Positions 1 to 64,000 of a stretch of DNA of 64,000 nt are shown here, in pieces. The notes under the pieces were generated by a model, which saw only the letters and a list, made by a program, of their open reading frames with translations, was not told the DNA's origin and did no database searches. A program made the translations under genes and the position numbers. Each line of letters begins with the position of its first letter. The stretch's first letter is position 1. The DNA comes from an uncultured Pseudomonadales bacterium (GTDB lineage Bacteria > Pseudomonadota > Gammaproteobacteria > Pseudomonadales > Pseudohongiellaceae). Location: contig CALSUH010000005.1 in the NCBI GenBank assembly GCA_943789485.1, positions 434,001 to 498,000 of the forward strand. Direction: 5' to 3'.

Positions 1-1107
1 GACGTAGAACACGACTAACAGTGATGCAAAGGGTAGTCCTTCCGTAAAGGCCTGTCCGATTGAATGCTCGTCGGTAACGCCAATCATCGAAGAGGCGAGG
101 ATGATCACAGCTAGTCCGATAAGTCCGATCTCTGCAAGGTGAAGAGATAGGGCAATAATCATTAAGACTGCTACTACAGCCTGAAAGTAGATTACCAAGG
201 TGTCTCCTCTGGTGGCTTTCGCTTGTAGCTTCTCATCTTCATCCGCTAGTATTTTTCTTACCGCAGCTGGCAGTTCAGCACCGTAGCCAAACCAGCCAAC
301 CTTCTCTAAAAGGAAACAGGTAAATACCCCGGCGATAAGTGTTGGGATCGTAGCGGGTCCAACCATCGTGGCGAATGTAACGAAATCCCATTCGGCCGCG
401 CTGCCTATAACGATATTCTCAGGCTCGCCCACTAGCGTACATACGCCACCAATGGCGGTGCCAATAGCGCCATGCATGAGAAGTCCGCGCAGGAACGCAC
501 GGAAACCATCGAGGTCTTCACGGTGTGAATCTTCAATGTGATTATCCGCGTCATCTGCCGGATCGTCGGCATAACCAATCTTTGAAACCACTTTGTCATA
601 AACATCATAGAAGGCTGTGGCGAGAGCTATGAGGACGGCCAGAATCGTCAGCGCATCTAGGAAGGCGGACAGTACTGCGACGACAATAATGGTTGTGACA
701 TTCATTACCACTCGGGACTTGATGCCCAGTAGCACTTTGTTCATGAATTTAAATAGCATCTCTCTTAGGAAATGCACACCGGCCACCATAAAGATAACCA
801 GCAGGATTACGGGCAGGCCGTGCTCAACCTCTTCGTAGACATGGTGCGAGTCGGTGAGTTGCATCACCAGCACCTGGATCGCAAGCAGGCCGCCAGGTTG
901 TAGCGGGAAGCATTTTAGGGCCATGGCAAGAGTAAAAATGAACTCGAAAAGAATTATCCAAGAAGTTAGGAGCGTGCCAAGCACGAAGTAAAAAACAACA
1001 TTCAATACAAGAGCCGCTAATACGGCTTTCTTGTACCAAACAGGCGTGTTCCCCAGAAACATCGCGAGTGGTGAATCGGGGTAATGGTGAGTTGCTGATG
1101 AGGACAT
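1..1107 (-). CDS. nhaB: Na+/H+ antiporter NhaB (N-terminal 369 codons; runs off the left edge)
   Basis: NhaB is an inner-membrane sodium/proton antiporter that exports Na+ and helps control pH. The frame opens with an ATG at 1107 behind an AAGGAAG ribosome site and stays open to base 1. The 369 codons seen cover about two thirds of the usual ~500 residues. Recognisable NhaB segments include FIFTLAMALKCFPLQPGGLLA near the N-terminus, FLSAFLDALT, GAIGTAIGGVCTLVGEPENI, EKVGWFGYGAELP and LAEIGLIGLAVIILASS...GVTDEHSIGQAFTEGLPF, separated by hydrophobic helices. It is transcribed on its own, 233 bases from the end of gltD, so its promoter must lie in that gap. The family call is firm; only the C-terminus is unseen. 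Confidence 0.93.
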   Translation of the reverse strand, partial: MSSSATHHYPDSPLAMFLGNTPVWYKKAVLAALVLNVVFYFVLGTLLTSWIILFEFIFTLAMALKCFPLQPGGLLAIQVLVMQLTDSHHVYEEVEHGLPVILLVIFMVAGVHFLREMLFKFMNKVLLGIKSRVVMNVTTIIVVAVLSAFLDALTILAVLIALATAFYDVYDKVVSKIGYADDPADDADNHIEDSHREDLDGFRAFLRGLLMHGAIGTAIGGVCTLVGEPENIVIGSAAEWDFVTFATMVGPATIPTLIAGVFTCFLLEKVGWFGYGAELPAAVRKILADEDEKLQAKATRGDTLVIYFQAVVAVLMIIALSLHLAEIGLIGLAVIILASSMIGVTDEHSIGQAFTEGLPFASLLVVFYV

Positions 1108-1294
1108 CTAATGCTTCCTTTTATTGTAGATTTTCGGGCGCTCGAGACGCGCCGATGTCAAATATACTGGTCTTCGAGGCACTTTGCTAAATTTTTCGTA
1201 AGATTATGAATGTTTTTGCGCAAGGGTGCCGTTCGGCCTAACGTAGATGCTAATACGACAGGATCACCCTTGTTCATGAAAGGTTAGTGTATGT

Positions 1295-1306
1295 GGGGGG
1301 GGGGGG
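1295..1306. repeat. Poly-G tract (12 G) between gltD and nhaB
   Basis: A run of twelve G sits in the 1108-1340 gap, 34 bases past the gltD stop and about 190 bases upstream of the nhaB start. No gene or hairpin explains it. Tracts of this kind can change length by slippage and are also a common place for assembly errors. The rest of the gap holds no obvious reading frame, and I could not assign promoter boxes with confidence. Confidence 0.6.
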
Positions 1307-1340
1307 AACCGGAGCTCACGTGGTCTTTGAGCCAAGTTTT

Positions 1341-2780
1341 CTATTCCCCGCTTAGGAACGCATCGATCTTCTCGGCTACTAGTCTGCCTTCATCGATAGC
1401 GCGAACCACTAATGATTGCCCACGGCGGCAATCGCCTGCGGCAAAGACCTTGGCTCTGGATGTGTGAAAATCGCGATACTGCGCTTTGTAATTGGAACGC
1501 CGATCGAGCTCTAGGCTTAAGGATTCATTAAGATAGTGCTCCGGCCCCAAGAAGCCCATGGATAGTAGGATTAGGTCGGCTTCCCAAAACTGTTCACTGC
1601 CAGGAACCTCATTGAATTTTTCATCCACATTCACGGTGTTGATGCCCTTTAGGCGTCCATCGGCATCCCGCACGATCTCTTTTCCAGAGACTGAATACAC
1701 TCGAGGATCATTGCCGAATTTCTCGGCGGCTTCCTGATGGCCATAATCTACTCTGTAGATTTTGGGCCAGAGAGGCCAGGGATTGTCGTCCGCTCGATCA
1801 AGAGGGGGTATGGACATGATCTCGAAATTCACTAATGACTGACAGCCGTGTCGCAGGGAGGTGCCTATACAGTCGGTACCTGTATCGCCGCCTCCGATAA
1901 CGATGACTTTCTTGCCCTTCGCACTTAGATAGTTGTCGTCTGCTAGATTAGAGTCCAAAAGGCTTTTCGTGTTCTTGTGCAAGAACTCCATCGCCAGATG
2001 AATGCCCTCGCCTTCACGGTTAGGAATATTAAGGTCGCGCGCAGTAGTAGCACCGGTAGCTAACAGTAGGGCATCGTTGTTGTTCAATAGCTGCTCAACA
2101 TCAATCCCCTTCTCGCCACTGCCGCCTACATCGGCATTGGTTACAAAGTTAATGCCTTCTTCTTTGAGTAAGTTCACGCGCCTATCGACGACGTCCTTCT
2201 CTAACTTCATGTTGGGGATGCCGTACATCAGCAATCCGCCAATGCGGTCGTCTCTCTCATAGACGGTGACGTTATGTCCCGCGAGGTTCAGCTGCGCCGC
2301 TGCTGCTAGTCCTGCAGGGCCTGAGCCGATGATCGCTACTTTTTTATCGCTACGCTGCTGTGGAGGGTTCGCTACTACCCAGCCATTCTCGAAACCCTTA
2401 TCCGCTATTGCGCACTCGATGTTCTTGATTGTTACTGCAGGCTCGTTGACACCGAGCACGCAGGCTCCTTCGCAAGGTGCTGGACAAACACGTCCGGTGA
2501 ACTCCGGGAAGTTATTGGTTTTATGTAAACGATCTAGCGCTTCTTGCCAGCGACCCTTGTAGATCAGATCGTTCCACTCAGGAATTAGATTGTAGACCGG
2601 GCAGCCTTCTTCGGATTGGCAAAAGGGCACGCCACAATCCATGCAGCGAGCACCTTGACTGCTTAGGAGCTCATCATTGTGGCTTGTATAAATTTCGTTA
2701 TAGTCCAGCAATCGGTCCATCGCATTGCGATAAGGCTCGGTCTGACGAGTAAATTCCTTAAATCCTGTTGGCTTTCCCAT
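1341..2780 (-). CDS. gltD: Glutamate synthase (NADPH) small subunit
   Basis: GltD (beta subunit, 479 residues, normal length) takes electrons from NADPH through FAD and passes them to GltB, which makes glutamate from 2-oxoglutarate and glutamine. The N-terminus has the cysteine-rich iron-sulfur segment ([10 protein letters not shown], then [15 protein letters not shown], then [12 protein letters not shown] around residues 46-108). An FAD-binding [10 protein letters not shown] lies near residue 152 and a second dinucleotide site GGGDTGTDC near 297. The C-terminal [18 protein letters not shown] is also typical. The gene lies 75 bases downstream of gltB on the same strand, the usual gltBD order, so the two are probably co-transcribed. 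It shows no damage, unlike its partner. Confidence 0.96.
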
Positions 2781-2855
2781 GTAGCTCTAACCCTTTCTAC
2801 TAAACTTCTGCAGCTGCGGACTGCTTGCTACAGAATTATTCTAATTATTTAGTGA

Positions 2856-3968
2856 CTATACGGCGTTGTCTAAAACCCGCTTGTAATCGGTTGGCATAAC
2901 CTTGGCGAAATGGCGTAGACTCTGTTCCCAATTGTCGAGGATGTTTTTCGCTACCGGCGAATCTGTATACAAGAAATGCTTCTTGATCATAGCCTTCAAT
3001 TCTAGGATATCGTCGATGGAGGCGAGCGGTTCGAGTTCGAAAGTACCGGTATTACACTGTTTAGGGAAATCGTTTTCCGGGTCCCAAACATAGGCGATAC
3101 CGCCGCTCATGCCAGCGCCAAAATTTCTACCAGTCTTACCTAAGATAACGACGCGACCGCCAGTCATGTATTCACAGCCGTGATCGCCAATGCCTTCGAC
3201 AACTGCTACTGCACCACTGTTTCTCACGGCAAATCGCTCAGCCACGATGCCTCTGAAGTAAGCCTCGCCTGCAGTTGCGCCATACAGGTTCACGTTGCCC
3301 GCAATAACACTCTCTTCAGCTTTGAAGCTAGAATTCTTCGGAGGATAAACGATGATCTTGCCGCCGGAGAGACCCTTGCCGACGTAATCGTTGGCGTCGC
3401 CTTCTACGGTTAGGGTAATTCCCTTTGCTAGCCAAGCGCCTAAACTCTGTCCAGCGGAACCATTCAACTTAATGTTGATAGTATCTTCGGGAAGCATGGC
3501 CTCTTTCCAACGCTTTGCCACCTCATTTGACAACATGGTGCCAACAACACGGTTCGTGTTGATAATTTCAGTCTCAATATCGACCTTGTCGCCCGTCTCC
3601 AGCGCCAACCTAGATTGACGAATTAATTCGTTATCCAGCGCCATATCGAGGCCATGATCCTGCTGCATAGTCTTATAGAACTGGGTGCCCTCGAAGACGA
3701 CCTTGGCTGGCTGCAGCATATTGCTGAGGTCTAGCCCATCCGCCTTCCAGTGGTCGATAGCCTCATCGGTCTTCAGTAAGTCGACGCGTCCTATCATTTC
3801 GTTCACGGTGCGAATGCCTAGCTCTGCCATTATGCCGCGCAGATCTTCGGCAACCATAAACAGGTAGTTAACCACGTGCTCGGGTTTTCCCTTGAATTTA
3901 GCGCGCAGTTCAGGATCTTGGGTAGCGATTCCGACTGGGCAGGTATTGAGGTGACACTTGCGCATCAT
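2856..3968 (-). CDS. gltB: Glutamate synthase large subunit, C-terminal part (gltB after the frameshift)
   Basis: This frame begins at the [22 protein letters not shown] block, which in intact GltB follows the FMN-binding synthase domain and contributes cysteines of the [3Fe-4S] cluster (C-x5-C is visible here). The rest is the right-handed beta-helix GXGXG domain ([36 protein letters not shown]), 370 residues ending at the normal C-terminus. It is not a separate gene. The preceding 1140-codon frame ends 18 bases earlier, and skipping one base joins the two into a protein of about 1515 residues, the family length. The shared site is near 4027. If the deletion is real, this part would be untranslated or made only by internal initiation. 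Confidence 0.85.
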
Positions 3969-3985
3969 GATGCAGCCGAGAGTGA

Positions 3986-6900
3986 TCAGCGGCGCGGTGG
4001 AGAATCCGTATTCTTCTGCGCCGAGTAAGCTGCAATGGCGATGTCACGTCCGGTCTTCAATTGACCGTCGGTCTGCAGGGTGACACGAGAGCGCAAATTG
4101 TTCATAACAAGTGTCTGGTGAGTTTCTGCCACGCCTAATTCCCAAGGCAGCCCTGCATGCTTAATAGAAGTAAGAGGAGATGCGCCAGTGCCGCCGTCGT
4201 GTCCGGCAATGACCAGGTGATCGGTCTTCGCCTTGGTTACACCAGCTGCGATTGTGCCAACACCAACTTCTGCAACCAGCTTCACGCTAATACGCGCCTT
4301 GCGGTTCGCATTTTTCAGGTCGTGGATAAGTTGAGCGATATCTTCTATTGAATAGATGTCGTGGTGTGGCGGTGGACTGATGAGTCCCACACCGGGAGTA
4401 GAGTGGCGAATACGCGCGATCTTCTCATCAACCTTCCCGCCAGGAAGTTCTCCGCCTTCACCTGGCTTAGCGCCTTGCGCGATCTTAATTTGTAATTCAT
4501 CGGCGTTCGTTAGATACCAAGCGGTAACGCCGAATCTTCCTGAGGCAACCTGCTTGATGGCCGAGCGCTTTGAATCGCCATTGTGCAGCATATTAAAGCG
4601 TTCTGAATCTTCGCCGCCTTCACCTGTATTCGACTTACCACCCATGCGATTCATCGCAATCGCCAGTGTTTCATGGCTCTCTTCAGAGATTGAACCGAAG
4701 CTCATCGCGCCCGTTGCGAACCGCTTTACGATCTCGCTAGTTGGCTCAACTTCGCTAATGGGAATCGCATCTGTCGCACTGACATTAAATTGCAGAAGGC
4801 CTCTTAACGTACAACGTCGTGTCGCGTTTTCGTTCGAATGTTTCGCGAAGGCTGCATAGGCTTCCGTGCTGTTGGTGCGTGCCGCGACTTGTAAGTTTGC
4901 AATAGTGTCCGGGTTCCACATATGTGCTTCGCCACCGGAGCGCCAGTGAATATCTCCCGGATTCGCCAGGACAGGGATGCGATCACTGTCACGCTTGGGA
5001 AAGCCTAGCGCATGGCGACGCTCTGTCTCCTGTTTGAGCAGGTCAAAGTTGACGCCTTCTACTCGCGAAGCCGTGCCAGTAAAACAGCGCGTGACTACAT
5101 CGTCTGCCAAGCCGACCGCCTCGAATATCTGTGCGCCTTTATAAGAATGTAGCGTTGAGATACCCATCTTGGCCATGACTTTCAACATACCCTTGGCGAC
5201 ACCCTTCTTATAGCCAGTAACGAGTGCATCTTCGTCCGCGAACAATGCGCCCAGAAAGCCCTCTTGCTGTGCCTGCCACAAAGCCTCGAAGGCAAGATAA
5301 GGGTTGATGGCATCGGCGCCATAGCCAGTTAGTAGGCAGTGGTGATGTACTTCCCTCGCCTCACCGGTTTCGATTATTAAACCGATCTGCGTACGTTTGC
5401 GCGCCTTAATCAGGTGTTGGTGCACAGCACCACAAGCAAGCAGCGCACTAAGAGGTACGCGCGAGGCGGAAGTGAGGCGGTCGGACAGTATGACGAAAGC
5501 AAAGCCATCGTCGATGGCCGCTTCGGCTTCTGTGCAAATTCGGTTTAGGGCGTTCTCAAATCCATTCGTCTCCAAGTTCTTGAATGTGCTATCGATCAAT
5601 TTCGTTTTCATGCCGCGATAGCTCATGCCGCGAATATCGGTTAGCTGCTGATTGGAGAGGATGGGATGATCAAGGCTTAGTCGATGTGCCTGCTCGGGGG
5701 TAGTTTGCAAAAGATTGCCTTCCGGCCCAATGAAGCAGCGAAGCGACATAACAATCTCTTCACGAATAGAGTCGATAGGGGGGTTGGTAACCTGTGCAAA
5801 CAACTGTTTGAAATAGTCGTAGATCATGCGTGGTTTATCGGAGAGGCAAGCAAGCGCAGAGTCATTTCCCATCGAGCCCAGTGGATCACGCGATTCAGTT
5901 AATAGGGGAATTAACATGAACTGCATCGTCTCGGTGGTGTATCCAAAAGACTGCATACGTTGCAAAATATTTTCGCCGTCTAGGGAGTGCGCAGCACTGC
6001 CGCTAGATAAGTGGCCAAGCGTAACTTTTTGCTCGGCAAGCCACTGGCCATAAGGTTTTTTGCTGGCGATCGTAGTCTTTACTTCCTCGTCGGGAATTAG
6101 GCGTCCTTCTGCAAAGTCCAACAAAAACATCTTGCCAGGTTGTAGGCGACCTTTTAGTTTTACATTTTCGGGGTCGACCTGCACCACGCCAACTTCCGAT
6201 GCCATGATGACTTTGTCGTCATGAGTAACGTAGTAACGACTTGGGCGTAGTCCATTTCGGTCAAGGACAGCGCCTATATAGTGACCATCTGAGAACACGA
6301 TGGAAGCCGGTCCGTCCCAAGGCTCCATTAGCGCGGAGTGGTACTCGTAGAAATCTTTTTTCGCCTGACCCATATTGGTATCGGACTGCCAGGCTTCGGG
6401 AATCATCATCATTACAGAGGCGGGTAGTGATCTGCCCGACATAAGCATAAATTCTAACACGGAGTCAAAGCTGCCCGAATCCGAGCAATCGTCATCGATG
6501 ATTGGGAAGATGGTTTTTAGCTTGTCACCAAAAACATCTGTCTTGGCTTTACCCTGTCGTGCAACCATGGAGTTTACGTTGCCACGCAGAGTATTGATCT
6601 CACCGTTGTGACTCATGAAGCGATTCGGCTGCGCTCTATCCCATGAGGGGAAGGTATTCGTACTGAAGCGTGAGTGCACCATCGCCATATGGGTTTCGAA
6701 ATCGGGATTTGTGAGGTCGCTATAGAAGGGAAACAATTGCCCAGGTGTTAGCATGCCCTTATAGACGATGACCTTGGTGGACAAGCTACAAGCGTAGACT
6801 TGCTTTGCCTCTGTTAGGGAAGTGTCCAGTCGCAGGCGGTGGGTGAATCGCTTGCGAATTACGTAGAGCTTTCTTTCGAATTGCTCCTGATCCAGACCTG

Positions 6901-7402
6901 TGTCGGCGGCAATAAAGAGCTGCTCGATTCTTGGCTGGGCCAGCAGCGCGGCAGGTCCTACATTGGCACCCTTGGCGTCGGTAGGTACCTCTCTCCAGCC
7001 GATGAAGGTCTGACCTTCTTCGGCGATAATTTGATTGATTGTCTGACGGCAAATGTCTCTTTCTTCATCTACCTGTGGCAGGAATATATTGCCCACCGCA
7101 AACTGGCCAGTATCGGCGAGGTCGGCATCGAATTCAGTTTTTGCCACCTTCCGAAAGAAGCTTTTCGGCAGCGCCATTAAAATACCTGCGCCATCGCCGG
7201 TATTGGCTTCAAAGCCACAGCCCCCACGGTGATCCATGCGGGAATTTAGGTGATAGGCGTCCAGCATTATCTGGTGGCTAGGTCGTCCCTTTATGTTTGC
7301 AACAAATCCAACGCCGCAGGAGTCTTTTTCCTGGGAAGGGTCATAGAGTCCTGTTTTTTTGGGATACCCAAACTTCAGAGGGATTCGATTTTCGTTGCTC
7401 AT
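3986..7402 (-). CDS. gltB: Glutamate synthase large subunit, N-terminal part (gltB, broken by a -1 frameshift)
   Basis: The alpha subunit of glutamate synthase hydrolyses glutamine in its N-terminal class II amidotransferase domain and channels ammonia to the FMN/iron-sulfur synthase site. The [14 protein letters not shown] block places the catalytic Cys, exposed by removal of about 29-30 N-terminal residues. Amidotransferase (residues ~30-430), central and FMN-binding segments follow. The true frame fails after RDIAIAA: the next bases read [13 protein letters not shown]-stop, whereas restoring one A (a run of two at 4027-4028 where three would fit) gives [26 protein letters not shown], the conserved continuation. 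I chose the ATG at 7402; a GTG two codons upstream (7408) is the alternative. Both are preceded by a weak ribosome site. A real mutation or an assembly error are both possible. Confidence 0.9.
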
Positions 7403-7408
7403 AGTCAC

Positions 7409-8003
7409 TAGTTTCTCGTGCAGTAGTCGCTACTGTGTTCTTTTCTTGTTCCGCAACTTCCTCGCCCATCGAGACAGGGCTCTAGGGTTACAAGGCGGTA
7501 CTACGCTGCTGAATTTGTCTAGATAGGGCCTGACTATTCAATCAGTTCCCCCTTATGCGAGTAGTTACGCGACGCTCGAGCTCTACAGACAGGGCCGAAT
7601 ACAATACCATCGCATCAGAATATGTCAAGATAGGAGGAGGTTTGGTCGCGCTAACAATGGTAATATATTGTCATAAATCCTTACAAATATTTCGCGTCGA
7701 CGTTGGGTGAATAGCAATCGCGGGAACACGCACAAAGCGTTGCAGGGACTACTTATCTTGGAGAGCACAAAGTATCTGTTTGCTGTTGCACGGCAAATTT
7801 GCAGCACGCATCGGATAAATCCACTGAATCTACTAAAATACATGCAGTTCACGGTTTTGGGTTGCTTGATAAATAGCAAAAGGTGAATTACTCTAAAGGC
7901 GCTAACTACTTAATAAAAAAAGAATTATTGCGAATAATTCTCATTTAGATTTAACAGTTTACAATTAGAATTCCTGTCCACATTACGGAGGCGAGTATAA
8001 ATC
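7409..8003. other. Divergent intergenic region between gltB and the Mo-hydroxylase operon
   Basis: About 595 bases separate two divergent operons, so promoters for both must lie here. The right half is strongly AT-rich, and ends in a Fur-like site and a GGAGG ribosome site (7987-7991) for the gene at 8004. A frame of 84 codons on the minus strand (7625-7879) has no ribosome site and no recognisable sequence; I do not call it a gene. I see no RNA gene. Confidence 0.5.
7929..7943. promoter_or_regulatory. Fur-box-like operator upstream of the Mo-hydroxylase operon
   Basis: TGCGAATAATTCTCA reads on the other strand as TGAGAATTATTCGCA. It matches the 7-1-7 Fur consensus (TGATAAT-N-ATTATCA) at 11 of 14 half-site positions. 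It overlaps a perfect inverted repeat with 9-base arms (7921-7929 and 7933-7941) and a GCG centre. The site is about 60 bases upstream of the start at 8004, inside the expected promoter. Iron-dependent repression of the downstream iron-sulfur/molybdenum enzyme is inferred from the motif only. Confidence 0.5.
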
Positions 8004-8588
8004 GTGAATCCAAAACTAACCCGTAGACGCTTCATCAAAGGGGTAATAGCCTCTGGTGCAGCTGCCACTTCAACCACCATCTGGTACTCGGCCAATGGCC
8101 AATCAAGACCAGCGGGTGCAGTGGAACGTATGATCAGAATAAACATTAACGGCCAGATGCGTAATGTAGACGTAGCTCCTCAGGAGACACTGGCATCTAC
8201 TCTTCGCTACAAGCTAGGCCTGACGGGCACAAAACTAGGGTGTAATCGCGGCGAATGTGGCGCGTGTACGGTTCTTGTTAACGATGTCCCAAGTTATGCC
8301 TGTTCAGTATTAACGCACTCAGTCAAGAACATGCGAGTGGAATCTGTAGAAGGACTAGAAGCGGCCAACGGCGATCTTCATCCCGTACAGCAAGCCTTTG
8401 TGGATGAGCTTTCTCCGCAGTGCGGTTACTGCACACCAGGCCAGGTAATGTCCGCAGTAGGTTTGTTGCGTTCTAACCCCAACCCAACAAGAGAAGAAGC
8501 ACGGCAAGGAATGGCAGGCAATATCTGCCGTTGTGGTTCTTATGACTCTTACCTTAACGGCGTCATGCGCGCAGCGCAAATAGGATAA
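8004..8588 (+). CDS. [2Fe-2S] subunit of a Tat-exported molybdenum hydroxylase (PaoA/YagT-like)
   Basis: This 194-residue protein carries electrons from the molybdenum subunit toward FAD or haem in xanthine dehydrogenase/aldehyde oxidoreductase-type enzymes. An N-terminal Tat signal is visible (RRRFIKG at residues 7-13, then a hydrophobic stretch), which points to export of the folded enzyme. The plant-type 2Fe-2S site is C80-x4-C85-x2-C88-x11-C100. The second, helical 2Fe-2S site is C140-x2-C143 with C175-x-C177 (CGYCTPG and ICRCGSY). The GTG start at 8004 follows GGAGG with a spacing of 12. The Mo subunit starts five bases downstream. Closest architecture known to me is E. coli PaoA; the substrate is unknown. 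Confidence 0.88.
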   Translation: MNPKLTRRRFIKGVIASGAAATSTTIWYSANGQSRPAGAVERMIRININGQMRNVDVAPQETLASTLRYKLGLTGTKLGCNRGECGACTVLVNDVPSYACSVLTHSVKNMRVESVEGLEAANGDLHPVQQAFVDELSPQCGYCTPGQVMSAVGLLRSNPNPTREEARQGMAGNICRCGSYDSYLNGVMRAAQIG

Positions 8589-8593
8589 TCAAA

Positions 8594-11017
8594 ATGGCAT
8601 ATATGCATATTGGTAAAGATTTTGTTCCACCAGATGTGCCTGGCAAAGTTACAGGTCGCATTAAGTACGCTGAAGACTATGCTCGAGACGGCATGGTATA
8701 CGCGCGTTTACTGACTAGCCCCGTTCCTCACGGTCGAGTTGTCGATATTGACGCCTCTGCGGCCCTTGCGATGGACGGTGTGTTTGGCATCTTGACTGCC
8801 GACGACGTCTATCCAGATGGCGAACCGCAAAGCCCAGGTCTTAAAGTGTTAACGAACGAGCCCACTCTTATGGGAGAACCCATTCTTGCAGTAGCAGCTA
8901 TAGACGAGAAGACGGCGGAAGACGCAATCGCTGCTATTTCGCTGACAATCGAAAGACTTCCTTTCGTTTTGGACCCGCTAGATAGCCTTCAGGAAGGTGG
9001 CGAAAACGCCTATAACGGCGGCAACACTTTCATTTTTAGAGAGGGATTCGCGGAAGAAAAATGGACAGCAGATCAAGTTGCCAGCTTTAGAAGCGGCAGC
9101 GAGCCAACAGCTGAAGCGTTACAAAGCTGGGAATACGGCGATCTTGCAGCAGGATTTGCTGCTGCCGATTTCGTACATGAAACTACTTTTTCAACTGCCG
9201 GTTACCCGCATATGTCCATGGAGCCAAGAAGCGCCATGGCCTATTGGGAAAATGGTAAATGCTATCTACACGGCACTTCCCAAAGCTTGAGCGCAATCGC
9301 TGAGCCTATGGCGGCAATTGTGGGTGTGCCTCTGGAAGACTTCGTCTTCATTAATGAGGCAACAGGTGGTGGTTTTGGTCAGCGCGCTCGCGCAGGAAGT
9401 ATTCCGAGCATGGCGATTCCAGCCAAACTCTCACAGAAAATTAATCGCCCAGTGATGATGCGTGTAACGCGTGAAGAAGAATTCACCATTGGCGGAGCTA
9501 GACAGGGTCTGCAAGGCTGGCTCAAAGTTGGATTCAAGGCAGACGGTTCTATGTCAGCCATGGATATGTACTGCATATCTGATAACGGCGGCAAAGGCGG
9601 CGGCGGCGATGCTAACTCTGCAGCCGCGGGTGTGAGCGCACTCTATCAGACAGAGGCAATGCGCTTCCGCAATACTTCTATCGGCACCAATACCGGACAC
9701 CGTGGTGCACAGCGTGGCCCAGGTGAGAATCAGATCATGGCTGTTATGGCGCCTATTATGGATAAGGCAGCCGAATCACTGGGCTTAGATCGCCTAGAGA
9801 TTCGCAAGCTTAACGCCGCACAAAACGGTGATGTGAGTGGGCCAAGAAGCACGCCTTTTACCAGTGCCTATATGCCTGAAGCGTTAGAGCAAGGTGCGGC
9901 GCAATTTGACTGGGAAGGCAAGAAAAGCCGGGCCAGACAAACAAATGGTAGCAAGGTGAGAGGCTTTGGCATCGGTCAGGGATATCACAATGCGGGTCGC
10001 AGCGGCATGGATGGCATAATTCGACTAATGCCAAGCGGACGCCTACAAATTCACAATGGTGTCGGTAACCTGGGTACTTATTCCTACGCATCGACTTCTC
10101 GGGCAGCTGCAGAAGTGTTGAAGATGGAATGGGAAAATTGCGATGTAGTTACTGGTCGTACTGACAGACATCTACCGATTACTTCGCCGCAGGACGGCAG
10201 TAACTCTATCTTTACTAACACTAGAACCTGCTTCGGTGCAGCGCAAGACTTACTAGCGAAGATGAAAGAAATTGCGGCGATGGATCTTGGTGGTGACGTT
10301 GCCGATTACGATGTCGATGGCGTCAGAGTCCATCAGATCGCGGACAACACAGTGGGCATGACCTACGCAGAAGTTGCCCAACGTGGCATGGAGCTAGGTG
10401 GCAAATTCTCCGGTGAATCAGATCTTCCCGAAGAATTGAATACACTTACTGCATTGTCGGTTTCAAGGTTAGCCGGTTCTGCTTTGATGGGTATTTATCA
10501 CGATCCTAGACACAGCAATAATCCTCCGGGCTTCACAGTCACGTTTATGGAAATCGAGCTGGATAAGGAAACAGGCAAATTTGATATTCTGGATTTAGTG
10601 ACTATCGCTGAGTGTGGAACGGTGGTTCATCCACAAGGTTTAGCGAATCAGCTGAGAGGCGGAGCAGTTTGGGGTATTGGTTTGTCAGCACTTGAGCGAC
10701 ACCTCTATGATCCGCAGAATGGCCTTCCAGCTAGTTCAGGCTTTTGGCAGAGCAAGATACCTACGTATCTTGATACGCCAGCTGAAATTGGAACGGGTTG
10801 GGTAGATCTACCTGATCCAGAAAACCCTGTAGGTGCCAGAGGTATTGGTGAGCCGTCAATGGGTGCGGTATCTGCCGCATTGAACGCTGCAATCTCAGAC
10901 GCATTAGGTGGACATATGTTCGACGCCGCGCCTGTGACTACAGACATGATCGTTAACCATATAGCAGGGATTTCGGAAGACGCGACTCCACTTGCTCAAA
11001 ACAATTTCAGAGGTTGA
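8594..11017 (+). CDS. Molybdopterin-binding catalytic subunit of the Mo hydroxylase (PaoC/XdhB-like)
   Basis: This 807-residue catalytic subunit of the xanthine dehydrogenase family would hydroxylate an aldehyde or N-heterocycle at a Mo-cofactor. The N-terminal a/b-hammerhead domain (PGKVTGRIKYAEDYARDGMVYARLL, about residues 15-120) is followed by the Mo-cofactor domains with TGGGFGQR near residue 259 and GAQRGPGENQ near 375. The probable catalytic Glu lies in GARGIGEPSMGA near the C-terminus. It has no signal of its own, so I infer export in complex with the Tat-signal subunit encoded just upstream. The gene order FeS-Mo-FAD differs from E. coli paoABC (FeS-FAD-Mo). The ATG follows AGGA with a spacing of about nine. 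Confidence 0.88.
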   Translation: MAYMHIGKDFVPPDVPGKVTGRIKYAEDYARDGMVYARLLTSPVPHGRVVDIDASAALAMDGVFGILTADDVYPDGEPQSPGLKVLTNEPTLMGEPILAVAAIDEKTAEDAIAAISLTIERLPFVLDPLDSLQEGGENAYNGGNTFIFREGFAEEKWTADQVASFRSGSEPTAEALQSWEYGDLAAGFAAADFVHETTFSTAGYPHMSMEPRSAMAYWENGKCYLHGTSQSLSAIAEPMAAIVGVPLEDFVFINEATGGGFGQRARAGSIPSMAIPAKLSQKINRPVMMRVTREEEFTIGGARQGLQGWLKVGFKADGSMSAMDMYCISDNGGKGGGGDANSAAAGVSALYQTEAMRFRNTSIGTNTGHRGAQRGPGENQIMAVMAPIMDKAAESLGLDRLEIRKLNAAQNGDVSGPRSTPFTSAYMPEALEQGAAQFDWEGKKSRARQTNGSKVRGFGIGQGYHNAGRSGMDGIIRLMPSGRLQIHNGVGNLGTYSYASTSRAAAEVLKMEWENCDVVTGRTDRHLPITSPQDGSNSIFTNTRTCFGAAQDLLAKMKEIAAMDLGGDVADYDVDGVRVHQIADNTVGMTYAEVAQRGMELGGKFSGESDLPEELNTLTALSVSRLAGSALMGIYHDPRHSNNPPGFTVTFMEIELDKETGKFDILDLVTIAECGTVVHPQGLANQLRGGAVWGIGLSALERHLYDPQNGLPASSGFWQSKIPTYLDTPAEIGTGWVDLPDPENPVGARGIGEPSMGAVSAALNAAISDALGGHMFDAAPVTTDMIVNHIAGISEDATPLAQNNFRG

Positions 11018-11018
11018 T

Positions 11019-12014
11019 ATGCCAGCCACATCACATGACGTAATGCCCGATATCGAACTTTATCAGCCTACTGATGAAGCAAATGCCCTGGATCTAGCAA
11101 GTACTCTAGGTAGCGACGGTTGGATAGTTGGTGGCGGACAGGACACTTACGGCTGGTTGAAAGACCGTAACAAGTCTCCTGCAGCCATGATAGAGATAGC
11201 CCAGATTGATGCTTGGAAAGGAGTGAAGGAAACTGCAGACGGCATTGAAATCGGCGCAGTGACAACACTTACAGACATCGCTAATCATCCACTAGTGCAA
11301 GCCAAGTTTGGTCTTCTTGCAACAGCGGCCAGCAGGGTCGCTAGCCCACAGATTCGCAATGTTGGAACCTTGGGCGGAAACCTGAACCAAGATGCACGTT
11401 GCTGGTACTATCGCCGCGGTCTAGATTGCTATCGCGCCGGCGGCAATATTTGCTATGCAGATTCTCCAGAAGGCTTGAATCGTGAACACGCTATCTTCGG
11501 AGCAAGCCGCTGTGTTGCGGTGAGCCCTTCGGATACAGCGCCTGCTCTAGTTGCCCTTGATGCCACTATGGTTGTGGCGAGCACGAGTGGTGAGAGATTG
11601 ATTCCTGCGCAGGATTTTTTCGTGGGCCCTGATCGCGACATAGTTAATATGACCGTATTAAATGAAGGTGAGATCCTGACAGCGGTTCGCTTACCCAATG
11701 AGTGGGCGAATGCTGAGTTTTATTTCGAAAAAGTCGCCGATAGAAACGTATGGGATTTCGCTCTAGTGAATGTTGCCGCGGCGATTAAAGTGTCAGGCGG
11801 ATCAATTTCGGATGCTCGTATAGTCTGCGGCGCGGTTGAATGTACACCTCGTCGTCTGGAAGCGGTAGAGAATGCTATTCGCGGACAGCAACGGTCAGAG
11901 GAATTGGCCAATCAAGTAGCGTCTATGTCTACTGAAGGTGCCAGACCTTTGAATTACAATCATTTCAAAGTGCCATTAATGGAAAATCTGGTTAAACGAG
12001 CGATCCGAGGGTAA
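11019..12014 (+). CDS. FAD-binding subunit of the Mo hydroxylase with an extra [4Fe-4S] site (PaoB/YagS-like)
   Basis: This 331-residue protein has the FAD-binding fold of the CoxM/XdhB group: VGGGQDTYGWL near the N-terminus and PQIRNVGTLGGNLNQDARCW around residue 110-130. Four cysteines follow in an insertion (RCWYYRRGLDC, GNIC, GASRC). They resemble the ligands of the extra 4Fe-4S cluster in PaoB and 4-hydroxybenzoyl-CoA reductase; cluster binding is inferred. The ATG at 11019, one base after the Mo-subunit stop, follows CAGAGG at good spacing. An upstream in-frame TTG at 10992 would overlap the previous gene and is less likely. The C-terminal CO-dehydrogenase flavoprotein domain is intact. 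Confidence 0.87.
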   Translation: MPATSHDVMPDIELYQPTDEANALDLASTLGSDGWIVGGGQDTYGWLKDRNKSPAAMIEIAQIDAWKGVKETADGIEIGAVTTLTDIANHPLVQAKFGLLATAASRVASPQIRNVGTLGGNLNQDARCWYYRRGLDCYRAGGNICYADSPEGLNREHAIFGASRCVAVSPSDTAPALVALDATMVVASTSGERLIPAQDFFVGPDRDIVNMTVLNEGEILTAVRLPNEWANAEFYFEKVADRNVWDFALVNVAAAIKVSGGSISDARIVCGAVECTPRRLEAVENAIRGQQRSEELANQVASMSTEGARPLNYNHFKVPLMENLVKRAIRG

Positions 12015-12084
12015 ACCTTGGGTCTTCTCGATTTGATTAATTAGAAACTAAATAATAAACATAAGAAATTAAGAGGATGGTACT

Positions 12085-12852
12085 GTGGGAGAAATTGTCC
12101 GCTATAAACGCGATGTTTGGGGCGAGGAAGTAATTCTTGGTGTTTCATGGGATTTACTCTGGGTTGTTGCAGTTGCTGTTTTAGTACTACTAGCAGCTCA
12201 CGCGATTATCATGGCTGCTTTGGCCAATAAGAAGATAGAGAAGGCTTCTTCTGAGGGTAGACGAGTACTTCGTCATGAGACCATTGATCGATTGTTTCAT
12301 TGGGTGATGGCTGCAAGCATTCTGACTTTGATTGCCACAGGTGTAGCTCCTATTCTAGGCCTGCGCATTGCCTGGTTAAATATCCATTGGATCGCCGGAC
12401 TCTTACTTACTTTTGTTGTGGTGTTTCATATTATTCGTTCGCTTTTCTGGCAAGATTTCAAGTCTATGATTCTTGGCCCAAAAGATTTTGGCGAACCATT
12501 CGATTCAACGCAGAAGCCAGGTAAATATACTTTTGAGCAGAAGGGCATGCACTGGGCAGTAACAGTCGTAGTACTAGCGGTTATTGCTACTGGTATTCTA
12601 TTGTTCTTGCAGATCGACACTCCATTTTGGGATCGTACCAATAGCATGGCGGAAGATACGCTAGGCTTAATGTTCTTGTTGCACGGCCTTTCTACTCTTG
12701 CATTGGTAGCTCTTGCGGCAACGCATATCTACTTCGCTTTGAGACCGGAAAAATTATTCTATACACGTTCTATGGTATCTGGTTGGATTTCGGAAGATGA
12801 GATGACGGCAAACCATGACACGAGTTTATGGTCTCCAAAAGAAGCCGACTAA
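12085..12852 (+). CDS. Membrane cytochrome b (formate dehydrogenase gamma/cytochrome b561-like)
   Basis: This is a 255-residue integral membrane protein with an N-terminal helix (residues ~18-45) and four more helices. Histidines suited to haem b ligation lie in HETIDRLFHW, NIHWIAG...VVFHIIRS, MHWAVTV and LLHGLSTLAL...ATHIYFAL. This matches the di-haem cytochrome b subunits that link periplasmic dehydrogenases to the quinone pool. It sits 70 bases downstream of the FAD subunit on the same strand, so I infer that it takes electrons from the Mo hydroxylase. The GTG start at 12085 follows AAGAGGA at a spacing of seven. An ATG eight bases upstream is out of frame. Confidence 0.82.
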   Translation: MGEIVRYKRDVWGEEVILGVSWDLLWVVAVAVLVLLAAHAIIMAALANKKIEKASSEGRRVLRHETIDRLFHWVMAASILTLIATGVAPILGLRIAWLNIHWIAGLLLTFVVVFHIIRSLFWQDFKSMILGPKDFGEPFDSTQKPGKYTFEQKGMHWAVTVVVLAVIATGILLFLQIDTPFWDRTNSMAEDTLGLMFLLHGLSTLALVALAATHIYFALRPEKLFYTRSMVSGWISEDEMTANHDTSLWSPKEAD

Positions 12853-12859
12853 ATCCCTT

Positions 12860-12877
12860 CGTATCGTTTTTGATACG
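12860..12877 (+). other. Short hairpin between the cytochrome b and the following small gene
   Basis: CGTATC and GATACG form a six-base-pair stem around the loop GTTTTT. No T-run follows, so it is not a convincing terminator. It may moderate read-through or protect mRNA ends between 12085-12852 and 12908-13324. Confidence 0.25.
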
Positions 12878-12907
12878 GATCTGAAAACGACTAACGAGTA
12901 AAATGCT

Positions 12908-13324
12908 GTGATAGAAGACGATATAGAAGCCATAGAATCTGGCTACGAGTTCCTGTTGGCTTTTGCCGCTCAGGGACGACCTGCACAAAATGAGACGGGA
13001 CCTGGTCCTCATGCTAGGCCCATCATCGAAGGGATTTCAGCCGGGATGAAAAATATCTCGACTGCTTTTGCTGAGAGCAAGGATGACTTTGAGCGGGTAA
13101 TCGCTAGCGATTGCCGAAATGCTGGAGCTGCCATCCGTTTCATTCTTAATCAAGAAAAAATTGGATCGGAGATTGTGGACAATCTAAATGCGTCCATACA
13201 CCTTCGCGCTGTGCTCACAGATTTGTTTCTATACAGTGAAGCCTTGAAGCCACTTGATACTGCAGAGGCCTCGGCCCCAAGTGTAGCTGGTGGTGTTGAG
13301 ACTTACGACGCAGCTAAGAAGTAA
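12908..13324 (+). CDS. Uncharacterised 138-residue protein encoded with the Mo hydroxylase
   Basis: I do not recognise the family. The protein is soluble, acidic and mostly helical by composition, with no signal peptide or membrane segment. The frame starts with GTG at 12908, 55 bases after the cytochrome b stop, and is followed by a strong terminator at 13394, so it closes this operon. The motif-like stretch IVDNLNASIHLRAVLTDLFLYSEAL near the C-terminus looks structured rather than random. Its position suggests an assembly or maturation role for the molybdenum enzyme, such as a dedicated chaperone, because no PaoD/XdhC-like chaperone gene is seen here. That is inference from context only. 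Confidence 0.7.
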   Translation: MIEDDIEAIESGYEFLLAFAAQGRPAQNETGPGPHARPIIEGISAGMKNISTAFAESKDDFERVIASDCRNAGAAIRFILNQEKIGSEIVDNLNASIHLRAVLTDLFLYSEALKPLDTAEASAPSVAGGVETYDAAKK

Positions 13325-13393
13325 ATCCAATAAAAAAGTAACATAAGACTGTTTTGAAGCCGCTAGCTGGGCTACCAAAATGAAACAACGCAG

Positions 13394-13434
13394 AAACGGA
13401 ATCGGACTAGCTCTTGTTCCGTTTTTTGTTTTTT
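13394..13434 (+). terminator. Intrinsic terminator ending the Mo-hydroxylase operon
   Basis: AAACGGAA (13394-13401) pairs perfectly with TTCCGTTT (13417-13424), and T-runs follow (to 13434). It lies 70 bases after the stop at 13324 and before the next start at 13453. Confidence 0.8.
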
Positions 13435-13452
13435 AACTCGAATTAATCAGAG

Positions 13453-14460
13453 ATGCTTCAAATGATAAAATGGCCGGCAAGAATAGAACTCGCAGAATTG
13501 CCTACACCTATTACCAAGCTGGAAAGATTTTCCAAACGTTTTAAAGATACAACTATCTGGATCAAGCGTGACGAACTCACTGGCACTGAAGTTTCCGGAA
13601 ATAAGATACGCAAACTAGAGTTCTGTATTGCTGAGGCCCAGAATCAAGGATGTGACACCTTGATTACTTGCGGTGGCATCCAATCGAATCATTGTCGAGC
13701 TACCGCTGTGCTGGGTGCGCGATTGGGTATGAAAGTACATCTTATCCTTCGTGGCGAGAAACCCGAGGTGCCAGAAGGTAATTTGCTAATGGACTATCTC
13801 TGTGGAGCCGAGATCAGCTACTTGAGCCAGGGTCAATGGCGTGGTCATGAGGACTTGGCGACAGAATTACAGGCCCTTTATGCTTCAGAGGACCGAAAGG
13901 CTTTCTTCATTCCAGTCGGAGCCAGCGATGAAGTTGGGCTATGGGGCTATATCAGGGCCAGCGAAGAACTAAATCAGGATTTCCTAGAGCTAAAGATGGA
14001 GCCTGAATATATAGTTACCGCGACTGGCTCTGGTGGAACACAGGGAGGGTTGATTGTCGGCACCGAACTACTCGGCATGGTGAGTCAGGTAGTCGCTTTT
14101 AATGTCAGCGATGACGCCGCCTACTTCGATAAGAAGATTCGTGAAGATGTGACGCTCTGGAAGCAACGATACAATCAAGAATTTGACGAAGAAGCGATGA
14201 AGATCAAAACTGTAGAGGGCTATATAGGCCCAGGCTATGGAGTTGCAGGCCCTGAAATTTTTGATAGCATTGCAGAGTTAGCCAGTAGCGAGGGCATTTT
14301 TCTAGACCCAGTCTATACAGGAAAAGCCTTTCATGGCATGGTAACTGAGCTGCAAAAGGGTGGCGCGGGCGCGCTTCGTGGCGCAAAAAATGTGCTTTTC
14401 ATCCACACTGGCGGCCTGTTTGGCGTATTTCCCCAACAGCAAAATTTTCGTTTCGATTAG
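13453..14460 (+). CDS. PLP-dependent D-cysteine desulfhydrase/ACC deaminase family protein
   Basis: This 335-residue enzyme belongs to the fold-type II PLP group that includes D-cysteine desulfhydrase (DcyD) and 1-aminocyclopropane-1-carboxylate deaminase. The PLP lysine is in SGNKIRKLEF (K51), the substrate/cofactor loop is CGGIQSNHCRATA (residues 75-87), the phosphate-binding stretch is TGSGGTQGGL (near 195), and the C-terminal LFIHTGGLFGVF is also conserved. Length fits DcyD. The reaction is probably D-cysteine to pyruvate, sulfide and ammonia, but ACC deaminase or another D-amino acid lyase cannot be excluded from sequence alone. It stands alone between a terminator and an unrelated gene. 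Confidence 0.85.
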   Translation: MLQMIKWPARIELAELPTPITKLERFSKRFKDTTIWIKRDELTGTEVSGNKIRKLEFCIAEAQNQGCDTLITCGGIQSNHCRATAVLGARLGMKVHLILRGEKPEVPEGNLLMDYLCGAEISYLSQGQWRGHEDLATELQALYASEDRKAFFIPVGASDEVGLWGYIRASEELNQDFLELKMEPEYIVTATGSGGTQGGLIVGTELLGMVSQVVAFNVSDDAAYFDKKIREDVTLWKQRYNQEFDEEAMKIKTVEGYIGPGYGVAGPEIFDSIAELASSEGIFLDPVYTGKAFHGMVTELQKGGAGALRGAKNVLFIHTGGLFGVFPQQQNFRFD

Positions 14461-14530
14461 CGTACAGCCAACCGACTCTGAATAGACTCGACTACTAAAC
14501 TACGTTTCAATTTTTGGACTGGACATAGCT

Positions 14531-15739
14531 ATGAATAAGATCTCTCAAAAACGGCTTATTAAGACTTTGATCGCGACTAGCTTTATTTTACCCGGCTATT
14601 TCGGGTTTTCCGTTTTGGCTATGGCTCAGGATGGGAGTGCTGGCGCAAGCTCCTACAGTCAGCCTGATGGCGTGGCCGCCGCGAGCTATTCTGCACCTGC
14701 GCCTGCAGATACATCAATGGAGAGTGACAATGAAGATCAGTTACTCTCAAATACTCGTCAGTTGATAGAAGGCAGTCTGCGTTCTGGGGAAGGTTATTTC
14801 AGTGCAGACGGTGATCGCTTCATCTACCAGAGCGAGATTGTTGGCGACAATCCCTTCTATCAGATCTATGTATTGAATCTAGCAGATGGCAGCTCACAAA
14901 AAGTGTCTCCGGGGATCGGCCTTACTACTTGTTCATGGATTCATCCGACTCTGGATAGGGTGATGTTTTCCTCTACACATGAGGATCCAGATGCGCGCGC
15001 TAAGCAGGCCCAGGAGATATCCATACGGAACAGTGGCATCAATCGGCCCTATGGATGGGATTACGACCGCCACTACGATATTTATCAGGCGGACAGCAAT
15101 GGCGACAACCTAGTTAATCTTACCAGTACCGATGGTTATGACGCCGAGGGTTCCTATTCAGCAGATGGTAGCAAGATTCTATTCGCTTCAAACCGAGCGG
15201 CTTATCAGCGCAACCTGAGTCAGGCCGAGCAAAAACTTTTTGACGACGACGCTTCGTATTTCATGGACCTCTATCTAATGGATGCAGACGGTTCGAACGT
15301 TAGGCAGATTACCCATTCGCCCGGCTACGATGGCGGCCCTTTCTTTAGCCCAGACAATAACAAGGTTGTGTGGCGTCGCTTTAATCCAGACGGCAACAGT
15401 GCGGAGATTTGGACTATGAATATCGACGGCAGTGGTCAGCGCCAATTGACCGCAGATGCGATGGTCTCCTGGGGCCCTTACTATCATCCAAGCGGTGACT
15501 ATATTATCTATTCCAGCAATATCCTTGGTAACGCGAATTTTGAACTGTTCATGATAGACCCGATAGGAATGAATCCTCCAGTTCGTGTAACCAACACGGC
15601 GGGCACAGATATCCTTCCGGTGTTCTCACCCGATGGAAACCAGCTGGCCTGGAGTACTACGCGAACTGCTGATGGGACCTCGCAGATTCACATGAGCGAT
15701 TGGAATCACGGGCAAGCACTGAAGCTGTTGGGGCTGTAA
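14531..15739 (+). CDS. Secreted TolB-like (PD40) beta-propeller protein
   Basis: The 402-residue protein has an N-terminal signal peptide (residues 1-33, hydrophobic core then AMAQ) and a low-complexity linker rich in Ala, Ser and Pro. It then has repeated PD40/WD40-like blades with motifs such as YFSADGDRFIYQSE, SYSADGSKILFASNR, FFSPDNNKVVWRRF and VFSPDGNQLAWSTTR. Each blade pairs with a line such as IYVLNLADG or LYLMDADGSNVRQIT. This is the TolB-type six-bladed propeller without the TolB N-terminal domain. It lies 33 bases upstream of the large peptidase gene on the same strand, so the two are probably co-expressed. No catalytic residues are apparent; binding or scaffolding in the periplasm is the likely role. 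Confidence 0.8.
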   Translation: MNKISQKRLIKTLIATSFILPGYFGFSVLAMAQDGSAGASSYSQPDGVAAASYSAPAPADTSMESDNEDQLLSNTRQLIEGSLRSGEGYFSADGDRFIYQSEIVGDNPFYQIYVLNLADGSSQKVSPGIGLTTCSWIHPTLDRVMFSSTHEDPDARAKQAQEISIRNSGINRPYGWDYDRHYDIYQADSNGDNLVNLTSTDGYDAEGSYSADGSKILFASNRAAYQRNLSQAEQKLFDDDASYFMDLYLMDADGSNVRQITHSPGYDGGPFFSPDNNKVVWRRFNPDGNSAEIWTMNIDGSGQRQLTADAMVSWGPYYHPSGDYIIYSSNILGNANFELFMIDPIGMNPPVRVTNTAGTDILPVFSPDGNQLAWSTTRTADGTSQIHMSDWNHGQALKLLGL

Positions 15740-15772
15740 TCCTAGCCGCGCTACTTAGTCTCTAAGAATTTT

Positions 15773-18700
15773 ATGACAAACAGGATTTCACAAAGCGTGT
15801 TGCACCGAACAGTCATTGTTAGTTTAAGCCTGTGCGGCGCACTCTCATTCTTAGTGGGTACCGTTTCCGCGCAGATTGCCGATGCAGTGGAAAATCAGCC
15901 CGCACTTGTCCACCATAGTCTTAAGGTAATCCTCGATCCACAGAATCAGTCGCTCTCGGTAGAGGACACCGTTACTCTGCCAGATTCGATGCTGGCCTTG
16001 CCACTAAACTTCTCGCTGAACAGCAATCTTCGTATCAGCAATAATCCTAGGCGCCTACAAGTACTTGCAACCGACACGGCAGCAGATGAACCAGGGATCA
16101 ACAATACTGGTGCTCTAGCTGCAGCAACGACCGCGTACAGCATTAGTCCGAGCCGCAGAAATTCAAATCAGTTAGTTCTAATCTATAGTGGGACGATATT
16201 CGATACCGCCGAACAGACTAGCGCTGAGTATGCGCAGAGCTTTGCTGAGAGTTCAGGCATTATCAGCGAGCAGGGCGTCTATCTAAACAAGGGCAGCGTT
16301 TGGGTAGCAGACTTCGGAAGCGACTTGATAAGTTTCGACGTGCAGGTAGAGTTCGTCGATTCAGCGAGTAGCTGGACAGCAGTGAGTCAAGGGGATCGCC
16401 TTGATGGCAACGGCTGGCAAAGTGATCAGCCCATGGAAGAGGTCTATTTGATCGCTGCTAATTTTACTGAGTATTCACAGCAGGCAGGTGATGTAGAGGT
16501 TCTTGCCTATCTGCGAACACCGGATCTGAATCTAGCAACAAAATACATGGACGCGACAGGGCGTTACCTAGATTTATACGAACCACTACTCGGCGAATAT
16601 CCCTATAGCAAATTCGCGCTTATCGAAAACTTTTGGGAAACCGGATACGGGATGCCATCGTTTACGCTCCTCGGTGAACAGGTGATTCGTTTCCCCTTCA
16701 TACTCGAGTCTTCTTACCCGCATGAAATTCTTCATAACTGGTGGGGCAACGGAGTCTACCCTGATTATGGGACAGGCAACTGGAGTGAAGGTTTAACGGC
16801 TTATCTCGCCGATCATCTGTTTCGAGAAATGGATGGCTTAGGGCATGAGTATAGAAAAGAAATGTTGGCTAGATACAAGAACTACGTTGCCGATGGAGCG
16901 GACTTTCCTCTTTCGCAATTTACCTCCCGTAACTCTGCGGCCTCTCAGGCCGTCGGCTATGGGAAGACACTTATGCTCTGGCATATGCTGCGAATTCAAC
17001 TCGGCGATGAACTTTTTATAGCAGGGTTGCGGCAGTTTTATGAAGACTACAAATTCAAGCGTGCGACTTTCGAAGATATCTCGATACATTTCTCTGAGGT
17101 GAGTGGCCTAGACCTTAGCGGCTTCTTTAGTCAGTGGGTTGATCGAACAGGAGCGCCTGAACTTTCTATATCAGTGGAAGAGGTTATTGGCGACCGTGCT
17201 CGAATAATGTTCGCTCAGATTCAGCCAGAAGAGCCCTACGCGCTTAGGGTGCCAGTTGCACTCTATTATGAAGGAATCGATATTCCGGAAATTTTTGACA
17301 TCGACATCACTCAGCGACTCGAAGGTGTCATGGCTGATAACTACGATCAACTGCAGGCTGTGTTAGTCGACCCTTATTTTGATGTGTTCCGAACTTTGGA
17401 TAGGGAGGAGGCGCCCCCCACCATCGGCGAATTATTCGGTGCTGAGATTATTAGTTTTATATTGCCGCAAGTGAATCGACAGCATTGGGCACAGATGGTC
17501 GAGTCCTTCGCCATGGGTGTCGACGCGCAAATAGTAAACGCAGAAGATATCTCCGAAATACCGCGAGATCGATCGGTGTGGATACTCGGGCGCGATAATC
17601 CGTTCGCTCAATCTGTTTTCACTGCAAGTGAATTATATGGGGTTCAGACGAGTTCAACCGGAATTTTCATGGGTGGGGGAGAGGTAGAATTTGTCGACAG
17701 GAGCAGTGTGCTAGTTGCTCGCCATCCAAATAATTCGGAGCTTGCCCTGGGCTTCATTGATGTAGATCAGATGATAGCGATGTCAGGAATGATTGAGAAG
17801 TTGCCGCACTACGGTAAGTACTCCTATCTGAGTTTCTTGGGTGATGAGCCGACGAATGATGTGAAGGGGATCTGGTCAAGCCCAGATTCACCTATGCAAT
17901 GGATCAAACCGGACCTTCAAACCGCGATAAATTTCGAGAACCTACCTGTGCTGGAGCCACTTGCGGTGCTCCCTTCGAAGTACCGGACTGATCAACTGAA
18001 AGAGCATGCGAGGCTATTAAGCTCTGCGGAATTTCAGGGTAGAGGGATAGGAACGGACGGCATCGATCTGGCTGCGCAATACATTATAGGACAATTTCGA
18101 TCCGCCGGACTAAAGACCATTAATGGAACTTATAGTCAAGAATGGACTGAAAGCATTGCTGGAAAAGGCAATGTCAAGATGGCGAATATCGTTGGTATGA
18201 TCCCAGGCGTGAACCGGTCGCTTAGTGGTGAGCCTTTGATTATCGCCGCACACTATGATCACCTAGGTATCGATGCCCAATCTGGTCGTCATTTCCCAGG
18301 GGCAGATGACAACGCGGCAGGTATCGCCACGCTGATAGAAGTAGCGAGTCAGCTGGTGCGCGCATTTGCGCCGCAGAGACCGATTTTTTTCGTTGCCTTC
18401 AGCGGAGAAGAGTCTGGCTTACTCGGCTCAAAATATTTTGTAGACAACCCACCCGCTGGTTTCAGTTCTTCAGACTTCTACGCCATGGTTAATCTCGACG
18501 CTGTGGGGCGTCTCGATGGCCGATCACTACAAGTATTCGCTACCGATAGCGCCTATGAGTGGCCCTTTATGGCACAAGGCATCGGGTTCAGCATTGGTGT
18601 AAATTCCAGATTCCCCGCCAACACGATTGCCAGCAGCGATCATGTGAGCTTCCTGAATGCAGGCATACCTGCTATTCATTTATTTAGCGGCGTGCATGAG

Positions 18701-19141
18701 GATTATCATCAGTTGAGTGATACCGCAGACACGCTCGATTTGGCCGGCATGGCTGATGTGGCACTTTGGCTAGAAGAGGCTGCAGTCTATCTCGCCGACA
18801 ATACAGAACCGCTGCGGGTGACACTTGCTGGTGCGCAGGTTCGAGTGCGCTCGAGAGTCAGCGGGGCGAGTGGAGAGCGATCTGCGAGCCTAGGTACGGT
18901 GCCAGACTTCGCTTTTTCCGGTAGCGGCGTGCGACTAAGTGGTGTTACTCCAGGCGGTTCTGCGGAACAGGCCGGACTGCGCTCTGGAGATATTCTGCTC
19001 AACTACAATGAGCAAACTATGACGGATCTGCAAGTCTATTCCAATCTGCTGAGGGAATCAGCACCCGGGGATATTGTGCGCTTGGATATTCAACGCGGTG
19101 ATCAGCGGCTAACTGCAGAGGTCGTCCTGCAGGCGCGCTAG
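15773..19141 (+). CDS. Secreted M1-like/M28 peptidase fusion with C-terminal PDZ domain
   Basis: This is a 1122-residue exported protein with a signal peptide (1-34) and three recognisable units. First, an M1-aminopeptidase-like half has HEILHNWWGN at 317-326 and the next zinc ligand E339 in NWSEGLT; the HExxH-to-Glu spacing is 17, one short of classical M1. Second, an M28 metallopeptidase (about 800-1020) carries the full ligand set: AHYDHLG, GADDNAAG, SGEESGLLGS, NLDAVGR and a late DYHQ. Third, a PDZ domain (about 1045-1120: GVTPGGSAEQAGLRSGDILLNY). Two metallopeptidase modules in one chain is unusual. It is likely to degrade peptides in the periplasm or outside the cell. Its stop overlaps the convergent small gene at 19138 by four bases. 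Confidence 0.85.
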   Translation: MTNRISQSVLHRTVIVSLSLCGALSFLVGTVSAQIADAVENQPALVHHSLKVILDPQNQSLSVEDTVTLPDSMLALPLNFSLNSNLRISNNPRRLQVLATDTAADEPGINNTGALAAATTAYSISPSRRNSNQLVLIYSGTIFDTAEQTSAEYAQSFAESSGIISEQGVYLNKGSVWVADFGSDLISFDVQVEFVDSASSWTAVSQGDRLDGNGWQSDQPMEEVYLIAANFTEYSQQAGDVEVLAYLRTPDLNLATKYMDATGRYLDLYEPLLGEYPYSKFALIENFWETGYGMPSFTLLGEQVIRFPFILESSYPHEILHNWWGNGVYPDYGTGNWSEGLTAYLADHLFREMDGLGHEYRKEMLARYKNYVADGADFPLSQFTSRNSAASQAVGYGKTLMLWHMLRIQLGDELFIAGLRQFYEDYKFKRATFEDISIHFSEVSGLDLSGFFSQWVDRTGAPELSISVEEVIGDRARIMFAQIQPEEPYALRVPVALYYEGIDIPEIFDIDITQRLEGVMADNYDQLQAVLVDPYFDVFRTLDREEAPPTIGELFGAEIISFILPQVNRQHWAQMVESFAMGVDAQIVNAEDISEIPRDRSVWILGRDNPFAQSVFTASELYGVQTSSTGIFMGGGEVEFVDRSSVLVARHPNNSELALGFIDVDQMIAMSGMIEKLPHYGKYSYLSFLGDEPTNDVKGIWSSPDSPMQWIKPDLQTAINFENLPVLEPLAVLPSKYRTDQLKEHARLLSSAEFQGRGIGTDGIDLAAQYIIGQFRSAGLKTINGTYSQEWTESIAGKGNVKMANIVGMIPGVNRSLSGEPLIIAAHYDHLGIDAQSGRHFPGADDNAAGIATLIEVASQLVRAFAPQRPIFFVAFSGEESGLLGSKYFVDNPPAGFSSSDFYAMVNLDAVGRLDGRSLQVFATDSAYEWPFMAQGIGFSIGVNSRFPANTIASSDHVSFLNAGIPAIHLFSGVHEDYHQLSDTADTLDLAGMADVALWLEEAAVYLADNTEPLRVTLAGAQVRVRSRVSGASGERSASLGTVPDFAFSGSGVRLSGVTPGGSAEQAGLRSGDILLNYNEQTMTDLQVYSNLLRESAPGDIVRLDIQRGDQRLTAEVVLQAR

Positions 19142-19287
19142 CGCAGCATACTAAACAGAAATGCTGTAAGCAGACAGAGCACAGATACCGTAATCAGATG
19201 ACGACTCATGGTCGATTTCTTCGCGGCCCATTTATACCCCTCCTCCTCAACGAATAGACAATTTTGAGTTTTCTTGAACAGTTTCAC
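19138..19287 (-). CDS. Candidate 49-residue single-helix membrane protein
   Basis: A short frame starts with GTG at 19287 behind a perfect AAGGAG with six-base spacing, which is stronger than most ribosome sites in this window. It encodes a charged N-terminus (KLFKKTQNCLFVEEEGYKWAAKKS) and a C-terminal hydrophobic helix (LITVSVLCLLTAFLFSML). The layout is that of a small tail-anchored membrane protein. The frame extends upstream to 19428, but the extension lacks a ribosome site. It ends four bases inside the convergent peptidase gene. I do not recognise the family, and existence rests on the ribosome site and the helix. Confidence 0.45.
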   Translation of the reverse strand: MKLFKKTQNCLFVEEEGYKWAAKKSTMSRHLITVSVLCLLTAFLFSMLR

Positions 19288-19582
19288 CGGATACTCCTTA
19301 GCAATTGATAATAGATTAGGGTGTATTACAACGCGGTAATCTGCCAAGCGAAGGACGTAATAAAGGCAAACTGCAGAACAATAATGACGAAACATGGCAG
19401 ATGAAGCCTGTGTTGGCCGGTATATCAAAAGTTAATGTGGGATTGCTGAAGTAAATTTGTAACTATTTGTTTCTATTTAGTAATTCACAAAAATTAGTAC
19501 GATATAGTGCCGTAATAAGAACTAGTGCTTACCCAAGGTATTGTAGGCCGCAGTGATTAAGAGCCAACCCTAGGGTATAAAT

Positions 19583-21967
19583 ATGACCAAGCTCCATCCC
19601 CGTCTCTGTCTTTGTTTTTTACTTACCTTAGTTTCCTTGCCGGTTCTGGCACAGCAATTTCTCCCTCAGCTCACTCGGATTGATGAGAGTGATGCAAATA
19701 TCAATCTCGATGGCTTTGTCGACGAGGCAGTTTGGGAGAACATTCCAGTCATCGATAATATGCGGGTCATCAACCCCGATACCTTAGCCGAGACACCGTA
19801 CGAGACTCACGTTCGCATGTTCTATACCGAGCGCGGAATTTATGTCTCCTCTGTCAATTACCAGCCGTCTGGGACCCTAGTAGCGCGGATGACTTCCAGA
19901 GATGTACGGCTAGACAGGGATGGCTTCGTGGTTGGAATCGATTCATCTGGCGATGGCTTGTATGGCTATTTTTTACGTATCAATCTGGGTGATTCCATGA
20001 CCGATGGCTCGTTATTACCAGAGCGTCAGTTAAATATGCAGTGGGACGGATCTTGGAATGGTCGCACTCAAGCGTTGGATGATGGCTGGAGTGTGGAGTA
20101 CTTCATACCATGGTCTATGATGCCGCTTCCTCAAGTCGATGACGTAAGGCAGATTGGGCTCTATTTTGAACGTCAAGTTGGCCATCTCGGAGGCGAAGCT
20201 TGGTCGAATCCTCCGTTGCCGCGCACGGTAAATCAATATATCTCTGCCTTTAAAAAGTATGAGCTCAGAGATATCGAGCCGCGCAGACAGCTAACCTACT
20301 ACCCATTTGCCTCGAGTGTAGTCGACAATATTTCGAACGAAACTGAATTCAAAGTGGGATCAGAAATTTTCTGGAGACCTACAACGAACACACTTCTTTC
20401 CGCGACGCTGAATCCAGATTTCGGCAACGTAGAGTCAGATGATGTGGTCGTCAATTTAACAGCGTTTGAAGTATTTTTCCCGGAGAAACGCTCCTTCTTT
20501 TTGGAAGGGCAAGACATTTTCAATACATCTCCGCGTACCTCGGGGCGGGGTGGCCCCGGAGGGCCGATTTCATTGCTAAACACTCGGCGCATAGGCGGGT
20601 CTGGATTATTTGACGTGCCCAAAGATGTAAACGTGGTTGCAACCGACCTGAGTCGTCCCACCGAATTATTAGGCGCGGTCAAGTTGGCTGGCCAAAACGG
20701 CAACTGGCGTTACGGGGCACTAGTTGCGTCGGAGGACGACACGGAAATTCGCGGCACGCTTGATGACGGCACAAGAGTTCATCTGCAAGCTGAAGGAAGA
20801 GATTTTACCATAGCTAGAGTGTTATACGAAGATACCGGCGCCGGTGGTCGGCGCGCTCTGGGTTGGATGGGTACAGATATTTCTCATCCTGGCGTTAACG
20901 CAACAGTGAACTCAATAGATGCACACTACTTTTCTGCGGATAACCGCTGGGTGGTTGATGGTCAGATTATGCATAGTGATGTGCAAGGCATTGCGGGAAC
21001 CGGCGGCTTCGCCGACGTAAGCTTCCGCCCGCAACGAGGCGTGCAGCATACTCTACGTTCGACCTACATAGATGACACGCTGGATATTAATGATCTAGGT
21101 TTTCTGACGCGCAACGATCAGGTGAACATGGACTACAATTACTCTAGAACCGAGTCAGATGTGCCTGGGCTACGTGAGCGTTCAACAAGTATGTTCTTCA
21201 CGAATCAGTGGAACACAGCGGGCCAGCCAGTGAGGATGGGGCTGTTTTTTAATCGCAGTTATACGTCTTTAGAAAACAATAAGTTCGACTACAGCTTTCG
21301 CTACTTCCCTGAGCGCATCGATGATCGTCTAGGCAGAGGCACCGGTGACTTCCGCGTTCAAGGTAGGTGGGGTGCAAATTTCGGATATAGTACGAACCGC
21401 GCAGAATCGATTTCCTATAACGTAAATTTAAACCTAGATCAGGATGAGCTGGGACCGGCCAGAACGCGTGGCTCTGCAGGTATTGTGTGGCGACCCAATG
21501 ATAGGTTTTCCACAGACTTGAGTCTCGACTACACCGATAGAGAAGCGCTGCTCGTACACAAGGGCGGTGGTAACTACACGAGCTTCGAATCTCATCAATG
21601 GTCTCCGCGCTTGGAAACGAACTATTTCATCTCCGCTAAGCAGCAACTGCGCTTTACCCTGCAGTGGACCGCTCTGAAGGCTTTTGAAGATCGTTTTTGG
21701 CAGGTCAATCCAAATTCTCGAGAATTTCTGCAAAGTGTTGCCAATCCGGATTCAACACCGGATGACTTCGCCATCAGTAGGCTTACATTTCAGGCGAGAT
21801 ATCGCTGGGAAATTGCGCCGCTTTCCGACTTGTTCGTGGTCTATACGCGCGGGAGTAATTTGCCGCGAGATAACTTTCAGTCATTCCAAGAGCTACTTGA
21901 ACAATCGTGGAACGACAGAATCGTCGATACTATAGCGATCAAATTGCGCTACCGACTGGGCTCGTAG
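19583..21967 (+). CDS. Outer-membrane DUF5916 protein with N-terminal CBM9-like domain
   Basis: This 794-residue protein has a signal peptide (1-23, ending VLAQ). An N-terminal domain of the carbohydrate-binding family 9 type follows (NINLDGFVDEAVWENIP...VRMFYTERGIYVSSVNY, about 38-230). The rest is the DUF5916 region, with the diagnostic NPDFGNVESDDVVVNLTAFEVFFPEKRSFFLEGQDIF near 280-320. It then alternates polar and aromatic residues to the C-terminus (KLRYRLGS), which suggests an outer-membrane beta-barrel. The family is common in marine Gammaproteobacteria and Bacteroidetes, and no substrate is known to me. The ATG at 19583 is chosen because the signal peptide starts there. A 440-base gap with only the small minus-strand gene precedes it. 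Confidence 0.82.
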   Translation: MTKLHPRLCLCFLLTLVSLPVLAQQFLPQLTRIDESDANINLDGFVDEAVWENIPVIDNMRVINPDTLAETPYETHVRMFYTERGIYVSSVNYQPSGTLVARMTSRDVRLDRDGFVVGIDSSGDGLYGYFLRINLGDSMTDGSLLPERQLNMQWDGSWNGRTQALDDGWSVEYFIPWSMMPLPQVDDVRQIGLYFERQVGHLGGEAWSNPPLPRTVNQYISAFKKYELRDIEPRRQLTYYPFASSVVDNISNETEFKVGSEIFWRPTTNTLLSATLNPDFGNVESDDVVVNLTAFEVFFPEKRSFFLEGQDIFNTSPRTSGRGGPGGPISLLNTRRIGGSGLFDVPKDVNVVATDLSRPTELLGAVKLAGQNGNWRYGALVASEDDTEIRGTLDDGTRVHLQAEGRDFTIARVLYEDTGAGGRRALGWMGTDISHPGVNATVNSIDAHYFSADNRWVVDGQIMHSDVQGIAGTGGFADVSFRPQRGVQHTLRSTYIDDTLDINDLGFLTRNDQVNMDYNYSRTESDVPGLRERSTSMFFTNQWNTAGQPVRMGLFFNRSYTSLENNKFDYSFRYFPERIDDRLGRGTGDFRVQGRWGANFGYSTNRAESISYNVNLNLDQDELGPARTRGSAGIVWRPNDRFSTDLSLDYTDREALLVHKGGGNYTSFESHQWSPRLETNYFISAKQQLRFTLQWTALKAFEDRFWQVNPNSREFLQSVANPDSTPDDFAISRLTFQARYRWEIAPLSDLFVVYTRGSNLPRDNFQSFQELLEQSWNDRIVDTIAIKLRYRLGS

Positions 21968-22096
21968 ATTGGAGTACACTGTATTTTCGGTGCGCTTTGT
22001 AATATAAAAGAAGCAGTTCGTCGCTTAGACGTACACTCAATCATTCATCGCCGAGAGAGCATCCGATGTTCTCAGGCAGGCACCCAGGTAACTCTA

Positions 22097-23131
22097 ATGC
22101 ATTCTTCCCGTTTCAGGTCTATCGCCGCTAAGGCAATTGGTGTACTACTCATGACAGCAACACTATCTACTCAGGCGCAGTCTCAGAAAGTCGTTATCGC
22201 TCACCGGGGTGCCAGTGGCTACTTGCCCGAGCATACGTTGCAAGCTAAGGCCATGGCATTCGCTATGGGCGCAGACTATATAGAACAAGATGTCGTAATG
22301 ACTAAGGACGACCATCTCATTGTCCTGCACGACATCACTTTGGATAGAACGACAGACGTCGCAGAGCGATTTCCCGATCGAGTGAGGGATGATGGCCGTT
22401 ACTACGCTATCGATTTCACTCTTGATGAGGTAAGGCAACTTCGAGCAAGCGAAGGCTTCGATATCGAAAATGGTGAGAAAAAGCAGGGCTATGCCAATCG
22501 ATTTCCAATGGGAGAATCCACCTTCAGTGTGCCAACGTTAGCCGAAGAAATTGAGCTAATTCAAGGCATGAACAAATCTATGGATAAGAATGTCGGTATC
22601 TACCCAGAAATCAAAGGCCCCGAATTTCACCGTGAGGCAGGGAAAGACATCAGCACAGCCGTCGTTAGAATGCTTAAATCATACGGCTACACCAGCAAGC
22701 AAGACAAAATATTTCTCCAAACATTTAGCTTTGAAGAATTAAAAATCATCCACGATGAAATTCTGCCCGCCCAAGGTGTTGACCTAAATCTCGTGCAATT
22801 GATAGGCGGTGATTCGTCCTATCCATGGATGTTCGAAGAAGACGGCATGAATAAACTGTCGGCATTCGCCGATGGCGTTGGCCCAGAGAAGTCTCTTGTG
22901 GTTTCTAGAGACTCACAGAAGGCGAATATTCAAGTTAGCGATTTCGTGGCTAGAGCTCACGCCGCTGGCATGCAAGTTCATCCCTACACCTATCGATTAG
23001 ATCCGGGTCAGGTTCCCGGCTACGCGAATAGCTATGAAGACCTGTTAGAAATACATTATTTTCGTGCGGATATTGATGGCGTGTTTACCGACTTTCCAGA
23101 TCGAGCTGCGGAGTTCTTACGCAATAGGTAA
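22097..23131 (+). CDS. glpQ: Periplasmic glycerophosphodiester phosphodiesterase
   Basis: GlpQ hydrolyses glycerophosphodiesters from phospholipids to glycerol-3-phosphate and an alcohol. The 344-residue protein has a signal peptide (1-29) and the GDPD signature: IAHRGASGYLPEHTLQA (catalytic His and Arg near 35-36), then YIEQDVVMTKDDHLIVLHD with the metal-binding Glu/Asp and second catalytic His, and later IYPEIKGPEFH. The length and the long insertion between strands fit periplasmic GlpQ rather than cytoplasmic UgpQ. No GlpT transporter gene is next to it. It converges with the TonB receptor gene, 23 bases apart. Confidence 0.92.
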   Translation: MHSSRFRSIAAKAIGVLLMTATLSTQAQSQKVVIAHRGASGYLPEHTLQAKAMAFAMGADYIEQDVVMTKDDHLIVLHDITLDRTTDVAERFPDRVRDDGRYYAIDFTLDEVRQLRASEGFDIENGEKKQGYANRFPMGESTFSVPTLAEEIELIQGMNKSMDKNVGIYPEIKGPEFHREAGKDISTAVVRMLKSYGYTSKQDKIFLQTFSFEELKIIHDEILPAQGVDLNLVQLIGGDSSYPWMFEEDGMNKLSAFADGVGPEKSLVVSRDSQKANIQVSDFVARAHAAGMQVHPYTYRLDPGQVPGYANSYEDLLEIHYFRADIDGVFTDFPDRAAEFLRNR

Positions 23132-23154
23132 GGTTGAGCTTGCGAGGTTTGCAA

Positions 23155-25626
23155 TTAGAATTTGTAACGAATTCCAAGAAATGCAGCTCTCGGAGCTCCG
23201 GCGCCTAAGAACACAGGGTTGGTAAAGTCTTCAATGATAGGTACTCCTAGTTCGCCCGGCTCTTCGCCCAGCAAACCAAAACTCTCGTAGTCTCTATCCA
23301 GAAGATTATCTACCTTCGCGAACACTTCCAGTTTTTCATTAATGCTGTAACGAGCGCGCATACCGACAGTGGCATAGCCGGAGACCTCGTCTAGTTGGTT
23401 CGACTCATCGCCGCGCAAAACTTGGCCGCCATTGCTGAGTACGTCTAGCCCAATGCTCAGGCCGTTAGCGAAACGGTAATCGCTGGAAATCTTAAATTGG
23501 TGTTGCGGTATGCCAGGAATGCGATCACCCGCGCGTACTGTTATTTCACCTTCATCGTCCGCAAATTCGTGGTTTGGGCTCAGTGCCTGAAAGTTATCTT
23601 CGAAGGTCGCATCGATATAGCTGTAAGCTGCTAGCCAGCTGAACGTCCGCCACTTTCCCTGTAAACTAGACTCTATGCCCGCTCGTCTCGTCTTGTCGAC
23701 GTTCGCGAAAAGGCCGGTGGAACGGCCTGTGGTCTGAAACAAGATGTCGTCCTTGTTCAGTGTGTGGAAAATTCCTAGTGAGTACGCGATGTCTTTGATG
23801 AAGCCGCGTGATCCTAACTCGAAACTCTTCGCAATCACATCATCTAGCGGCGGATCCGCCAAGAAGGCATTTGGTAGGCGGCATTCCAGATCCACATCAC
23901 CTGGGTCTTCGCCTGCCTCTATTGCAAAGGCTACAGCTAGATCGAAGACGCCTTCATTGCAGGCAAGCTCGATTGGAGTAGGTGCCCGAGAAGATTCACT
24001 ATAAGAGGTATACAGGGTATGGCTGTCGCTAGCCTGCCAAGTAAGTCCAAGTGAAGGATTAACTCTAGAGAAATTGTGGCTGCCGTTAAGTTCTGGCCGC
24101 ACGCCGGACCTGTCGCGCAGCGTAACGTCGGTGTAATTTCCCCGTGCAGATAGTGTTAGCGCCACGGTCGAGCTTAGGTCCATAGTATTAGAGATATACA
24201 AACTGCTGGACTCTGTCTCGGTATTTATCGAGGTCTCTTCACTGTCAACGAACGTAGCAGTTCCTCGGCCTAGCGTCAGCCTGCTAATAGGATCGAGCTC
24301 TGCCAGCTCTAGGATCGAATTGAAATTTGACTCGCCTCTATAGTACGCGCCGCCGGCAATGACCTGAGAGCTGTAACCAAGAAAATTTCCGCGGATCGTC
24401 CATTGGAAATCGGCGCCTACGCTTTCCTGAGCCCGATCGCTAAGATTATTAATTGCCTCGTCAGAAAGAATTCCCGAGCCCGATATGTCATCTGAGAAGT
24501 TCTCCAGATTAAAATCGGCATCAATCTCTAGCATGGAAGCAGTCTGATTCAGGAAAGCTTCAAGAGCATCACTATTTGCAAACTGATTGTTGCAGATGTC
24601 GCTATCAATAAGCCCTAGCTCTTCGAGATCATCTTCCTCTATCTCATCGAGAAGTTGTGGCATGCCGCCGAGGCTGCAGACTGCAAATTCGGAACCATCA
24701 CCATTAAAAGAATCAGTCTTGTTTTTTCTGTAAAAAATATTGCCGCCAAAGCTGATATTTGCGCTCACTTCATGCTCATAGTCGAAGCTAGCCATCTGCA
24801 TATCGTTCTCGGTTATGTCCGGGCCTGTGAAAATTGCTTCCCTATCGAGTGCTAGCAACTCTGTTGGCGCTGCGCCATTACCAATTAGTTCTGATACACC
24901 GTATTGATAGTTGACATTGAGTCGAGTTGAATCCGATCGCCAACCAACACTGCTATAGAAATTCAAAGCATCTGATTCAGATTGATCGCGCCAGCCGTCT
25001 TCGCGGAAGCTTTCTAAGTTTGCATAGTAGCCGAATGAGCCGTTGTTCCCGCCAACCTCGATATTTGCAGTGGTACGACCGAACGAGCCTGAGCTGATTT
25101 CGACGCTGCTGCCGGGTGAGCTAAAACCATCTTTCATATCGATGATCAGTGAGCCACCTAAGCTATTCAGCCCGTACAATGGATTGGCGCCACCGGAGAG
25201 AGTTATTGCCTGTACGGCTGATTGCGGCAACAGATCCCAATTCACCGCATCGCCCAAAGGCTCATTGATACGCGCGCCATTTTGGTAGACCGCCAGGCCC
25301 TGCGCTAAGCCAAGTAGAGGCGAGGCAGTGAAACCACGATATTGTAGGTCAGGTTGCATGGGGTTGTTCTGCGCATCGTTGAGCGACACGCTGCTGAAGC
25401 TCTGTCTGAGAAAATCTGAGATGTTCAGCGGGTTAACGTTTTCTATATCGGCTGCATTGCGGCTCTGAACGGGAAAGGGAATCTTGTCTTTATCTATGCC
25501 AGCACCGGTCGGGATTACACCGATGATGAGCACTTCGTCTATATCTTGTGCGAAAGTCAGCGAGCCTGCAGTCTGCAGAACTGCGAATAGTATTATTGAG
25601 GCCGCCAATTGGGTTTTGCTGCGCAT
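23155..25626 (-). CDS. TonB-dependent outer-membrane receptor
   Basis: The 823-residue receptor has a signal peptide (1-26), a TonB-box-like stretch (DEVLIIG, about 29-35) and a plug domain. The plug is seen in IENVNPLNISDFLRQSFSSV...DLQYRGFTASPLLG..LAVYQNGARINEPLGDAVNWDLLP and SGGANPLYGLNSLGGSLII (about 50-170). A 22-stranded barrel follows and ends in the canonical FLGIRYKF. A large extracellular loop around residues 310-390 is unusually acidic and contains paired cysteines (CSLGG, DICNN). No transporter or iron gene neighbours it and I found no Fur-like site just upstream, so the ligand is open. Siderophore, vitamin or plant-polymer fragments are all possible. Confidence 0.9.
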   Translation of the reverse strand: MRSKTQLAASIILFAVLQTAGSLTFAQDIDEVLIIGVIPTGAGIDKDKIPFPVQSRNAADIENVNPLNISDFLRQSFSSVSLNDAQNNPMQPDLQYRGFTASPLLGLAQGLAVYQNGARINEPLGDAVNWDLLPQSAVQAITLSGGANPLYGLNSLGGSLIIDMKDGFSSPGSSVEISSGSFGRTTANIEVGGNNGSFGYYANLESFREDGWRDQSESDALNFYSSVGWRSDSTRLNVNYQYGVSELIGNGAAPTELLALDREAIFTGPDITENDMQMASFDYEHEVSANISFGGNIFYRKNKTDSFNGDGSEFAVCSLGGMPQLLDEIEEDDLEELGLIDSDICNNQFANSDALEAFLNQTASMLEIDADFNLENFSDDISGSGILSDEAINNLSDRAQESVGADFQWTIRGNFLGYSSQVIAGGAYYRGESNFNSILELAELDPISRLTLGRGTATFVDSEETSINTETESSSLYISNTMDLSSTVALTLSARGNYTDVTLRDRSGVRPELNGSHNFSRVNPSLGLTWQASDSHTLYTSYSESSRAPTPIELACNEGVFDLAVAFAIEAGEDPGDVDLECRLPNAFLADPPLDDVIAKSFELGSRGFIKDIAYSLGIFHTLNKDDILFQTTGRSTGLFANVDKTRRAGIESSLQGKWRTFSWLAAYSYIDATFEDNFQALSPNHEFADDEGEITVRAGDRIPGIPQHQFKISSDYRFANGLSIGLDVLSNGGQVLRGDESNQLDEVSGYATVGMRARYSINEKLEVFAKVDNLLDRDYESFGLLGEEPGELGVPIIEDFTNPVFLGAGAPRAAFLGIRYKF

Positions 25627-25841
25627 AGATCTCTCGCTAGAGGGCTTAACTAGGAACGATTTAACTTGCTTGGTGAATCAGACGACGGATTATAGCAGAA
25701 GGTTACTGTGCACTTCAGTCTAATGCTTGATAAGACTCTTCAGTGCCCCTAAAGACGCAGCATAGCATGGACTTGCGACTTACCAACCGCGCTAGATTTG
25801 ATAGACTCTTAGCTGGTAAAAAACAGATAGGAATAAAGAAG

Positions 25842-26534
25842 ATGGCTACTATTTTAATAACCGGAACGAACCGGGGTATTGGCTTGGAATTCACGAAACA
25901 GTGTCTCGCTCGAGGCGACCGAGTTATCGCTACGTGCAGAGATATCGAAGCAGCAGACACTTTGATGCAGCTACGCAGTAGTCATGATGAATTGGAAGTT
26001 CGGCAGCTTGATGTCTCCTCCACCGAATCTATGCTCGAATTTGTCCAGCAATTGGCTGCTATGCCAATCGATATTTTCATCAATAACGCGGGGGCTTATG
26101 GGCCGCGGAACGCCAATTTTGGTGAGGTAGATGGCCGGCTTTGGGCTTCGATATTACAGATAAATTCAGTTGCGCCACTGATACTCAGTCAATTGCTTAT
26201 GCCGAACCTCCGACAGGGTAAAGACAAGAAGATGTTGTACTTGTCATCCAAGATGGGCTCCATCGATGATAATAGTGGAGGAGGATCCTATATCTATCGC
26301 AGTTCCAAAACAGCACTGAACAGCGTAGTAAAGAGCCTAGCTATAGACCTGGCCGGGGAGGGCTTTAGCGCCGCTGTCCTGCATCCGGGCTGGGTACTAA
26401 CCGACATGGGCGGACCGAATGCCCTGATAGATACCAAAACCAGCGTGACTGGCATGTTGAAGGTTGTCGATGATCTAGATTCACAAACTTCAGGCAGCTT
26501 CTTTAACTATGACGGTAGTATCATTGCTTGGTAG
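25842..26534 (+). CDS. Short-chain dehydrogenase/reductase (C-factor-like)
   Basis: This 230-residue protein has an NAD(P)-binding Rossmann fold, with the classical TGTNRGIG glycine motif at residues 7-14, DVSS at the adenine pocket, NNAG near 85 and the catalytic Ser/Tyr/Lys pattern (LSSKMG... YIYRSSKTAL). It resembles the short SDRs related to Myxococcus CsgA (C-factor). I use the ATG at 25842 (MATILITG) because the fold starts there; an upstream in-frame GTG at 25743 would add 33 residues of unlikely sequence. The substrate is unknown. The downstream gene at 26639 is about 100 bases away and may be co-transcribed. Confidence 0.85.
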   Translation: MATILITGTNRGIGLEFTKQCLARGDRVIATCRDIEAADTLMQLRSSHDELEVRQLDVSSTESMLEFVQQLAAMPIDIFINNAGAYGPRNANFGEVDGRLWASILQINSVAPLILSQLLMPNLRQGKDKKMLYLSSKMGSIDDNSGGGSYIYRSSKTALNSVVKSLAIDLAGEGFSAAVLHPGWVLTDMGGPNALIDTKTSVTGMLKVVDDLDSQTSGSFFNYDGSIIAW

Positions 26535-26638
26535 ATAAACGTAGCCAAGCAATGACCATCTCAACCATTGCGCTTAGCGCCTATCTTGCAAATATGTTAA
26601 GATGGTCACCTCTTTTAGTAGCCACAACCCTGTTTGAC

Positions 26639-27283
26639 ATGAGCCTTCACCTCACTTTTCACCGCCAGCGCCGAATTCTTCTCGCCCTACTTTTACTCGC
26701 CTCGACACTGACGAGCCAGCATGCGGCCGCTCATGGCGGTGTGGCCTTCGAAGCAGACCTCTGTGTGATCAACATCGACTTCCTGCAGGCGCACTTCACG
26801 GTTTTTCAGCCGGAGACTAGAGAGTCAGATGAATTCTGTGAAGATATTCCTGACATCTCGCGTTCGGTTTTCGTTATGGAATATTTGCACAGTTTGTTGC
26901 CGGAAATGCTCATCGATTTCCGCATTATCCGCGACATTAATGAAGTGGGCCAGTATGCGACTCTGGAAGATGTCCTCGCTATCGAAGATCTCGAGGCGGC
27001 GACTGTTTATTACGAGCCTCCACGCATCGAACCGGGCGGATTTTATACGGCAAGTTATGAGTTCGATAGCAAAGGCACTTATATAGGCGTTGTCACCGCG
27101 GATCACCCAACAGAAGATAGATACTACACAGCTGTGTTTTATTTTCAGGTCGGTGGCCCCGATTATGGCACCTTGCCACTATTTCTCGCCCTTTTCCTAG
27201 TACTGCAAACCGGCTACTGGTTGAGTAATGGCGGATGGGCCAAGCACAAAGCGCGTCTTGCCGTAAAAAATCAGACTAGCTAA
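26639..27283 (+). CDS. Uncharacterised exported protein with a C-terminal membrane helix
   Basis: From the ATG at 26639 the product is 214 residues: a signal peptide (RRILLALLLLASTLTSQHAAA), an extracytoplasmic domain starting AHGGVAFEADLCVINIDFLQAHFTVFQPE, and a C-terminal helix (PLFLALFLVLQTGYWL) followed by basic residues. The domain has two cysteines (DLCV and EFCEDIPD) that could form a disulfide. The early AHGG with the acidic domain suggests a metal-facing or cell-surface role, but I recognise no family. In-frame ATGs further upstream (26552, 26594) exist with no better ribosome site; the signal peptide decides my start. Confidence 0.65.
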   Translation: MSLHLTFHRQRRILLALLLLASTLTSQHAAAHGGVAFEADLCVINIDFLQAHFTVFQPETRESDEFCEDIPDISRSVFVMEYLHSLLPEMLIDFRIIRDINEVGQYATLEDVLAIEDLEAATVYYEPPRIEPGGFYTASYEFDSKGTYIGVVTADHPTEDRYYTAVFYFQVGGPDYGTLPLFLALFLVLQTGYWLSNGGWAKHKARLAVKNQTS

Positions 27284-27434
27284 GCACCCAGCTGCCGTCC
27301 CTCTCGTCGTTAAGAGCCCTGTTATCCGCATCCGCCTTAACGTTTCAGAGAGCCAAGATTGCGCAGACAATAAGAAAGAGTAAACTCCAGCTTGTATTTC
27401 CTGATTTTGAGCGGTTGTCGTAGGGTGATTCTAC

Positions 27435-27986
27435 GTGAATGCGAAGATTTTAAGGTTAAACAAAGCGGGTATTCCGGTAAGTTGGCTTAGCCGAGAACAG
27501 ACAGCGACACTGTTGGTTAAAGACCTCGTTGTCTGGTCTCTCGGTAGCACTGTCTTCGAGATGCGCGGCGGTATTAATCGCAGCGGCGAGCAATCCGTTC
27601 TGCGCCTGCCGAGCATCGTTGCATGCGACGGCAAGGTGCATGAATATAGATTCAACCCACCACTGGAAAATAAATTTCTATTCAGGCGCGACAAGAATAT
27701 CTGTCTCTATTGTGGTGGTCAGTTTGCCCTGAACGACCTCTCTCGAGATCATGTGCAGCCTCTCTCGCGAGGGGGTATAGACGTTTGGACTAATGTCGTA
27801 ACTTCCTGCAGACGCTGCAACAACCGAAAAGCCGACCGTTCTCCCGAACAGGCCAATATGGAGCTCTTGGCGATACCTTTCGTGCCTAATCAATTCGAGT
27901 TTCTCTACCTTTCTAACCACGATCTACTAGCCGATCAGATGGAGTTTCTGAGCGCGCGTTTCTCTGCTCAACTACAACTGTCTTGA
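27435..27986 (+). CDS. HNH endonuclease domain protein
   Basis: The 183-residue protein has the HNH fold of the McrA-like type. The zinc-binding pairs are CLYC (90-93) and CRRC (about 132-135), flanking RDHVQPLSRGGIDVWTNVVTSCRRCNNRKADRSPEQ, with the His of the DHV motif as the catalytic base. The N-terminal 85 residues (VSWLSREQTATLLVKDLVVWSLG...MRGGINRSG) are conserved in stand-alone HNH proteins of many proteobacteria. These are usually chromosomal and not part of phage or restriction clusters. No methyltransferase or phage gene is near. Function in the cell is unknown. The start is a GTG at 27435, and an upstream GGGTGAT gives only a weak ribosome site. Confidence 0.82.
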   Translation: MNAKILRLNKAGIPVSWLSREQTATLLVKDLVVWSLGSTVFEMRGGINRSGEQSVLRLPSIVACDGKVHEYRFNPPLENKFLFRRDKNICLYCGGQFALNDLSRDHVQPLSRGGIDVWTNVVTSCRRCNNRKADRSPEQANMELLAIPFVPNQFEFLYLSNHDLLADQMEFLSARFSAQLQLS

Positions 27987-28168
27987 TTTCCTCTGTCTAA
28001 ATCAAATCCGGAGTGCATGAATTGTGGTTTACATTCGAAGTTAAGGGCGCTGGTTTGTGTGAGTGTTAGTGAGTAGACTGCCTCACATAGATAGCTTTGC
28101 CGTAGCAACTTTTCTAAAATAGGATTTCTTTTTACCTCAAAGCGTTATGCGTAATTGAGGTCACAGTC

Positions 28169-29143
28169 GTGGGCCTGTTCATGAACAATCCAACAGTAAA
28201 ACATACAACTGGATTTTTCCTGTCCCTCATTGCAGCAATGCTATGGGGTATGTTGCCTATTGCCTTGAAGGAACTGCTCGCAGGGATGGATGCTATTACT
28301 ATCGTCTGGTACAGATTCTTTGTAGCCGGAGTCGTGCTCTTCGCATGGCTAGCTATCCAAAGAAAATTACCACAGGTGTTGCGACAGGCCGCACAGATAA
28401 AATGGTTTCTGCTATTTGCTGCTACCGGACTCTGTATTAATTATTTCCTGTTCTCTTATAGTCTAAATTTTGTGAACGGTGAAACAAGTGAAGCGGTAAT
28501 TCAACTTACTACTCTGTTTCTGATCTTGGGAGGAGTCTTCGTGTACAAGGAGCCGTTTTTTGCGGTGCAGAAGGTCGGCACTGCATTAATCATATGCGGC
28601 CTTTTACTGTTTTTTAACAATCGCCTGACTGGATTGCTCAGTCTTGAAAATAGAGAAACTATCGGCGTAATTATCGTCATCTTTGGCGCGATAGCATGGA
28701 CGGTCTATGCACTACTGCAGAAGCAACTTCTGAATAGCTTTTCTTCGGTACAAATCCTCTTTCTAATCTACGCCTTTTCTATGCTGGTACTGCTCCCCTT
28801 CATTTCTCCGCTAAGTCTTTTTGAGCTTACCCAGATGCAGATTCTTATGCTGCTGTTCTGTTGTTTGAATACTCTTGTCGCCTACGGTTGTTTTGCCGAG
28901 GCGTTGAACTGTTGGGATGCATCGAAAGTCAGCGCGGTCCTGGCGCTAGCGCCACTGTTCACAATAGGTTCGCTGAAGCTCGTGGTGCTCTTCCAGCCCG
29001 ACTACGCCTTCTCAGATCGCTTAAGTCTGCTGTCCTTGCTCGGGGCTTTACTGCTAGTCGTGGGGTCCGCGCTTACGGCTCTAATGCCGGTATTTCAACA
29101 GTATCGAGCCAATAAAAGGGCCGTGTTGACAGAGTCGGCTTAG
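28169..29143 (+). CDS. EamA-family (DMT) inner-membrane transporter
   Basis: The 324-residue protein has ten hydrophobic helices in two EamA halves. The first half includes FFLSLIAAMLWGMLPIALKELL and YRFFVAGVVLFAW, and the second starts ETIGVIIVIFGAIAWTVYALLQKQLL. The helices end with LLSLLGALLLVVGSALTAL. This is the drug/metabolite exporter superfamily with no known substrate, although amino acids or their catabolites are typical. I use the GTG at 28169 because GAGG lies eight bases before it; an ATG four codons later would have no suitable site. The gene stands alone. Confidence 0.83.
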   Translation: MGLFMNNPTVKHTTGFFLSLIAAMLWGMLPIALKELLAGMDAITIVWYRFFVAGVVLFAWLAIQRKLPQVLRQAAQIKWFLLFAATGLCINYFLFSYSLNFVNGETSEAVIQLTTLFLILGGVFVYKEPFFAVQKVGTALIICGLLLFFNNRLTGLLSLENRETIGVIIVIFGAIAWTVYALLQKQLLNSFSSVQILFLIYAFSMLVLLPFISPLSLFELTQMQILMLLFCCLNTLVAYGCFAEALNCWDASKVSAVLALAPLFTIGSLKLVVLFQPDYAFSDRLSLLSLLGALLLVVGSALTALMPVFQQYRANKRAVLTESA

Positions 29144-29245
29144 GTTGACTTCTAAGTCATTGACTCTGCTTGCTAAATGTTAAAAACTCACTGTTCCAGT
29201 GTTTTCACGCCTACAATTTGATAAGAAGAGCAAAAGGATAACATC

Positions 29246-31246
29246 ATGAAACTATTCAAAAGCCTATTTATCGCAGCGCTCTCGTTACTGGCCTCTGTCA
29301 CTGCGCTAGCGGATATCGAGCGCATTGAGATCACCAGCCGAAATACCCTCTCTGATTCAAATGTCGACTTCAGCTATGAATCGATCTCCGGAGTTGCCTA
29401 CTTCACACTCGATCCTAACGAGGACCTGAATGGGGCAGTTACCGATATAGCCTATGCACCCGTGAACGGCGATGGCCTTGTCGAGTATGCGGCTGACTTT
29501 AGACTACTGGTCCCCTCCGTCTCGGTCGCCAACGGCGGCTTGCTATATAACGTTAATAACCGAGGAGGCAGTTCGTTTCCGCCGGAGCAGTCGCTATTAC
29601 ACCCTCTTAGCGGAATGGGATTTACCTATCTGGCTACTGGATGGATCAATGAGTTGTCGCCACGAGACGGTCGACTGCGTCTGCATGCGCCGATCGTGGG
29701 CTCCGCAGAGCAGCGCATAACCGGCCAAGTCAGATACGAGGTTAGTGTAGGGTCGACCGCGGAGAAACTGAACATAGCGGGTAACGGACATCTGGCCTAT
29801 GAGCCAACTGCTGCTGGGTTAGCAAATGCAAGTTTGACCCGGCGTCTCTATCAGGATGACCCGCGTTTGCCTGTCGAACGTTCTCAGTTTCAGCTTGAGG
29901 TTGTGGTAGAAAACGACAGCAATCAGCCAATAGTTAACTTGAGTGTTGCTGGTGGGTTTCAGCCGGGAATGCTGTATGAGCTCGTCTACGAGGCACGTAA
30001 TCCGGTTCTCGCGGGTGCAGGTATGGCGGCTATCCGTGACATGGTCTCGGCGATACGCTTCGGTGACGATACTACCGATGAACTCTCGCAATTGGGGCTG
30101 TCAAATATTGAGAGTACAGTTGCTTGGGGCAACTCACAGAGTGGGCGACTGTTGCGTCAATTCATGTTGGACGGGTTCAACGAAGACCTAAATGGACGCA
30201 AGGTTTTCGATGGTGTGATCCCTGTTATAGCAGGCAGTGGCTATGGGATGTTCAACAATCGCTTCGCTATGCCCACACGAACCAATGGTCAACACTCGAA
30301 CCATCTCTATCCAAATGATCTGTTTCCTTTTACCTACGGTGAAAGCACGGATCCGTTTACCGGGCGCACCGATAGTATTCTCGGCAAAGCTCGCGCGAGC
30401 AGCACCGTACCAAAGGTAATGCACATTCAAACATCAAATGAATATTGGGTGAGAGGCGGCTCCCTTCCGCATACAAACCCTCAGGGAACTGAGGACGCCG
30501 TGCTGCCCGAAGAGGTGCGTTTTTATTCCATAGGGGGCTCACAGCATGGCTCTGGCAACGGACTTCCAAGTGCCGCAACCTCGGGACAGCTGCCGCGAAA
30601 CCCGAATATGTGGGCACCCATAGCCGACTCACTGCTCGTTGCCATGTATGACTGGATAGCTAATGACAAAGCCCCACCTCCATCTCGCTATCCGCAAATT
30701 GCGGATGGCAGTCTAGTGCCAGCTCACATTGACGGCCGTATTAATAGCCGAGCTTGGAATCAACTCAGTGGAGTAACTCATCCCGATGCGCTTTATGCAC
30801 CTGGCTTTGCCAACTACGGCGATCGCTGGATTACAGATAGAATCGTAGATATTCATCCGCTGACAACTGATATGTACTATAGGACACTAGTGCCCGCAGT
30901 AAATAGCAATAATAACGATTCAGCGACAACAACCGTACTGCCACCACTCACACAGGTTCCCCTTGCAACCTTCGTACCTTGGAACCTTCGCGCCGTTAAC
31001 ACGGGCGCCGAGAAATCTCTGGCGCGATTATCAGGTGGCTACATACCTTTGCCAGCAAGCATGGCGGCAGCAGAGCAGGCTAGTGATCCGCGTACTCCTA
31101 TTGCGGCTATGTACTCGTCATTCAGTGATTATCTGAGTTTGTACGAATCGGCAACCGACTTGCTCATCAGTGAGGGCTATTTGCTGCAAGGTTTCAAACA
31201 AACGTATATGGACATTGCTCGCAGTAACGATTTCGTATTCGATTGA
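29246..31246 (+). CDS. Secreted alpha/beta-hydrolase domain protein
   Basis: The 666-residue exported protein has a signal peptide (1-22, ending ALA) and matches the large bacterial family annotated as alpha/beta hydrolase domain (Abhydrolase_10 type). Visible features are LLYNVNNRGGSSFPPEQS, the nucleophile elbow WGNSQSGRLLRQFMLDGFN (Gly-x-Ser-x-Ser/Gly near residue 295) and a late histidine in RFYSIGGSQHGSGN. Ester substrates are inferred from the fold. The ATG at 29246 follows AAGGATAA. The gene ends 120 bases before a strong bidirectional terminator that it shares with the convergent beta-helix lipoprotein gene. Confidence 0.8.
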   Translation: MKLFKSLFIAALSLLASVTALADIERIEITSRNTLSDSNVDFSYESISGVAYFTLDPNEDLNGAVTDIAYAPVNGDGLVEYAADFRLLVPSVSVANGGLLYNVNNRGGSSFPPEQSLLHPLSGMGFTYLATGWINELSPRDGRLRLHAPIVGSAEQRITGQVRYEVSVGSTAEKLNIAGNGHLAYEPTAAGLANASLTRRLYQDDPRLPVERSQFQLEVVVENDSNQPIVNLSVAGGFQPGMLYELVYEARNPVLAGAGMAAIRDMVSAIRFGDDTTDELSQLGLSNIESTVAWGNSQSGRLLRQFMLDGFNEDLNGRKVFDGVIPVIAGSGYGMFNNRFAMPTRTNGQHSNHLYPNDLFPFTYGESTDPFTGRTDSILGKARASSTVPKVMHIQTSNEYWVRGGSLPHTNPQGTEDAVLPEEVRFYSIGGSQHGSGNGLPSAATSGQLPRNPNMWAPIADSLLVAMYDWIANDKAPPPSRYPQIADGSLVPAHIDGRINSRAWNQLSGVTHPDALYAPGFANYGDRWITDRIVDIHPLTTDMYYRTLVPAVNSNNNDSATTTVLPPLTQVPLATFVPWNLRAVNTGAEKSLARLSGGYIPLPASMAAAEQASDPRTPIAAMYSSFSDYLSLYESATDLLISEGYLLQGFKQTYMDIARSNDFVFD

Positions 31247-31365
31247 GTTTGTTCACTCAAAGGTAGAGTTTAATTGCAATTCTGCCTTTGAGTACTCAGC
31301 ACCATGTAGGCTTCGTTACAAGATAGGCCTCTGCGAGCCTGCATCTCTTTTCTATTTCCAGCAAC

Positions 31366-31403
31366 AAAAAACCCCGCTAATTGTAAAGTTTTCGGGGTTT
31401 TTT
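31366..31403. terminator. Bidirectional intrinsic terminator
   Basis: AAAAAACCCCG (31366-31376) pairs perfectly with CGGGGTTTTTT (31393-31403). T-runs exist on both strands, so it can stop transcription from both the hydrolase gene on the left and the beta-helix gene on the right. Confidence 0.9.
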
Positions 31404-31444
31404 GAATGATAGTCTGGTTAAAAAATTTCGTTTGTAACTTAGAG

Positions 31445-32668
31445 TTAATCGTCTCCTGGAAAATCGAAGGAAATACTCTGAAGGCGCGGCAAGGTGCATT
31501 TGTGTGGCGTAATGTCATAGGAGATGTCATTCGGATCCAATCCACCTTTAAGGTCCATGAAGCTTTCATTGCTCGCCTCACCTAAGCAAATAATATTCTC
31601 AGCATCGCCGCCAGGTTTAACAAGACCGCCCCATACAATATTTGGAGAATTCAGTCCGCTGATGGCATGCCACGCCTTTAGCGCAGCGTGTCCGGGCACC
31701 GTTCCACCACCATCGTAATTGTTGTCGTGAATGTAGATCTGTTCCGGGTAGGGATCGTATTCAGGGTCTTTAATTGTGCGTCCGCCCAGGGCGAAGCTAT
31801 AGACCATGATGTTCACGCTTTTATTGTCGCGGAAATTATTCTCGAAAACTTCGATGTTATCGTTGGCCAAAATTAGCAAGCCGGTTCCCGGAGGTACATT
31901 GCCGACGATATTTCCTTCCGGCGCAAAATTCTCTGTGTTGTTCTCATAGATATCATTGTTGAACACTCGAGTTGCCTGCCCACCCTGCACTGGTAAATTC
32001 GGTAGGTCGAAGACGAGGATACCGCCGGTATTGTTAGTTGCCACGTTGTCATACACATCGGCATAGGTGGAGTTCTCGATCTCGATACCAGCGACATTAA
32101 ATTCGGCGCGAGAGTTTCTCACGATGATCTGGCTAGATTGACCAACGTAGATGCCAGCATCGGATGCGCCGATAGCGACTGAGCCTTCAATGAGTACATT
32201 CCTTGCCTGGACTGGGTAGATTCCGTAGGCACCGTTTTCAGTATTGGCACCTCGCGTCCATTCTGTGCGAACGCGACGTATGGTGACATTCGTGCTCTCA
32301 TTGATCTTGAGGGCATCACCGACAGTGTCCTCAATTGCCAGGTCCTGAATGACGAAGTCGTCTGCGTTTACTAGCAAACCCTCAGCACCCTGCGCTTGAT
32401 TCTTGAAAGAAAGAATCGAAGAGTCCATGCCAGCGCCTTTGATGGTCACCCCGGGAACAGTCAGCGACAGACTGCGGGTGAATTCGTGAATGCCAGCAGG
32501 AACCTCGATTACGTCGCCAGGCTGTGCTTGAATCAGTTGAGCCTGAAAGGATTCCGCGAAGCTTAAGCTTTGCATGGGCGCAGGGCTGTTGGCATCGCCA
32601 CAGGCAGCCAGAGCCATCGAAAGTGTGCAGAATGTGAGTAGTTTGCTTGTAGGTATTATTGTGATCAT
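31445..32668 (-). CDS. Parallel beta-helix repeat lipoprotein
   Basis: From the ATG at 32668 (GGAG six bases upstream) the product is 407 residues. It has a lipoprotein signal with lipobox LAAC near residue 22, then a right-handed parallel beta-helix. Repeated short turns are visible: VTIKGAGMDSSIL, FVIQDLAIEDTVGDALKI, VTIRRVRTEW, IIVRNSRAEFNVAGIEIENS, ADVYDNVATNNTGGILVFD and IEVFENNFRDN. These are pectate-lyase-like or polysaccharide-binding coils. A C-terminal domain has cysteines at ENIICLG and PHKCTLP. Such lipoproteins face the periplasm or outer surface. No catalytic triad can be assigned, and binding of a carbohydrate is inference. Confidence 0.8.
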   Translation of the reverse strand: MITIIPTSKLLTFCTLSMALAACGDANSPAPMQSLSFAESFQAQLIQAQPGDVIEVPAGIHEFTRSLSLTVPGVTIKGAGMDSSILSFKNQAQGAEGLLVNADDFVIQDLAIEDTVGDALKINESTNVTIRRVRTEWTRGANTENGAYGIYPVQARNVLIEGSVAIGASDAGIYVGQSSQIIVRNSRAEFNVAGIEIENSTYADVYDNVATNNTGGILVFDLPNLPVQGGQATRVFNNDIYENNTENFAPEGNIVGNVPPGTGLLILANDNIEVFENNFRDNKSVNIMVYSFALGGRTIKDPEYDPYPEQIYIHDNNYDGGGTVPGHAALKAWHAISGLNSPNIVWGGLVKPGGDAENIICLGEASNESFMDLKGGLDPNDISYDITPHKCTLPRLQSISFDFPGDD

Positions 32669-32710
32669 CCGTAACTCCAGTAGCACGTGTGGTGTGGATC
32701 AGACTGATTT

Positions 32711-32911
32711 TTATAATGCCACGAATTTATTGTTCTCAACATCTTTTCTGACCTTGTTCTGATCGAAAATCACGCCGTTCATAGCGATGTAAACACCAGC
32801 TGGCTTAGTCTGAGCTGCCGTAAACGCCGCGCCGATATTGAACATAGCGTCGAAATTTTTAAATAGGGCAGGGCTGAGGGCAGCGCTGAGAACGATTGTC
32901 TTGTCTGGTAG
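32711..32911 (-). pseudogene. Candidate gene remnant with no start codon
   Basis: A minus-strand frame of 66 sense codons is open from 32911 to a TAA at 32711-32713 and reads like real protein: DKTIVLSAALSPALFKNFDAM, then FNIGAAFTAAQTKPAGVYIA, then MNGVIFDQNKVRKDVENNK. It has no start codon except an internal ATG at 32845, no ribosome site and a TGA just upstream. A second frame further upstream (MTGTNREAVHRAESVTIEDM) runs into it out of phase, as expected for an old frameshift. I do not recognise the family. The rest of the 32687-33240 gap holds nothing else I can support. Confidence 0.4.
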
Positions 32912-33240
32912 TCATCGTATCTGTGCGATGGGTAATTACGATCATGTCCTCGATTGTCACACTCTCAGCCCGGTGAACCGCCTCCCTGTTTGTGCCAGTC
33001 ATCTCAAGTCAGTTTTTTTCATTAATGAGATAAGCTTGTAGCTTGGATTCTAGCTAAGGCTAGGAAGTACTTCGGTGGTATTTGGAGGCCTCACCTCGTA
33101 GTTGCTGCTCGCATCGCATCGAAGTAGGTTTTATCTAGGGTGCCGAGCAGAGTAAAAATTCTTATCAAGCCCAATTATCTAGTTATCTCTGTGTTTATCT
33201 TTCCCATCTACTAGTTAGCTAGCAGCCTAAACCGCCAGCC

Positions 33241-33750
33241 TTAGCGGTTCACAACTTCGTACATCCATGTATATCCACTAGCGACCGAATCCTCACTCGC
33301 CGCTTCGCCATCGCCGTACTTGCGACTGAATTCATTCAGCACCGGTATGACTTCCGGCCCGCTCATAATGCGCTGCAGCCTTTGCTCATAGAGGTTCCCG
33401 TCAATGCGCAGCACTACGCTATCGTCGGCTTCAAGGTAGTAGGGCCATTGTTTCCAGATAGCCCCGTAGTTAGTTGTCATATACCCACTCACTACAAACA
33501 AGCGGTGATCAAAGGTCGCTAGCCATACGGTGCGTGACTGTGCAGGGTCCATGGTCTGGAATTCAATGGTGGAGCGGTCCTTGAGGAAACTCCAATCGTC
33601 TGGCGCGGCGCTGAGCGTGCCAGTCGTAAAGGGGCCGCCGCTGAAAATCTCCAGCGGGCCGTCGTGAAAGCGCATGCTGCCAAGCAGCACAGCGATACTA
33701 ATCACCAGTACTGCAATGCTGATACCTATCCATCTCAATATTTTCTTCAA
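33241..33750 (-). CDS. Small membrane-anchored protein (DWSF-motif paralog A)
   Basis: The 169-residue protein has an N-terminal membrane helix (IGISIAVLVISIAVLLGSM, 8-26) and an extracytoplasmic domain. It shares a motif with the protein at 37713-38261: GG(P)F-x-G ... DDWSFLKDR. The central strand pattern VWLATFDHRLFVVSGYM ... VVLRIDGNLYEQRL resembles split-barrel flavin-binding proteins (pyridoxamine-phosphate-oxidase-like), but I see no cofactor residues that settle it. A weaker similarity to the protein at 34654-35061 is visible. The gene lies 266 bases downstream of marR on the same strand and may be under its control. Function unknown. Confidence 0.7.
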   Translation of the reverse strand: MKKILRWIGISIAVLVISIAVLLGSMRFHDGPLEIFSGGPFTTGTLSAAPDDWSFLKDRSTIEFQTMDPAQSRTVWLATFDHRLFVVSGYMTTNYGAIWKQWPYYLEADDSVVLRIDGNLYEQRLQRIMSGPEVIPVLNEFSRKYGDGEAASEDSVASGYTWMYEVVNR

Positions 33751-34016
33751 TTTGGTCTCCGAGATAGTCTCAATGTTGTGTGTGGTGGAAGGGTCGAATT
33801 AAAAGTTTTTAAATGAATGTGATCCAAGTGTAAATAGCAACCGTAAAGATTATTAGCACCAGTGCTTTTTACAGCTTAAAGGCTCTCAAAGCACGATTTT
33901 TCATGCTATCCCACGTCGGTCTCTCCCAAAAATCCGACGTATTCTAAGGCTACCGTTGATCGTAACTGATTAAAGGTGGCCTATTTTTTTCCTACTTGAT
34001 TGCTTGGAAGTTCGGG

Positions 34017-34481
34017 TTAGTTGTAGCGGCGCCTATCCAAGTATTCTCTCACTCTTTGTAGCTGAGGGACCTGTATTTCGATATTTTCCAGCGGGCAGTT
34101 CTTAGCGATCTCCTGAAATAGAGGGGCGGCGGCGTTAAGCGCTTGTTTTTGAAGTTTTTCACCCCTCGAAGTAATGCTTACCTTCTTCTTACGGCCGCTA
34201 AGCTCGTCCGGCTCTATTTTTACTAGGCCCTTGGATTCAAGCTTCTTCAGGGTGTTTGTCATAGCACCGGGAGTAACTTGGAACGCAGTTGCCAGACGAC
34301 CAGGGCTCGCCTGGGAGTCAACTCGGCTGAACCAATTCAGCACGCTAAACTGTGAATTAGTCAGACCATCAGGCAAGCTCCGTTCAAATTGAGCGATGAT
34401 TAACTGCGCTATGATGCTTACCTCATTGAAATAGGTGAAGAGTGTTGCTTCGCTTGGCTGGCTAGATTTCTTCTCAGTCAC
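34017..34481 (-). CDS. MarR-family transcriptional regulator
   Basis: The 154-residue protein has the winged-helix MarR layout: helices LTNSQFSVLNWFSRVD, then PGRLATAFQVTPGAMTNTLKKLESKGLV as recognition helix, then IEPDELSGRKKKVSITSRGEKLQ as wing. MarR dimers bind short palindromes and usually act on a neighbouring or divergent gene, released by small ligands. A palindrome-rich stretch lies directly between its start and the divergent gene at 34654. I infer that it regulates that gene and itself, and perhaps the related genes near 33.2 and 37.7 kb. Confidence 0.88.
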   Translation of the reverse strand: MTEKKSSQPSEATLFTYFNEVSIIAQLIIAQFERSLPDGLTNSQFSVLNWFSRVDSQASPGRLATAFQVTPGAMTNTLKKLESKGLVKIEPDELSGRKKKVSITSRGEKLQKQALNAAAPLFQEIAKNCPLENIEIQVPQLQRVREYLDRRRYN

Positions 34482-34534
34482 GTTAGTTCCTATTGGCTTA
34501 GTTCTGCAATTGTAATTCGAATTCTTTGAACACT

Positions 34535-34588
34535 AAATACTTTAATGCTAAACACTTTAGCAATAAACATTTTAATGTTAAAGTATTT
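34535..34588. promoter_or_regulatory. Palindromic operator region for the MarR regulator
   Basis: Three nested perfect inverted repeats lie in 54 bases between marR and the divergent gene at 34654. Outer arms AAATACTTTAA (34535-34545) match TTAAAGTATTT (34578-34588). Inner TGCTAAA (34546-34552) pairs with TTTAGCA (34556-34562) around CAC. AACATT (34566-34571) pairs with AATGTT (34574-34579) around TT. MarR proteins bind short AT-rich palindromes, so this is the likely operator. The position fits control of both divergent promoters. Confidence 0.65.
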
Positions 34589-34653
34589 GAAAGTCATCGA
34601 TGTCCTCGATGTTGATGTTGTAAAGAGTGGCAATTGAAAGCAGGAAAAAGTGA

Positions 34654-35061
34654 ATGAAATACGCACTTTGGGCTATCGGTGTTCCCAGCGGCTTAGCGTT
34701 CGTATTCTTGGCGGTGCAGACTGTAGCCTCTGAACGAGTTGAAGTGATTGACCTTTATACCACGGACGAGCTGGGTGAGATGCAGGCAACCCGGTTATGG
34801 GTTATGGATGACGAGGGCTATCAATACCTGCGGGTAGGGGCCGACGGGTCGGGTTGGTTCGACAGGGTTCTACAAAATGGAGGAATCAAAGTTAGGCGCA
34901 ATGGAACCACTGCAAGCTATACCGTGGTTCAAAGGCCTGATAAGTCGGAAAGAATCAACGACATGATGCAGAAAAAGTACACCTGGGGAGATACCTTCTT
35001 CGCAACTATGCTGGGCAGCCGCGACGGGTCTATTCCACTCGAGTTGCATCCCGTAAATTAG
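34654..35061 (+). CDS. Small exported protein with a split-barrel-like (DUF2255-like) domain
   Basis: The 135-residue protein has an N-terminal signal or anchor helix (LWAIGVPSGLAFVFLAVQTVA) and one domain. The domain contains TRLWVMDDEGYQYLRVGADGSG, then WFDRVLQNGGIKVRRNG and IPLELHPV at the C-terminus. This order of strands and the WxxR-like turn resemble DUF2255 and pyridoxamine-phosphate-oxidase-like split barrels; I place it there with low confidence. Similar strand patterns occur in the proteins at 33241-33750 and 37713-38261. It is divergent from marR across the palindromic operator and is the most likely MarR target. Confidence 0.65.
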   Translation: MKYALWAIGVPSGLAFVFLAVQTVASERVEVIDLYTTDELGEMQATRLWVMDDEGYQYLRVGADGSGWFDRVLQNGGIKVRRNGTTASYTVVQRPDKSERINDMMQKKYTWGDTFFATMLGSRDGSIPLELHPVN

Positions 35062-35092
35062 CAACGAGACATGGAAATTTATGACCGTAGAG

Positions 35093-35430
35093 TTAAATAC
35101 CAATGTGGTTTAGGCTATTTACAAGCTTGCGCAGAATCTTCTTGGCCACTGGGTAGTTGCTTGCGGATTGCGCCTCTGACGCGGTCATATTACTCATAAC
35201 GGCATTGTTTGAACTATCGACATCTAGGTTGAAAAGAGAACCGATGTCTTATTGCAGCCGCAGCGCCGAGTAGTTCTTCGTCCGGATTCTCGCCCTGAGC
35301 AATTTATTCCAAGAGTTCCGTAAGACGTTACTTTATTATTTCTTCATTTATAGGCGTATCTGTTGCCAATGACCTAAGCACTGCATAATCTTGCGCAGCG
35401 CTATAATTTCGAAGACTTACCGTGTGTCAG
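35093..35430 (-). pseudogene. Decayed gene of unknown family (two in-frame stops, one frameshift)
   Basis: Reading the minus strand, a clear protein-like frame runs SLRNYSAAQDYAVLRSLATD, then TPINEEIIK-stop-RLTELLE-stop-IAQGENPDEELLGAAAAI. One extra A near 35250 shifts the frame, after which DIGSLFNLDVDSSNNAVMSN and MTASEAQSASNYPVAKKILR lead to the C-terminal stop at 35093-35095. Both internal stops are TAA (35328-35330 and 35304-35306) and would be Gln codons with one change each. Without the three lesions the piece is about 110 codons. The N-terminus is lost. I do not recognise the family. It lies between the split-barrel gene and the NHL gene. Confidence 0.65.
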
Positions 35431-35455
35431 CGGGCATGCTTAGCCAATATTACAA

Positions 35456-35482
35456 ACGTCCTAGACGTCCTAGACGTCCTAG
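35456..35482. repeat. Three tandem copies of a 9-base unit
   Basis: ACGTCCTAG is repeated three times with no differences. The last copy overlaps the stop codon of the minus-strand NHL gene ending at 35479; on that strand the unit reads CTAGGACGT, so each copy offers a TAG stop. It probably arose by slippage. Confidence 0.7.
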
Positions 35483-36609
35483 CCGAGCAAGCCCGATACT
35501 TCACGCACTCGATGACTCTCGCTATCGGTAACGTACAACAAGCCCGCGTGTACGCAAACGCCATGGGGTCGATTCAACTTACATTGCAAGGGATCGCCAT
35601 CAGGACCATCCCCTCTTTCTGAACTGCCTAGTACTGTATCTATGATTCCTGTGTTCAAAGACATGCGACGAATCACATGGTTTTCGGTATCCACTATATA
35701 GAGGCAATGATCCTGCGCTGAATAGGCAATTCCCTTAGGGCCGTTGAAAGTAGCATTGATAGCAGCACCGGAATCGCCCGCATATCCACGATTTCCAGTA
35801 CCAGCGATTCGCTGCAGGCGATTGCCCGCGATATCTAGTCGAAACACAGCGTTACCTTCGCGTAGAACTAAATACGCGTTTCCATCCGCGTCGGTATCTA
35901 TAGAGCGCGGCCCGAGTAGCGGTGTTCCTGCAATCGGCCCTGAGTCAGGTGTTGTAGTCCTTTCGCCTGTGCCTGAAAGAGTACTAATGATGCCACTGCT
36001 CATATCGATTCGTCGTAGGCGGCTATTGCCAATATCGCAGATGAGTAAGTCCCCGCGTGCATCGAATGCAATGCTGTGAGGCTGGCGCAATTGCGCTTGA
36101 TTTGCCGGCCCTTCATCGCCGGAGAATCCTGCCTCTCCAGTTCCTGCCACCGTGCTAACTAGGCCGCTGCTTTTATCTACACGGCGGACTGTATGCGAGT
36201 CCCTGCTGACTATGTAGAGATTGCCCTGAGCATCGAAACGGATCTCATGAGGCGCAGAGAAGGAGGCATCTAAGGCAAGACCTCCATCACCACGATAAGC
36301 TTTCTCACCATTGCCAGCCACAGTGGTTAAGACTCTGGTATTCATATCCATACGGCGGACTCGACCACTGTCTACTTCGCAGAAATACAGCGCGGAATCG
36401 GGCCCGACTACGATGCCGTAGGGGTTGTTAATTCGTGTCGTCTGCGCAAGATTGCTAATGGCTCCCTCGGACTCAAAACCTGCGACACCAGTACCGGCAA
36501 TGGTTCGAGAAGTGCTCTGCTGGGCATAGCTGAAGCTGTGCGCGCCAAACGTGCCAAGGCCCGCTAGGCTATATTGGAGTAGTTGTCGTCTGCTGAGGCT
36601 TTTTTTCAT
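35479..36609 (-). CDS. Tat-exported NHL-repeat beta-propeller protein
   Basis: The 376-residue protein has a twin-arginine signal (SRRQLLQYSLAGLG near residues 6-20) and six NHL-type blades. Typical blades read AHSIAFDARGDLLICDIGNSRLRRID and PRSIDTDADGNAYLVLREGNAVFRLD, alternating with VAGTGEAGFSGDEGPANQAQL. It looks like a single six-bladed propeller that fills the whole chain. Tat export suggests that it folds, or takes up a cofactor, before crossing the membrane. Role unknown: NHL propellers bind proteins, RNA or sugars, and some are lyases. I use the ATG at 36609; a GTG three codons upstream is possible. Confidence 0.8.
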   Translation of the reverse strand: MKKSLSRRQLLQYSLAGLGTFGAHSFSYAQQSTSRTIAGTGVAGFESEGAISNLAQTTRINNPYGIVVGPDSALYFCEVDSGRVRRMDMNTRVLTTVAGNGEKAYRGDGGLALDASFSAPHEIRFDAQGNLYIVSRDSHTVRRVDKSSGLVSTVAGTGEAGFSGDEGPANQAQLRQPHSIAFDARGDLLICDIGNSRLRRIDMSSGIISTLSGTGERTTTPDSGPIAGTPLLGPRSIDTDADGNAYLVLREGNAVFRLDIAGNRLQRIAGTGNRGYAGDSGAAINATFNGPKGIAYSAQDHCLYIVDTENHVIRRMSLNTGIIDTVLGSSERGDGPDGDPLQCKLNRPHGVCVHAGLLYVTDSESHRVREVSGLLG

Positions 36610-36753
36610 AGGGTTCACAAGGCAGTCATAGTAATCTTAAGCGGAATTTTGGGGAATTGTATTGAGTTTTCTTTCTGCCCCACATACTCTCATAGCATTG
36701 ATAATAGAATAAAACAATATCGGCTCAAACTTTGAGCGCCCAAGGAGAACAAG

Positions 36754-37632
36754 ATGTGTGATCTAGATACCCAGAAAGATGTCGAGGAATTTATTAATAG
36801 TGACGGAAAGCTCAGTCGACGAAAATTCAATATGCTCACGGCCACAGCAAGCGCGGCGATGTTGCTCCCCCCAGTGGCGAATGCGCAGTCCGTAACAGAG
36901 TCAGACGTAAACATTACGACTCCTGATGGCGTAGCCGATTGTTATTTCGTTCATCCCTCTAGCGGCAGTCACGCCGCCGTCATTGTTTGGCCCGATATTC
37001 TTGGGCTAAGACCGGCCTTTCGGATGATGGGCAAGCGTCTAGCAGAATCCGGCTATACGGTCTTGGTTGTGAATCCTTTCTACCGTGATGCGGTCTCGCC
37101 TGTAGTTGGCGAAGGTGCAAGCTTCGGTCAACCTGAAATTCGCGAGATCGTGTTGCCAATGGCGCGCAATCTAAATGCACAAACACACTTCACCGACGCT
37201 CGGACTATGGTGAGCTGGCTGGATCAACAGTCAGCTACAGATACTAGCCGCCGAATTGGCACAACAGGCTATTGCATGGGCGGGCCGATGGTAATGCGCA
37301 CTGTTGCAGCGGTACCAGATCGTCTTGGCGCCGGAGGCACGTTCCATGGCGGCGGCCTAGCTACGGATGCTGATAACAGCCCGCATCTATTAATTCCTCA
37401 AACACAATCGGCGATGTTGCACTGCGTTGCAGCAAATGATGACGAAAGCACTCCCGAGGCTAAAGTCACTTTAGGAGAAGCTTATGCGGCGGCAGACTTA
37501 TCGGCTGAAATTGAAGTCTATGGGGATACATTGCATGGTTGGTGTCCACCAGACTCGCAAGTCTATAACGAGGCTCAAGCTGAGCGCGCCTGGAGTCGGT
37601 TATTGAATCTGTTCGAAAATAATCTGGCTTAA
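36754..37632 (+). CDS. Exported dienelactone hydrolase-like enzyme
   Basis: The 292-residue alpha/beta hydrolase has a Tat-like signal (SRRKFNMLTATASAAMLL, residues 21-38, ending NAQ). The dienelactone-hydrolase triad is visible: Cys nucleophile in GYCMGGPM near 174, an Asp in the HCVAANDDESTP region and His in the LHGWCPP motif near the C-terminus. Another typical stretch is VIVWPDILGLRPAFRMMGKRLAESGYTVLVVNPF. DLH opens dienelactones in chloroaromatic breakdown, but most family members have unknown esters as substrates. It is preceded by CAAGGAG and followed by a strong terminator. A Tat signal is unusual for this mostly cytosolic family. Confidence 0.85.
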   Translation: MCDLDTQKDVEEFINSDGKLSRRKFNMLTATASAAMLLPPVANAQSVTESDVNITTPDGVADCYFVHPSSGSHAAVIVWPDILGLRPAFRMMGKRLAESGYTVLVVNPFYRDAVSPVVGEGASFGQPEIREIVLPMARNLNAQTHFTDARTMVSWLDQQSATDTSRRIGTTGYCMGGPMVMRTVAAVPDRLGAGGTFHGGGLATDADNSPHLLIPQTQSAMLHCVAANDDESTPEAKVTLGEAYAAADLSAEIEVYGDTLHGWCPPDSQVYNEAQAERAWSRLLNLFENNLA

Positions 37633-37666
37633 AATTTTTAGTCTAAAGAGAAAATCTGGCAATTAA

Positions 37667-37699
37667 AAAGGCGACGCTGAGAGGCTTCGCCTTTTTTTT
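37667..37699. terminator. Intrinsic terminator after the dienelactone hydrolase gene
   Basis: AAAGGCGA (37667-37674) pairs with TCGCCTTT (37687-37694) and a run of T follows to 37699. A-rich sequence on the other side allows use by the convergent gene ending at 37713 as well. Confidence 0.85.
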
Positions 37700-37712
37700 A
37701 AGACGTCAAATT

Positions 37713-38261
37713 CTAACTGGAAGAGACAATCCTAAAGGTCCACCAATGATCGGGCCTCTCGGCATCTGATGATGGCCTCGGATTGGACGGCCCGCCGCCA
37801 TGAGTTTGTAGCTTCGTTATTCGAGCAGCCCAGGCGCGGTCGATCGCAGCGGAATCGGTCTCGCGATTAACTATCACGGGATAGACGACGCCGTTTAAGC
37901 GCATAACACCTGTTTCATCCTCTCCTACTCTTGCTGCCCAGTATTTCGACGTGCACACCGAACAACTGAGATAGAGTTCTCCTTCGGGAGTCGACATGCA
38001 GTTGAGGTTTATCGCATGGGGCCTTACACCTGCCCAAATTTGAAGCTGACAAAGTGGCACGTCGTTTGCAAACGACCAATCATTCACAGGAGCGCTCGCC
38101 CGCTCTCCAAATAGAAAGCCGCCGGGAGTTCGCTCGCAGGGACAAATTGATGAGTAGATTAGAAAGCCGGCAACTAGGGCAACTAACAAAGTGCCGCCAG
38201 CGGCGATGAGGATATTGCGTAATTTATTTCCCGTCTCAGGAAGAATCTCTGCATCAGTCAT
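37713..38261 (-). CDS. Small membrane-anchored protein (DWSF-motif paralog B)
   Basis: The 182-residue protein, started at the ATG 38261 (AAGGTG six bases upstream), has one N-terminal helix (ILIAAGGTLLVALVAGFLIY) and an extracytoplasmic domain. The motif CERTPGGFLFGERASAPVNDWSF aligns with GGPFTTG...APDDWSF of the protein at 33241-33750, and both then show a strand with a following VMRLNG/VVLRIDG. Two Cys-containing stretches (CPCERTP and CSVCTSK) are peculiar to this copy. It is one of three similar proteins within five kilobases. Function unknown. Confidence 0.7.
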   Translation of the reverse strand: MTDAEILPETGNKLRNILIAAGGTLLVALVAGFLIYSSICPCERTPGGFLFGERASAPVNDWSFANDVPLCQLQIWAGVRPHAINLNCMSTPEGELYLSCSVCTSKYWAARVGEDETGVMRLNGVVYPVIVNRETDSAAIDRAWAARITKLQTHGGGPSNPRPSSDAERPDHWWTFRIVSSS

Positions 38262-38407
38262 GGTCAACACCTTTTTTATTTTTAGTGGAGTATACGCCTA
38301 CAGAACGTTCAGTTAAATAGAGTTTAGTGCGAAAAATAGCCGATAGCTGCTGGTCGCGTCATAGTGTCGCAGCGGCACAGTATCGAACGTTTTTAGTGCT
38401 ATATTTG

Positions 38408-38527
38408 ATGTCGGATATAGAGATAAAAAAGCGCGAGGCAATGATCCACGTAAAACATCTAGTATTTCTGATGATTGCACCTGTAGTAGTAGCCTTAATA
38501 GGCTGGGCAGTTATAGTCTCTGTCTAG
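38408..38527 (+). CDS. Possible 39-residue single-helix peptide
   Basis: An in-frame ATG at 38408 opens 39 codons ending in a good membrane helix (LVFLMIAPVVVALIGWAVIV). A second ATG 11 codons later has GAGG close by. Only the helix supports it, since there is no strong ribosome site and no neighbour that needs it. Treat as a low-confidence small membrane peptide. Confidence 0.2.
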   Translation: MSDIEIKKREAMIHVKHLVFLMIAPVVVALIGWAVIVSV

Positions 38528-38568
38528 CTGGCCCGACAATCCAGGCGGGCGTCTACAGCAAGCGAGTT

Positions 38569-39771
38569 CTATTCAGTAGCGCCTGGTGTTAAGTCGCCGT
38601 TCTCCAGCTCAAATAGTCTTCGTAATATGCCACGCCATTCCCGGTACTGTTGCTCCATTGTCCCTGTTAGTCCATGAACTTGAGAATTCAGCTCTAGAAA
38701 GGCAGGCGCAAGTTCGTTATTGAAGCCGGCAGCCAGGTCGTTAAATTCTCGCTCAAATATCTTGCTCCACTTAAAGCGGTCATAGCGTTGGCTAAGCGAT
38801 AAGAAACCACTCGAGCCGCCATAGTCACTTCGGTTTGCTTCTTGCTGCGACGTTTCTATCTCGGTGATCTGATCAATCGAGTAGCGACGCCATAGAACGT
38901 AGGCAGGCTGAATATCTTCATAGAGTGTTTGATAGTACTCATCGACAGTATCGATAAAAAGATGGTGACGGTATTTCATGTCGGCAACTCTAGCCATCAT
39001 GGGATCGTCGAGTGCTGGCACTCTGTCGACTACCAGCAAGCCATCCGCATTCTCTTTTACTGCACCTGAAAAATTGTTGGGGGAAAGGTCGCCTGCGTAG
39101 AGCATGTCTGTAACGAGATTCAGATCGACAAGTGCCTGTTCGCCTAGGCTTGTTCTCACAGCAACAAGATCGTTAGCAATGCGATTATAAATATCCTGAA
39201 AAGGGTCGACGAAATTTATGGCATCGAAGGTATTGTCCAGAGTAAACCGGGTAGACTCCGGGTACTCTTCCTGAACACTTTGATCTGCATAGGTTTGGTT
39301 TAACCATTCTCGACCGCTGCTGTCGAATGCGTGAATCTGCAATTCAAGCGTCTCGCCATCTGATTGAATAATTTGTCCTTCAACGATGAGGTCAAGAGAG
39401 GAATCTTTTTCTGGAATTACTCTTATGGCCCCCCATTGGTTGGATGCAACCAGAGTATTCTTCAGAAGATGAGGAAGGAATTGAGTCTCCTTCTGAATGA
39501 TTTCGTCAAATACCCAATCGCCTATCTTGTACTCTCCAGCTTCTTTTTGCGCAGTACCGAATACGTGAACACCTATTTCAATCAATGAACTCTCAGATGG
39601 AACTTGTAGTGCCTGAATTAGATTCACATTGCCAACAAGATCTAGGGGACGCTCCGCCGGTATTGGTACTGGTTTTGGTTCAGGAAGTGTCAGCGCGCAA
39701 GCAGTAAGCAGCAGCAATACTAACAATGCTGTGAGTACCCGAATACTCGATGTGTTCCTCGAATAGTTCAA
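38569..39771 (-). CDS. Uncharacterised lipoprotein
   Basis: The 400-residue protein has a lipoprotein signal with lipobox LTAC (about residues 22-25), then a Pro-rich linker (LPEPKPVPIPAERP). The next stretch (VNLIQALQVPSESSLIEIGVHVFGTAQKE...VIPEKDSSLDLIVEGQIIQSDGE) has the alternating pattern of an exported beta-rich domain. The second half is helical with heptad-like spacing. I recognise no family. Its start overlaps the stop of the gene at 39768 by four bases (ATGA), so the two are translationally coupled and probably form one periplasmic complex at the outer membrane. Confidence 0.75.
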   Translation of the reverse strand: MNYSRNTSSIRVLTALLVLLLLTACALTLPEPKPVPIPAERPLDLVGNVNLIQALQVPSESSLIEIGVHVFGTAQKEAGEYKIGDWVFDEIIQKETQFLPHLLKNTLVASNQWGAIRVIPEKDSSLDLIVEGQIIQSDGETLELQIHAFDSSGREWLNQTYADQSVQEEYPESTRFTLDNTFDAINFVDPFQDIYNRIANDLVAVRTSLGEQALVDLNLVTDMLYAGDLSPNNFSGAVKENADGLLVVDRVPALDDPMMARVADMKYRHHLFIDTVDEYYQTLYEDIQPAYVLWRRYSIDQITEIETSQQEANRSDYGGSSGFLSLSQRYDRFKWSKIFEREFNDLAAGFNNELAPAFLELNSQVHGLTGTMEQQYREWRGILRRLFELENGDLTPGATE

Positions 39772-40553
39772 AAGTCATCCAAAACGGTAGATAAATCGGT
39801 GCCGGCTTGGCTGCAAACTTGACCGCGACTCAGGGTTTGAATGCAGTTAAATTCATCACGTGGTGCCTCGTATTTATTGAATGCCTGAATAAGGTTGAAT
39901 GGTTCGCCGCCCTTGCTGAAGATGCTGGTCAGTAAGTTGAGTACTCGTTGGTTCGAAGACACTGTGAAGCGATGGATGATGATAAGGTCATCAGGCAGCG
40001 TAATCTGGAAGATTAGCTGTTGCCCCTCCCAAGCACATACCTCAACCCCGTGTTCGTTGGCAAATGTCTGCTGCAATTTATACTCGACACCACAGATCAA
40101 CGCCGCTTCGCCGTTGCGCTCGATGCTTATTTCGTCCCGAGTCTGAATTATATCTAAGATGCTATGTCGGCTAATGTATTCCGCCAGCCGGGCTAAATCG
40201 ACGATGTTCGCTCCGCGACCACGACTGCGTGGCAGGTTTACATTGCCAATGGAAATCGGGAGCGCCGATCTGCCGCTCGAAGAGCCGGGTGAGGACTGTT
40301 GTCGCGTCGCAGATTCTTGGCGAATACGCAGAGTCCGGGATAGCTCATCTTCCCAGTTGTCACTGCGCCTGAAATCCTTCTCCCAAGAACCGGAGAAATC
40401 GAGGCGCAGAGGAAGGTCTAGGTCGAGTTGCGGCAGGCTATCCTGGCTGAATGCCGAGAGGCTTAAAGTTAAGCACAGCGCAGCGACGATGCAGGTAAGG
40501 GAGTTGGCCCCCTGGCATAGCTTGTGCGCTCTATTCGCCACGTTGATTAACAT
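39768..40553 (-). CDS. Uncharacterised exported protein coupled to the lipoprotein gene
   Basis: The 261-residue protein has a signal peptide (residues ~18-36, ending SAFSQ). It continues with LRLDFSGSWEKDFRRSDNWEDEL, a basic Ser/Arg-rich linker with RSRGRG, and a domain with HSILDIIQTRDEISIERNGEAA. That FSGSW...KDFRRSDN pattern is seen in exported proteins where a lipocalin-like domain follows; I cannot assign it firmly. Four cysteines (ICGVEYK, EVCAWE, FNCIQTL, QVCSQ) may form two disulfides. It is the first gene of a two-gene operon with the lipoprotein downstream. Confidence 0.7.
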   Translation of the reverse strand: MLINVANRAHKLCQGANSLTCIVAALCLTLSLSAFSQDSLPQLDLDLPLRLDFSGSWEKDFRRSDNWEDELSRTLRIRQESATRQQSSPGSSSGRSALPISIGNVNLPRSRGRGANIVDLARLAEYISRHSILDIIQTRDEISIERNGEAALICGVEYKLQQTFANEHGVEVCAWEGQQLIFQITLPDDLIIIHRFTVSSNQRVLNLLTSIFSKGGEPFNLIQAFNKYEAPRDEFNCIQTLSRGQVCSQAGTDLSTVLDDF

Positions 40554-40851
40554 TCGTATCGACCCGCTAACTGATTGAATTTTGATCCTAAGCCTTTTCC
40601 ACTAATCTAAGTGTCTTATACGCTGTATCGAGCAAAACCACCCGACAGCTTGCTCGTCTGCGGACATAGATAGCCGCAGGAGTGTTTACTTTAAACTAGT
40701 TGAGCTCGAATCGAAATACGCTCGAGCGGGATGGGGCCATTGGACATTCTGTCTTCAGGCTCTTATCCTGCTATTTCTCTCAGATGAGTTGATCAATTCA
40801 ACGTCATCAATCAATCAACCAATCAATGCCTCTTCGGCTAGGAGTTTCTAC

Positions 40852-41718
40852 ATGCGCCGCCATCTAAACCTGCAGTCACTATTGCTGTGTTTTGCCAGCC
40901 TCACATTGGTCAGCTCTGCCTATGCTCAGCAAGACTTTAGTAATGTTGAAATTATTTCCCACCATGTAGCGGGCAGTGTCTATTACCTAGAGGGTCGTGG
41001 AGGTAATATCGGGCTCTCCATTGGAGAAGACGGTATCGTAATGATCGATGATCAATATGCGCCACTTACCGACAAAATAGTCGCCTCCATTCGTAATCTG
41101 AACGACGGTGAGATACGTTTTTTGATAAATACTCATGTTCACGGTGATCACACCGGTGGTAATGAAAATCTCGGTAATAGGGGTGTGTTAATTCTCGCAC
41201 GCGACGAAGTGCGGGTTAGGCTTGCCGAGCAAGCGTCGGAAGCTGCTCTTCCGGTTCTCACTTATAGCGAAGCGATCACGATTCATCTGAATGGTGAGGA
41301 AGTCTATGCCTTTTCAGTGCCGCCAGCACACACAGATGGCGATACTTTTATCTATTTTAAAGATTCTGATGTGGTGCATACCGGCGATGTATTTCGAACT
41401 ACGGCGTTCCCGGTAATCGACACCAATAATGGTGGCACTTTGAAAGGCACACTCGAGGCGCTTGGCAGACTAATTGGTGTTGCCGGGCCAAACACCAAGA
41501 TTCTTCCCGGACACGGCGTAGTTTCCAGCCGCGATGATGTCATGGAGTTTCGCGATATGGTGTTAGATGTGTCGGGACAGGTTGCCGGCCTGTTGGAGAT
41601 GAACATGTCTTATGAGCAGGTCGCTGCCGCTGATCCTAGCGCAGCCTACAATGCACAGTACGGTGATCCAGATCGATTCTTAACTGCGCTGTTTACTGAA
41701 CTTGGCGGAGAACTCTAA
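40852..41718 (+). CDS. Exported metallo-beta-lactamase-fold hydrolase
   Basis: The 288-residue enzyme has a signal peptide (MRRHLNLQSLLLCFASLTLV, ending YAQQ). The MBL fold shows NTHVHGDHTGGN (zinc site HxHxDH), the HTDGDTFIYF strand, VVHTGDVF with the Asp/His of the second zinc and ILPGHGVV near the end. This subfamily of periplasmic MBL proteins is often next to PQQ-dependent dehydrogenases or oxidative genes; here it is followed by an esterase. I start at the ATG 40852, eight bases after GGAG, since the in-frame ATG at 40789 gives an unlikely leader. Substrate unknown; it is not a B1 beta-lactamase by its motifs. Confidence 0.85.
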   Translation: MRRHLNLQSLLLCFASLTLVSSAYAQQDFSNVEIISHHVAGSVYYLEGRGGNIGLSIGEDGIVMIDDQYAPLTDKIVASIRNLNDGEIRFLINTHVHGDHTGGNENLGNRGVLILARDEVRVRLAEQASEAALPVLTYSEAITIHLNGEEVYAFSVPPAHTDGDTFIYFKDSDVVHTGDVFRTTAFPVIDTNNGGTLKGTLEALGRLIGVAGPNTKILPGHGVVSSRDDVMEFRDMVLDVSGQVAGLLEMNMSYEQVAAADPSAAYNAQYGDPDRFLTALFTELGGEL

Positions 41719-41719
41719 A

Positions 41720-42979
41720 TTGAACGCTGATTGGATGCTGATTCTAGGTGCGCTTGTGATCGTGTCGACGTCTAGATTCGAGACAGTTTCCGTTGCTGAA
41801 GAAGCAAATGGATCGGAACTAGTGACGGCGCTTTGGTCTGCTACTACGGAGGCGGAGATAGAAAGCAGCAAGCGTCGACTTATCGCGCAAGCATCAAATA
41901 TCGAAGTACTCTACCAGTGGCTCGATGCTGGCCCTACTTTTGCACAAGACGTTGCTCTTGGGCAGCAGGAAAGCGCCAGGATAGATAGCGATGGAACACT
42001 TTATCCCTTCGTCTATTTGATCCCAGAGACTTATGACGCAACCCAAAGTTACCCTGTCGAATTCATGCTTCACGGAGGAGTTAGTCGGCCGGAATGGAAG
42101 CCGGGCGACGAATGGTGGCGGCGCGGCTACGACTCACTAAAAAAGGAAGATCGAATCGTAGTCGTGCCGGCGGCATGGAACGCGGCGTTCTGGTGGTTCG
42201 ACAATCAGGCGGACAATCTCCCTGCTATATTAAGAGAGTTAAAGCAAACCTATAACATAGATGACAATCGCGTTACTTTGAGTGGTGTATCCGATGGAGG
42301 CACTGGCGTCTACTTTTTTGCTTTTAAGCAATCGACGAACTGGGCCGCATTCTTACCTTATATCGGGCATCCCGGTGTGCTCAGAAATACCCAAAGCGGA
42401 CCTGGCTATAAGCTCTACTTTGAGAATCTGATGAGCAGGCCTTTGTATATTGTCAATGGTGAGAATGATCCTCTCTATCCGGTATCATCTATTGAGCCAT
42501 TTATTAAAATTCTGCAAGAAGCAAACATAGATCATGTTTTCAGAGCGATAGAAGACGGTGGGCACAATACGAATTGGCTTCCCGATGAACAGCCCATGAT
42601 CGAGCAATTTAAACTCGACAATCCGCGTGTCCCATTTCCGCCAGAGCTGCGGTGGGTGACTGACCGTAGCGATCGCTATAACCGTAATCTATGGCTGCGA
42701 ATCGAAGAGCTAACTGTCGAAGGACAGCCGGGGATCATGACTGTCAGCAGAGAGGGTAACAGTTTTACCATCACCGCAGAGTCGGTCGATGCCTTCACTC
42801 TCTTGTTAAACCCTGAGCAGGTGGATTTTTCAGAACAGGTGAGCGTGGTTGTTAACGGACGCCCGATGTTTATAGGCAAAGTAGAACAGGATATGAATAC
42901 GCTACTAGATTGGGTGGTTAGAGATCGTGACAAATCGCTGCTTTATACGGCGGCTCTCAGCCTGCGGATTAATCCATAA
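41720..42979 (+). CDS. Exported esterase-like alpha/beta hydrolase
   Basis: This protein of about 419 residues has a hydrophobic N-terminus (MLILGALVIVSTSRF) and an esterase/feruloyl-esterase-like fold. It shows LIPETYDATQSYPVEFMLHGG, the nucleophile elbow GVSDGGTGVYFF, VNGENDPLYPV for the acid and EDGGHNTNW for the catalytic His. A C-terminal beta domain (ITAESVDAFTLLLNPEQVDF) follows. The start is uncertain: a TTG at 41720 sits nine bases after GGAG, an ATG at 41735 begins the hydrophobic stretch, and a TTG at 41702 overlaps the preceding gene. The one-base gap to the MBL gene shows that they form an operon. Confidence 0.75.
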   Translation: MNADWMLILGALVIVSTSRFETVSVAEEANGSELVTALWSATTEAEIESSKRRLIAQASNIEVLYQWLDAGPTFAQDVALGQQESARIDSDGTLYPFVYLIPETYDATQSYPVEFMLHGGVSRPEWKPGDEWWRRGYDSLKKEDRIVVVPAAWNAAFWWFDNQADNLPAILRELKQTYNIDDNRVTLSGVSDGGTGVYFFAFKQSTNWAAFLPYIGHPGVLRNTQSGPGYKLYFENLMSRPLYIVNGENDPLYPVSSIEPFIKILQEANIDHVFRAIEDGGHNTNWLPDEQPMIEQFKLDNPRVPFPPELRWVTDRSDRYNRNLWLRIEELTVEGQPGIMTVSREGNSFTITAESVDAFTLLLNPEQVDFSEQVSVVVNGRPMFIGKVEQDMNTLLDWVVRDRDKSLLYTAALSLRINP

Positions 42980-43298
42980 TTTTGGGGCTGGAATTTATGC
43001 CCTAATCTAATCTTAAGACAATGGTCCTGCGCGCTTGGGGCTAATGACGTAGGCCGATGATAGGGCAAATAGGAGGTAACGCTAGGTAGAATATTCGACG
43101 CGCCATAGATGCGGGCCTTGTCGGGCTTAGCATTGGCGTTATTTTCGGTGGCGCTGCTTGGCTCCTCGCTAGTAATTCATCCGCAACCTCCCATAGCTCT
43201 CATAAGTTTCTTGACGCAATATCAGCTCCTATTCATTTGCCCACCATTGCTATTCTTCAGGGTGAACATTCACTCTGTAGTTAGTACACTGCATACCC

Positions 43299-45485
43299 AT
43301 GAGTCAGAGAATTCAACTAGGCATGCTTAAGGTTGACCCGCTTTTAGCGGAGTTCGTCAACGCGCAGCTGTTGCCGCAGCTTTCGCTAACTAAGGCAGAT
43401 TTCTGGACCGGCTTTGAGTCGATAGTGGATCAATTCACGTCCCGCAATACGAGCCTATTGTTGGAGCGAGATAAGATTCAGGCGCAAATTGACGCATGGC
43501 ATACAAACCATCGTGATACGCCCTTCGACTCGATCGCCTACGTGCAATTTCTGCGCGAAATAGGCTACTTGGTAGAGGAGGGTGATGATTTCTCTATCTG
43601 CACGGAGAATGTCGATCCCGAGATTGCGACCATGGCCGGCCCGCAGTTGGTGGTGCCTGTAAAGAATGCTCGCTTCGCCTTGAACGCGGCGAACGCGCGT
43701 TGGGGAAGCCTGTTTGACGCCATCTATGGTTCAGATGTAATCGCAGAAGTTGATGGCTGTAAGCGCACTCAGGGCTATAACCCGCTACGTGGTCAAAAGG
43801 TCATCGCCTTCGCAAAGGACTTTCTCGATCAGGCCTGCCCGCTTATAAATGCCAGCCATGACCAAGCGGCAGCCTATCGAGTTATCAGCGGCCAGCTTTT
43901 AGTGGAAACGGTACAAGGCGTAACGACTCTGGCAGATTTAGATCAACTACGCGGCTATCGCGGCGAAGCTAGCGCGCCAGAATCTGTATTGCTTGTGAAT
44001 AACGGCCTGCATATTGAGATTCTAATAGATCGTGACTCTGAAATTGGCAGCACCGATCCCGCTGGCGTCAAAGATATCAATCTAGAGGCGGCACTCACGA
44101 CGATTCAGGATTGTGAGGATTCCGTAGCCGCGGTAGACGCGCAAGACAAGGTCGAGGTTTACAGGAATTGGTTAGGGCTAATGCGAGGAGACCTGGCAGA
44201 ATCATTTGCAAAGCAAGGCTCACAATTGACTCGGACTCTCAATTGCGATCGAGAATTCCAGGGACTGTCGGGAGGCATGATTACTCTGCCCGGCAGGAGC
44301 CTGTTGCTTATAAGAAACGTCGGTCACCTGATGCGCAATAGCGCCATCCTCGATAAGCACGGCGAAGAAATCTATGAGGGGATATTAGATACTATTATCA
44401 CCAGCTCAATCGCATCAATCGATATAAGAAATAAGAACAAATTCTGCAATTCGCGAACGGGCAGCATCTATATCGTCAAACCAAAAATGCACGGCCCCGC
44501 GGAGGTTCAATTTACCTGCGACATGTTTACAGCCGTAGAGGAATTTCTAGGTCTGGATGTTGATACCCTGAAGATTGGCATCATGGACGAGGAGCGACGG
44601 ACTAGTGTAAATCTCAAGGAATGTATACGTGCCGCGAAGAGCCGCGTAGCATTTATTAACACTGGCTTCCTAGACCGTACCGGCGATGAAATACACACCA
44701 GCATGCAAGCTGGCGTGATGGTTCCAAAGGCTGAGATGAAGTCTACATCCTGGATAGCCGCCTACGAGGATCGCAATGTGGATATAGGTCTCGCCTGCGG
44801 ATTGTCGGGCAAGGCTCAGATCGGCAAAGGCATGTGGGCGATGCCTGATCTTATGGTGAGGATGTTGAATGAGAAAATCGCTCATCCGATGTCAGGCGCA
44901 AACACTGCATGGGTGCCATCGCCTACCGCGGCAGTGCTGCATGCGATGCACTATCATTACGTAAATGTTTTCAATCGCCAGTTAGAAATTGCACAGCGTC
45001 CTGCCGCGAAACTCAATGACATTCTTACCTTGCCTGTTATCAAAGACCCTAGCGAGTTGAGTGCTGATTCTGTGCAATTAGATTTAGACAATAACTGCCA
45101 AAGTATTCTCGGCTACGTCGTGCGCTGGGTGGATCAAGGAATAGGCTGTTCTAAAGTGCCTGACATTTATAACATAGAGTTGATGGAAGATAGGGCTACG
45201 CTGCGTATATCGAGCCAACATATCGCAAACTGGTTGCTTCACAGTATTTGTACACCGCAGCAGGTTCGAGAAACGTTAGAACGCATGGCGCAGATTGTAG
45301 ATCAACAGAATGCGAGTGACCCGCTCTACCGGGCGATGGCCCCCGAGTTTGAAAGCTCGATTGCCTTCCAGGCGGCATGCGATCTAATTTTCGATGGAGT
45401 GAATCAACCCAGTGGCTATACAGAACCTAGACTGCATGCAAGGCGCCGCGAGCTCAAAGCAATAGAGGGTTCTTCTATTAGTTAA
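43299..45485 (+). CDS. glcB: Malate synthase G
   Basis: GlcB joins acetyl-CoA and glyoxylate to malate, closing the glyoxylate/glycolate route. The 728-residue length and unbroken similarity identify the G form. Visible are [21 protein letters not shown] near 150, [18 protein letters not shown] near 245, [27 protein letters not shown] with the catalytic-site Glu/Asp near 270-285, and IKIG-like [18 protein letters not shown] around 425-445. [15 protein letters not shown] and the late [30 protein letters not shown] are also typical. The family call is firm. No glycolate oxidase or regulator gene adjoins it. The gap upstream (42980-43298) holds a 73-codon frame that I reject. Confidence 0.96.
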
Positions 45486-45573
45486 TTCATGTTCGCGGAT
45501 TTGCGAATAAAATAAGCTAAAAGGAGCCAGCGATCTCCTCAATCAGTACAACACAGTAAAGGAATACGCGAAG

Positions 45574-45732
45574 GTGAATGGTCTGTTAGGATTTGGTGTC
45601 GCAAGGATCAGTCATTCAATCGCTGCTGCAGGTGGGATTCTAATCATTGTTCGAGGCATTTACTTAATAAATTTTCTCAAAACTCCCAAGCCTAAGCTGA
45701 CGCTCCCGATTGCGTCTATTGCGGCCGCATAA
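45574..45732 (+). CDS. Small membrane-type frame, perhaps the end of a decayed gene
   Basis: A GTG at 45574 opens 52 codons (NGLLGFGVARISHSIAAAGG, then ILIIVRGIYLINFLKTPKPK) with one hydrophobic helix. An AAGGAA site lies nine bases upstream, so it could be a small protein. The same frame is open and protein-like further upstream (NKLKGASDLLNQYNTVKEYA from 45511), which has no start codon, so a truncated older gene is an equal possibility. Family not recognised. Confidence 0.35.
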   Translation: MNGLLGFGVARISHSIAAAGGILIIVRGIYLINFLKTPKPKLTLPIASIAAA

Positions 45733-46322
45733 AACAGTAGGAACTTGGCTGGCGTTAGCTAGGCTTTCGCGGGCAACAGTGTTTCGTTCCCCAATAGTGC
45801 AACAACCCGCACAGCATTCTCGATCAGATCAACAGGAATCACGAGGAGGCTGAAGCTGCTAAGGAAAGTGCAAACCTACCCCGTGCAGCAGGCACAACCC
45901 AAGCAACAATCCACCATAGGTGAAAGGAAAAGGAACATCTAGCTATACGCAAACCCTATATGCGCCCGTTTCTGAGCAGAGATAGCCTACAGCAGGTCTT
46001 CTGACGCGGCGTAAGGTGGCGATGACATCAAGCTAGACCCCGCCAGCGAATGGTGTTGCGAATTGAAACCCGTCTGCCAGTGCAAGAGTGGCTAGGAACA
46101 GCAAATAAAGTGTTTTAGTTTTTTTGAGAAAAAAGTGCATCGAATGATTCTAGAAGAGCAGCAGCGACTATTTAATTCCTTAGGCGTTTATTCTAGATCG
46201 GCGCTATTGCTATGTAGAGCGTCGATGCCGAGAACGAGAAAATTTACCTTGGAAATTCCCGCTAACAAGAGTAGCTTTTAGCAGCTACCTCTTAATACAA
46301 CGAATAAGATTGAGGAGACACA
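45733..46322. other. Long intergenic region with short coding-like scraps
   Basis: Nearly 600 bases hold no convincing gene. One plus-strand stretch (45806-45919) reads NNPHSILDQINRNHEEAEAA, then KESANLPRAAGTTQ, and stops; it lacks a start and is probably a remnant. A minus-strand 34-codon frame from 46140 looks like a signal peptide but ends at a TAG without a ribosome site. The region ends with GAGGAG at 46312-46317, the ribosome site of the next gene. I see no RNA gene or terminator. Confidence 0.4.
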
Positions 46323-47315
46323 ATGAAGCACAAAATCACATCTATCCTGGCTTTAGCAGTTGCTAACTTGTTGTTGGCCCCAGTACTGCAAGCGCAGGAA
46401 TCCATATTTCCACGTACGGAATATGGCCATCCTGATTTACAAGGTACCTACACGTTTCGCACACTTACCCCGCTTAATCGGCCGCCCGAGCTCGCGGACA
46501 AGGCAACACTCACAGCACAAGAGGCTGAGGAGTGGGCAGATTTTGAGAATCGGCGTCAGAATCGCGACCTCATCATCGATTCGGTAGGTGGGGCCGGCTA
46601 TCCGCCGGGCGTCATCTCCTATAACGAATTCTGGTATGAGCGCGGTGTCGAGACGATTGCAGACCGCCGCACTTCGCTTATCTACGATCCGCCCAACGGT
46701 CGTCTTCCGCAGGCAAATGCAGCAGGACAAAGCAGGCGTGCTGTGGTCGCAGAGAATAGAAGGTTAAGCCTTGGTCCGGAGGCTCGCACGCTAGCCGACC
46801 GTTGCCTGATGAGCAATGGTGCAGGACCACCGATGGTGCCAGGTGCCTACAACAACAATATGCAACTGGTGCAGACCGAAGATCACATCATGATCCTCAA
46901 TGAGATGATTCACCGAGCACGGATTATTCGTCTAGACAGTGAGCATCATACGCGGCAGATTAAATGGGATGGTGATTCGATTGCTCATTGGGAAGGCGAT
47001 ACGCTGGTTGTCCACACGCAGGACTTTTATTACAACCAGACTGCCAGAGGCGCATCTTCAAGCATGCGCGTGACCGAGCGGTTCACACGTGTCGATGAGA
47101 ATACACTGGACTATGACTTTACCGTCGAAGACCCTGAGACATGGGATGTATCTTGGTCAGCTAAAGTGCCAATGCGTCGAACCGACATGCCGATTTATGA
47201 GTATGCCTGCCATGAGGGAAATCATGGACTGGCGGGAATACTCGCAGGCTGGCGCCGCTATGAGGCTCAGGGCATGAATGGAGATGGAACACCCAAGGAT
47301 GCTGGTTCGCCCTAG
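46323..47315 (+). CDS. Secreted protein of an uncharacterised family (paralog 1)
   Basis: The 330-residue protein has a signal peptide (1-24, ending LQAQ). It belongs to a secreted family that I recognise by pattern but not by function. Conserved stretches are YGHPDLQGTYTFRTLTPLNRPPEL near the N-terminus, SIAHWEGDTLVVHTQDF near 225 and IYEYACHEGNHGLAGILAG near the C-terminus. The paralog at 47381-48379 has the same three stretches. A conserved Cys (CHEGN) and a DRCLMSNGAGPP motif may coordinate a metal or form a disulfide. Homologues that I recall are secreted and abundant in environmental genomes. GAGGAG ends five bases before the ATG. Convergent with its paralog across a shared terminator. 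Confidence 0.75.
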   Translation: MKHKITSILALAVANLLLAPVLQAQESIFPRTEYGHPDLQGTYTFRTLTPLNRPPELADKATLTAQEAEEWADFENRRQNRDLIIDSVGGAGYPPGVISYNEFWYERGVETIADRRTSLIYDPPNGRLPQANAAGQSRRAVVAENRRLSLGPEARTLADRCLMSNGAGPPMVPGAYNNNMQLVQTEDHIMILNEMIHRARIIRLDSEHHTRQIKWDGDSIAHWEGDTLVVHTQDFYYNQTARGASSSMRVTERFTRVDENTLDYDFTVEDPETWDVSWSAKVPMRRTDMPIYEYACHEGNHGLAGILAGWRRYEAQGMNGDGTPKDAGSP

Positions 47316-47332
47316 GAATAAACCCCAAACTA

Positions 47333-47361
47333 AAAAGGGTCGGCTAAGCGCCGACCCTTTT
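47333..47361. terminator. Bidirectional intrinsic terminator between the two paralogs
   Basis: AAAAGGGTCGGC (47333-47344) pairs perfectly with GCCGACCCTTTT (47350-47361) around the loop TAAGC. It can stop transcription from the plus-strand gene at 46323 and the minus-strand gene ending at 47381. Confidence 0.92.
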
Positions 47362-47380
47362 CTAAACTCCTAACGACTAT

Positions 47381-48379
47381 CTAATCCTCTCTTTCAAGCT
47401 CTTCTAATTTTCTGGCGCCAGCCAGAATGCCTATCATGCCGTAGTTGCCTTCGTGACAGGCGTATTCGTAGATTGGCTCGTTGATTCTCGACAAGGGATA
47501 TTCGCCGCTGAACGTCGACGTAAAAAGCGTCGGGTCGTCTACGGTAAATCCGTAGATCAACTTATTGCCGGACTCACGCCTAAAGGTTTCAGTGACGGTC
47601 ATGTTGTTAACCGGCATGCCGCGCAATGTGTGCCAGTTGTTGAAGTACTTGGTCTGGACAACGAGTGTGTCGCCTTCCCAATGACCGATAGCGTCTCCCA
47701 TCCACTTGCGGTGTGTCTCGGCTGCAGCGGATCGCTCATCGGTAATCTTAACAATGCGTGTATCGTGAACCATCTCAGCTGTAATCGTCACGTAGCCAGG
47801 TGATTGTGTGAACTGGAGATGGCTGTTGTAGATAACAGGGCTCATTACCGGGCCAGCGGAGTTTCCGAAACCGACAAGGCAGCGCTCACCAAGTCCTCGA
47901 CCTTCGGGGCCATCGCTAGTTCGTCCGGGTCTGCCTCCACGAAACTGCGTCATACGCGCATCAAATTGTGCTGTCCGTTCAGGCATGCGCCCATTAGCAG
48001 GATCGATGATCGCGGACGTTCTGAATTCACCATCTATAGTGGGGATGAATTTTGCATCGTCACGCCAGAAAAGATCGTAGTTTCCGATCGGGGGTAGTGA
48101 CGCGGCCACTACAGGGGGTGGTCTATTGGGCTCGAGTGGCTCGTTGTTGTCCTCAAATTTTTGTTGCACTACAGACTCGAGTGCAATAGCTTCTTCCTCG
48201 GTGTAGGCACGTTTTTCACCCAGTTCTATTGGACGTTCTAGCGGCATGACCGTCGCGTGTTTCCAAACTCCCTGGAAATCGGGTACGCCCCATTCAGTTT
48301 TCGGAATCTGGTATTCTTGAGCGGCTACTACATTGCCAAGAGCGAGAGTTAAGGATATGAGAGATATTTTTCTAATCAA
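47381..48379 (-). CDS. Secreted protein of an uncharacterised family (paralog 2)
   Basis: The product of about 332 residues has a signal peptide (IRKISLISLTLALGNVVAAQ). It shares with the 46323 gene the stretches WGVPDFQGVWKHATVMPLERP, AIGHWEGDTLVVQTKYF and IYEYACHEGNYGMIGILAG; both also carry the ERCLVGFGNSAGP/DRCLMSNGAGPP motif. A Gly/Arg-rich insert (RGGRPGRTSDGPEG) is unique to this copy. I use the TTG at 48379 because GAAGGGGG lies seven bases upstream and the signal peptide begins there; an in-frame ATG at 48415 adds 12 residues of unlikely sequence. The pair probably arose by duplication and inversion, or by independent gain. Confidence 0.72.
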   Translation of the reverse strand: MIRKISLISLTLALGNVVAAQEYQIPKTEWGVPDFQGVWKHATVMPLERPIELGEKRAYTEEEAIALESVVQQKFEDNNEPLEPNRPPPVVAASLPPIGNYDLFWRDDAKFIPTIDGEFRTSAIIDPANGRMPERTAQFDARMTQFRGGRPGRTSDGPEGRGLGERCLVGFGNSAGPVMSPVIYNSHLQFTQSPGYVTITAEMVHDTRIVKITDERSAAAETHRKWMGDAIGHWEGDTLVVQTKYFNNWHTLRGMPVNNMTVTETFRRESGNKLIYGFTVDDPTLFTSTFSGEYPLSRINEPIYEYACHEGNYGMIGILAGARKLEELERED

Positions 48380-48717
48380 TGTGTGGCCCCCTTCATCGTA
48401 TTCACCCTGATGCACTGAACGTTGGCTAGCTAGACTACTCTGGATAGTAGCAACATGATTCTGGTCGTGAAATTCTGCAATCTGCGCATTATTGGAATCT
48501 CACACTATCAGCTTAGAAGGTTAAGTCAATCCAGAGCTAACAGCTGAAATTCAAAAAAAGTGGCTAGCACAGGGCCGAAACGCGCTTATTTGCAACAATT
48601 TGTGCTTTTTTCGAAGTTTATTGAATTTCTTTGGCGTAATTTGTCATGATAACCTGCAAATCAATAATCAAAACAACGACAAGTGACCACAAAGATCATA
48701 AGAGAGGCTTAACCATC

Positions 48718-49839
48718 ATGTTTAAACTGAACCAGCTAGCCGTATTGGCGCTAGCATTTTCCGTATCTAGCTCTGCATTTTCCCAGCAAGGCAATGCCCG
48801 CGGGCCTATTGGCGAGAGTCCCTATAACGTCGTCTCCTTATGGGCCGACCCCTTTGCCGAAGCAGGTTATGCCTTTGGCGGCAATTCGGGTGTCTTGGCC
48901 GAGTCGGCTGATCGAATCATCATCGCCCAACGCGGTGAAACCGTCTTACCTTACCCACTACCCGATGACTTTCTGGGATTTGCCGGTCATGTAGGCCTTA
49001 ATGTATTAAGAGATACGGCGCGCCGTACCTGGAATAACTGCCTATTCATAGTCAATGCAGACGGCGAGCCTATCGAAGTTTGGGATCATTTGGATTATCT
49101 GTGTGAAGGCTCGGCGGGCCCTGGCCCTCACCGAATTCGAATCAATCCTTACGATCCGGAGAAGCGCATTTGGTTGGTAAATGAAACATTTCACCAAATT
49201 TACGTGATAGCGAACGACGGAAGTGAAGTGCTTGCGACCTACGGCGAGAAAAACGTGTCTGGAACCGACGGCACGCATTTTGGCCGGCCACAGGATATCG
49301 CTTTCATGGAAGATGGCCGTATCCTAATCGCCGATGGATTGGATAATAACCGCATCATGATTATGGATAGTGATATGAACTATCTTGGAGAATTCGGCAG
49401 CGAAGGAGAAGGTCCAGGTCAGACTAAAACGATCCACTCGGTTGCAATTGGGCCTGATGGGCGTGTATTTGTTCTCGATCGTACCGGAAACCGAGTCAAT
49501 CTTTGGCAAGCGACGGACGACCCAGTAGAATTTGAATTTATAAGATCGATTGGTCAGCTTACCTTGCCTTTGGATATCATCGTCAATGAAGATGATTTCT
49601 GGATTACAGACTTAGGTCCACTTCGCTTTGTAAATTTTGATTTCGAAGGAAACCTAAAATATACCTGGCTAGTGCCGTTGGCATTGCCTGATGGCTATAT
49701 CGAAGTGCATTCTTTCAGTGTAGATCCTGCTGGCAATTTGTACGGTGGCGACAACCAATATGGTCGCACGCAAAAGTTTGTACCGAAACCCGGTGCTGAT
49801 CCAGACTTGCTAATCAGTCCTGCTTGGAATGCGCTTTGA
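48718..49839 (+). CDS. Exported NHL-repeat/peptidyl-amidoglycolate-lyase-like propeller
   Basis: The 373-residue protein has a signal peptide (MFKLNQLAVLALAFSVSS, ending FSQQ). The propeller blades read GPHRIRINPYDPEKRIWLVNETFHQIYVI, then FGRPQDIAFMEDGRILIADGLDNNRIMI and HSVAIGPDGRVFVLDRTGNRVNLW. This arrangement matches NHL proteins related to the lyase domain of peptidylglycine amidating enzyme; bacterial relatives have no proven role. The ATG at 48718 is preferred over one at 48646, since the signal peptide starts there and GAGAGG lies nearby. It is preceded by a 240-base gap and followed by a strong terminator. Confidence 0.78.
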   Translation: MFKLNQLAVLALAFSVSSSAFSQQGNARGPIGESPYNVVSLWADPFAEAGYAFGGNSGVLAESADRIIIAQRGETVLPYPLPDDFLGFAGHVGLNVLRDTARRTWNNCLFIVNADGEPIEVWDHLDYLCEGSAGPGPHRIRINPYDPEKRIWLVNETFHQIYVIANDGSEVLATYGEKNVSGTDGTHFGRPQDIAFMEDGRILIADGLDNNRIMIMDSDMNYLGEFGSEGEGPGQTKTIHSVAIGPDGRVFVLDRTGNRVNLWQATDDPVEFEFIRSIGQLTLPLDIIVNEDDFWITDLGPLRFVNFDFEGNLKYTWLVPLALPDGYIEVHSFSVDPAGNLYGGDNQYGRTQKFVPKPGADPDLLISPAWNAL

Positions 49840-49867
49840 CCGCATAGCAGTAGAGATTTTTAGAATC

Positions 49868-49903
49868 AAAAAAGCCGACCAAGGAAACTTGGTCGGCTTT
49901 TTT
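49868..49903. terminator. Strong bidirectional terminator with GAAA tetraloop
   Basis: A perfect 16-base-pair stem (49868-49883 with 49888-49903) is capped by GAAA and flanked by A- and T-runs. It ends the propeller gene on the left and, from the other side, the redoxin gene ending at 49935. Confidence 0.95.
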
Positions 49904-49934
49904 GATAGGCAGCTACTAAGCTATAGAAGCTTAG

Positions 49935-51071
49935 TTAGTTGTTTTCGATTTCTAGCGGTGCGTAATAAGCGCCACCTGCACCTTCTATTTGTTCGCGCCT
50001 AGCACGCCACTCGGGTCCAGCAGAGCCACCTTCTTCATACTGTAAATCCTGCCGCAGGTAGTTCCAGCTAGTTGGATCTAGTTCCTGCGCCATGGTCCAG
50101 TATTGTTCTGCTTTCTCATCGTTGTCATTGGTAAAGTAATATCCACCCAGGCGGAAAGCAGGCTGTGCACGCTCGGCTTCGGGTGTGCGTTGAATGATGC
50201 TTTCCCGCACCTTACTTCTATCCCAGACGTATTCGCTGTCGGCTCCCTTTGCGACCCAGTCACGAACAATGGGCACGTAGTCGTTGGTACCCCATGCGCC
50301 GTTCATATGCTCCTTCGCATAGGTGCCTTCATTGATGCGCATTATCGATCCTTGTTCATCAATCCATACACCTGAGGGGACATTGACTAAATTGTAAAGC
50401 GAGCTTATCTGATGATTCACATCAATAATCGCTGTGTAGCTAACATTGGCATCGTCAAAGATGTATCCAGCAGCTTCCTCGCCACCAGTATCTTGCGCGA
50501 CAGAAATAATTTCAAAATTTTCAGACTTAAGTTCTTCGTATATGGACTGCCACACGGGCACGTCTAGACGACATCCTCACCACGAGGCCCAAGTAAGGAG
50601 TAATACCTTTTTGCCTCGAAAATCTGAAAGGCGAACTAGTTCGCCATCGCGACCCATCAATTCGAAATCGGGTGCTTCGCCACCGCGTAGGAAAGACTGA
50701 CGCGTTACTGGCATAGTGCCAAAACTCCAGATGCCGTCATTGTAATCGGTGACATAAGCTTGCTGTAGTTTGTCTGCCAGTTCGGTAACGTTGAACCATG
50801 CTTGGCCGCGACGAGTAATAAACATGGCACTGTCTCGATCTTGAAGAACCGGAACACACAACTCATCCAGGCAAGCCCCTTCAGGCTTAAGAACAAAATC
50901 GTTAACTCGGGTAAGATCTTCGGGCTTAACCCAAAGGTCGGTAGCGTCTGGTAGTGTTTGCTCCAACTCTACGACCCGCTCGTTGTAGAGCACAGTAGCG
51001 CTCTGGGCGTTGAGTGCGCCGCTTATAAGCATGACGGCTGTGATGCCGGCTATGCTTCTTAGATTCGTCAT
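49935..51071 (-). CDS. Exported redoxin with in-frame UGA, probable selenoprotein (UGC motif)
   Basis: The 378-residue product (Sec counted) has a signal peptide (1-24), an N-terminal domain with C67-x4-C72, and a thioredoxin-fold redoxin domain: RGGEAPDFELMGRDGELVRLSDFRGKKVLLLTWASW, then TGA (50577-50579), then GCRLDVPVWQ. The TGA is codon 165, in frame with both sides. Reading it as selenocysteine gives SW-U-G-C-R, where relatives that I recall have SWCGCR. The downstream 213 codons remain in frame and redoxin-like (FEIISVAQDTGGEEAAGY, then VNVPSGVWIDEQGSIMRI), followed by a helical C-terminal tail. The ATG at 51071 follows AAGGAG. A pseudogene is the alternative, but nothing else is damaged. 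Likely a periplasmic thiol/selenol oxidoreductase. Confidence 0.75.
50545..50564 (-). promoter_or_regulatory. Candidate bacterial SECIS element downstream of the UGA
   Basis: On the mRNA, GAC, a bulged G and UGCC form the 5' side; CGUGU is the loop; GGCA and GUC are the 3' side. All seven pairs are canonical. The helix begins 12 nt after the UGA and the loop begins 20 nt after it. A G lies within the first two loop bases and a single nucleotide is bulged, as in known bacterial SECIS hairpins. It lies inside the coding sequence, as such elements do in bacteria. Confidence 0.55.
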
Positions 51072-51324
51072 GGTGTTCTCCTTAATCAGGGCGGAATTCG
51101 CCCTTGAACGACTGATTTGGCCACCAATAGTTGGCAGCGGCTTCAATATAACAGCTGGCTTGGGCTGAGGGTATTGCAATCTATGCCCGAAGAGGAATTG
51201 GGAGATTGAAAAGTCATGGGATTCTGGCACTATTTACCGATCGGTCAAATCGTGAGGCAGTCGCAGTATTGGTAGATCTACTCTAAATAGAGGGGCTGAC
51301 CGAGCCGCTTAACAAGGAAAAAAA

Positions 51325-52266
51325 ATGAAAAAACAAGCGAAGTCAATTGTAGTAGCTAGTCTCGCACTTGCACTACTAATTAGCTCGACAGGGGCAACAG
51401 GGCAAGAAGCCGATACGCGCTTGAATAAAGCGATAGCCTTGCTGGAGAACGATGAGCCGGCGTTCGGCCTCTTATCTTTCGACTATTCACTCAACAATGC
51501 TCGATCTCTCTCCAGATCGGGCTTGGATTTCATTATCATCGATATGGAGCACGCGCCTTTCGATGTTGAGCGGATTCGAGAATTCTTGCTTGGTATGACC
51601 GATAAGCGCGCAATCCTTGAGAACGGCAGCTTGCAGCCGGATGTAGTGCCATTCGTACGTATCCCAGCAAGCGGCGGTGAGGATGTATTGTCACAAGTGA
51701 AGCAGGTATTGGATGTGGGCGCGTTCGGCGTCATGTTTCCCTCTGTTAACAATGCCGCCGAGGCCGAGATGGCGATTCGGGCGAGCAGGTATCCACAACT
51801 TAATGGCGCAGGTGACTATGAGCCTGCGGGCCTGCGTGGACGCAACCCATCGAATGCAGTCTGGTATTGGGGGACAAGGGACTACATTGCGAAGGCAGAT
51901 CTGTGGCCCCTAGACCCTAATGGTGAGTTGCTTGCCATTATTCAGATCGAAACGTCGGAGGGGGTTGAAAACATCGAGGAAATTATTTCCGTCCCGGGCA
52001 CCGGCGTCATCTTCATCGGGCCATCTGATCTAAGCGCGGCGATGGGTTATGCCAGCGCAGCGGCACCTCAGGTCGAGGCCGCAATTCAGACTGTTCTTAG
52101 CAGCTGCTTAGCTCACGACGTCCCCTGCGCTATAACGACAAACTCACGCACTGTCGAGGCGCGGCTAGCACAGGGTTTTCGATTTGTTACCGTCGGGCTA
52201 GATGGAGGACTATCGACCGGCGCCCAGGATGCGCTCAACAGCGGGCGCAATGCGAGTGGTCGTTAG
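51325..52266 (+). CDS. Exported HpcH/HpaI-type (class II) aldolase
   Basis: The 313-residue protein has the HpcH/HpaI aldolase fold: DFIIIDMEHAPFDVERI, then VVPFVRIPASGGEDVLSQVKQVLDVGAFGVMFP, then AIIQIETSEGVENIEEI and GVIFIGPSDLSAAMGY. The metal-binding Glu and Asp are in the latter two blocks. In relatives the enzyme cleaves 4-hydroxy-2-oxo acids to pyruvate and an aldehyde in the cytosol. Here a signal peptide (MKKQAKSIVVASLALALLIS, then GATGQ) precedes it, which is unusual and suggests a periplasmic role. Strong AAGGAAAA ribosome site upstream. The redoxin gene diverges from it 253 bases away. Confidence 0.85.
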   Translation: MKKQAKSIVVASLALALLISSTGATGQEADTRLNKAIALLENDEPAFGLLSFDYSLNNARSLSRSGLDFIIIDMEHAPFDVERIREFLLGMTDKRAILENGSLQPDVVPFVRIPASGGEDVLSQVKQVLDVGAFGVMFPSVNNAAEAEMAIRASRYPQLNGAGDYEPAGLRGRNPSNAVWYWGTRDYIAKADLWPLDPNGELLAIIQIETSEGVENIEEIISVPGTGVIFIGPSDLSAAMGYASAAAPQVEAAIQTVLSSCLAHDVPCAITTNSRTVEARLAQGFRFVTVGLDGGLSTGAQDALNSGRNASGR

Positions 52267-52289
52267 TTTGCTGCAGCGGCCAGAATTTC

Positions 52290-52919
52290 TTACAGTAGGG
52301 TGCGAATTTCGCCGCCGGCTTGTTCAGCGTCGGCCTTATCGTGGGTTACGAGAATAGTTGGTAACCCAGAGGCTCGCAGTTTATCGAAAACCAGAGTCCT
52401 GATTTCTTCGCTTAGTTGGGTATCCAGCTTGGAAAAAGGTTCGTCCAAGAGAACCGCATTTGGAGCACAGAGCAATAGTCGCAGCAGCGCGACACGTGAT
52501 GCCTGTCCACCTGAGAGAGTGCCTGGGTCTCGGTTATCAAACCCCGCGAGTCCAATATCATTGAGTCCATCACTGATTGCTTGGCTCTTGTGTTGCGCAT
52601 TTCTGGGCATAGCAAAGCGTAAATTCCCAGCAACTGAAAGGTGAGGAAATAGCAGCGGGTCCTGAAATAATAGCCCTATACGGCGGCGCTCAGCGGCGAG
52701 TGAACAAATGTCGTCACCATTGACCAGAACAGAACCGCTGGACTCAAAAGCGGGCGCTAAGAATCCTGCGATATAGGCAAGCAAGGAAGACTTTCCCGAA
52801 CCAGATGGCCCCATCACGGTGAGAATCTCTCCAGGACCTACGCGGCAATCAATTTCAAGCAATTGCTTGCCGCCTAGCGAAATGCTTACATCATTCAATT
52901 CAAGGACAGAATTACTCAT
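52290..52919 (-). CDS. ynjD: ABC transporter ATP-binding protein (YnjD-like)
   Basis: The 209-residue ATPase energises the importer formed with the two upstream genes. It has Walker A GPSGSGKSS (about residues 36-44), the signature LSGGQASR near 130 and Walker B NAVLLDEPFSKLD near 150, followed by ILVTHDKADAEQ. The ATG at 52919 overlaps the permease stop by four bases (ATGA), which fixes the start; in-frame codons further upstream would lie inside the permease gene. Gene order binding protein-permease-ATPase and protein lengths match E. coli YnjBCD, whose substrate is not established. Confidence 0.87.
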   Translation of the reverse strand: MSNSVLELNDVSISLGGKQLLEIDCRVGPGEILTVMGPSGSGKSSLLAYIAGFLAPAFESSGSVLVNGDDICSLAAERRRIGLLFQDPLLFPHLSVAGNLRFAMPRNAQHKSQAISDGLNDIGLAGFDNRDPGTLSGGQASRVALLRLLLCAPNAVLLDEPFSKLDTQLSEEIRTLVFDKLRASGLPTILVTHDKADAEQAGGEIRTLL

Positions 52920-54595
52920 CGTGTATCCATCATTCCGCTGCGATTGCGCCAAACAAATTTTGGAATAAAAAGAGCCATCATAAAGCCTACTATTGGTAAT
53001 GAAAGTTGCACTATCGCCCAAACCGAAATTAAATTTCTACTCGCACCCGAGGTCAAGGCGACAGCTTCAGTAGTAATAGTCGTAATTCTACCCGCTCCCA
53101 ACAGTTGAGTAGGCAAAAACAGACTTATGCTAATAGCCATACCGATTGCTACAGAGGTTAGACATGGTGCGAGCAATAAAGGAATCCGGATCTGCCAGAA
53201 CGATTTTAGTGGGCTCGCACCTAGCGTGGATGCGACCTGCGTCCAGCGTGGATCCAATTGACGATACGCCTCATAGAGCGACAAGAAGACATACGGCAGC
53301 ACAAACAACAGGTGGCCGACTATCACAAGACTCAAATTCGCCTGCCAGCCTGCAAATTCGGTCAGCACGATGATGCCAAACAGAAAGACAAGTTGCGGGA
53401 TCAGTAAAGGCAGATACAACAACCACATTGCGGTAGATCTACCCTTGCCAGATTGTCGTTCAGATTCGAGTGTTGCTACTACTACTATCAGCGCAAGCAA
53501 TGTGGAGCTAACGCTGATTAACACTGTGTTAAAAAATGGTATAGACAGGTCTGAAAGGCTGTTTGCCCAGTGCTGAATCGTCCAGGAAGATGGTAGGGCA
53601 GAAGGATAGCGCCAGGGGCCAGCAAAAGCATTGATTAATAGGGCGAGTAGGCTTCCTGCAATTACTAGTAATACAATAGGCATTGCGCTTCGACCTAATG
53701 CAAACGCTAGACTCTCTCCAGTTTCACGGTTTCCTGTTGACAGCCAGAATTGCCACAGTAGGCTGAAAAATTTTTCTAGCACTAACCAAATTGCTACGGC
53801 TAGTAGGCTCACTCCCAATTGCAATAGAGATCCGGCGGCCGCTAGAAAGCGAAGGTTAAGGTCGGGATCATTGAACCACGACAAAACTCTAACACTTAAT
53901 GTAGGAGGAAGTGCCGGACCTAGAATAAGCGCAACATCGACCGTCGCAGAAGCGAATACTATGACTGCAATCACCGGTAGGCGGACCAAGGGATAAAGGC
54001 TAGGCGCGATTACTTTGAGCCAGGCTATTGTGGCCCGGTAACCGAGAGTTCGTGCAACTTCAATTCGATGCCTAGGCTGGAGTTGCGGTAGAGCTGCTAA
54101 GGACATTAGTAATAGGAATGGGACTTCTTTGACAATAAGCCCGAACAATAAAAAGAGTCCCCATGTGTCATTTACAATAAGAATATCCGGTGGCCGCTCC
54201 CAGCCTGTTAGCTCCGGGGATATAATTCGGCTCAATAGTCCGGAGGGTGCGATCAAGAAGGCGAGCCCAAATGCGGCCGCAGCATGTGGAAATGAGAGTA
54301 AGGGGGAAACGAGTCGGCGAATCCAGAGATCTAATTTGCTCTCCGTTGCGCTAGCGAGATAGAGGAATACTAGTGCTAGAGAAATCAGCGGCGTTAAGAT
54401 TCCCGAAATTAGGCTGACCAATACGCTTCGAGTTAGTCCTGGCACTTCGAATAGATCGCGCCAAGCCTCTAGTGAAAATTCCGAACTTCCCAGGGGTGGA
54501 AAATAGCCAAAGGCTGGTAAACTCGCAATGAGCGTACCTAGCAGAATCGGCGCGGCTAGTAGGAAGATGAGGCTATGGCTTGCCCAGCGTAGCAC
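52916..54595 (-). CDS. ynjC: ABC transporter permease, two fused membrane domains (YnjC-like)
   Basis: The 559-residue protein has about 12 helices in two halves. Each half has a binding-protein-dependent transport EAA-like loop: RHRIEVARTLGYRATIAWLKVIAPSLYPLVRLP in the first half and DPRWTQVASTLGASPLKSFWQIRIPLL in the second. This is the fused arrangement of ThiP/FbpB and YnjC. It starts 3 bases after the binding-protein gene and overlaps the ATPase gene by four bases. It forms the membrane pore of the importer. Confidence 0.87.
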   Translation of the reverse strand: MLRWASHSLIFLLAAPILLGTLIASLPAFGYFPPLGSSEFSLEAWRDLFEVPGLTRSVLVSLISGILTPLISLALVFLYLASATESKLDLWIRRLVSPLLSFPHAAAAFGLAFLIAPSGLLSRIISPELTGWERPPDILIVNDTWGLFLLFGLIVKEVPFLLLMSLAALPQLQPRHRIEVARTLGYRATIAWLKVIAPSLYPLVRLPVIAVIVFASATVDVALILGPALPPTLSVRVLSWFNDPDLNLRFLAAAGSLLQLGVSLLAVAIWLVLEKFFSLLWQFWLSTGNRETGESLAFALGRSAMPIVLLVIAGSLLALLINAFAGPWRYPSALPSSWTIQHWANSLSDLSIPFFNTVLISVSSTLLALIVVVATLESERQSGKGRSTAMWLLYLPLLIPQLVFLFGIIVLTEFAGWQANLSLVIVGHLLFVLPYVFLSLYEAYRQLDPRWTQVASTLGASPLKSFWQIRIPLLLAPCLTSVAIGMAISISLFLPTQLLGAGRITTITTEAVALTSGASRNLISVWAIVQLSLPIVGFMMALFIPKFVWRNRSGMMDTR

Positions 54596-54598
54596 CGG

Positions 54599-55831
54599 TT
54601 ATCTTGCGCTGTAGCGCTGGATCCAGGCGCGTTCAAGGGCGGGTGTCCAAGAGGGGTGGGGTTCCTGCAGCTTGCGGCTTAACTCCTTTGGACTAGCGGC
54701 AGCCAAATCAGTGCCTACTGAATCAAATTGCTGGCGGGCACTTGCGTCTAAATCCTCGATAGAAATCACTGTTGTGCTGCCCATATGATCCGGGTCACTG
54801 GCTCTGGCCTGTGCCTCGATGGAGAGAAGGAAGTTAGCTGTGATCATCGCGGCAGCTTTGTGCTGCGCATTGTAGGGAATCGCAAGGAAACTGACATTGC
54901 CGATCGTGCCGCCTTGAAGTACGTAGGTTCGTACGCTGTCTGGCAACTCTCCCGTGCGAACCGAGAGCAAGGCCTCGTTTGGGTTAAATGCTAGCGCAAG
55001 AGAAATTTCGCCGTCGCCCATGAGTCGTCTCAGCTGCGCGGCGGAGTTGGGGAAGTATCTACCCGCTCGCAATAGAGTAGGATGAAGCGCATCGAGGTAT
55101 TCCCATAATGCAGTTGTGACTCGCTTGAAGTCATCATCAGTGACTGGGGCAAACAGTGCTGGATCTTTGTGGGAGATCTCGAGAACTGCCTGCTTAAGAA
55201 AGGTGCTTCCTAGAAATGCAGGTGGGCGCGGGTAGGTGAATTCCCCAGGATTGGACGTCGACCAATCCAGTATTGCAGCTATTGTTTGAGGCGGTTCTAT
55301 CAGCCATTGGCTGTCGTGATAGAAAACCAGCTGTGATCGGGTCCAAGGCGACTCTAAGCCATCAGTGGGCACGGTGAAATCTTCGCGCATCTCGGGAAAT
55401 CGATTCGCATTAACTAAACTGAAGTTGGGCTGCTCTTCGGCCCAAGGGCCGAACAGTAATTGGTTCTCCTTAAGTGCTGCAAAGTTCTCTCCGTTGACCC
55501 ATAACAGATCGATGCTGCCGTTCGTATCATTGCCAGCGGTTCGTTCAGCAACTATCTTCGAGACAGCTTCGCCAGTGTCAGCGACTTTTACATGTTGAAG
55601 AGTGATGTTAAAGCGTTGCTCTAGCGCCCGGGCAACCCAGTTAAGATAACTATTTATTCTGGGTTCGCCACCCCAGGCATTGAAGTAGACAGTTTGTCCG
55701 CGCGCTTGCTGCTCCAGCGCTGACCAATCTGCGACATCAATTGCTTGTGCTGTTGTTAGCGAAGAGTGAGGCAATAGAACGAATAAAAAGAATATTCGAA
55801 TAAGTGGAGATGATGGTCTCAGTTGCGCCAT
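54599..55831 (-). CDS. ynjB: ABC transporter substrate-binding protein (YnjB-like)
   Basis: The 410-residue periplasmic protein has a signal peptide (IRIFFLFVLLPHSSLTTAQA, then DVADW). The start WSALEQQARGQTVYFNAWGGEPRINSYLNWVARALEQRFNITL is the diagnostic opening of YnjB, and IDLLWVNGENFAALKENQLLFGPWAE follows. YnjB resembles thiamine- and iron-type binding proteins, but its ligand is not known. The gene lies 33 bases downstream of a radical SAM gene on the same strand. Confidence 0.87.
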   Translation of the reverse strand: MAQLRPSSPLIRIFFLFVLLPHSSLTTAQAIDVADWSALEQQARGQTVYFNAWGGEPRINSYLNWVARALEQRFNITLQHVKVADTGEAVSKIVAERTAGNDTNGSIDLLWVNGENFAALKENQLLFGPWAEEQPNFSLVNANRFPEMREDFTVPTDGLESPWTRSQLVFYHDSQWLIEPPQTIAAILDWSTSNPGEFTYPRPPAFLGSTFLKQAVLEISHKDPALFAPVTDDDFKRVTTALWEYLDALHPTLLRAGRYFPNSAAQLRRLMGDGEISLALAFNPNEALLSVRTGELPDSVRTYVLQGGTIGNVSFLAIPYNAQHKAAAMITANFLLSIEAQARASDPDHMGSTTVISIEDLDASARQQFDSVGTDLAAASPKELSRKLQEPHPSWTPALERAWIQRYSAR

Positions 55832-55864
55832 TGATATCTCAAGACAGCTGATAGCGAAATTGAT

Positions 55865-56935
55865 TTATCCATTAGTAGCCAATACACCCATACGCTGGGC
55901 ACGGCGATCACGTCGCTTCTCATCAAGGGCTGGCCCCAATACCTCTGCATGAAATTTATCGCAACCAATGCACAGGTTACTGTAGTCGTCTCCTTTTGGC
56001 GTCGTGGTTGTAGATTCGGCTATGAATTTTTCCTCATCCCACCCATGGGTTAACCCCATGCGTTCGGGTCTCCCGGCATTAATAGCTTCAATAGCCGGTA
56101 TGCCGGCTAAGTCGTCGAGAATCGCGATAAGAGGCTCTTCGGTAAGGTTGCCTAGTGGATGAGCGGTCTTTATGCAGCAGGGGTAAACATCGCCAGTAGG
56201 GTCGATCGAAACTTCTGAACCGGCGTAGCCATGTTGCAAGAAATTAAGCCCGCCGGACCAGGCATCGCAGAAATTGTCTTCGATCGTTGCTTGAGAAAGG
56301 TCGTTCTCCCAGGCCCGACCGCGAGGCCAAAGCTTGCCGATCCAAGAATCTTCGCTAGCACCAAACATGCTGAAGATCGGGCCCTTTTCTAATGCACGCT
56401 CGTCTTTTTCCCCATCGGCGTGTTTGATGCCTGCATCTTCAAGCATCGCCTTAACTTTTTCTGCGAGGGCGTCCTTTTTATCGCCTTCCATGCCCACATG
56501 AAAATCGTCCATGCCAGATACAGAGATAGACCAGATGTTGCGGCTCAATAACTCATTAATAATTTTTGGCGTCAGCAAGTCACCCGTGGTCTGTACCACC
56601 ACTTTTATTCCACCATTATCTCGGTATTTTTCTTGCAGCGCTTCTAACGCCGGATAAAGGATTCTTTCGCGAACGGGCTCGGTTAGTACGTCACCACCGG
56701 ATAGAATTATTTTTCCTGTCTTCTCGACATAGTCATCAGGCTTTGAAGAGTCGGGATTTGTCTCTCGAAAAGTCATGCGTTCTGGCAGGTTGGCGATTAT
56801 GTTCGGGAAATTCGTCTCTGCCTCAGCGACGACTGCTTCGAGTTCATCCCTGATGTAAGGTCGAAAACGGGACTCATAGCAATGCTTGCAGCGTCGATGG
56901 CAATGCCAACAGAGCACGTAGTAAATTGATTCCAT
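55865..56935 (-). CDS. Radical SAM protein with auxiliary cluster cysteines
   Basis: The 356-residue enzyme has the radical SAM motif CHRRCKHC at residues 12-19 (C-x3-C-x2-C), a glycine-rich SAM loop GKIILSGGDVLTEP and VVQTTGDLL. Its C-terminal part has a SPASM-like arrangement (VSIDPTGDVYPCCIKTAHPLGNL and NLCIGCDKFH), suggesting a second Fe-S cluster. Relatives often modify peptides or cofactors. It starts 161 bases downstream of the lipocalin gene, after a hairpin, and leads into ynjB with 33 bases between, so it probably belongs to the transporter operon. Reaction unknown. Confidence 0.85.
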   Translation of the reverse strand: MESIYYVLCWHCHRRCKHCYESRFRPYIRDELEAVVAEAETNFPNIIANLPERMTFRETNPDSSKPDDYVEKTGKIILSGGDVLTEPVRERILYPALEALQEKYRDNGGIKVVVQTTGDLLTPKIINELLSRNIWSISVSGMDDFHVGMEGDKKDALAEKVKAMLEDAGIKHADGEKDERALEKGPIFSMFGASEDSWIGKLWPRGRAWENDLSQATIEDNFCDAWSGGLNFLQHGYAGSEVSIDPTGDVYPCCIKTAHPLGNLTEEPLIAILDDLAGIPAIEAINAGRPERMGLTHGWDEEKFIAESTTTTPKGDDYSNLCIGCDKFHAEVLGPALDEKRRDRRAQRMGVLATNG

Positions 56936-57033
56936 GTATTTCCCTTGCCCGGTTATTTCTCACAACACTGTGTAGTCAATTGCTTGAATAAGACCTTTAT
57001 ACGGCGTAATACTTTCAGTTGAAATTGTAAAAG

Positions 57034-57060
57034 CTGCGCACTGCAGTAAGTACTGCGCAG
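57034..57060 (-). terminator. Hairpin between the lipocalin and radical SAM genes
   Basis: CTGCGCA (57034-57040) and TGCGCAG (57054-57060) form a stem that can be extended by an inner GCAGT/ACTGC. On the minus strand it is followed by CTTTTAC, a short T-run. It would be a weak terminator for the malonate operon. Confidence 0.4.
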
Positions 57061-57096
57061 AGTGAATCTAAAGGTCGAAATTCTAAAGGCCTATGC

Positions 57097-57564
57097 TTAG
57101 TCCAGTTTTCTCCAGCTTAGCGTGCCAGTCGTTCTGCCCTCGCTGTTTTTCAGTGAAAGTTTTAGCAGGCCATCGCTGAATTCGAAATGGCGTATGTTGT
57201 CGCCGCCTACCCATTCCGGCACCATGGGCGAACCTTCCACGTGGTGAATTACGAGACTATTCTCTAGATCGAATGACACCTTGCCCCAATAGCCGAATCC
57301 GCCAGTTACACGTTCTTCAGTGGCTTGATTTCTTTCGGGAAGGTCACGGGGCATGCCGAGTCCTGCCATATTGCCAAATGCATCGTAGCTCAGCCGGCCC
57401 ACATAGTTCATGTCTATCGGATCGCCTTGTTCTGGGAATTGGAAATAGCTAACCAATTCGAAATCCCCTTGAAACTTCTGCTCTATGTCTTGCAATGTAT
57501 CTGCCGCCTGAGATTGTATTGGTAGCATTATAAGGAAAACCATCGAGGCTAAGAATTTAATCAT
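57097..57564 (-). CDS. Exported lipocalin-like domain protein
   Basis: The 155-residue protein has a signal peptide (1-20, ending SQAA) and one Lipocalin_5-type domain: FELVSYFQF, then GRLSYDAFGNMAGLGMPRD, FGYWGKVSFDLENSLVIHHVEGSPMVPEWVGGDNIRHFEF and LLKLSLKNS. The VIHHVEGS segment with aromatic strand ends is characteristic. The domain is a small beta-barrel thought to bind hydrophobic ligands. It starts 29 bases after matB with AAGGAG upstream, so it is the last gene of the malonate operon. What it binds is unknown; its place after a malonyl-CoA synthetase is unusual. Confidence 0.83.
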   Translation of the reverse strand: MIKFLASMVFLIMLPIQSQAADTLQDIEQKFQGDFELVSYFQFPEQGDPIDMNYVGRLSYDAFGNMAGLGMPRDLPERNQATEERVTGGFGYWGKVSFDLENSLVIHHVEGSPMVPEWVGGDNIRHFEFSDGLLKLSLKNSEGRTTGTLSWRKLD

Positions 57565-57593
57565 TGCTACAGCTCCTTGTTGAGTTGACTTGG

Positions 57594-59078
57594 CTACAGC
57601 AATTTTTTCAAGTCAGGTTTGGTTACTTTTCCCATCGCGTTTCGCGGAAGGGCATCGATTATCTGTATGGCCTTGGGTATCTTGTAGGAAGACATCTTGC
57701 CATCACACCATGCCTTCAAATCACCATATTCCATTGATTTTCCGGCCTTAAGACCTATGAAGGCCATAACGGATTCTCCCCAAGTTTCATCTTCAACACC
57801 GATAACCGCGCATTCAGCTATGTCGTCATGGGTGAGCAGCGTACCCTCAATCTCCAGTGCGGATAATTTATAGCCGCCGGACTTTATTATATCGATCGAA
57901 GAGCGACCCATGATGCGGTAGTAGCCATTGTCGAGAACAGCCACATCGCCGGTGCAGAACCAGCCGTCATGGAAACTTTCTTTGGTGGCTTTTTCATTGG
58001 CCCAGTACTCGAGGAAAACGTTGTCGCCCTTGACGCGAATCTCGCCGGGTACGTTTTCCTCGGTGACGGGATTATTGTCTTCATCGAAGAGCTGCGCCTG
58101 GACACCTGGAAGAGGCTGGCCAACATGTCCAGCCCGACGCTCGCCGTCGTAGGGATTAGAAATGCCCATGCCGATCTCGGTCATGCCGTAGCGCTCTAAC
58201 AAGACCTGACCTGTCAAATCTTTCCATTGATTGAATAGCTTAACCGGGCACGCGGCGGAGCCCGATATATTAAGACGCATTGGCCTGAAGCCATCACAGA
58301 TCTTCTTTACATCGCTCTCATCGATGGTGTCAAAATACTGCATAAGTTTCACATAGATTGTAGGCACCGCCATGAAGACGTTGTAAGTGCCTGCAACGAT
58401 CTGTGCTGTAATCTTCGGGATATCGAACTTGGCAAACAGGTGCACCGTCGCGCCAGCCCATAGGCCGCAACTGAGAATATTAATGATGCCGTGAATATGA
58501 TGGACGGGTAAAAATAGCGGAATGGAATCTTGATCAGTCCAGCTCCATGCTTCTATCAGTGTGGTAATTTGTGCATGAATTGTCTTGTGCGTGCTAACTA
58601 CACCCTTGGGCTTATTCGTCGTACCACTCGTGAATAACATCATCGCTCGACGTTCTGGAAGAATCACTGGCAACTGGCTAGCCTCTTCGGCCATCACATC
58701 GGCTACAGAGAGTAGTTCGATATTCATCTGGGCGCAGAGTTCGGTAAGCGACTCTTGGTATTTTCCGTTCGCGATCATGCGCGTAACGCTTGCGCTACTT
58801 AAATAGTGCTCCAGCTCGGCGACTGCCGAGGCAACATTTAGAGGAATAGCTATTCCTCCAGCTCTCCAAATGCCGTGCATGGTTGTTACGTAGTCGACAC
58901 TGGCAGGGATAAAGAAAGCGATGCGTTCCTCATTCAGATCGTCGCTGCCATTCAACAACCCCGTTGCGAATTGATTTATACGCTGATTCACATCCGCGTA
59001 GCTATAGGAATCATCTCCCTCGGTCAGGGCAATTTTATTATTGGAATTATTTAAGTGTGGATAAACTTGTTCTGACAT
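57594..59078 (-). CDS. matB: Malonyl-CoA synthetase-type AMP-binding ligase
   Basis: The 494-residue enzyme is an adenylate-forming ligase: phosphate loop TSGTTNKPKGVVSTH, then RYGMTEIGMG, DGWFCTGDVAVLDNGYYRIMGR and the catalytic lysine in NAMGKVTK near the C-terminus. Alone this would only be an acyl-CoA synthetase, but it lies directly after madL and madM, so malonate is the probable substrate (malonate + ATP + CoA to malonyl-CoA). The ATG at 59078 follows AGGAAAGG; an in-frame ATG at 59129 is less likely. No malonyl-CoA decarboxylase gene is next to it. Confidence 0.82.
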   Translation of the reverse strand: MSEQVYPHLNNSNNKIALTEGDDSYSYADVNQRINQFATGLLNGSDDLNEERIAFFIPASVDYVTTMHGIWRAGGIAIPLNVASAVAELEHYLSSASVTRMIANGKYQESLTELCAQMNIELLSVADVMAEEASQLPVILPERRAMMLFTSGTTNKPKGVVSTHKTIHAQITTLIEAWSWTDQDSIPLFLPVHHIHGIINILSCGLWAGATVHLFAKFDIPKITAQIVAGTYNVFMAVPTIYVKLMQYFDTIDESDVKKICDGFRPMRLNISGSAACPVKLFNQWKDLTGQVLLERYGMTEIGMGISNPYDGERRAGHVGQPLPGVQAQLFDEDNNPVTEENVPGEIRVKGDNVFLEYWANEKATKESFHDGWFCTGDVAVLDNGYYRIMGRSSIDIIKSGGYKLSALEIEGTLLTHDDIAECAVIGVEDETWGESVMAFIGLKAGKSMEYGDLKAWCDGKMSSYKIPKAIQIIDALPRNAMGKVTKPDLKKLL

Positions 59079-59147
59079 TCGAGTACCTTTCCTGTGAATC
59101 TGGGCAGCCGTGACCGGCGTAGAGATCACTTTGAGTGTAGTTAGAAG

Positions 59148-59906
59148 CTATAAGATTGCATTGACGATGAAAAACAAGATTGATGGCCCTAACAAACATC
59201 CTACGCCTGTATAGAACGTAGCAGTCATCGCGCCGTACGGTACAAGCTTAGGGTCTGTAGCGGCAAGCCCTGCAGCCACGCCTGAAGTAGTTCCCATGAG
59301 TCCGCCGAATACCATAGCAGACTGCGGATTATTCAAGCCGATTGTCTTGGCAACAAGCGGCGTACCGATCATTACCAGAATGGATTTGATGAGCCCAGCG
59401 GCAACACTCAGTGCGATAATATCTGAGTCCGCGCCCAAGGCCGAGCCAGTGACCGGGCCAACGATATAGGTTACCGCGCCCGCCCCGATGGTGGTGACTG
59501 CAACAGGGTCAGTGTAGCCATACAGCACCGCGACGACGGCACCGACAACGAAGGAAACGATGACGCCGGCGAAAATAGAAACAACGCCGGCTAGTCCGGC
59601 TTTTTTTAATTCACTGAGTTTGACGCCAAAGGCAGTAGCGACGATTGCAAAATCGCGCATCATGCCGCCACCCATTAAACCGATGCCACCTAGCAAGGTG
59701 ATATCGGCGACGCCGGTGCTGCCACCTGTTGCCTTGCCACCAAAATAGGCAGCCAACAAACCAAGAGCAATAGCTATGGCCGAGCCGTGAATCCGACCCT
59801 TGGTCAATTTATCCGCGAGAAAATAAGATATCCAGATAGTTAAGCCTACAACCGCGAAGGCGACTACGAGCGAGTTACGAACAAAGACAGTTTCTAAGAT
59901 TTCCAT
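59148..59906 (-). CDS. madM: Malonate transporter subunit MadM
   Basis: The 252-residue membrane protein is one half of the MadLM sodium- or proton-coupled malonate carrier. It matches MadM along its length: ADKLTKGRIHGSAIAIALGLLAAYFGG near the N-terminus, then VADITLLGGIGLMGGGMMRDFAIVATAFGVK, YIVGPVTGSALGADSDIIALSVAAGLIKSILVMIGTP and MVFGGLMGTTSGVAAGLAATDPKLVPYGAMTATFYTGVGCLLGP. Its ATG overlaps the madL stop (TAATG), so translation is coupled. AGGAG lies nine bases upstream inside madL. Confidence 0.93.
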   Translation of the reverse strand: MEILETVFVRNSLVVAFAVVGLTIWISYFLADKLTKGRIHGSAIAIALGLLAAYFGGKATGGSTGVADITLLGGIGLMGGGMMRDFAIVATAFGVKLSELKKAGLAGVVSIFAGVIVSFVVGAVVAVLYGYTDPVAVTTIGAGAVTYIVGPVTGSALGADSDIIALSVAAGLIKSILVMIGTPLVAKTIGLNNPQSAMVFGGLMGTTSGVAAGLAATDPKLVPYGAMTATFYTGVGCLLGPSILFFIVNAIL

Positions 59907-60286
59907 TATTGGCTCTCCTGGCTAGAAGTATCGGAGTTGCCAATCTTGCTGATGACAGGAACCAGTGCAAAGCTGACTATTACCGCAGCGACCCCCGCTA
60001 CAACGGCCAGCATACCGCCCTCGAATGCTGCTATGACATTCTGCCTGGCCGCCATGGCGACGACTATCGGGATATACATGGCAGACCAGAACTGGATGCC
60101 AGTTCCTGACGCCCCCTTAACCAATGCCTTAAACTTGTCTGAATTGCTGGAGAGCACCAAGAACAGCATGGCTATACCTACGCCACCCACGTTGGCCTGA
60201 ACGCCGAGAGCTACTCCCAGCACCTCTCCAATGAGCATTCCCAGTATCAAACAAGCGGAAAGTAGTGCTACACCGTAGATAATCAT
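59906..60286 (-). CDS. madL: Malonate transporter subunit MadL
   Basis: The 126-residue membrane protein has four helices (for example YGVALLSACLILGMLIGEVL and IAAFEGGMLAVVAGVAAVIVSF). It contains the MadL stretch NVGGVGIAMLFLVL, SGTGIQFWSAMYIPIVVAMAA. With MadM it imports malonate. The start ATG follows AAGGA at good spacing. It is the first gene of madL-madM-matB-lipocalin; its promoter lies in the 269-base divergent gap (60287-60555) shared with the PQQ dehydrogenase gene. No mad regulator gene is adjacent. Confidence 0.93.
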   Translation of the reverse strand: MIIYGVALLSACLILGMLIGEVLGVALGVQANVGGVGIAMLFLVLSSNSDKFKALVKGASGTGIQFWSAMYIPIVVAMAARQNVIAAFEGGMLAVVAGVAAVIVSFALVPVISKIGNSDTSSQESQ

Positions 60287-60555
60287 TTTTTATCCTTATT
60301 CTTATTGCTTATGTCGCGGGAAGCGCGTCACACAGGCTTGATGATATGACGCAGCTGCAATTTGTGCAATTTACGTGATTTGATTGTAATAGGGGCGATT
60401 TGGCCCGAAAAAGGCCCTAATTCAAGGCATCTTAATTGACAGAAGCAGGGCGTTTATAGCTTAATTGTCATCCGGTTTCTGGGCGACAATCAGACGCCGA
60501 TTCGTCGATTTGATAGTAAAGAATTCAGCTATTTATTGCAAAAAAGGTTATTCAA

Positions 60556-62193
60556 ATGAGTAAATTTTCAAAGTCATTGTTGGTGCTACTCGGTCTGGGT
60601 CTGTTTGCATCGGCCAGCACCGCCCAGGACGTCACTTCTGACATTCTGGAGAATGCGCAGGATTATTCCGACCGCTGGGTTACCTATGGCAAGAACTACG
60701 GCGCGTGGCGCTATATGCCGGATACTCAGATAAATCGCGAATCAGTAGCCAATCTTCGTCCTGTTTGGATCAAACAGAATGGCGTCACAGGGGGTGCCTA
60801 TGAGGTTACAGCCCTAGTAAATGATGGCCGCATGTACCTAACTACGGCGAATAGCCACCTAATAGTAGTCGATCCTTTAACTGGCGATGAGCTGTGGCGC
60901 TACGACCATGACTTCGAAAATGTAGATTTGTGCTGTGGTCCTCACAATCGGGGTGTAGGGCTGCATGAAGACAAGGTGTTTTATGGAACACTAGATGCCC
61001 ACCTATTGGCTTTCGACGCTGCTACAGGTATTCAATTATGGGATGCCGAGGTGGGCGACCACCGTGAGTCTTTCTCGGTTACCGGTGCGCCACTAGTCGT
61101 TAAAGACATGGTTTTGATTGGCGTGGGCGGCGGCGAATACGGTATTCGAGGCTACATCGATGCCTATGACGTCAACACAGGCGAGCGTCGCTGGCGCTTC
61201 TATACCACACCTGCAGAAGGCGAGCCTGGCAACGAAACTTGGCTAGGCGACTCTTGGAAGACCGGTGGCGCCCCTACTTGGGTGACGGGCACTTACGATC
61301 CTGAGACTGACATGGTGTTCTGGGGCACGGGTAATCCTTGGCCAGACATCAATAATGCGGTGCGTGCAGGTGATAATCTGTATTCCAACTCCGTAGTAGC
61401 CCTAGATGCCGATAGCGGCGATCTGCGTTGGTATTTCCAAACCTCACCCAGAGACGAATTTGATCACGATTCCACCTCGGAGCCGATGATCATTGAAGAG
61501 ATGTTCGAAGGTGAAATGCGCAAGATGATCGTGCAGGTTTCCCGAAACGGACACGTTTATGCACTAGATCGCATGAACGGTGACTTCCTGTATGCCGGCG
61601 AGTACACCCGAGTGAATTGGGCAGAAAGAGACGAGCGCGGCAAGCCCGTGTTGAAGGAATCTCTGTATGAGCCAGCAGATACCATGGTTTTTCCAGGTCT
61701 CTACGGCGGTAAGAATTGGCCTCCTGCGTCTTACAGCCCTGATACGCATATGCTCTACATCCCAACGACCGAATGGGGAACTCGTTTCATCCGTCGTGAA
61801 GGCGATGCTCGTGCGGGCACAATGGATCTGGGCGGCATCCCGCAGTTCGACACCACGGGCACAGGCTGGGTCGTAGCCTTCGATATGTTAAGTGGTGAAA
61901 TCGCCTGGCAGAAAGAAATGCCAGGTAACTTCAACTGGGCTGGAACGTTGTCAACGGGCGGCGGATTGGTATTTTCTGGTGCGCCAGACGGCCATGTCTA
62001 CGCCATGAACGATGAAACAGGCGAAGTACTCTGGAAATTCCAGACAGGCAGTGGCATATATGCGCCGCCTACCAGCTTCACCATCGACGGTAAGCAATAC
62101 ATCGGCGTAGCTTCGGGCACACGAAATCCTGTGACGCGAGCGGGTGTCGCTACTGGCATCGCTACGGGCAACTATATCCTGTTCAGCCTGTAG
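60556..62193 (+). CDS. PQQ-dependent alcohol/methanol dehydrogenase-family quinoprotein
   Basis: The 545-residue exported enzyme has a signal peptide (ending TAQD) and the eight-bladed quinoprotein propeller. A vicinal pair C126-C127 (VDLCCGPHNRG) matches the disulfide of PQQ alcohol dehydrogenases. GGGEYGIRGYIDAYD supplies the metal-binding Glu and GNPWPD the Asn. The putative catalytic Asp is D303 in RDEFDHD, and D305 two residues on is the position used by lanthanide-dependent enzymes (XoxF type) as an extra ligand, whereas calcium enzymes usually have a small residue there. Tryptophan-docking motifs (WRFYTTP, WKFQTG) are clear. It is followed by its probable electron acceptor cytochrome. 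Confidence 0.86.
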   Translation: MSKFSKSLLVLLGLGLFASASTAQDVTSDILENAQDYSDRWVTYGKNYGAWRYMPDTQINRESVANLRPVWIKQNGVTGGAYEVTALVNDGRMYLTTANSHLIVVDPLTGDELWRYDHDFENVDLCCGPHNRGVGLHEDKVFYGTLDAHLLAFDAATGIQLWDAEVGDHRESFSVTGAPLVVKDMVLIGVGGGEYGIRGYIDAYDVNTGERRWRFYTTPAEGEPGNETWLGDSWKTGGAPTWVTGTYDPETDMVFWGTGNPWPDINNAVRAGDNLYSNSVVALDADSGDLRWYFQTSPRDEFDHDSTSEPMIIEEMFEGEMRKMIVQVSRNGHVYALDRMNGDFLYAGEYTRVNWAERDERGKPVLKESLYEPADTMVFPGLYGGKNWPPASYSPDTHMLYIPTTEWGTRFIRREGDARAGTMDLGGIPQFDTTGTGWVVAFDMLSGEIAWQKEMPGNFNWAGTLSTGGGLVFSGAPDGHVYAMNDETGEVLWKFQTGSGIYAPPTSFTIDGKQYIGVASGTRNPVTRAGVATGIATGNYILFSL

Positions 62194-62226
62194 GCGAGAG
62201 ACCGCAAAAACGGCGTACTCAAACTA

Positions 62227-63051
62227 ATGAACGCTATGACTAAACAGATAGGCGAAAACTTGAAATCATCTTTTACAGTATTACTTTCGCGCAGCATTAA
62301 GAGCATGACGGCTGTCTTATTCCTCAGTGTCCTTTCGGCGGGGTCGTTGGCCGGCGTCGGTGAAGGGCAAGAACTCTACAATGCGTATTGTCAGATATGC
62401 CACGGGGTTCTGGGCGAAGGCCAAGCTATGGGCAAGCCCTTGACTGATTCTCCAGCGAACAGACTGGCTGATCAGGAGCTAATCGACGTCATCACAGAGG
62501 GACGTGCGGGTACTGGTATGGTCGCTTGGGAAGGTTCGTTAAGCGAAGTTGAGATCTTCGATATCGCTAGCTACATTCGCAACTTGCAAGGTAAGCCTGC
62601 CCTTATTTTAGGTGACGACGACTCCGGCCCAAGTGACGATCCAAATGTTATTGCTGGCGAAATGCTATTCAACGGCTCAGCAGAGTGTGCCACTTGTCAC
62701 TCTTATGATGACAAAGGTGGGAGTGTCGGGCCATCACTGGATGGGGTCAGCAGCCGACTAGCTGACGATGCGTTGCTGCAGGCACTGATGAACCCATCGG
62801 CTTCCATAGTTAGCGGTTTTGGCACGAAAGAAGTCGAGCAAGAAGACGGCACTGTAATTCGCGGTCGTTTTCGAAACGACTCAGAGCTAGCCGTGCAAAT
62901 ACAGAGCGCAGATGGACGGCGCTGGGTAACTTATTTTAAGGAGCGAGTAACACAGGTTAGGGATTCAGATGAGTCCGTTATGCCTGATACTTTCGCCAAC
63001 CTTGGTGCGAATGAGCAGCAACAAGTACTTGCCTTTTTAAGGTCGTTATAA
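62227..63051 (+). CDS. Periplasmic dihaem cytochrome c, electron acceptor of the PQQ dehydrogenase
   Basis: The 274-residue protein has an uncleaved or cleavable N-terminal helix (KSMTAVLFLSVLSAGSLAG) and two haem c motifs: C55-QI-C58-H59 in domain one and C154-AT-C157-H158 in domain two. Domain one resembles the small cytochromes c of quinoprotein dehydrogenases (ANRLADQELIDVITEGRAGTGM). Domain two resembles haem-binding domains fused to PQQ enzymes (GTVIRGRFRNDSEL...QSADGRRWVTYF). It starts 33 bases after the PQQ dehydrogenase stop, so the two form an operon and electrons probably pass from PQQ to haem to the oxidase. No export gene is adjacent. Confidence 0.87.
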   Translation: MNAMTKQIGENLKSSFTVLLSRSIKSMTAVLFLSVLSAGSLAGVGEGQELYNAYCQICHGVLGEGQAMGKPLTDSPANRLADQELIDVITEGRAGTGMVAWEGSLSEVEIFDIASYIRNLQGKPALILGDDDSGPSDDPNVIAGEMLFNGSAECATCHSYDDKGGSVGPSLDGVSSRLADDALLQALMNPSASIVSGFGTKEVEQEDGTVIRGRFRNDSELAVQIQSADGRRWVTYFKERVTQVRDSDESVMPDTFANLGANEQQQVLAFLRSL

Positions 63052-63180
63052 TGTTCAAAATGTAGAGTGTGTCACCTGCTCTGAAATTGGAATTGGGTAA
63101 GCTGTAAATTCGAAGAACAAATCGCAGTAGTCTATGGAGTGCGAACTGGTATTTGCTTAACTACTGGGGGTGATCAATGA

Positions 63181-63790
63181 CTCTCCTCTGGTTTTTTTGT
63201 AAAACGCAAAGGTAATATTAGGGAATTGGATGCCGCCGCACTAACCGCAATGGCGATCCCTTATGGCATGAAGCTGGTATCTGCCATAGTCACACTTGCC
63301 GTTAGACTGATGATCGCCAACATGCTGGTTTCGCTCACGAACACAATAATGACCAAGGGTTAGGTCGATCCTGCTCTTCAAGCCTTATAAGATAGGCGAT
63401 GTGATCGAAGTCCAGGGCTATATCGGTGCTGTAAAAGAGATTCAGATTTTCGTTACAGTCCTAACGACACCAGATAACAAGACGATACTGATTCCAAATG
63501 GGCCACTCGCCACGAGCTCGATCACCAACTTTTCTAAACAGCCTGCACGTCGCGTAGAATCGGAGTTCGGAATCGCTTACGGTGATGACGCTGATAAGGC
63601 CTCTGAGGCCTTGACTCAGTTGATCGCTGCCGATGAGCGTATTCTTTAAGATCCAGAGCCTTTCATGGCATTAAAGACCCTCGGTGGTAATGCGGGAGAT
63701 GTCATGGTTAGGGCTTGGGTTAAGGCTCCTGATTATTGGGGCGTGTTTTTCAAGATGATCGAGCTGTAGAAGCGCACAAGGCAGGAAGAA
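63181..63790 (+). pseudogene. Decayed mechanosensitive channel gene (MscS type)
   Basis: MscS channels release solutes under osmotic shock. The remnant reads MAIPYGMKLVSAIVTLAVRL to TMTKG-stop (TAG at 63361-63363). It then jumps frame and loses about 70 codons, including the pore-lining third helix, to ILLFKPYKIGDVIEVQGYIGAVKEIQIF. The beta domain follows (LTTPDNKTILIPNGPLATSSITNFSKQP, then RRVESEFGIAYGDDADKASEALTQLIAADERIL). A TAA at 63647-63649 interrupts before DPEPFMALKTLGGNAGDVMV, and another stop follows KMIEL. So at least two stops and one large deletion exist. It starts abruptly at 63181 without a normal N-terminus. Non-functional in this genome copy. Confidence 0.8.
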
Positions 63791-64000
63791 TGAAACGCTG
63801 ATTACCAAGAACAAACCCAGTGGCGGCGTGTATTGCACACGTCGCCCGCTGAAATATTCTTTACTTAGGATGCGCAGGCTTGGTCAGCAAGAAAAACAAG
63901 GTTCTGAAGGCGCGACCATCCAATTCAAACAATGATTGAATCGCCTCACTGCTGAGCTTGAAGAATGGCCTGCGAAAATCCTTCGGCTCCTGGCCGCAAG
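63791..64000 (-). pseudogene. Damaged DUF3667 gene (frameshift; N-terminus runs off the right edge)
   Basis: The minus strand opens off the right end with CGQEPKDFRRPFFKLSSEAI, then QSLFELDGRAFRTLFFLLTKPA, the DUF3667 signature of small membrane proteins. The frame stops at a TAA at 63861-63863, but a one-base shift recovers LSKEYFSGRRVQYTPPLGLF, then LVISVSFF, the expected continuation. After that the similarity ends and the sequence joins the mscS remnant, so the C-terminal membrane helices are missing. The gene is both frameshifted and truncated. Function of the family unknown. Confidence 0.7.

Follow-up and report, generated by a model that had tools for sequence, protein, structure and literature searches.

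Does the single in-frame TGA at codon 165 of this redoxin-like gene terminate translation, or is it decoded as selenocysteine (Sec)? The original prediction, made from the window alone (the whole 64,000-nucleotide stretch of DNA analyzed here), proposed one reading frame interrupted only by a TGA at 50577-50579 within the motif W-U-G-C-R. The frame, its coordinates and the single interruption all hold, with the gene, for which no strand had been given, lying on the minus strand; the 213 sense codons 3' of the TGA, the AAGGAG and the signal-peptide-like start are likewise present as claimed (Table 1). Purine stretches similar to the AAGGAG precede the starts of most relatives, and the plus strand of 49935..51071 is full of stops. 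Standard gene calling returns two separate frames for 51071-49935, so the gene is easily missed. It stands alone between a convergent gene (48646-49839) and a divergent gene (51325-52266); neighbor order is kept in nearer relatives only, and no conserved operon was found. A search of plasmid records returned partial matches to the query, none reaching 80% coverage, the first of them without annotation. Taken with the comparisons below, these observations lead us to propose that the apparent stop very probably inserts selenocysteine in an exported redox protein, as it would in relatives.

Table 1. Positions of the gene and of its observed and predicted features in the window.
Feature	Position	Strand	Remarks
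Whole coding sequence	51071-49935	minus	ATG 51071, TAA 49937-49935, 378 codons; 39 distinct homologous coding sequences
AAGGAG, ribosome-binding-like, 5' of ATG	51083-51078	minus	read directly from the sequence
Signal-peptide-like start, residues 1-22	51071-51006	minus	MTNLRSIAGITAVMLISGALNAQSA; cleavage site guessed by eye
CX4C (C67, C72), N-terminal beta-rich domain	50873-50856	minus	invariant in alignment A3; 46/46 rows
ResA/TlpA-type thioredoxin-fold domain (predicted), about residues 128-278	50690-50238	minus	Pfam AhpC-TSA and Redoxin; 3kcm, ResA and others; structure matches
In-frame TGA, codon 165, putatively read as selenocysteine	50579-50577	minus	aligns with first active-site Cys of ResA-type proteins
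Cys167 codon, second redox residue of UGC motif	50573-50571	minus	
Strongest synonymous-site constraint, codons 168-176	50570-50544	minus	top of 324 and of 306 windows
Predicted SECIS hairpin, GACGUGCC-CGUGU-GGCAGUC	50564-50545	minus	loop 50552-50556, 20 nt past TGA; lower stem weak
C-terminal helical region, about residues 285-364	50219-49980	minus	under selection despite lying past TGA

The predicted protein has a ResA-like thioredoxin-type fold, as judged from structural modeling, with the active-site motif W-A-S-W-U-G-C-R (WASWUGC) and a hydropathy peak of 2.59 at residue 7 of the putative signal peptide. The closest solved sequences and structures are of the ResA/TlpA/DsbE type, a comparison that hardly probes the N- and C-terminal parts. 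Unlike ResA, TlpA and DsbE (CcmG), which carry a CXXC motif, the window's protein has UGC, one residue shorter and with Sec in place of Cys, as well as extra N- and C-terminal parts. A CXC-type motif is redox-active in another family, BrxA/BrxB, whose motif is CGC according to the available text of PMC8945050. The same fold would also accommodate a peroxiredoxin in which Sec attacks peroxide, rather than a thiol-disulfide oxidoreductase, and the two cannot be told apart by fold alone. However, the peroxiredoxin arrangement PxxxTxxC, or more broadly PxxxT/SxxC with either C or U in last position, occurs in none of the 46 rows of the family alignment, and the nearest solved proteins are of the thiol-disulfide type named above; we therefore regard a peroxiredoxin as unlikely, if still a reading to be reckoned with.

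Among NCBIfam models the window's protein best matches NF041054 (WAxxUGC_long, 'ResA-like WAxxUGC motif-containing protein'; E 2.6e-74), with which it shares the WAxxUGC motif, the Sec position and the domain order across most of the model. Its score against this equivalog model, 250.7 bits, lies below the cut-off of 300; eight relatives were also scanned, and seven fall under the cut-off (222.6-253.9), with only L065 passing at 307.5. A tree of 46 rows, which carries a long-branch warning, separates 38 rows including the window's copy from eight rows including L065 and the only Cys form found (support 100/100). A hydrophobic N-terminal stretch (peak of at least 1.77) is present in 36 members of the larger group, L063 and L031 being without one. 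Two members of the eight-row group reach the same value, L073 at residue 24 and L076 at residue 1 of a script-chosen start, and by eye no member of that group, these two included, has the look of a signal peptide. Since its signal-peptide-like starts set it apart, the group of 38 is probably exported.

Proteins of this general kind have been described before. The Global Ocean Sampling survey (PMC2398784, 2008), in the text available to us, reports 'Prx-like (UGC-containing)' proteins as 46 selenoproteins and 855 Cys homologues; these likewise have an AhpC-TSA/TlpA-type domain and a UGC motif with Sec first, a likeness of description rather than of compared sequences, and the kind so described may or may not contain the window's clade. 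In the accessible portions of two reviews the kind is listed again, in PMC13188914 under the name 'UGC-containing TlpA disulfide reductase family protein' and in PMC9312934 as a UGC-containing kind. Because these three sources list the kind, the window's gene is a new member, and its group a new, probably exported sister clade, of an already described selenoprotein kind. The novelty claimed in the original prediction thus applies to this gene and its clade and not to the kind, already published in 2008 (PMC2398784, as far as its available text goes) and represented by an NCBIfam model. The string 'WAxxUGC', used as a literature search term, returned no match. For the marine gammaproteobacteria of this group, these data suggest that a Sec-dependent ResA-like redoxin is probably exported.

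The gene is held by 16 of 58 relatives (the window's own genome counted), and a scan of genome contigs yielded 34 loci; the resulting 50 loci, with some species in both sets, comprise 39 distinct coding sequences. Protein identity to the window's copy ranges from 37 to 97% across these loci. Codon 165 is TGA in all 50, the window's own copy included. Most loci were fetched with six peptide patterns, and since none of these covers codon 165, the search was without bias toward TGA. An extra TAA listed for G018 sits directly 3' of its last codon and, so placed, is the gene's own end. The homologues carry the one TGA with no other nonsense damage inside the gene, damage that the original prediction had named as grounds for refuting it, and the recurrence of the same TGA in independent genomes excludes a read error in a single assembly.

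Wider samples, searched with family and alignment models, added six more distant TGA homologues (L068, L069, L070, L072, L074, and L076) and a single Cys homologue, L073 from genome G897, which aligns over its full length, contains no stop and has TGC at the Sec codon. The comparison that the original prediction had proposed at codon 165 therefore finds both states, TGC in this one homologue and TGA in the others. Cys forms were sought in 369 genomes of the window's own class, 398 of its phylum and 297 of the phylum of L065; within the set E-value limits, L073, from the last of these samples, was the only one. In G897, a genome whose completeness is not stated, no SelB scored over the cut-off, the best match being 192.1 bits to the N-terminal half of the model. 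SelB was over the cut-off in all 12 of the separately checked TGA-bearing genomes (6/6 and 6/6), six of which were scanned together with G897.

Selection on the coding sequence was estimated from 17 pairs, each including the window's copy. Downstream of the TGA, the 11 unsaturated pairs give dN/dS of 0.022-0.211, with ten values no higher than 0.086; upstream, the 11 unsaturated values range from 0.028 to 0.250. These ratios indicate that the part downstream of the TGA is under purifying selection, and because an untranslated frame would not be kept at such dN/dS, the region behind the TGA appears to be translated.

The same region carries a signal beyond that on the protein. Synonymous constraint, measured in seven-codon windows as the excess of codon identity over that expected from codon usage, peaks at codons 168-174, the highest window of the gene. 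With all 39 rows, the top nine of 324 windows start at codons 165-173, and the best reaches 0.438, compared with a mean of 0.083 (SD 0.067); 21 diverse rows give the same picture (best 0.368, mean 0.044, SD 0.059; 306 windows), so that the peak stands about 5 SD above the gene's mean in both sets. The constrained stretch, GACGTGCCCGTGTGGCA, can pair as UGCC-CGUGU-GGCA, with the loop 20 nt downstream of the TGA. Of the 39 distinct sequences, 37 carry CGTGT as the loop, L060 has AGTTT and L065 has GGTCT; the six distant TGA forms have CGTGT in four cases and GGTCT in two, and the Cys form has CGCCT. P172, W174, and Q175 dictate much of the stem, leaving the third bases of codons 170-173 as free information. 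Among 20,000 protein-preserving recodings, 561 retain a CGTGN loop on a stem of 4 bp or more. Across both strands of the window, 5 of 2152 TGA triplets are followed at 16-37 nt by a CGTGN loop that 4 bp or more close, and only one, the TGA considered here, combines loop and stem with a spacing of 20-21 nt, counts that refer to a pattern defined only after the family had been viewed. We take the synonymous constraint to support the hairpin as a putative SECIS element.

Published bSECIS criteria, as given in the available text of PMC13188914, comprise a loop of 3-9 nt with G in the first two places, a stem of 4-16 bp, a spacing of 16-37 nt and an energy of at most -7.5 kcal/mol. The CGUGU loop, the 4-bp stem with 3 further bp beyond a bulge and the 20-nt spacing all fit these criteria; the isolated hairpin, at -6.8 kcal/mol, falls short of the energy limit published there. 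In the window's own 45-mer, enforcing the hairpin gives -10.2 kcal/mol versus an unconstrained minimum of -11.9, which is a different fold; in L063 and L031 the enforced hairpin reaches only -3.7 and -4.8 kcal/mol, respectively. The generic bSECIS rule without its energy term was dropped as evidence, since it matches 1277 of 2147 TGA triplets in the window. The four apical pairs persist across 28 distinct rows, three showing no variation at all, and the lower stem is lineage-dependent; covariation, counted for two versions of the lower stem, exceeded shuffled alignments for neither. A search of Rfam gave no match at gathering level over the window, and on 50450-50700 only two poor ones (E 0.3 and 0.9), both far below the gathering scores. 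Every Sec form in the 28-row alignment has Val173; in the sole Cys form it is replaced by Ala, and the hairpin loop of L073 therefore lacks GU.

The machinery that such decoding would need is encoded in the same genome (3.67 Mb, 32 contigs, 83.8% complete). All the sel genes whose presence had been proposed as a check were found: selA (569.8 bits, cut-off 267.9), selB (382.8, cut-off 242.25) and selD (284.4, cut-off 125), together with tRNA-Sec (selC; 66.9, gathering score 47), which lies about 3.4 kb from selB on the same contig. Among 14 control genomes, matches over the cut-off numbered two for selB, five for tRNA-Sec, one for selA and two for selD; tRNA-Sec, with its five of 14, is accordingly the least specific of the four markers. 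Across the 58 relatives, 34 have selB over the cut-off: 14 have both gene and selB, two the gene without selB (G018, 85% complete; G031, 73%), 20 selB without the gene and 22 neither (Fisher p 0.0054, kinship uncorrected). When the set is confined to 40 genomes at least 90% complete and at most 5% contaminated, selB occurs in 11/11 gene-bearing versus 12/29 gene-less genomes (Fisher p 5.8e-4, likewise uncorrected for kinship). As a separate observation, the selD of this genome (L066, C13:11561-12481) lies inside an open frame of 758 residues, as compared with a model of 311 positions; the frame length suggests a fusion with another domain.

These comparisons bear on what else the TGA might mean. 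Sequence by itself cannot tell which residue is inserted, and the codon might instead be read as Trp, as Cys or by plain readthrough. TGA nevertheless terminates other genes here, such as the neighbor at 48646-49839, and is the final stop of the homologues L046, L047, and L053; codon 165 lines up with the first Cys in the active site of ResA-type proteins, the genome encodes the Sec machinery, and gene and selB co-occur, all of which makes decoding as anything other than Sec very improbable. It is similarly hard to credit that translation stops at the TGA and resumes at a second start, for example GTG 50561, to give a separate C-terminal protein of 208 residues. A GTG-start ORF is indeed listed at 50561-49935, and since partial termination at Sec codons is normal, a short form of 164 residues may exist; but a split would fall inside the thioredoxin fold, between the active-site strand and helix, and the codon is kept throughout as TGA, never TAA or TAG, with TGC in an unbroken frame as the sole exception. 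A nonsense mutation, whether in a decaying pseudogene or as a sequencing error, is the least credible account of all: a single in-frame stop that leaves standard calling with two frames is its textbook sign, yet the same TGA stands in 50/50 loci, with an intact reading, low dN/dS and synonymous constraint downstream. The homologue comparison thus led us to reject a pseudogene, a sequencing error, split genes and a decoding of TGA by any other route.

We therefore return to Sec insertion at UGA codon 165, driven by SelB and the hairpin, in an exported, periplasmic oxidoreductase of the ResA/TlpA type, a joint claim in which we place high confidence. A ribosome reaching UGA codon 165 would meet the hairpin directly downstream, which would recruit SelB with Sec-tRNA-Sec, and this complex would insert selenocysteine in place of termination. 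The product would be a periplasmic thioredoxin-fold oxidoreductase, its redox domain set between the beta-rich N-domain with the CX4C pair and the helical C-terminal region. Sec165 would act as the attacking selenol and Cys167 as the resolving thiol; given the UGC motif that they form, a cycle via a Sec-Cys selenenylsulfide is to be expected, and electrons would probably be exchanged with periplasmic protein thiols by thiol-disulfide exchange. That the CX4C pair passes electrons on is a guess.

The same genome contains 19 AhpC-TSA matches, six of which, the window's gene among them, contain a single TGA but neither TAA nor TAG. The other five TGA-containing AhpC/TSA-type frames (L080 on C1, L081 on C6, L082 on C5, L084 on C1, and L092 on C6) carry W-U-P-[YP]-C in four cases and TGGU in L080. 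In L080, L081, and L082 a CGTGN loop on a stem of 6-7 bp lies 20 or 21 nt past the TGA; behind the TGA of L084 and L092 no CGTGN arrangement was found. A tentative reading, which we would not yet favor, is that the window's gene belongs to a distinct exported and practically Sec-only subfamily with a fixed SECIS (CGUGN pentaloop, short stem, spacing of 20-21 nt) and a matching SelB. Such a SelB might read the fixed CGUGN element because several unrelated-looking redoxin selenoproteins of this bacterium share it, if this holds true. RNA would then also shape protein, the codon of Val173 supplying the GU of the loop. The shared CGUGN hairpin offers a testable rule for further selenoproteins in the lineage and for target recognition by SelB.

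Two further features of the window were recorded. Between the gene and its convergent neighbor, an inverted repeat at 49871-49903 (AAGCCGACCAAG-GAAA-CTTGGTCGGCTT), flanked by runs of A and T, looks by eye like a terminator for both convergent genes. Elsewhere, at 55865-56935 on the minus strand, a frame starting MESIYYVLCWHCHRRCKHCYESRF contains a CxxxCxxC-like cluster, which we take to recall radical-SAM proteins.
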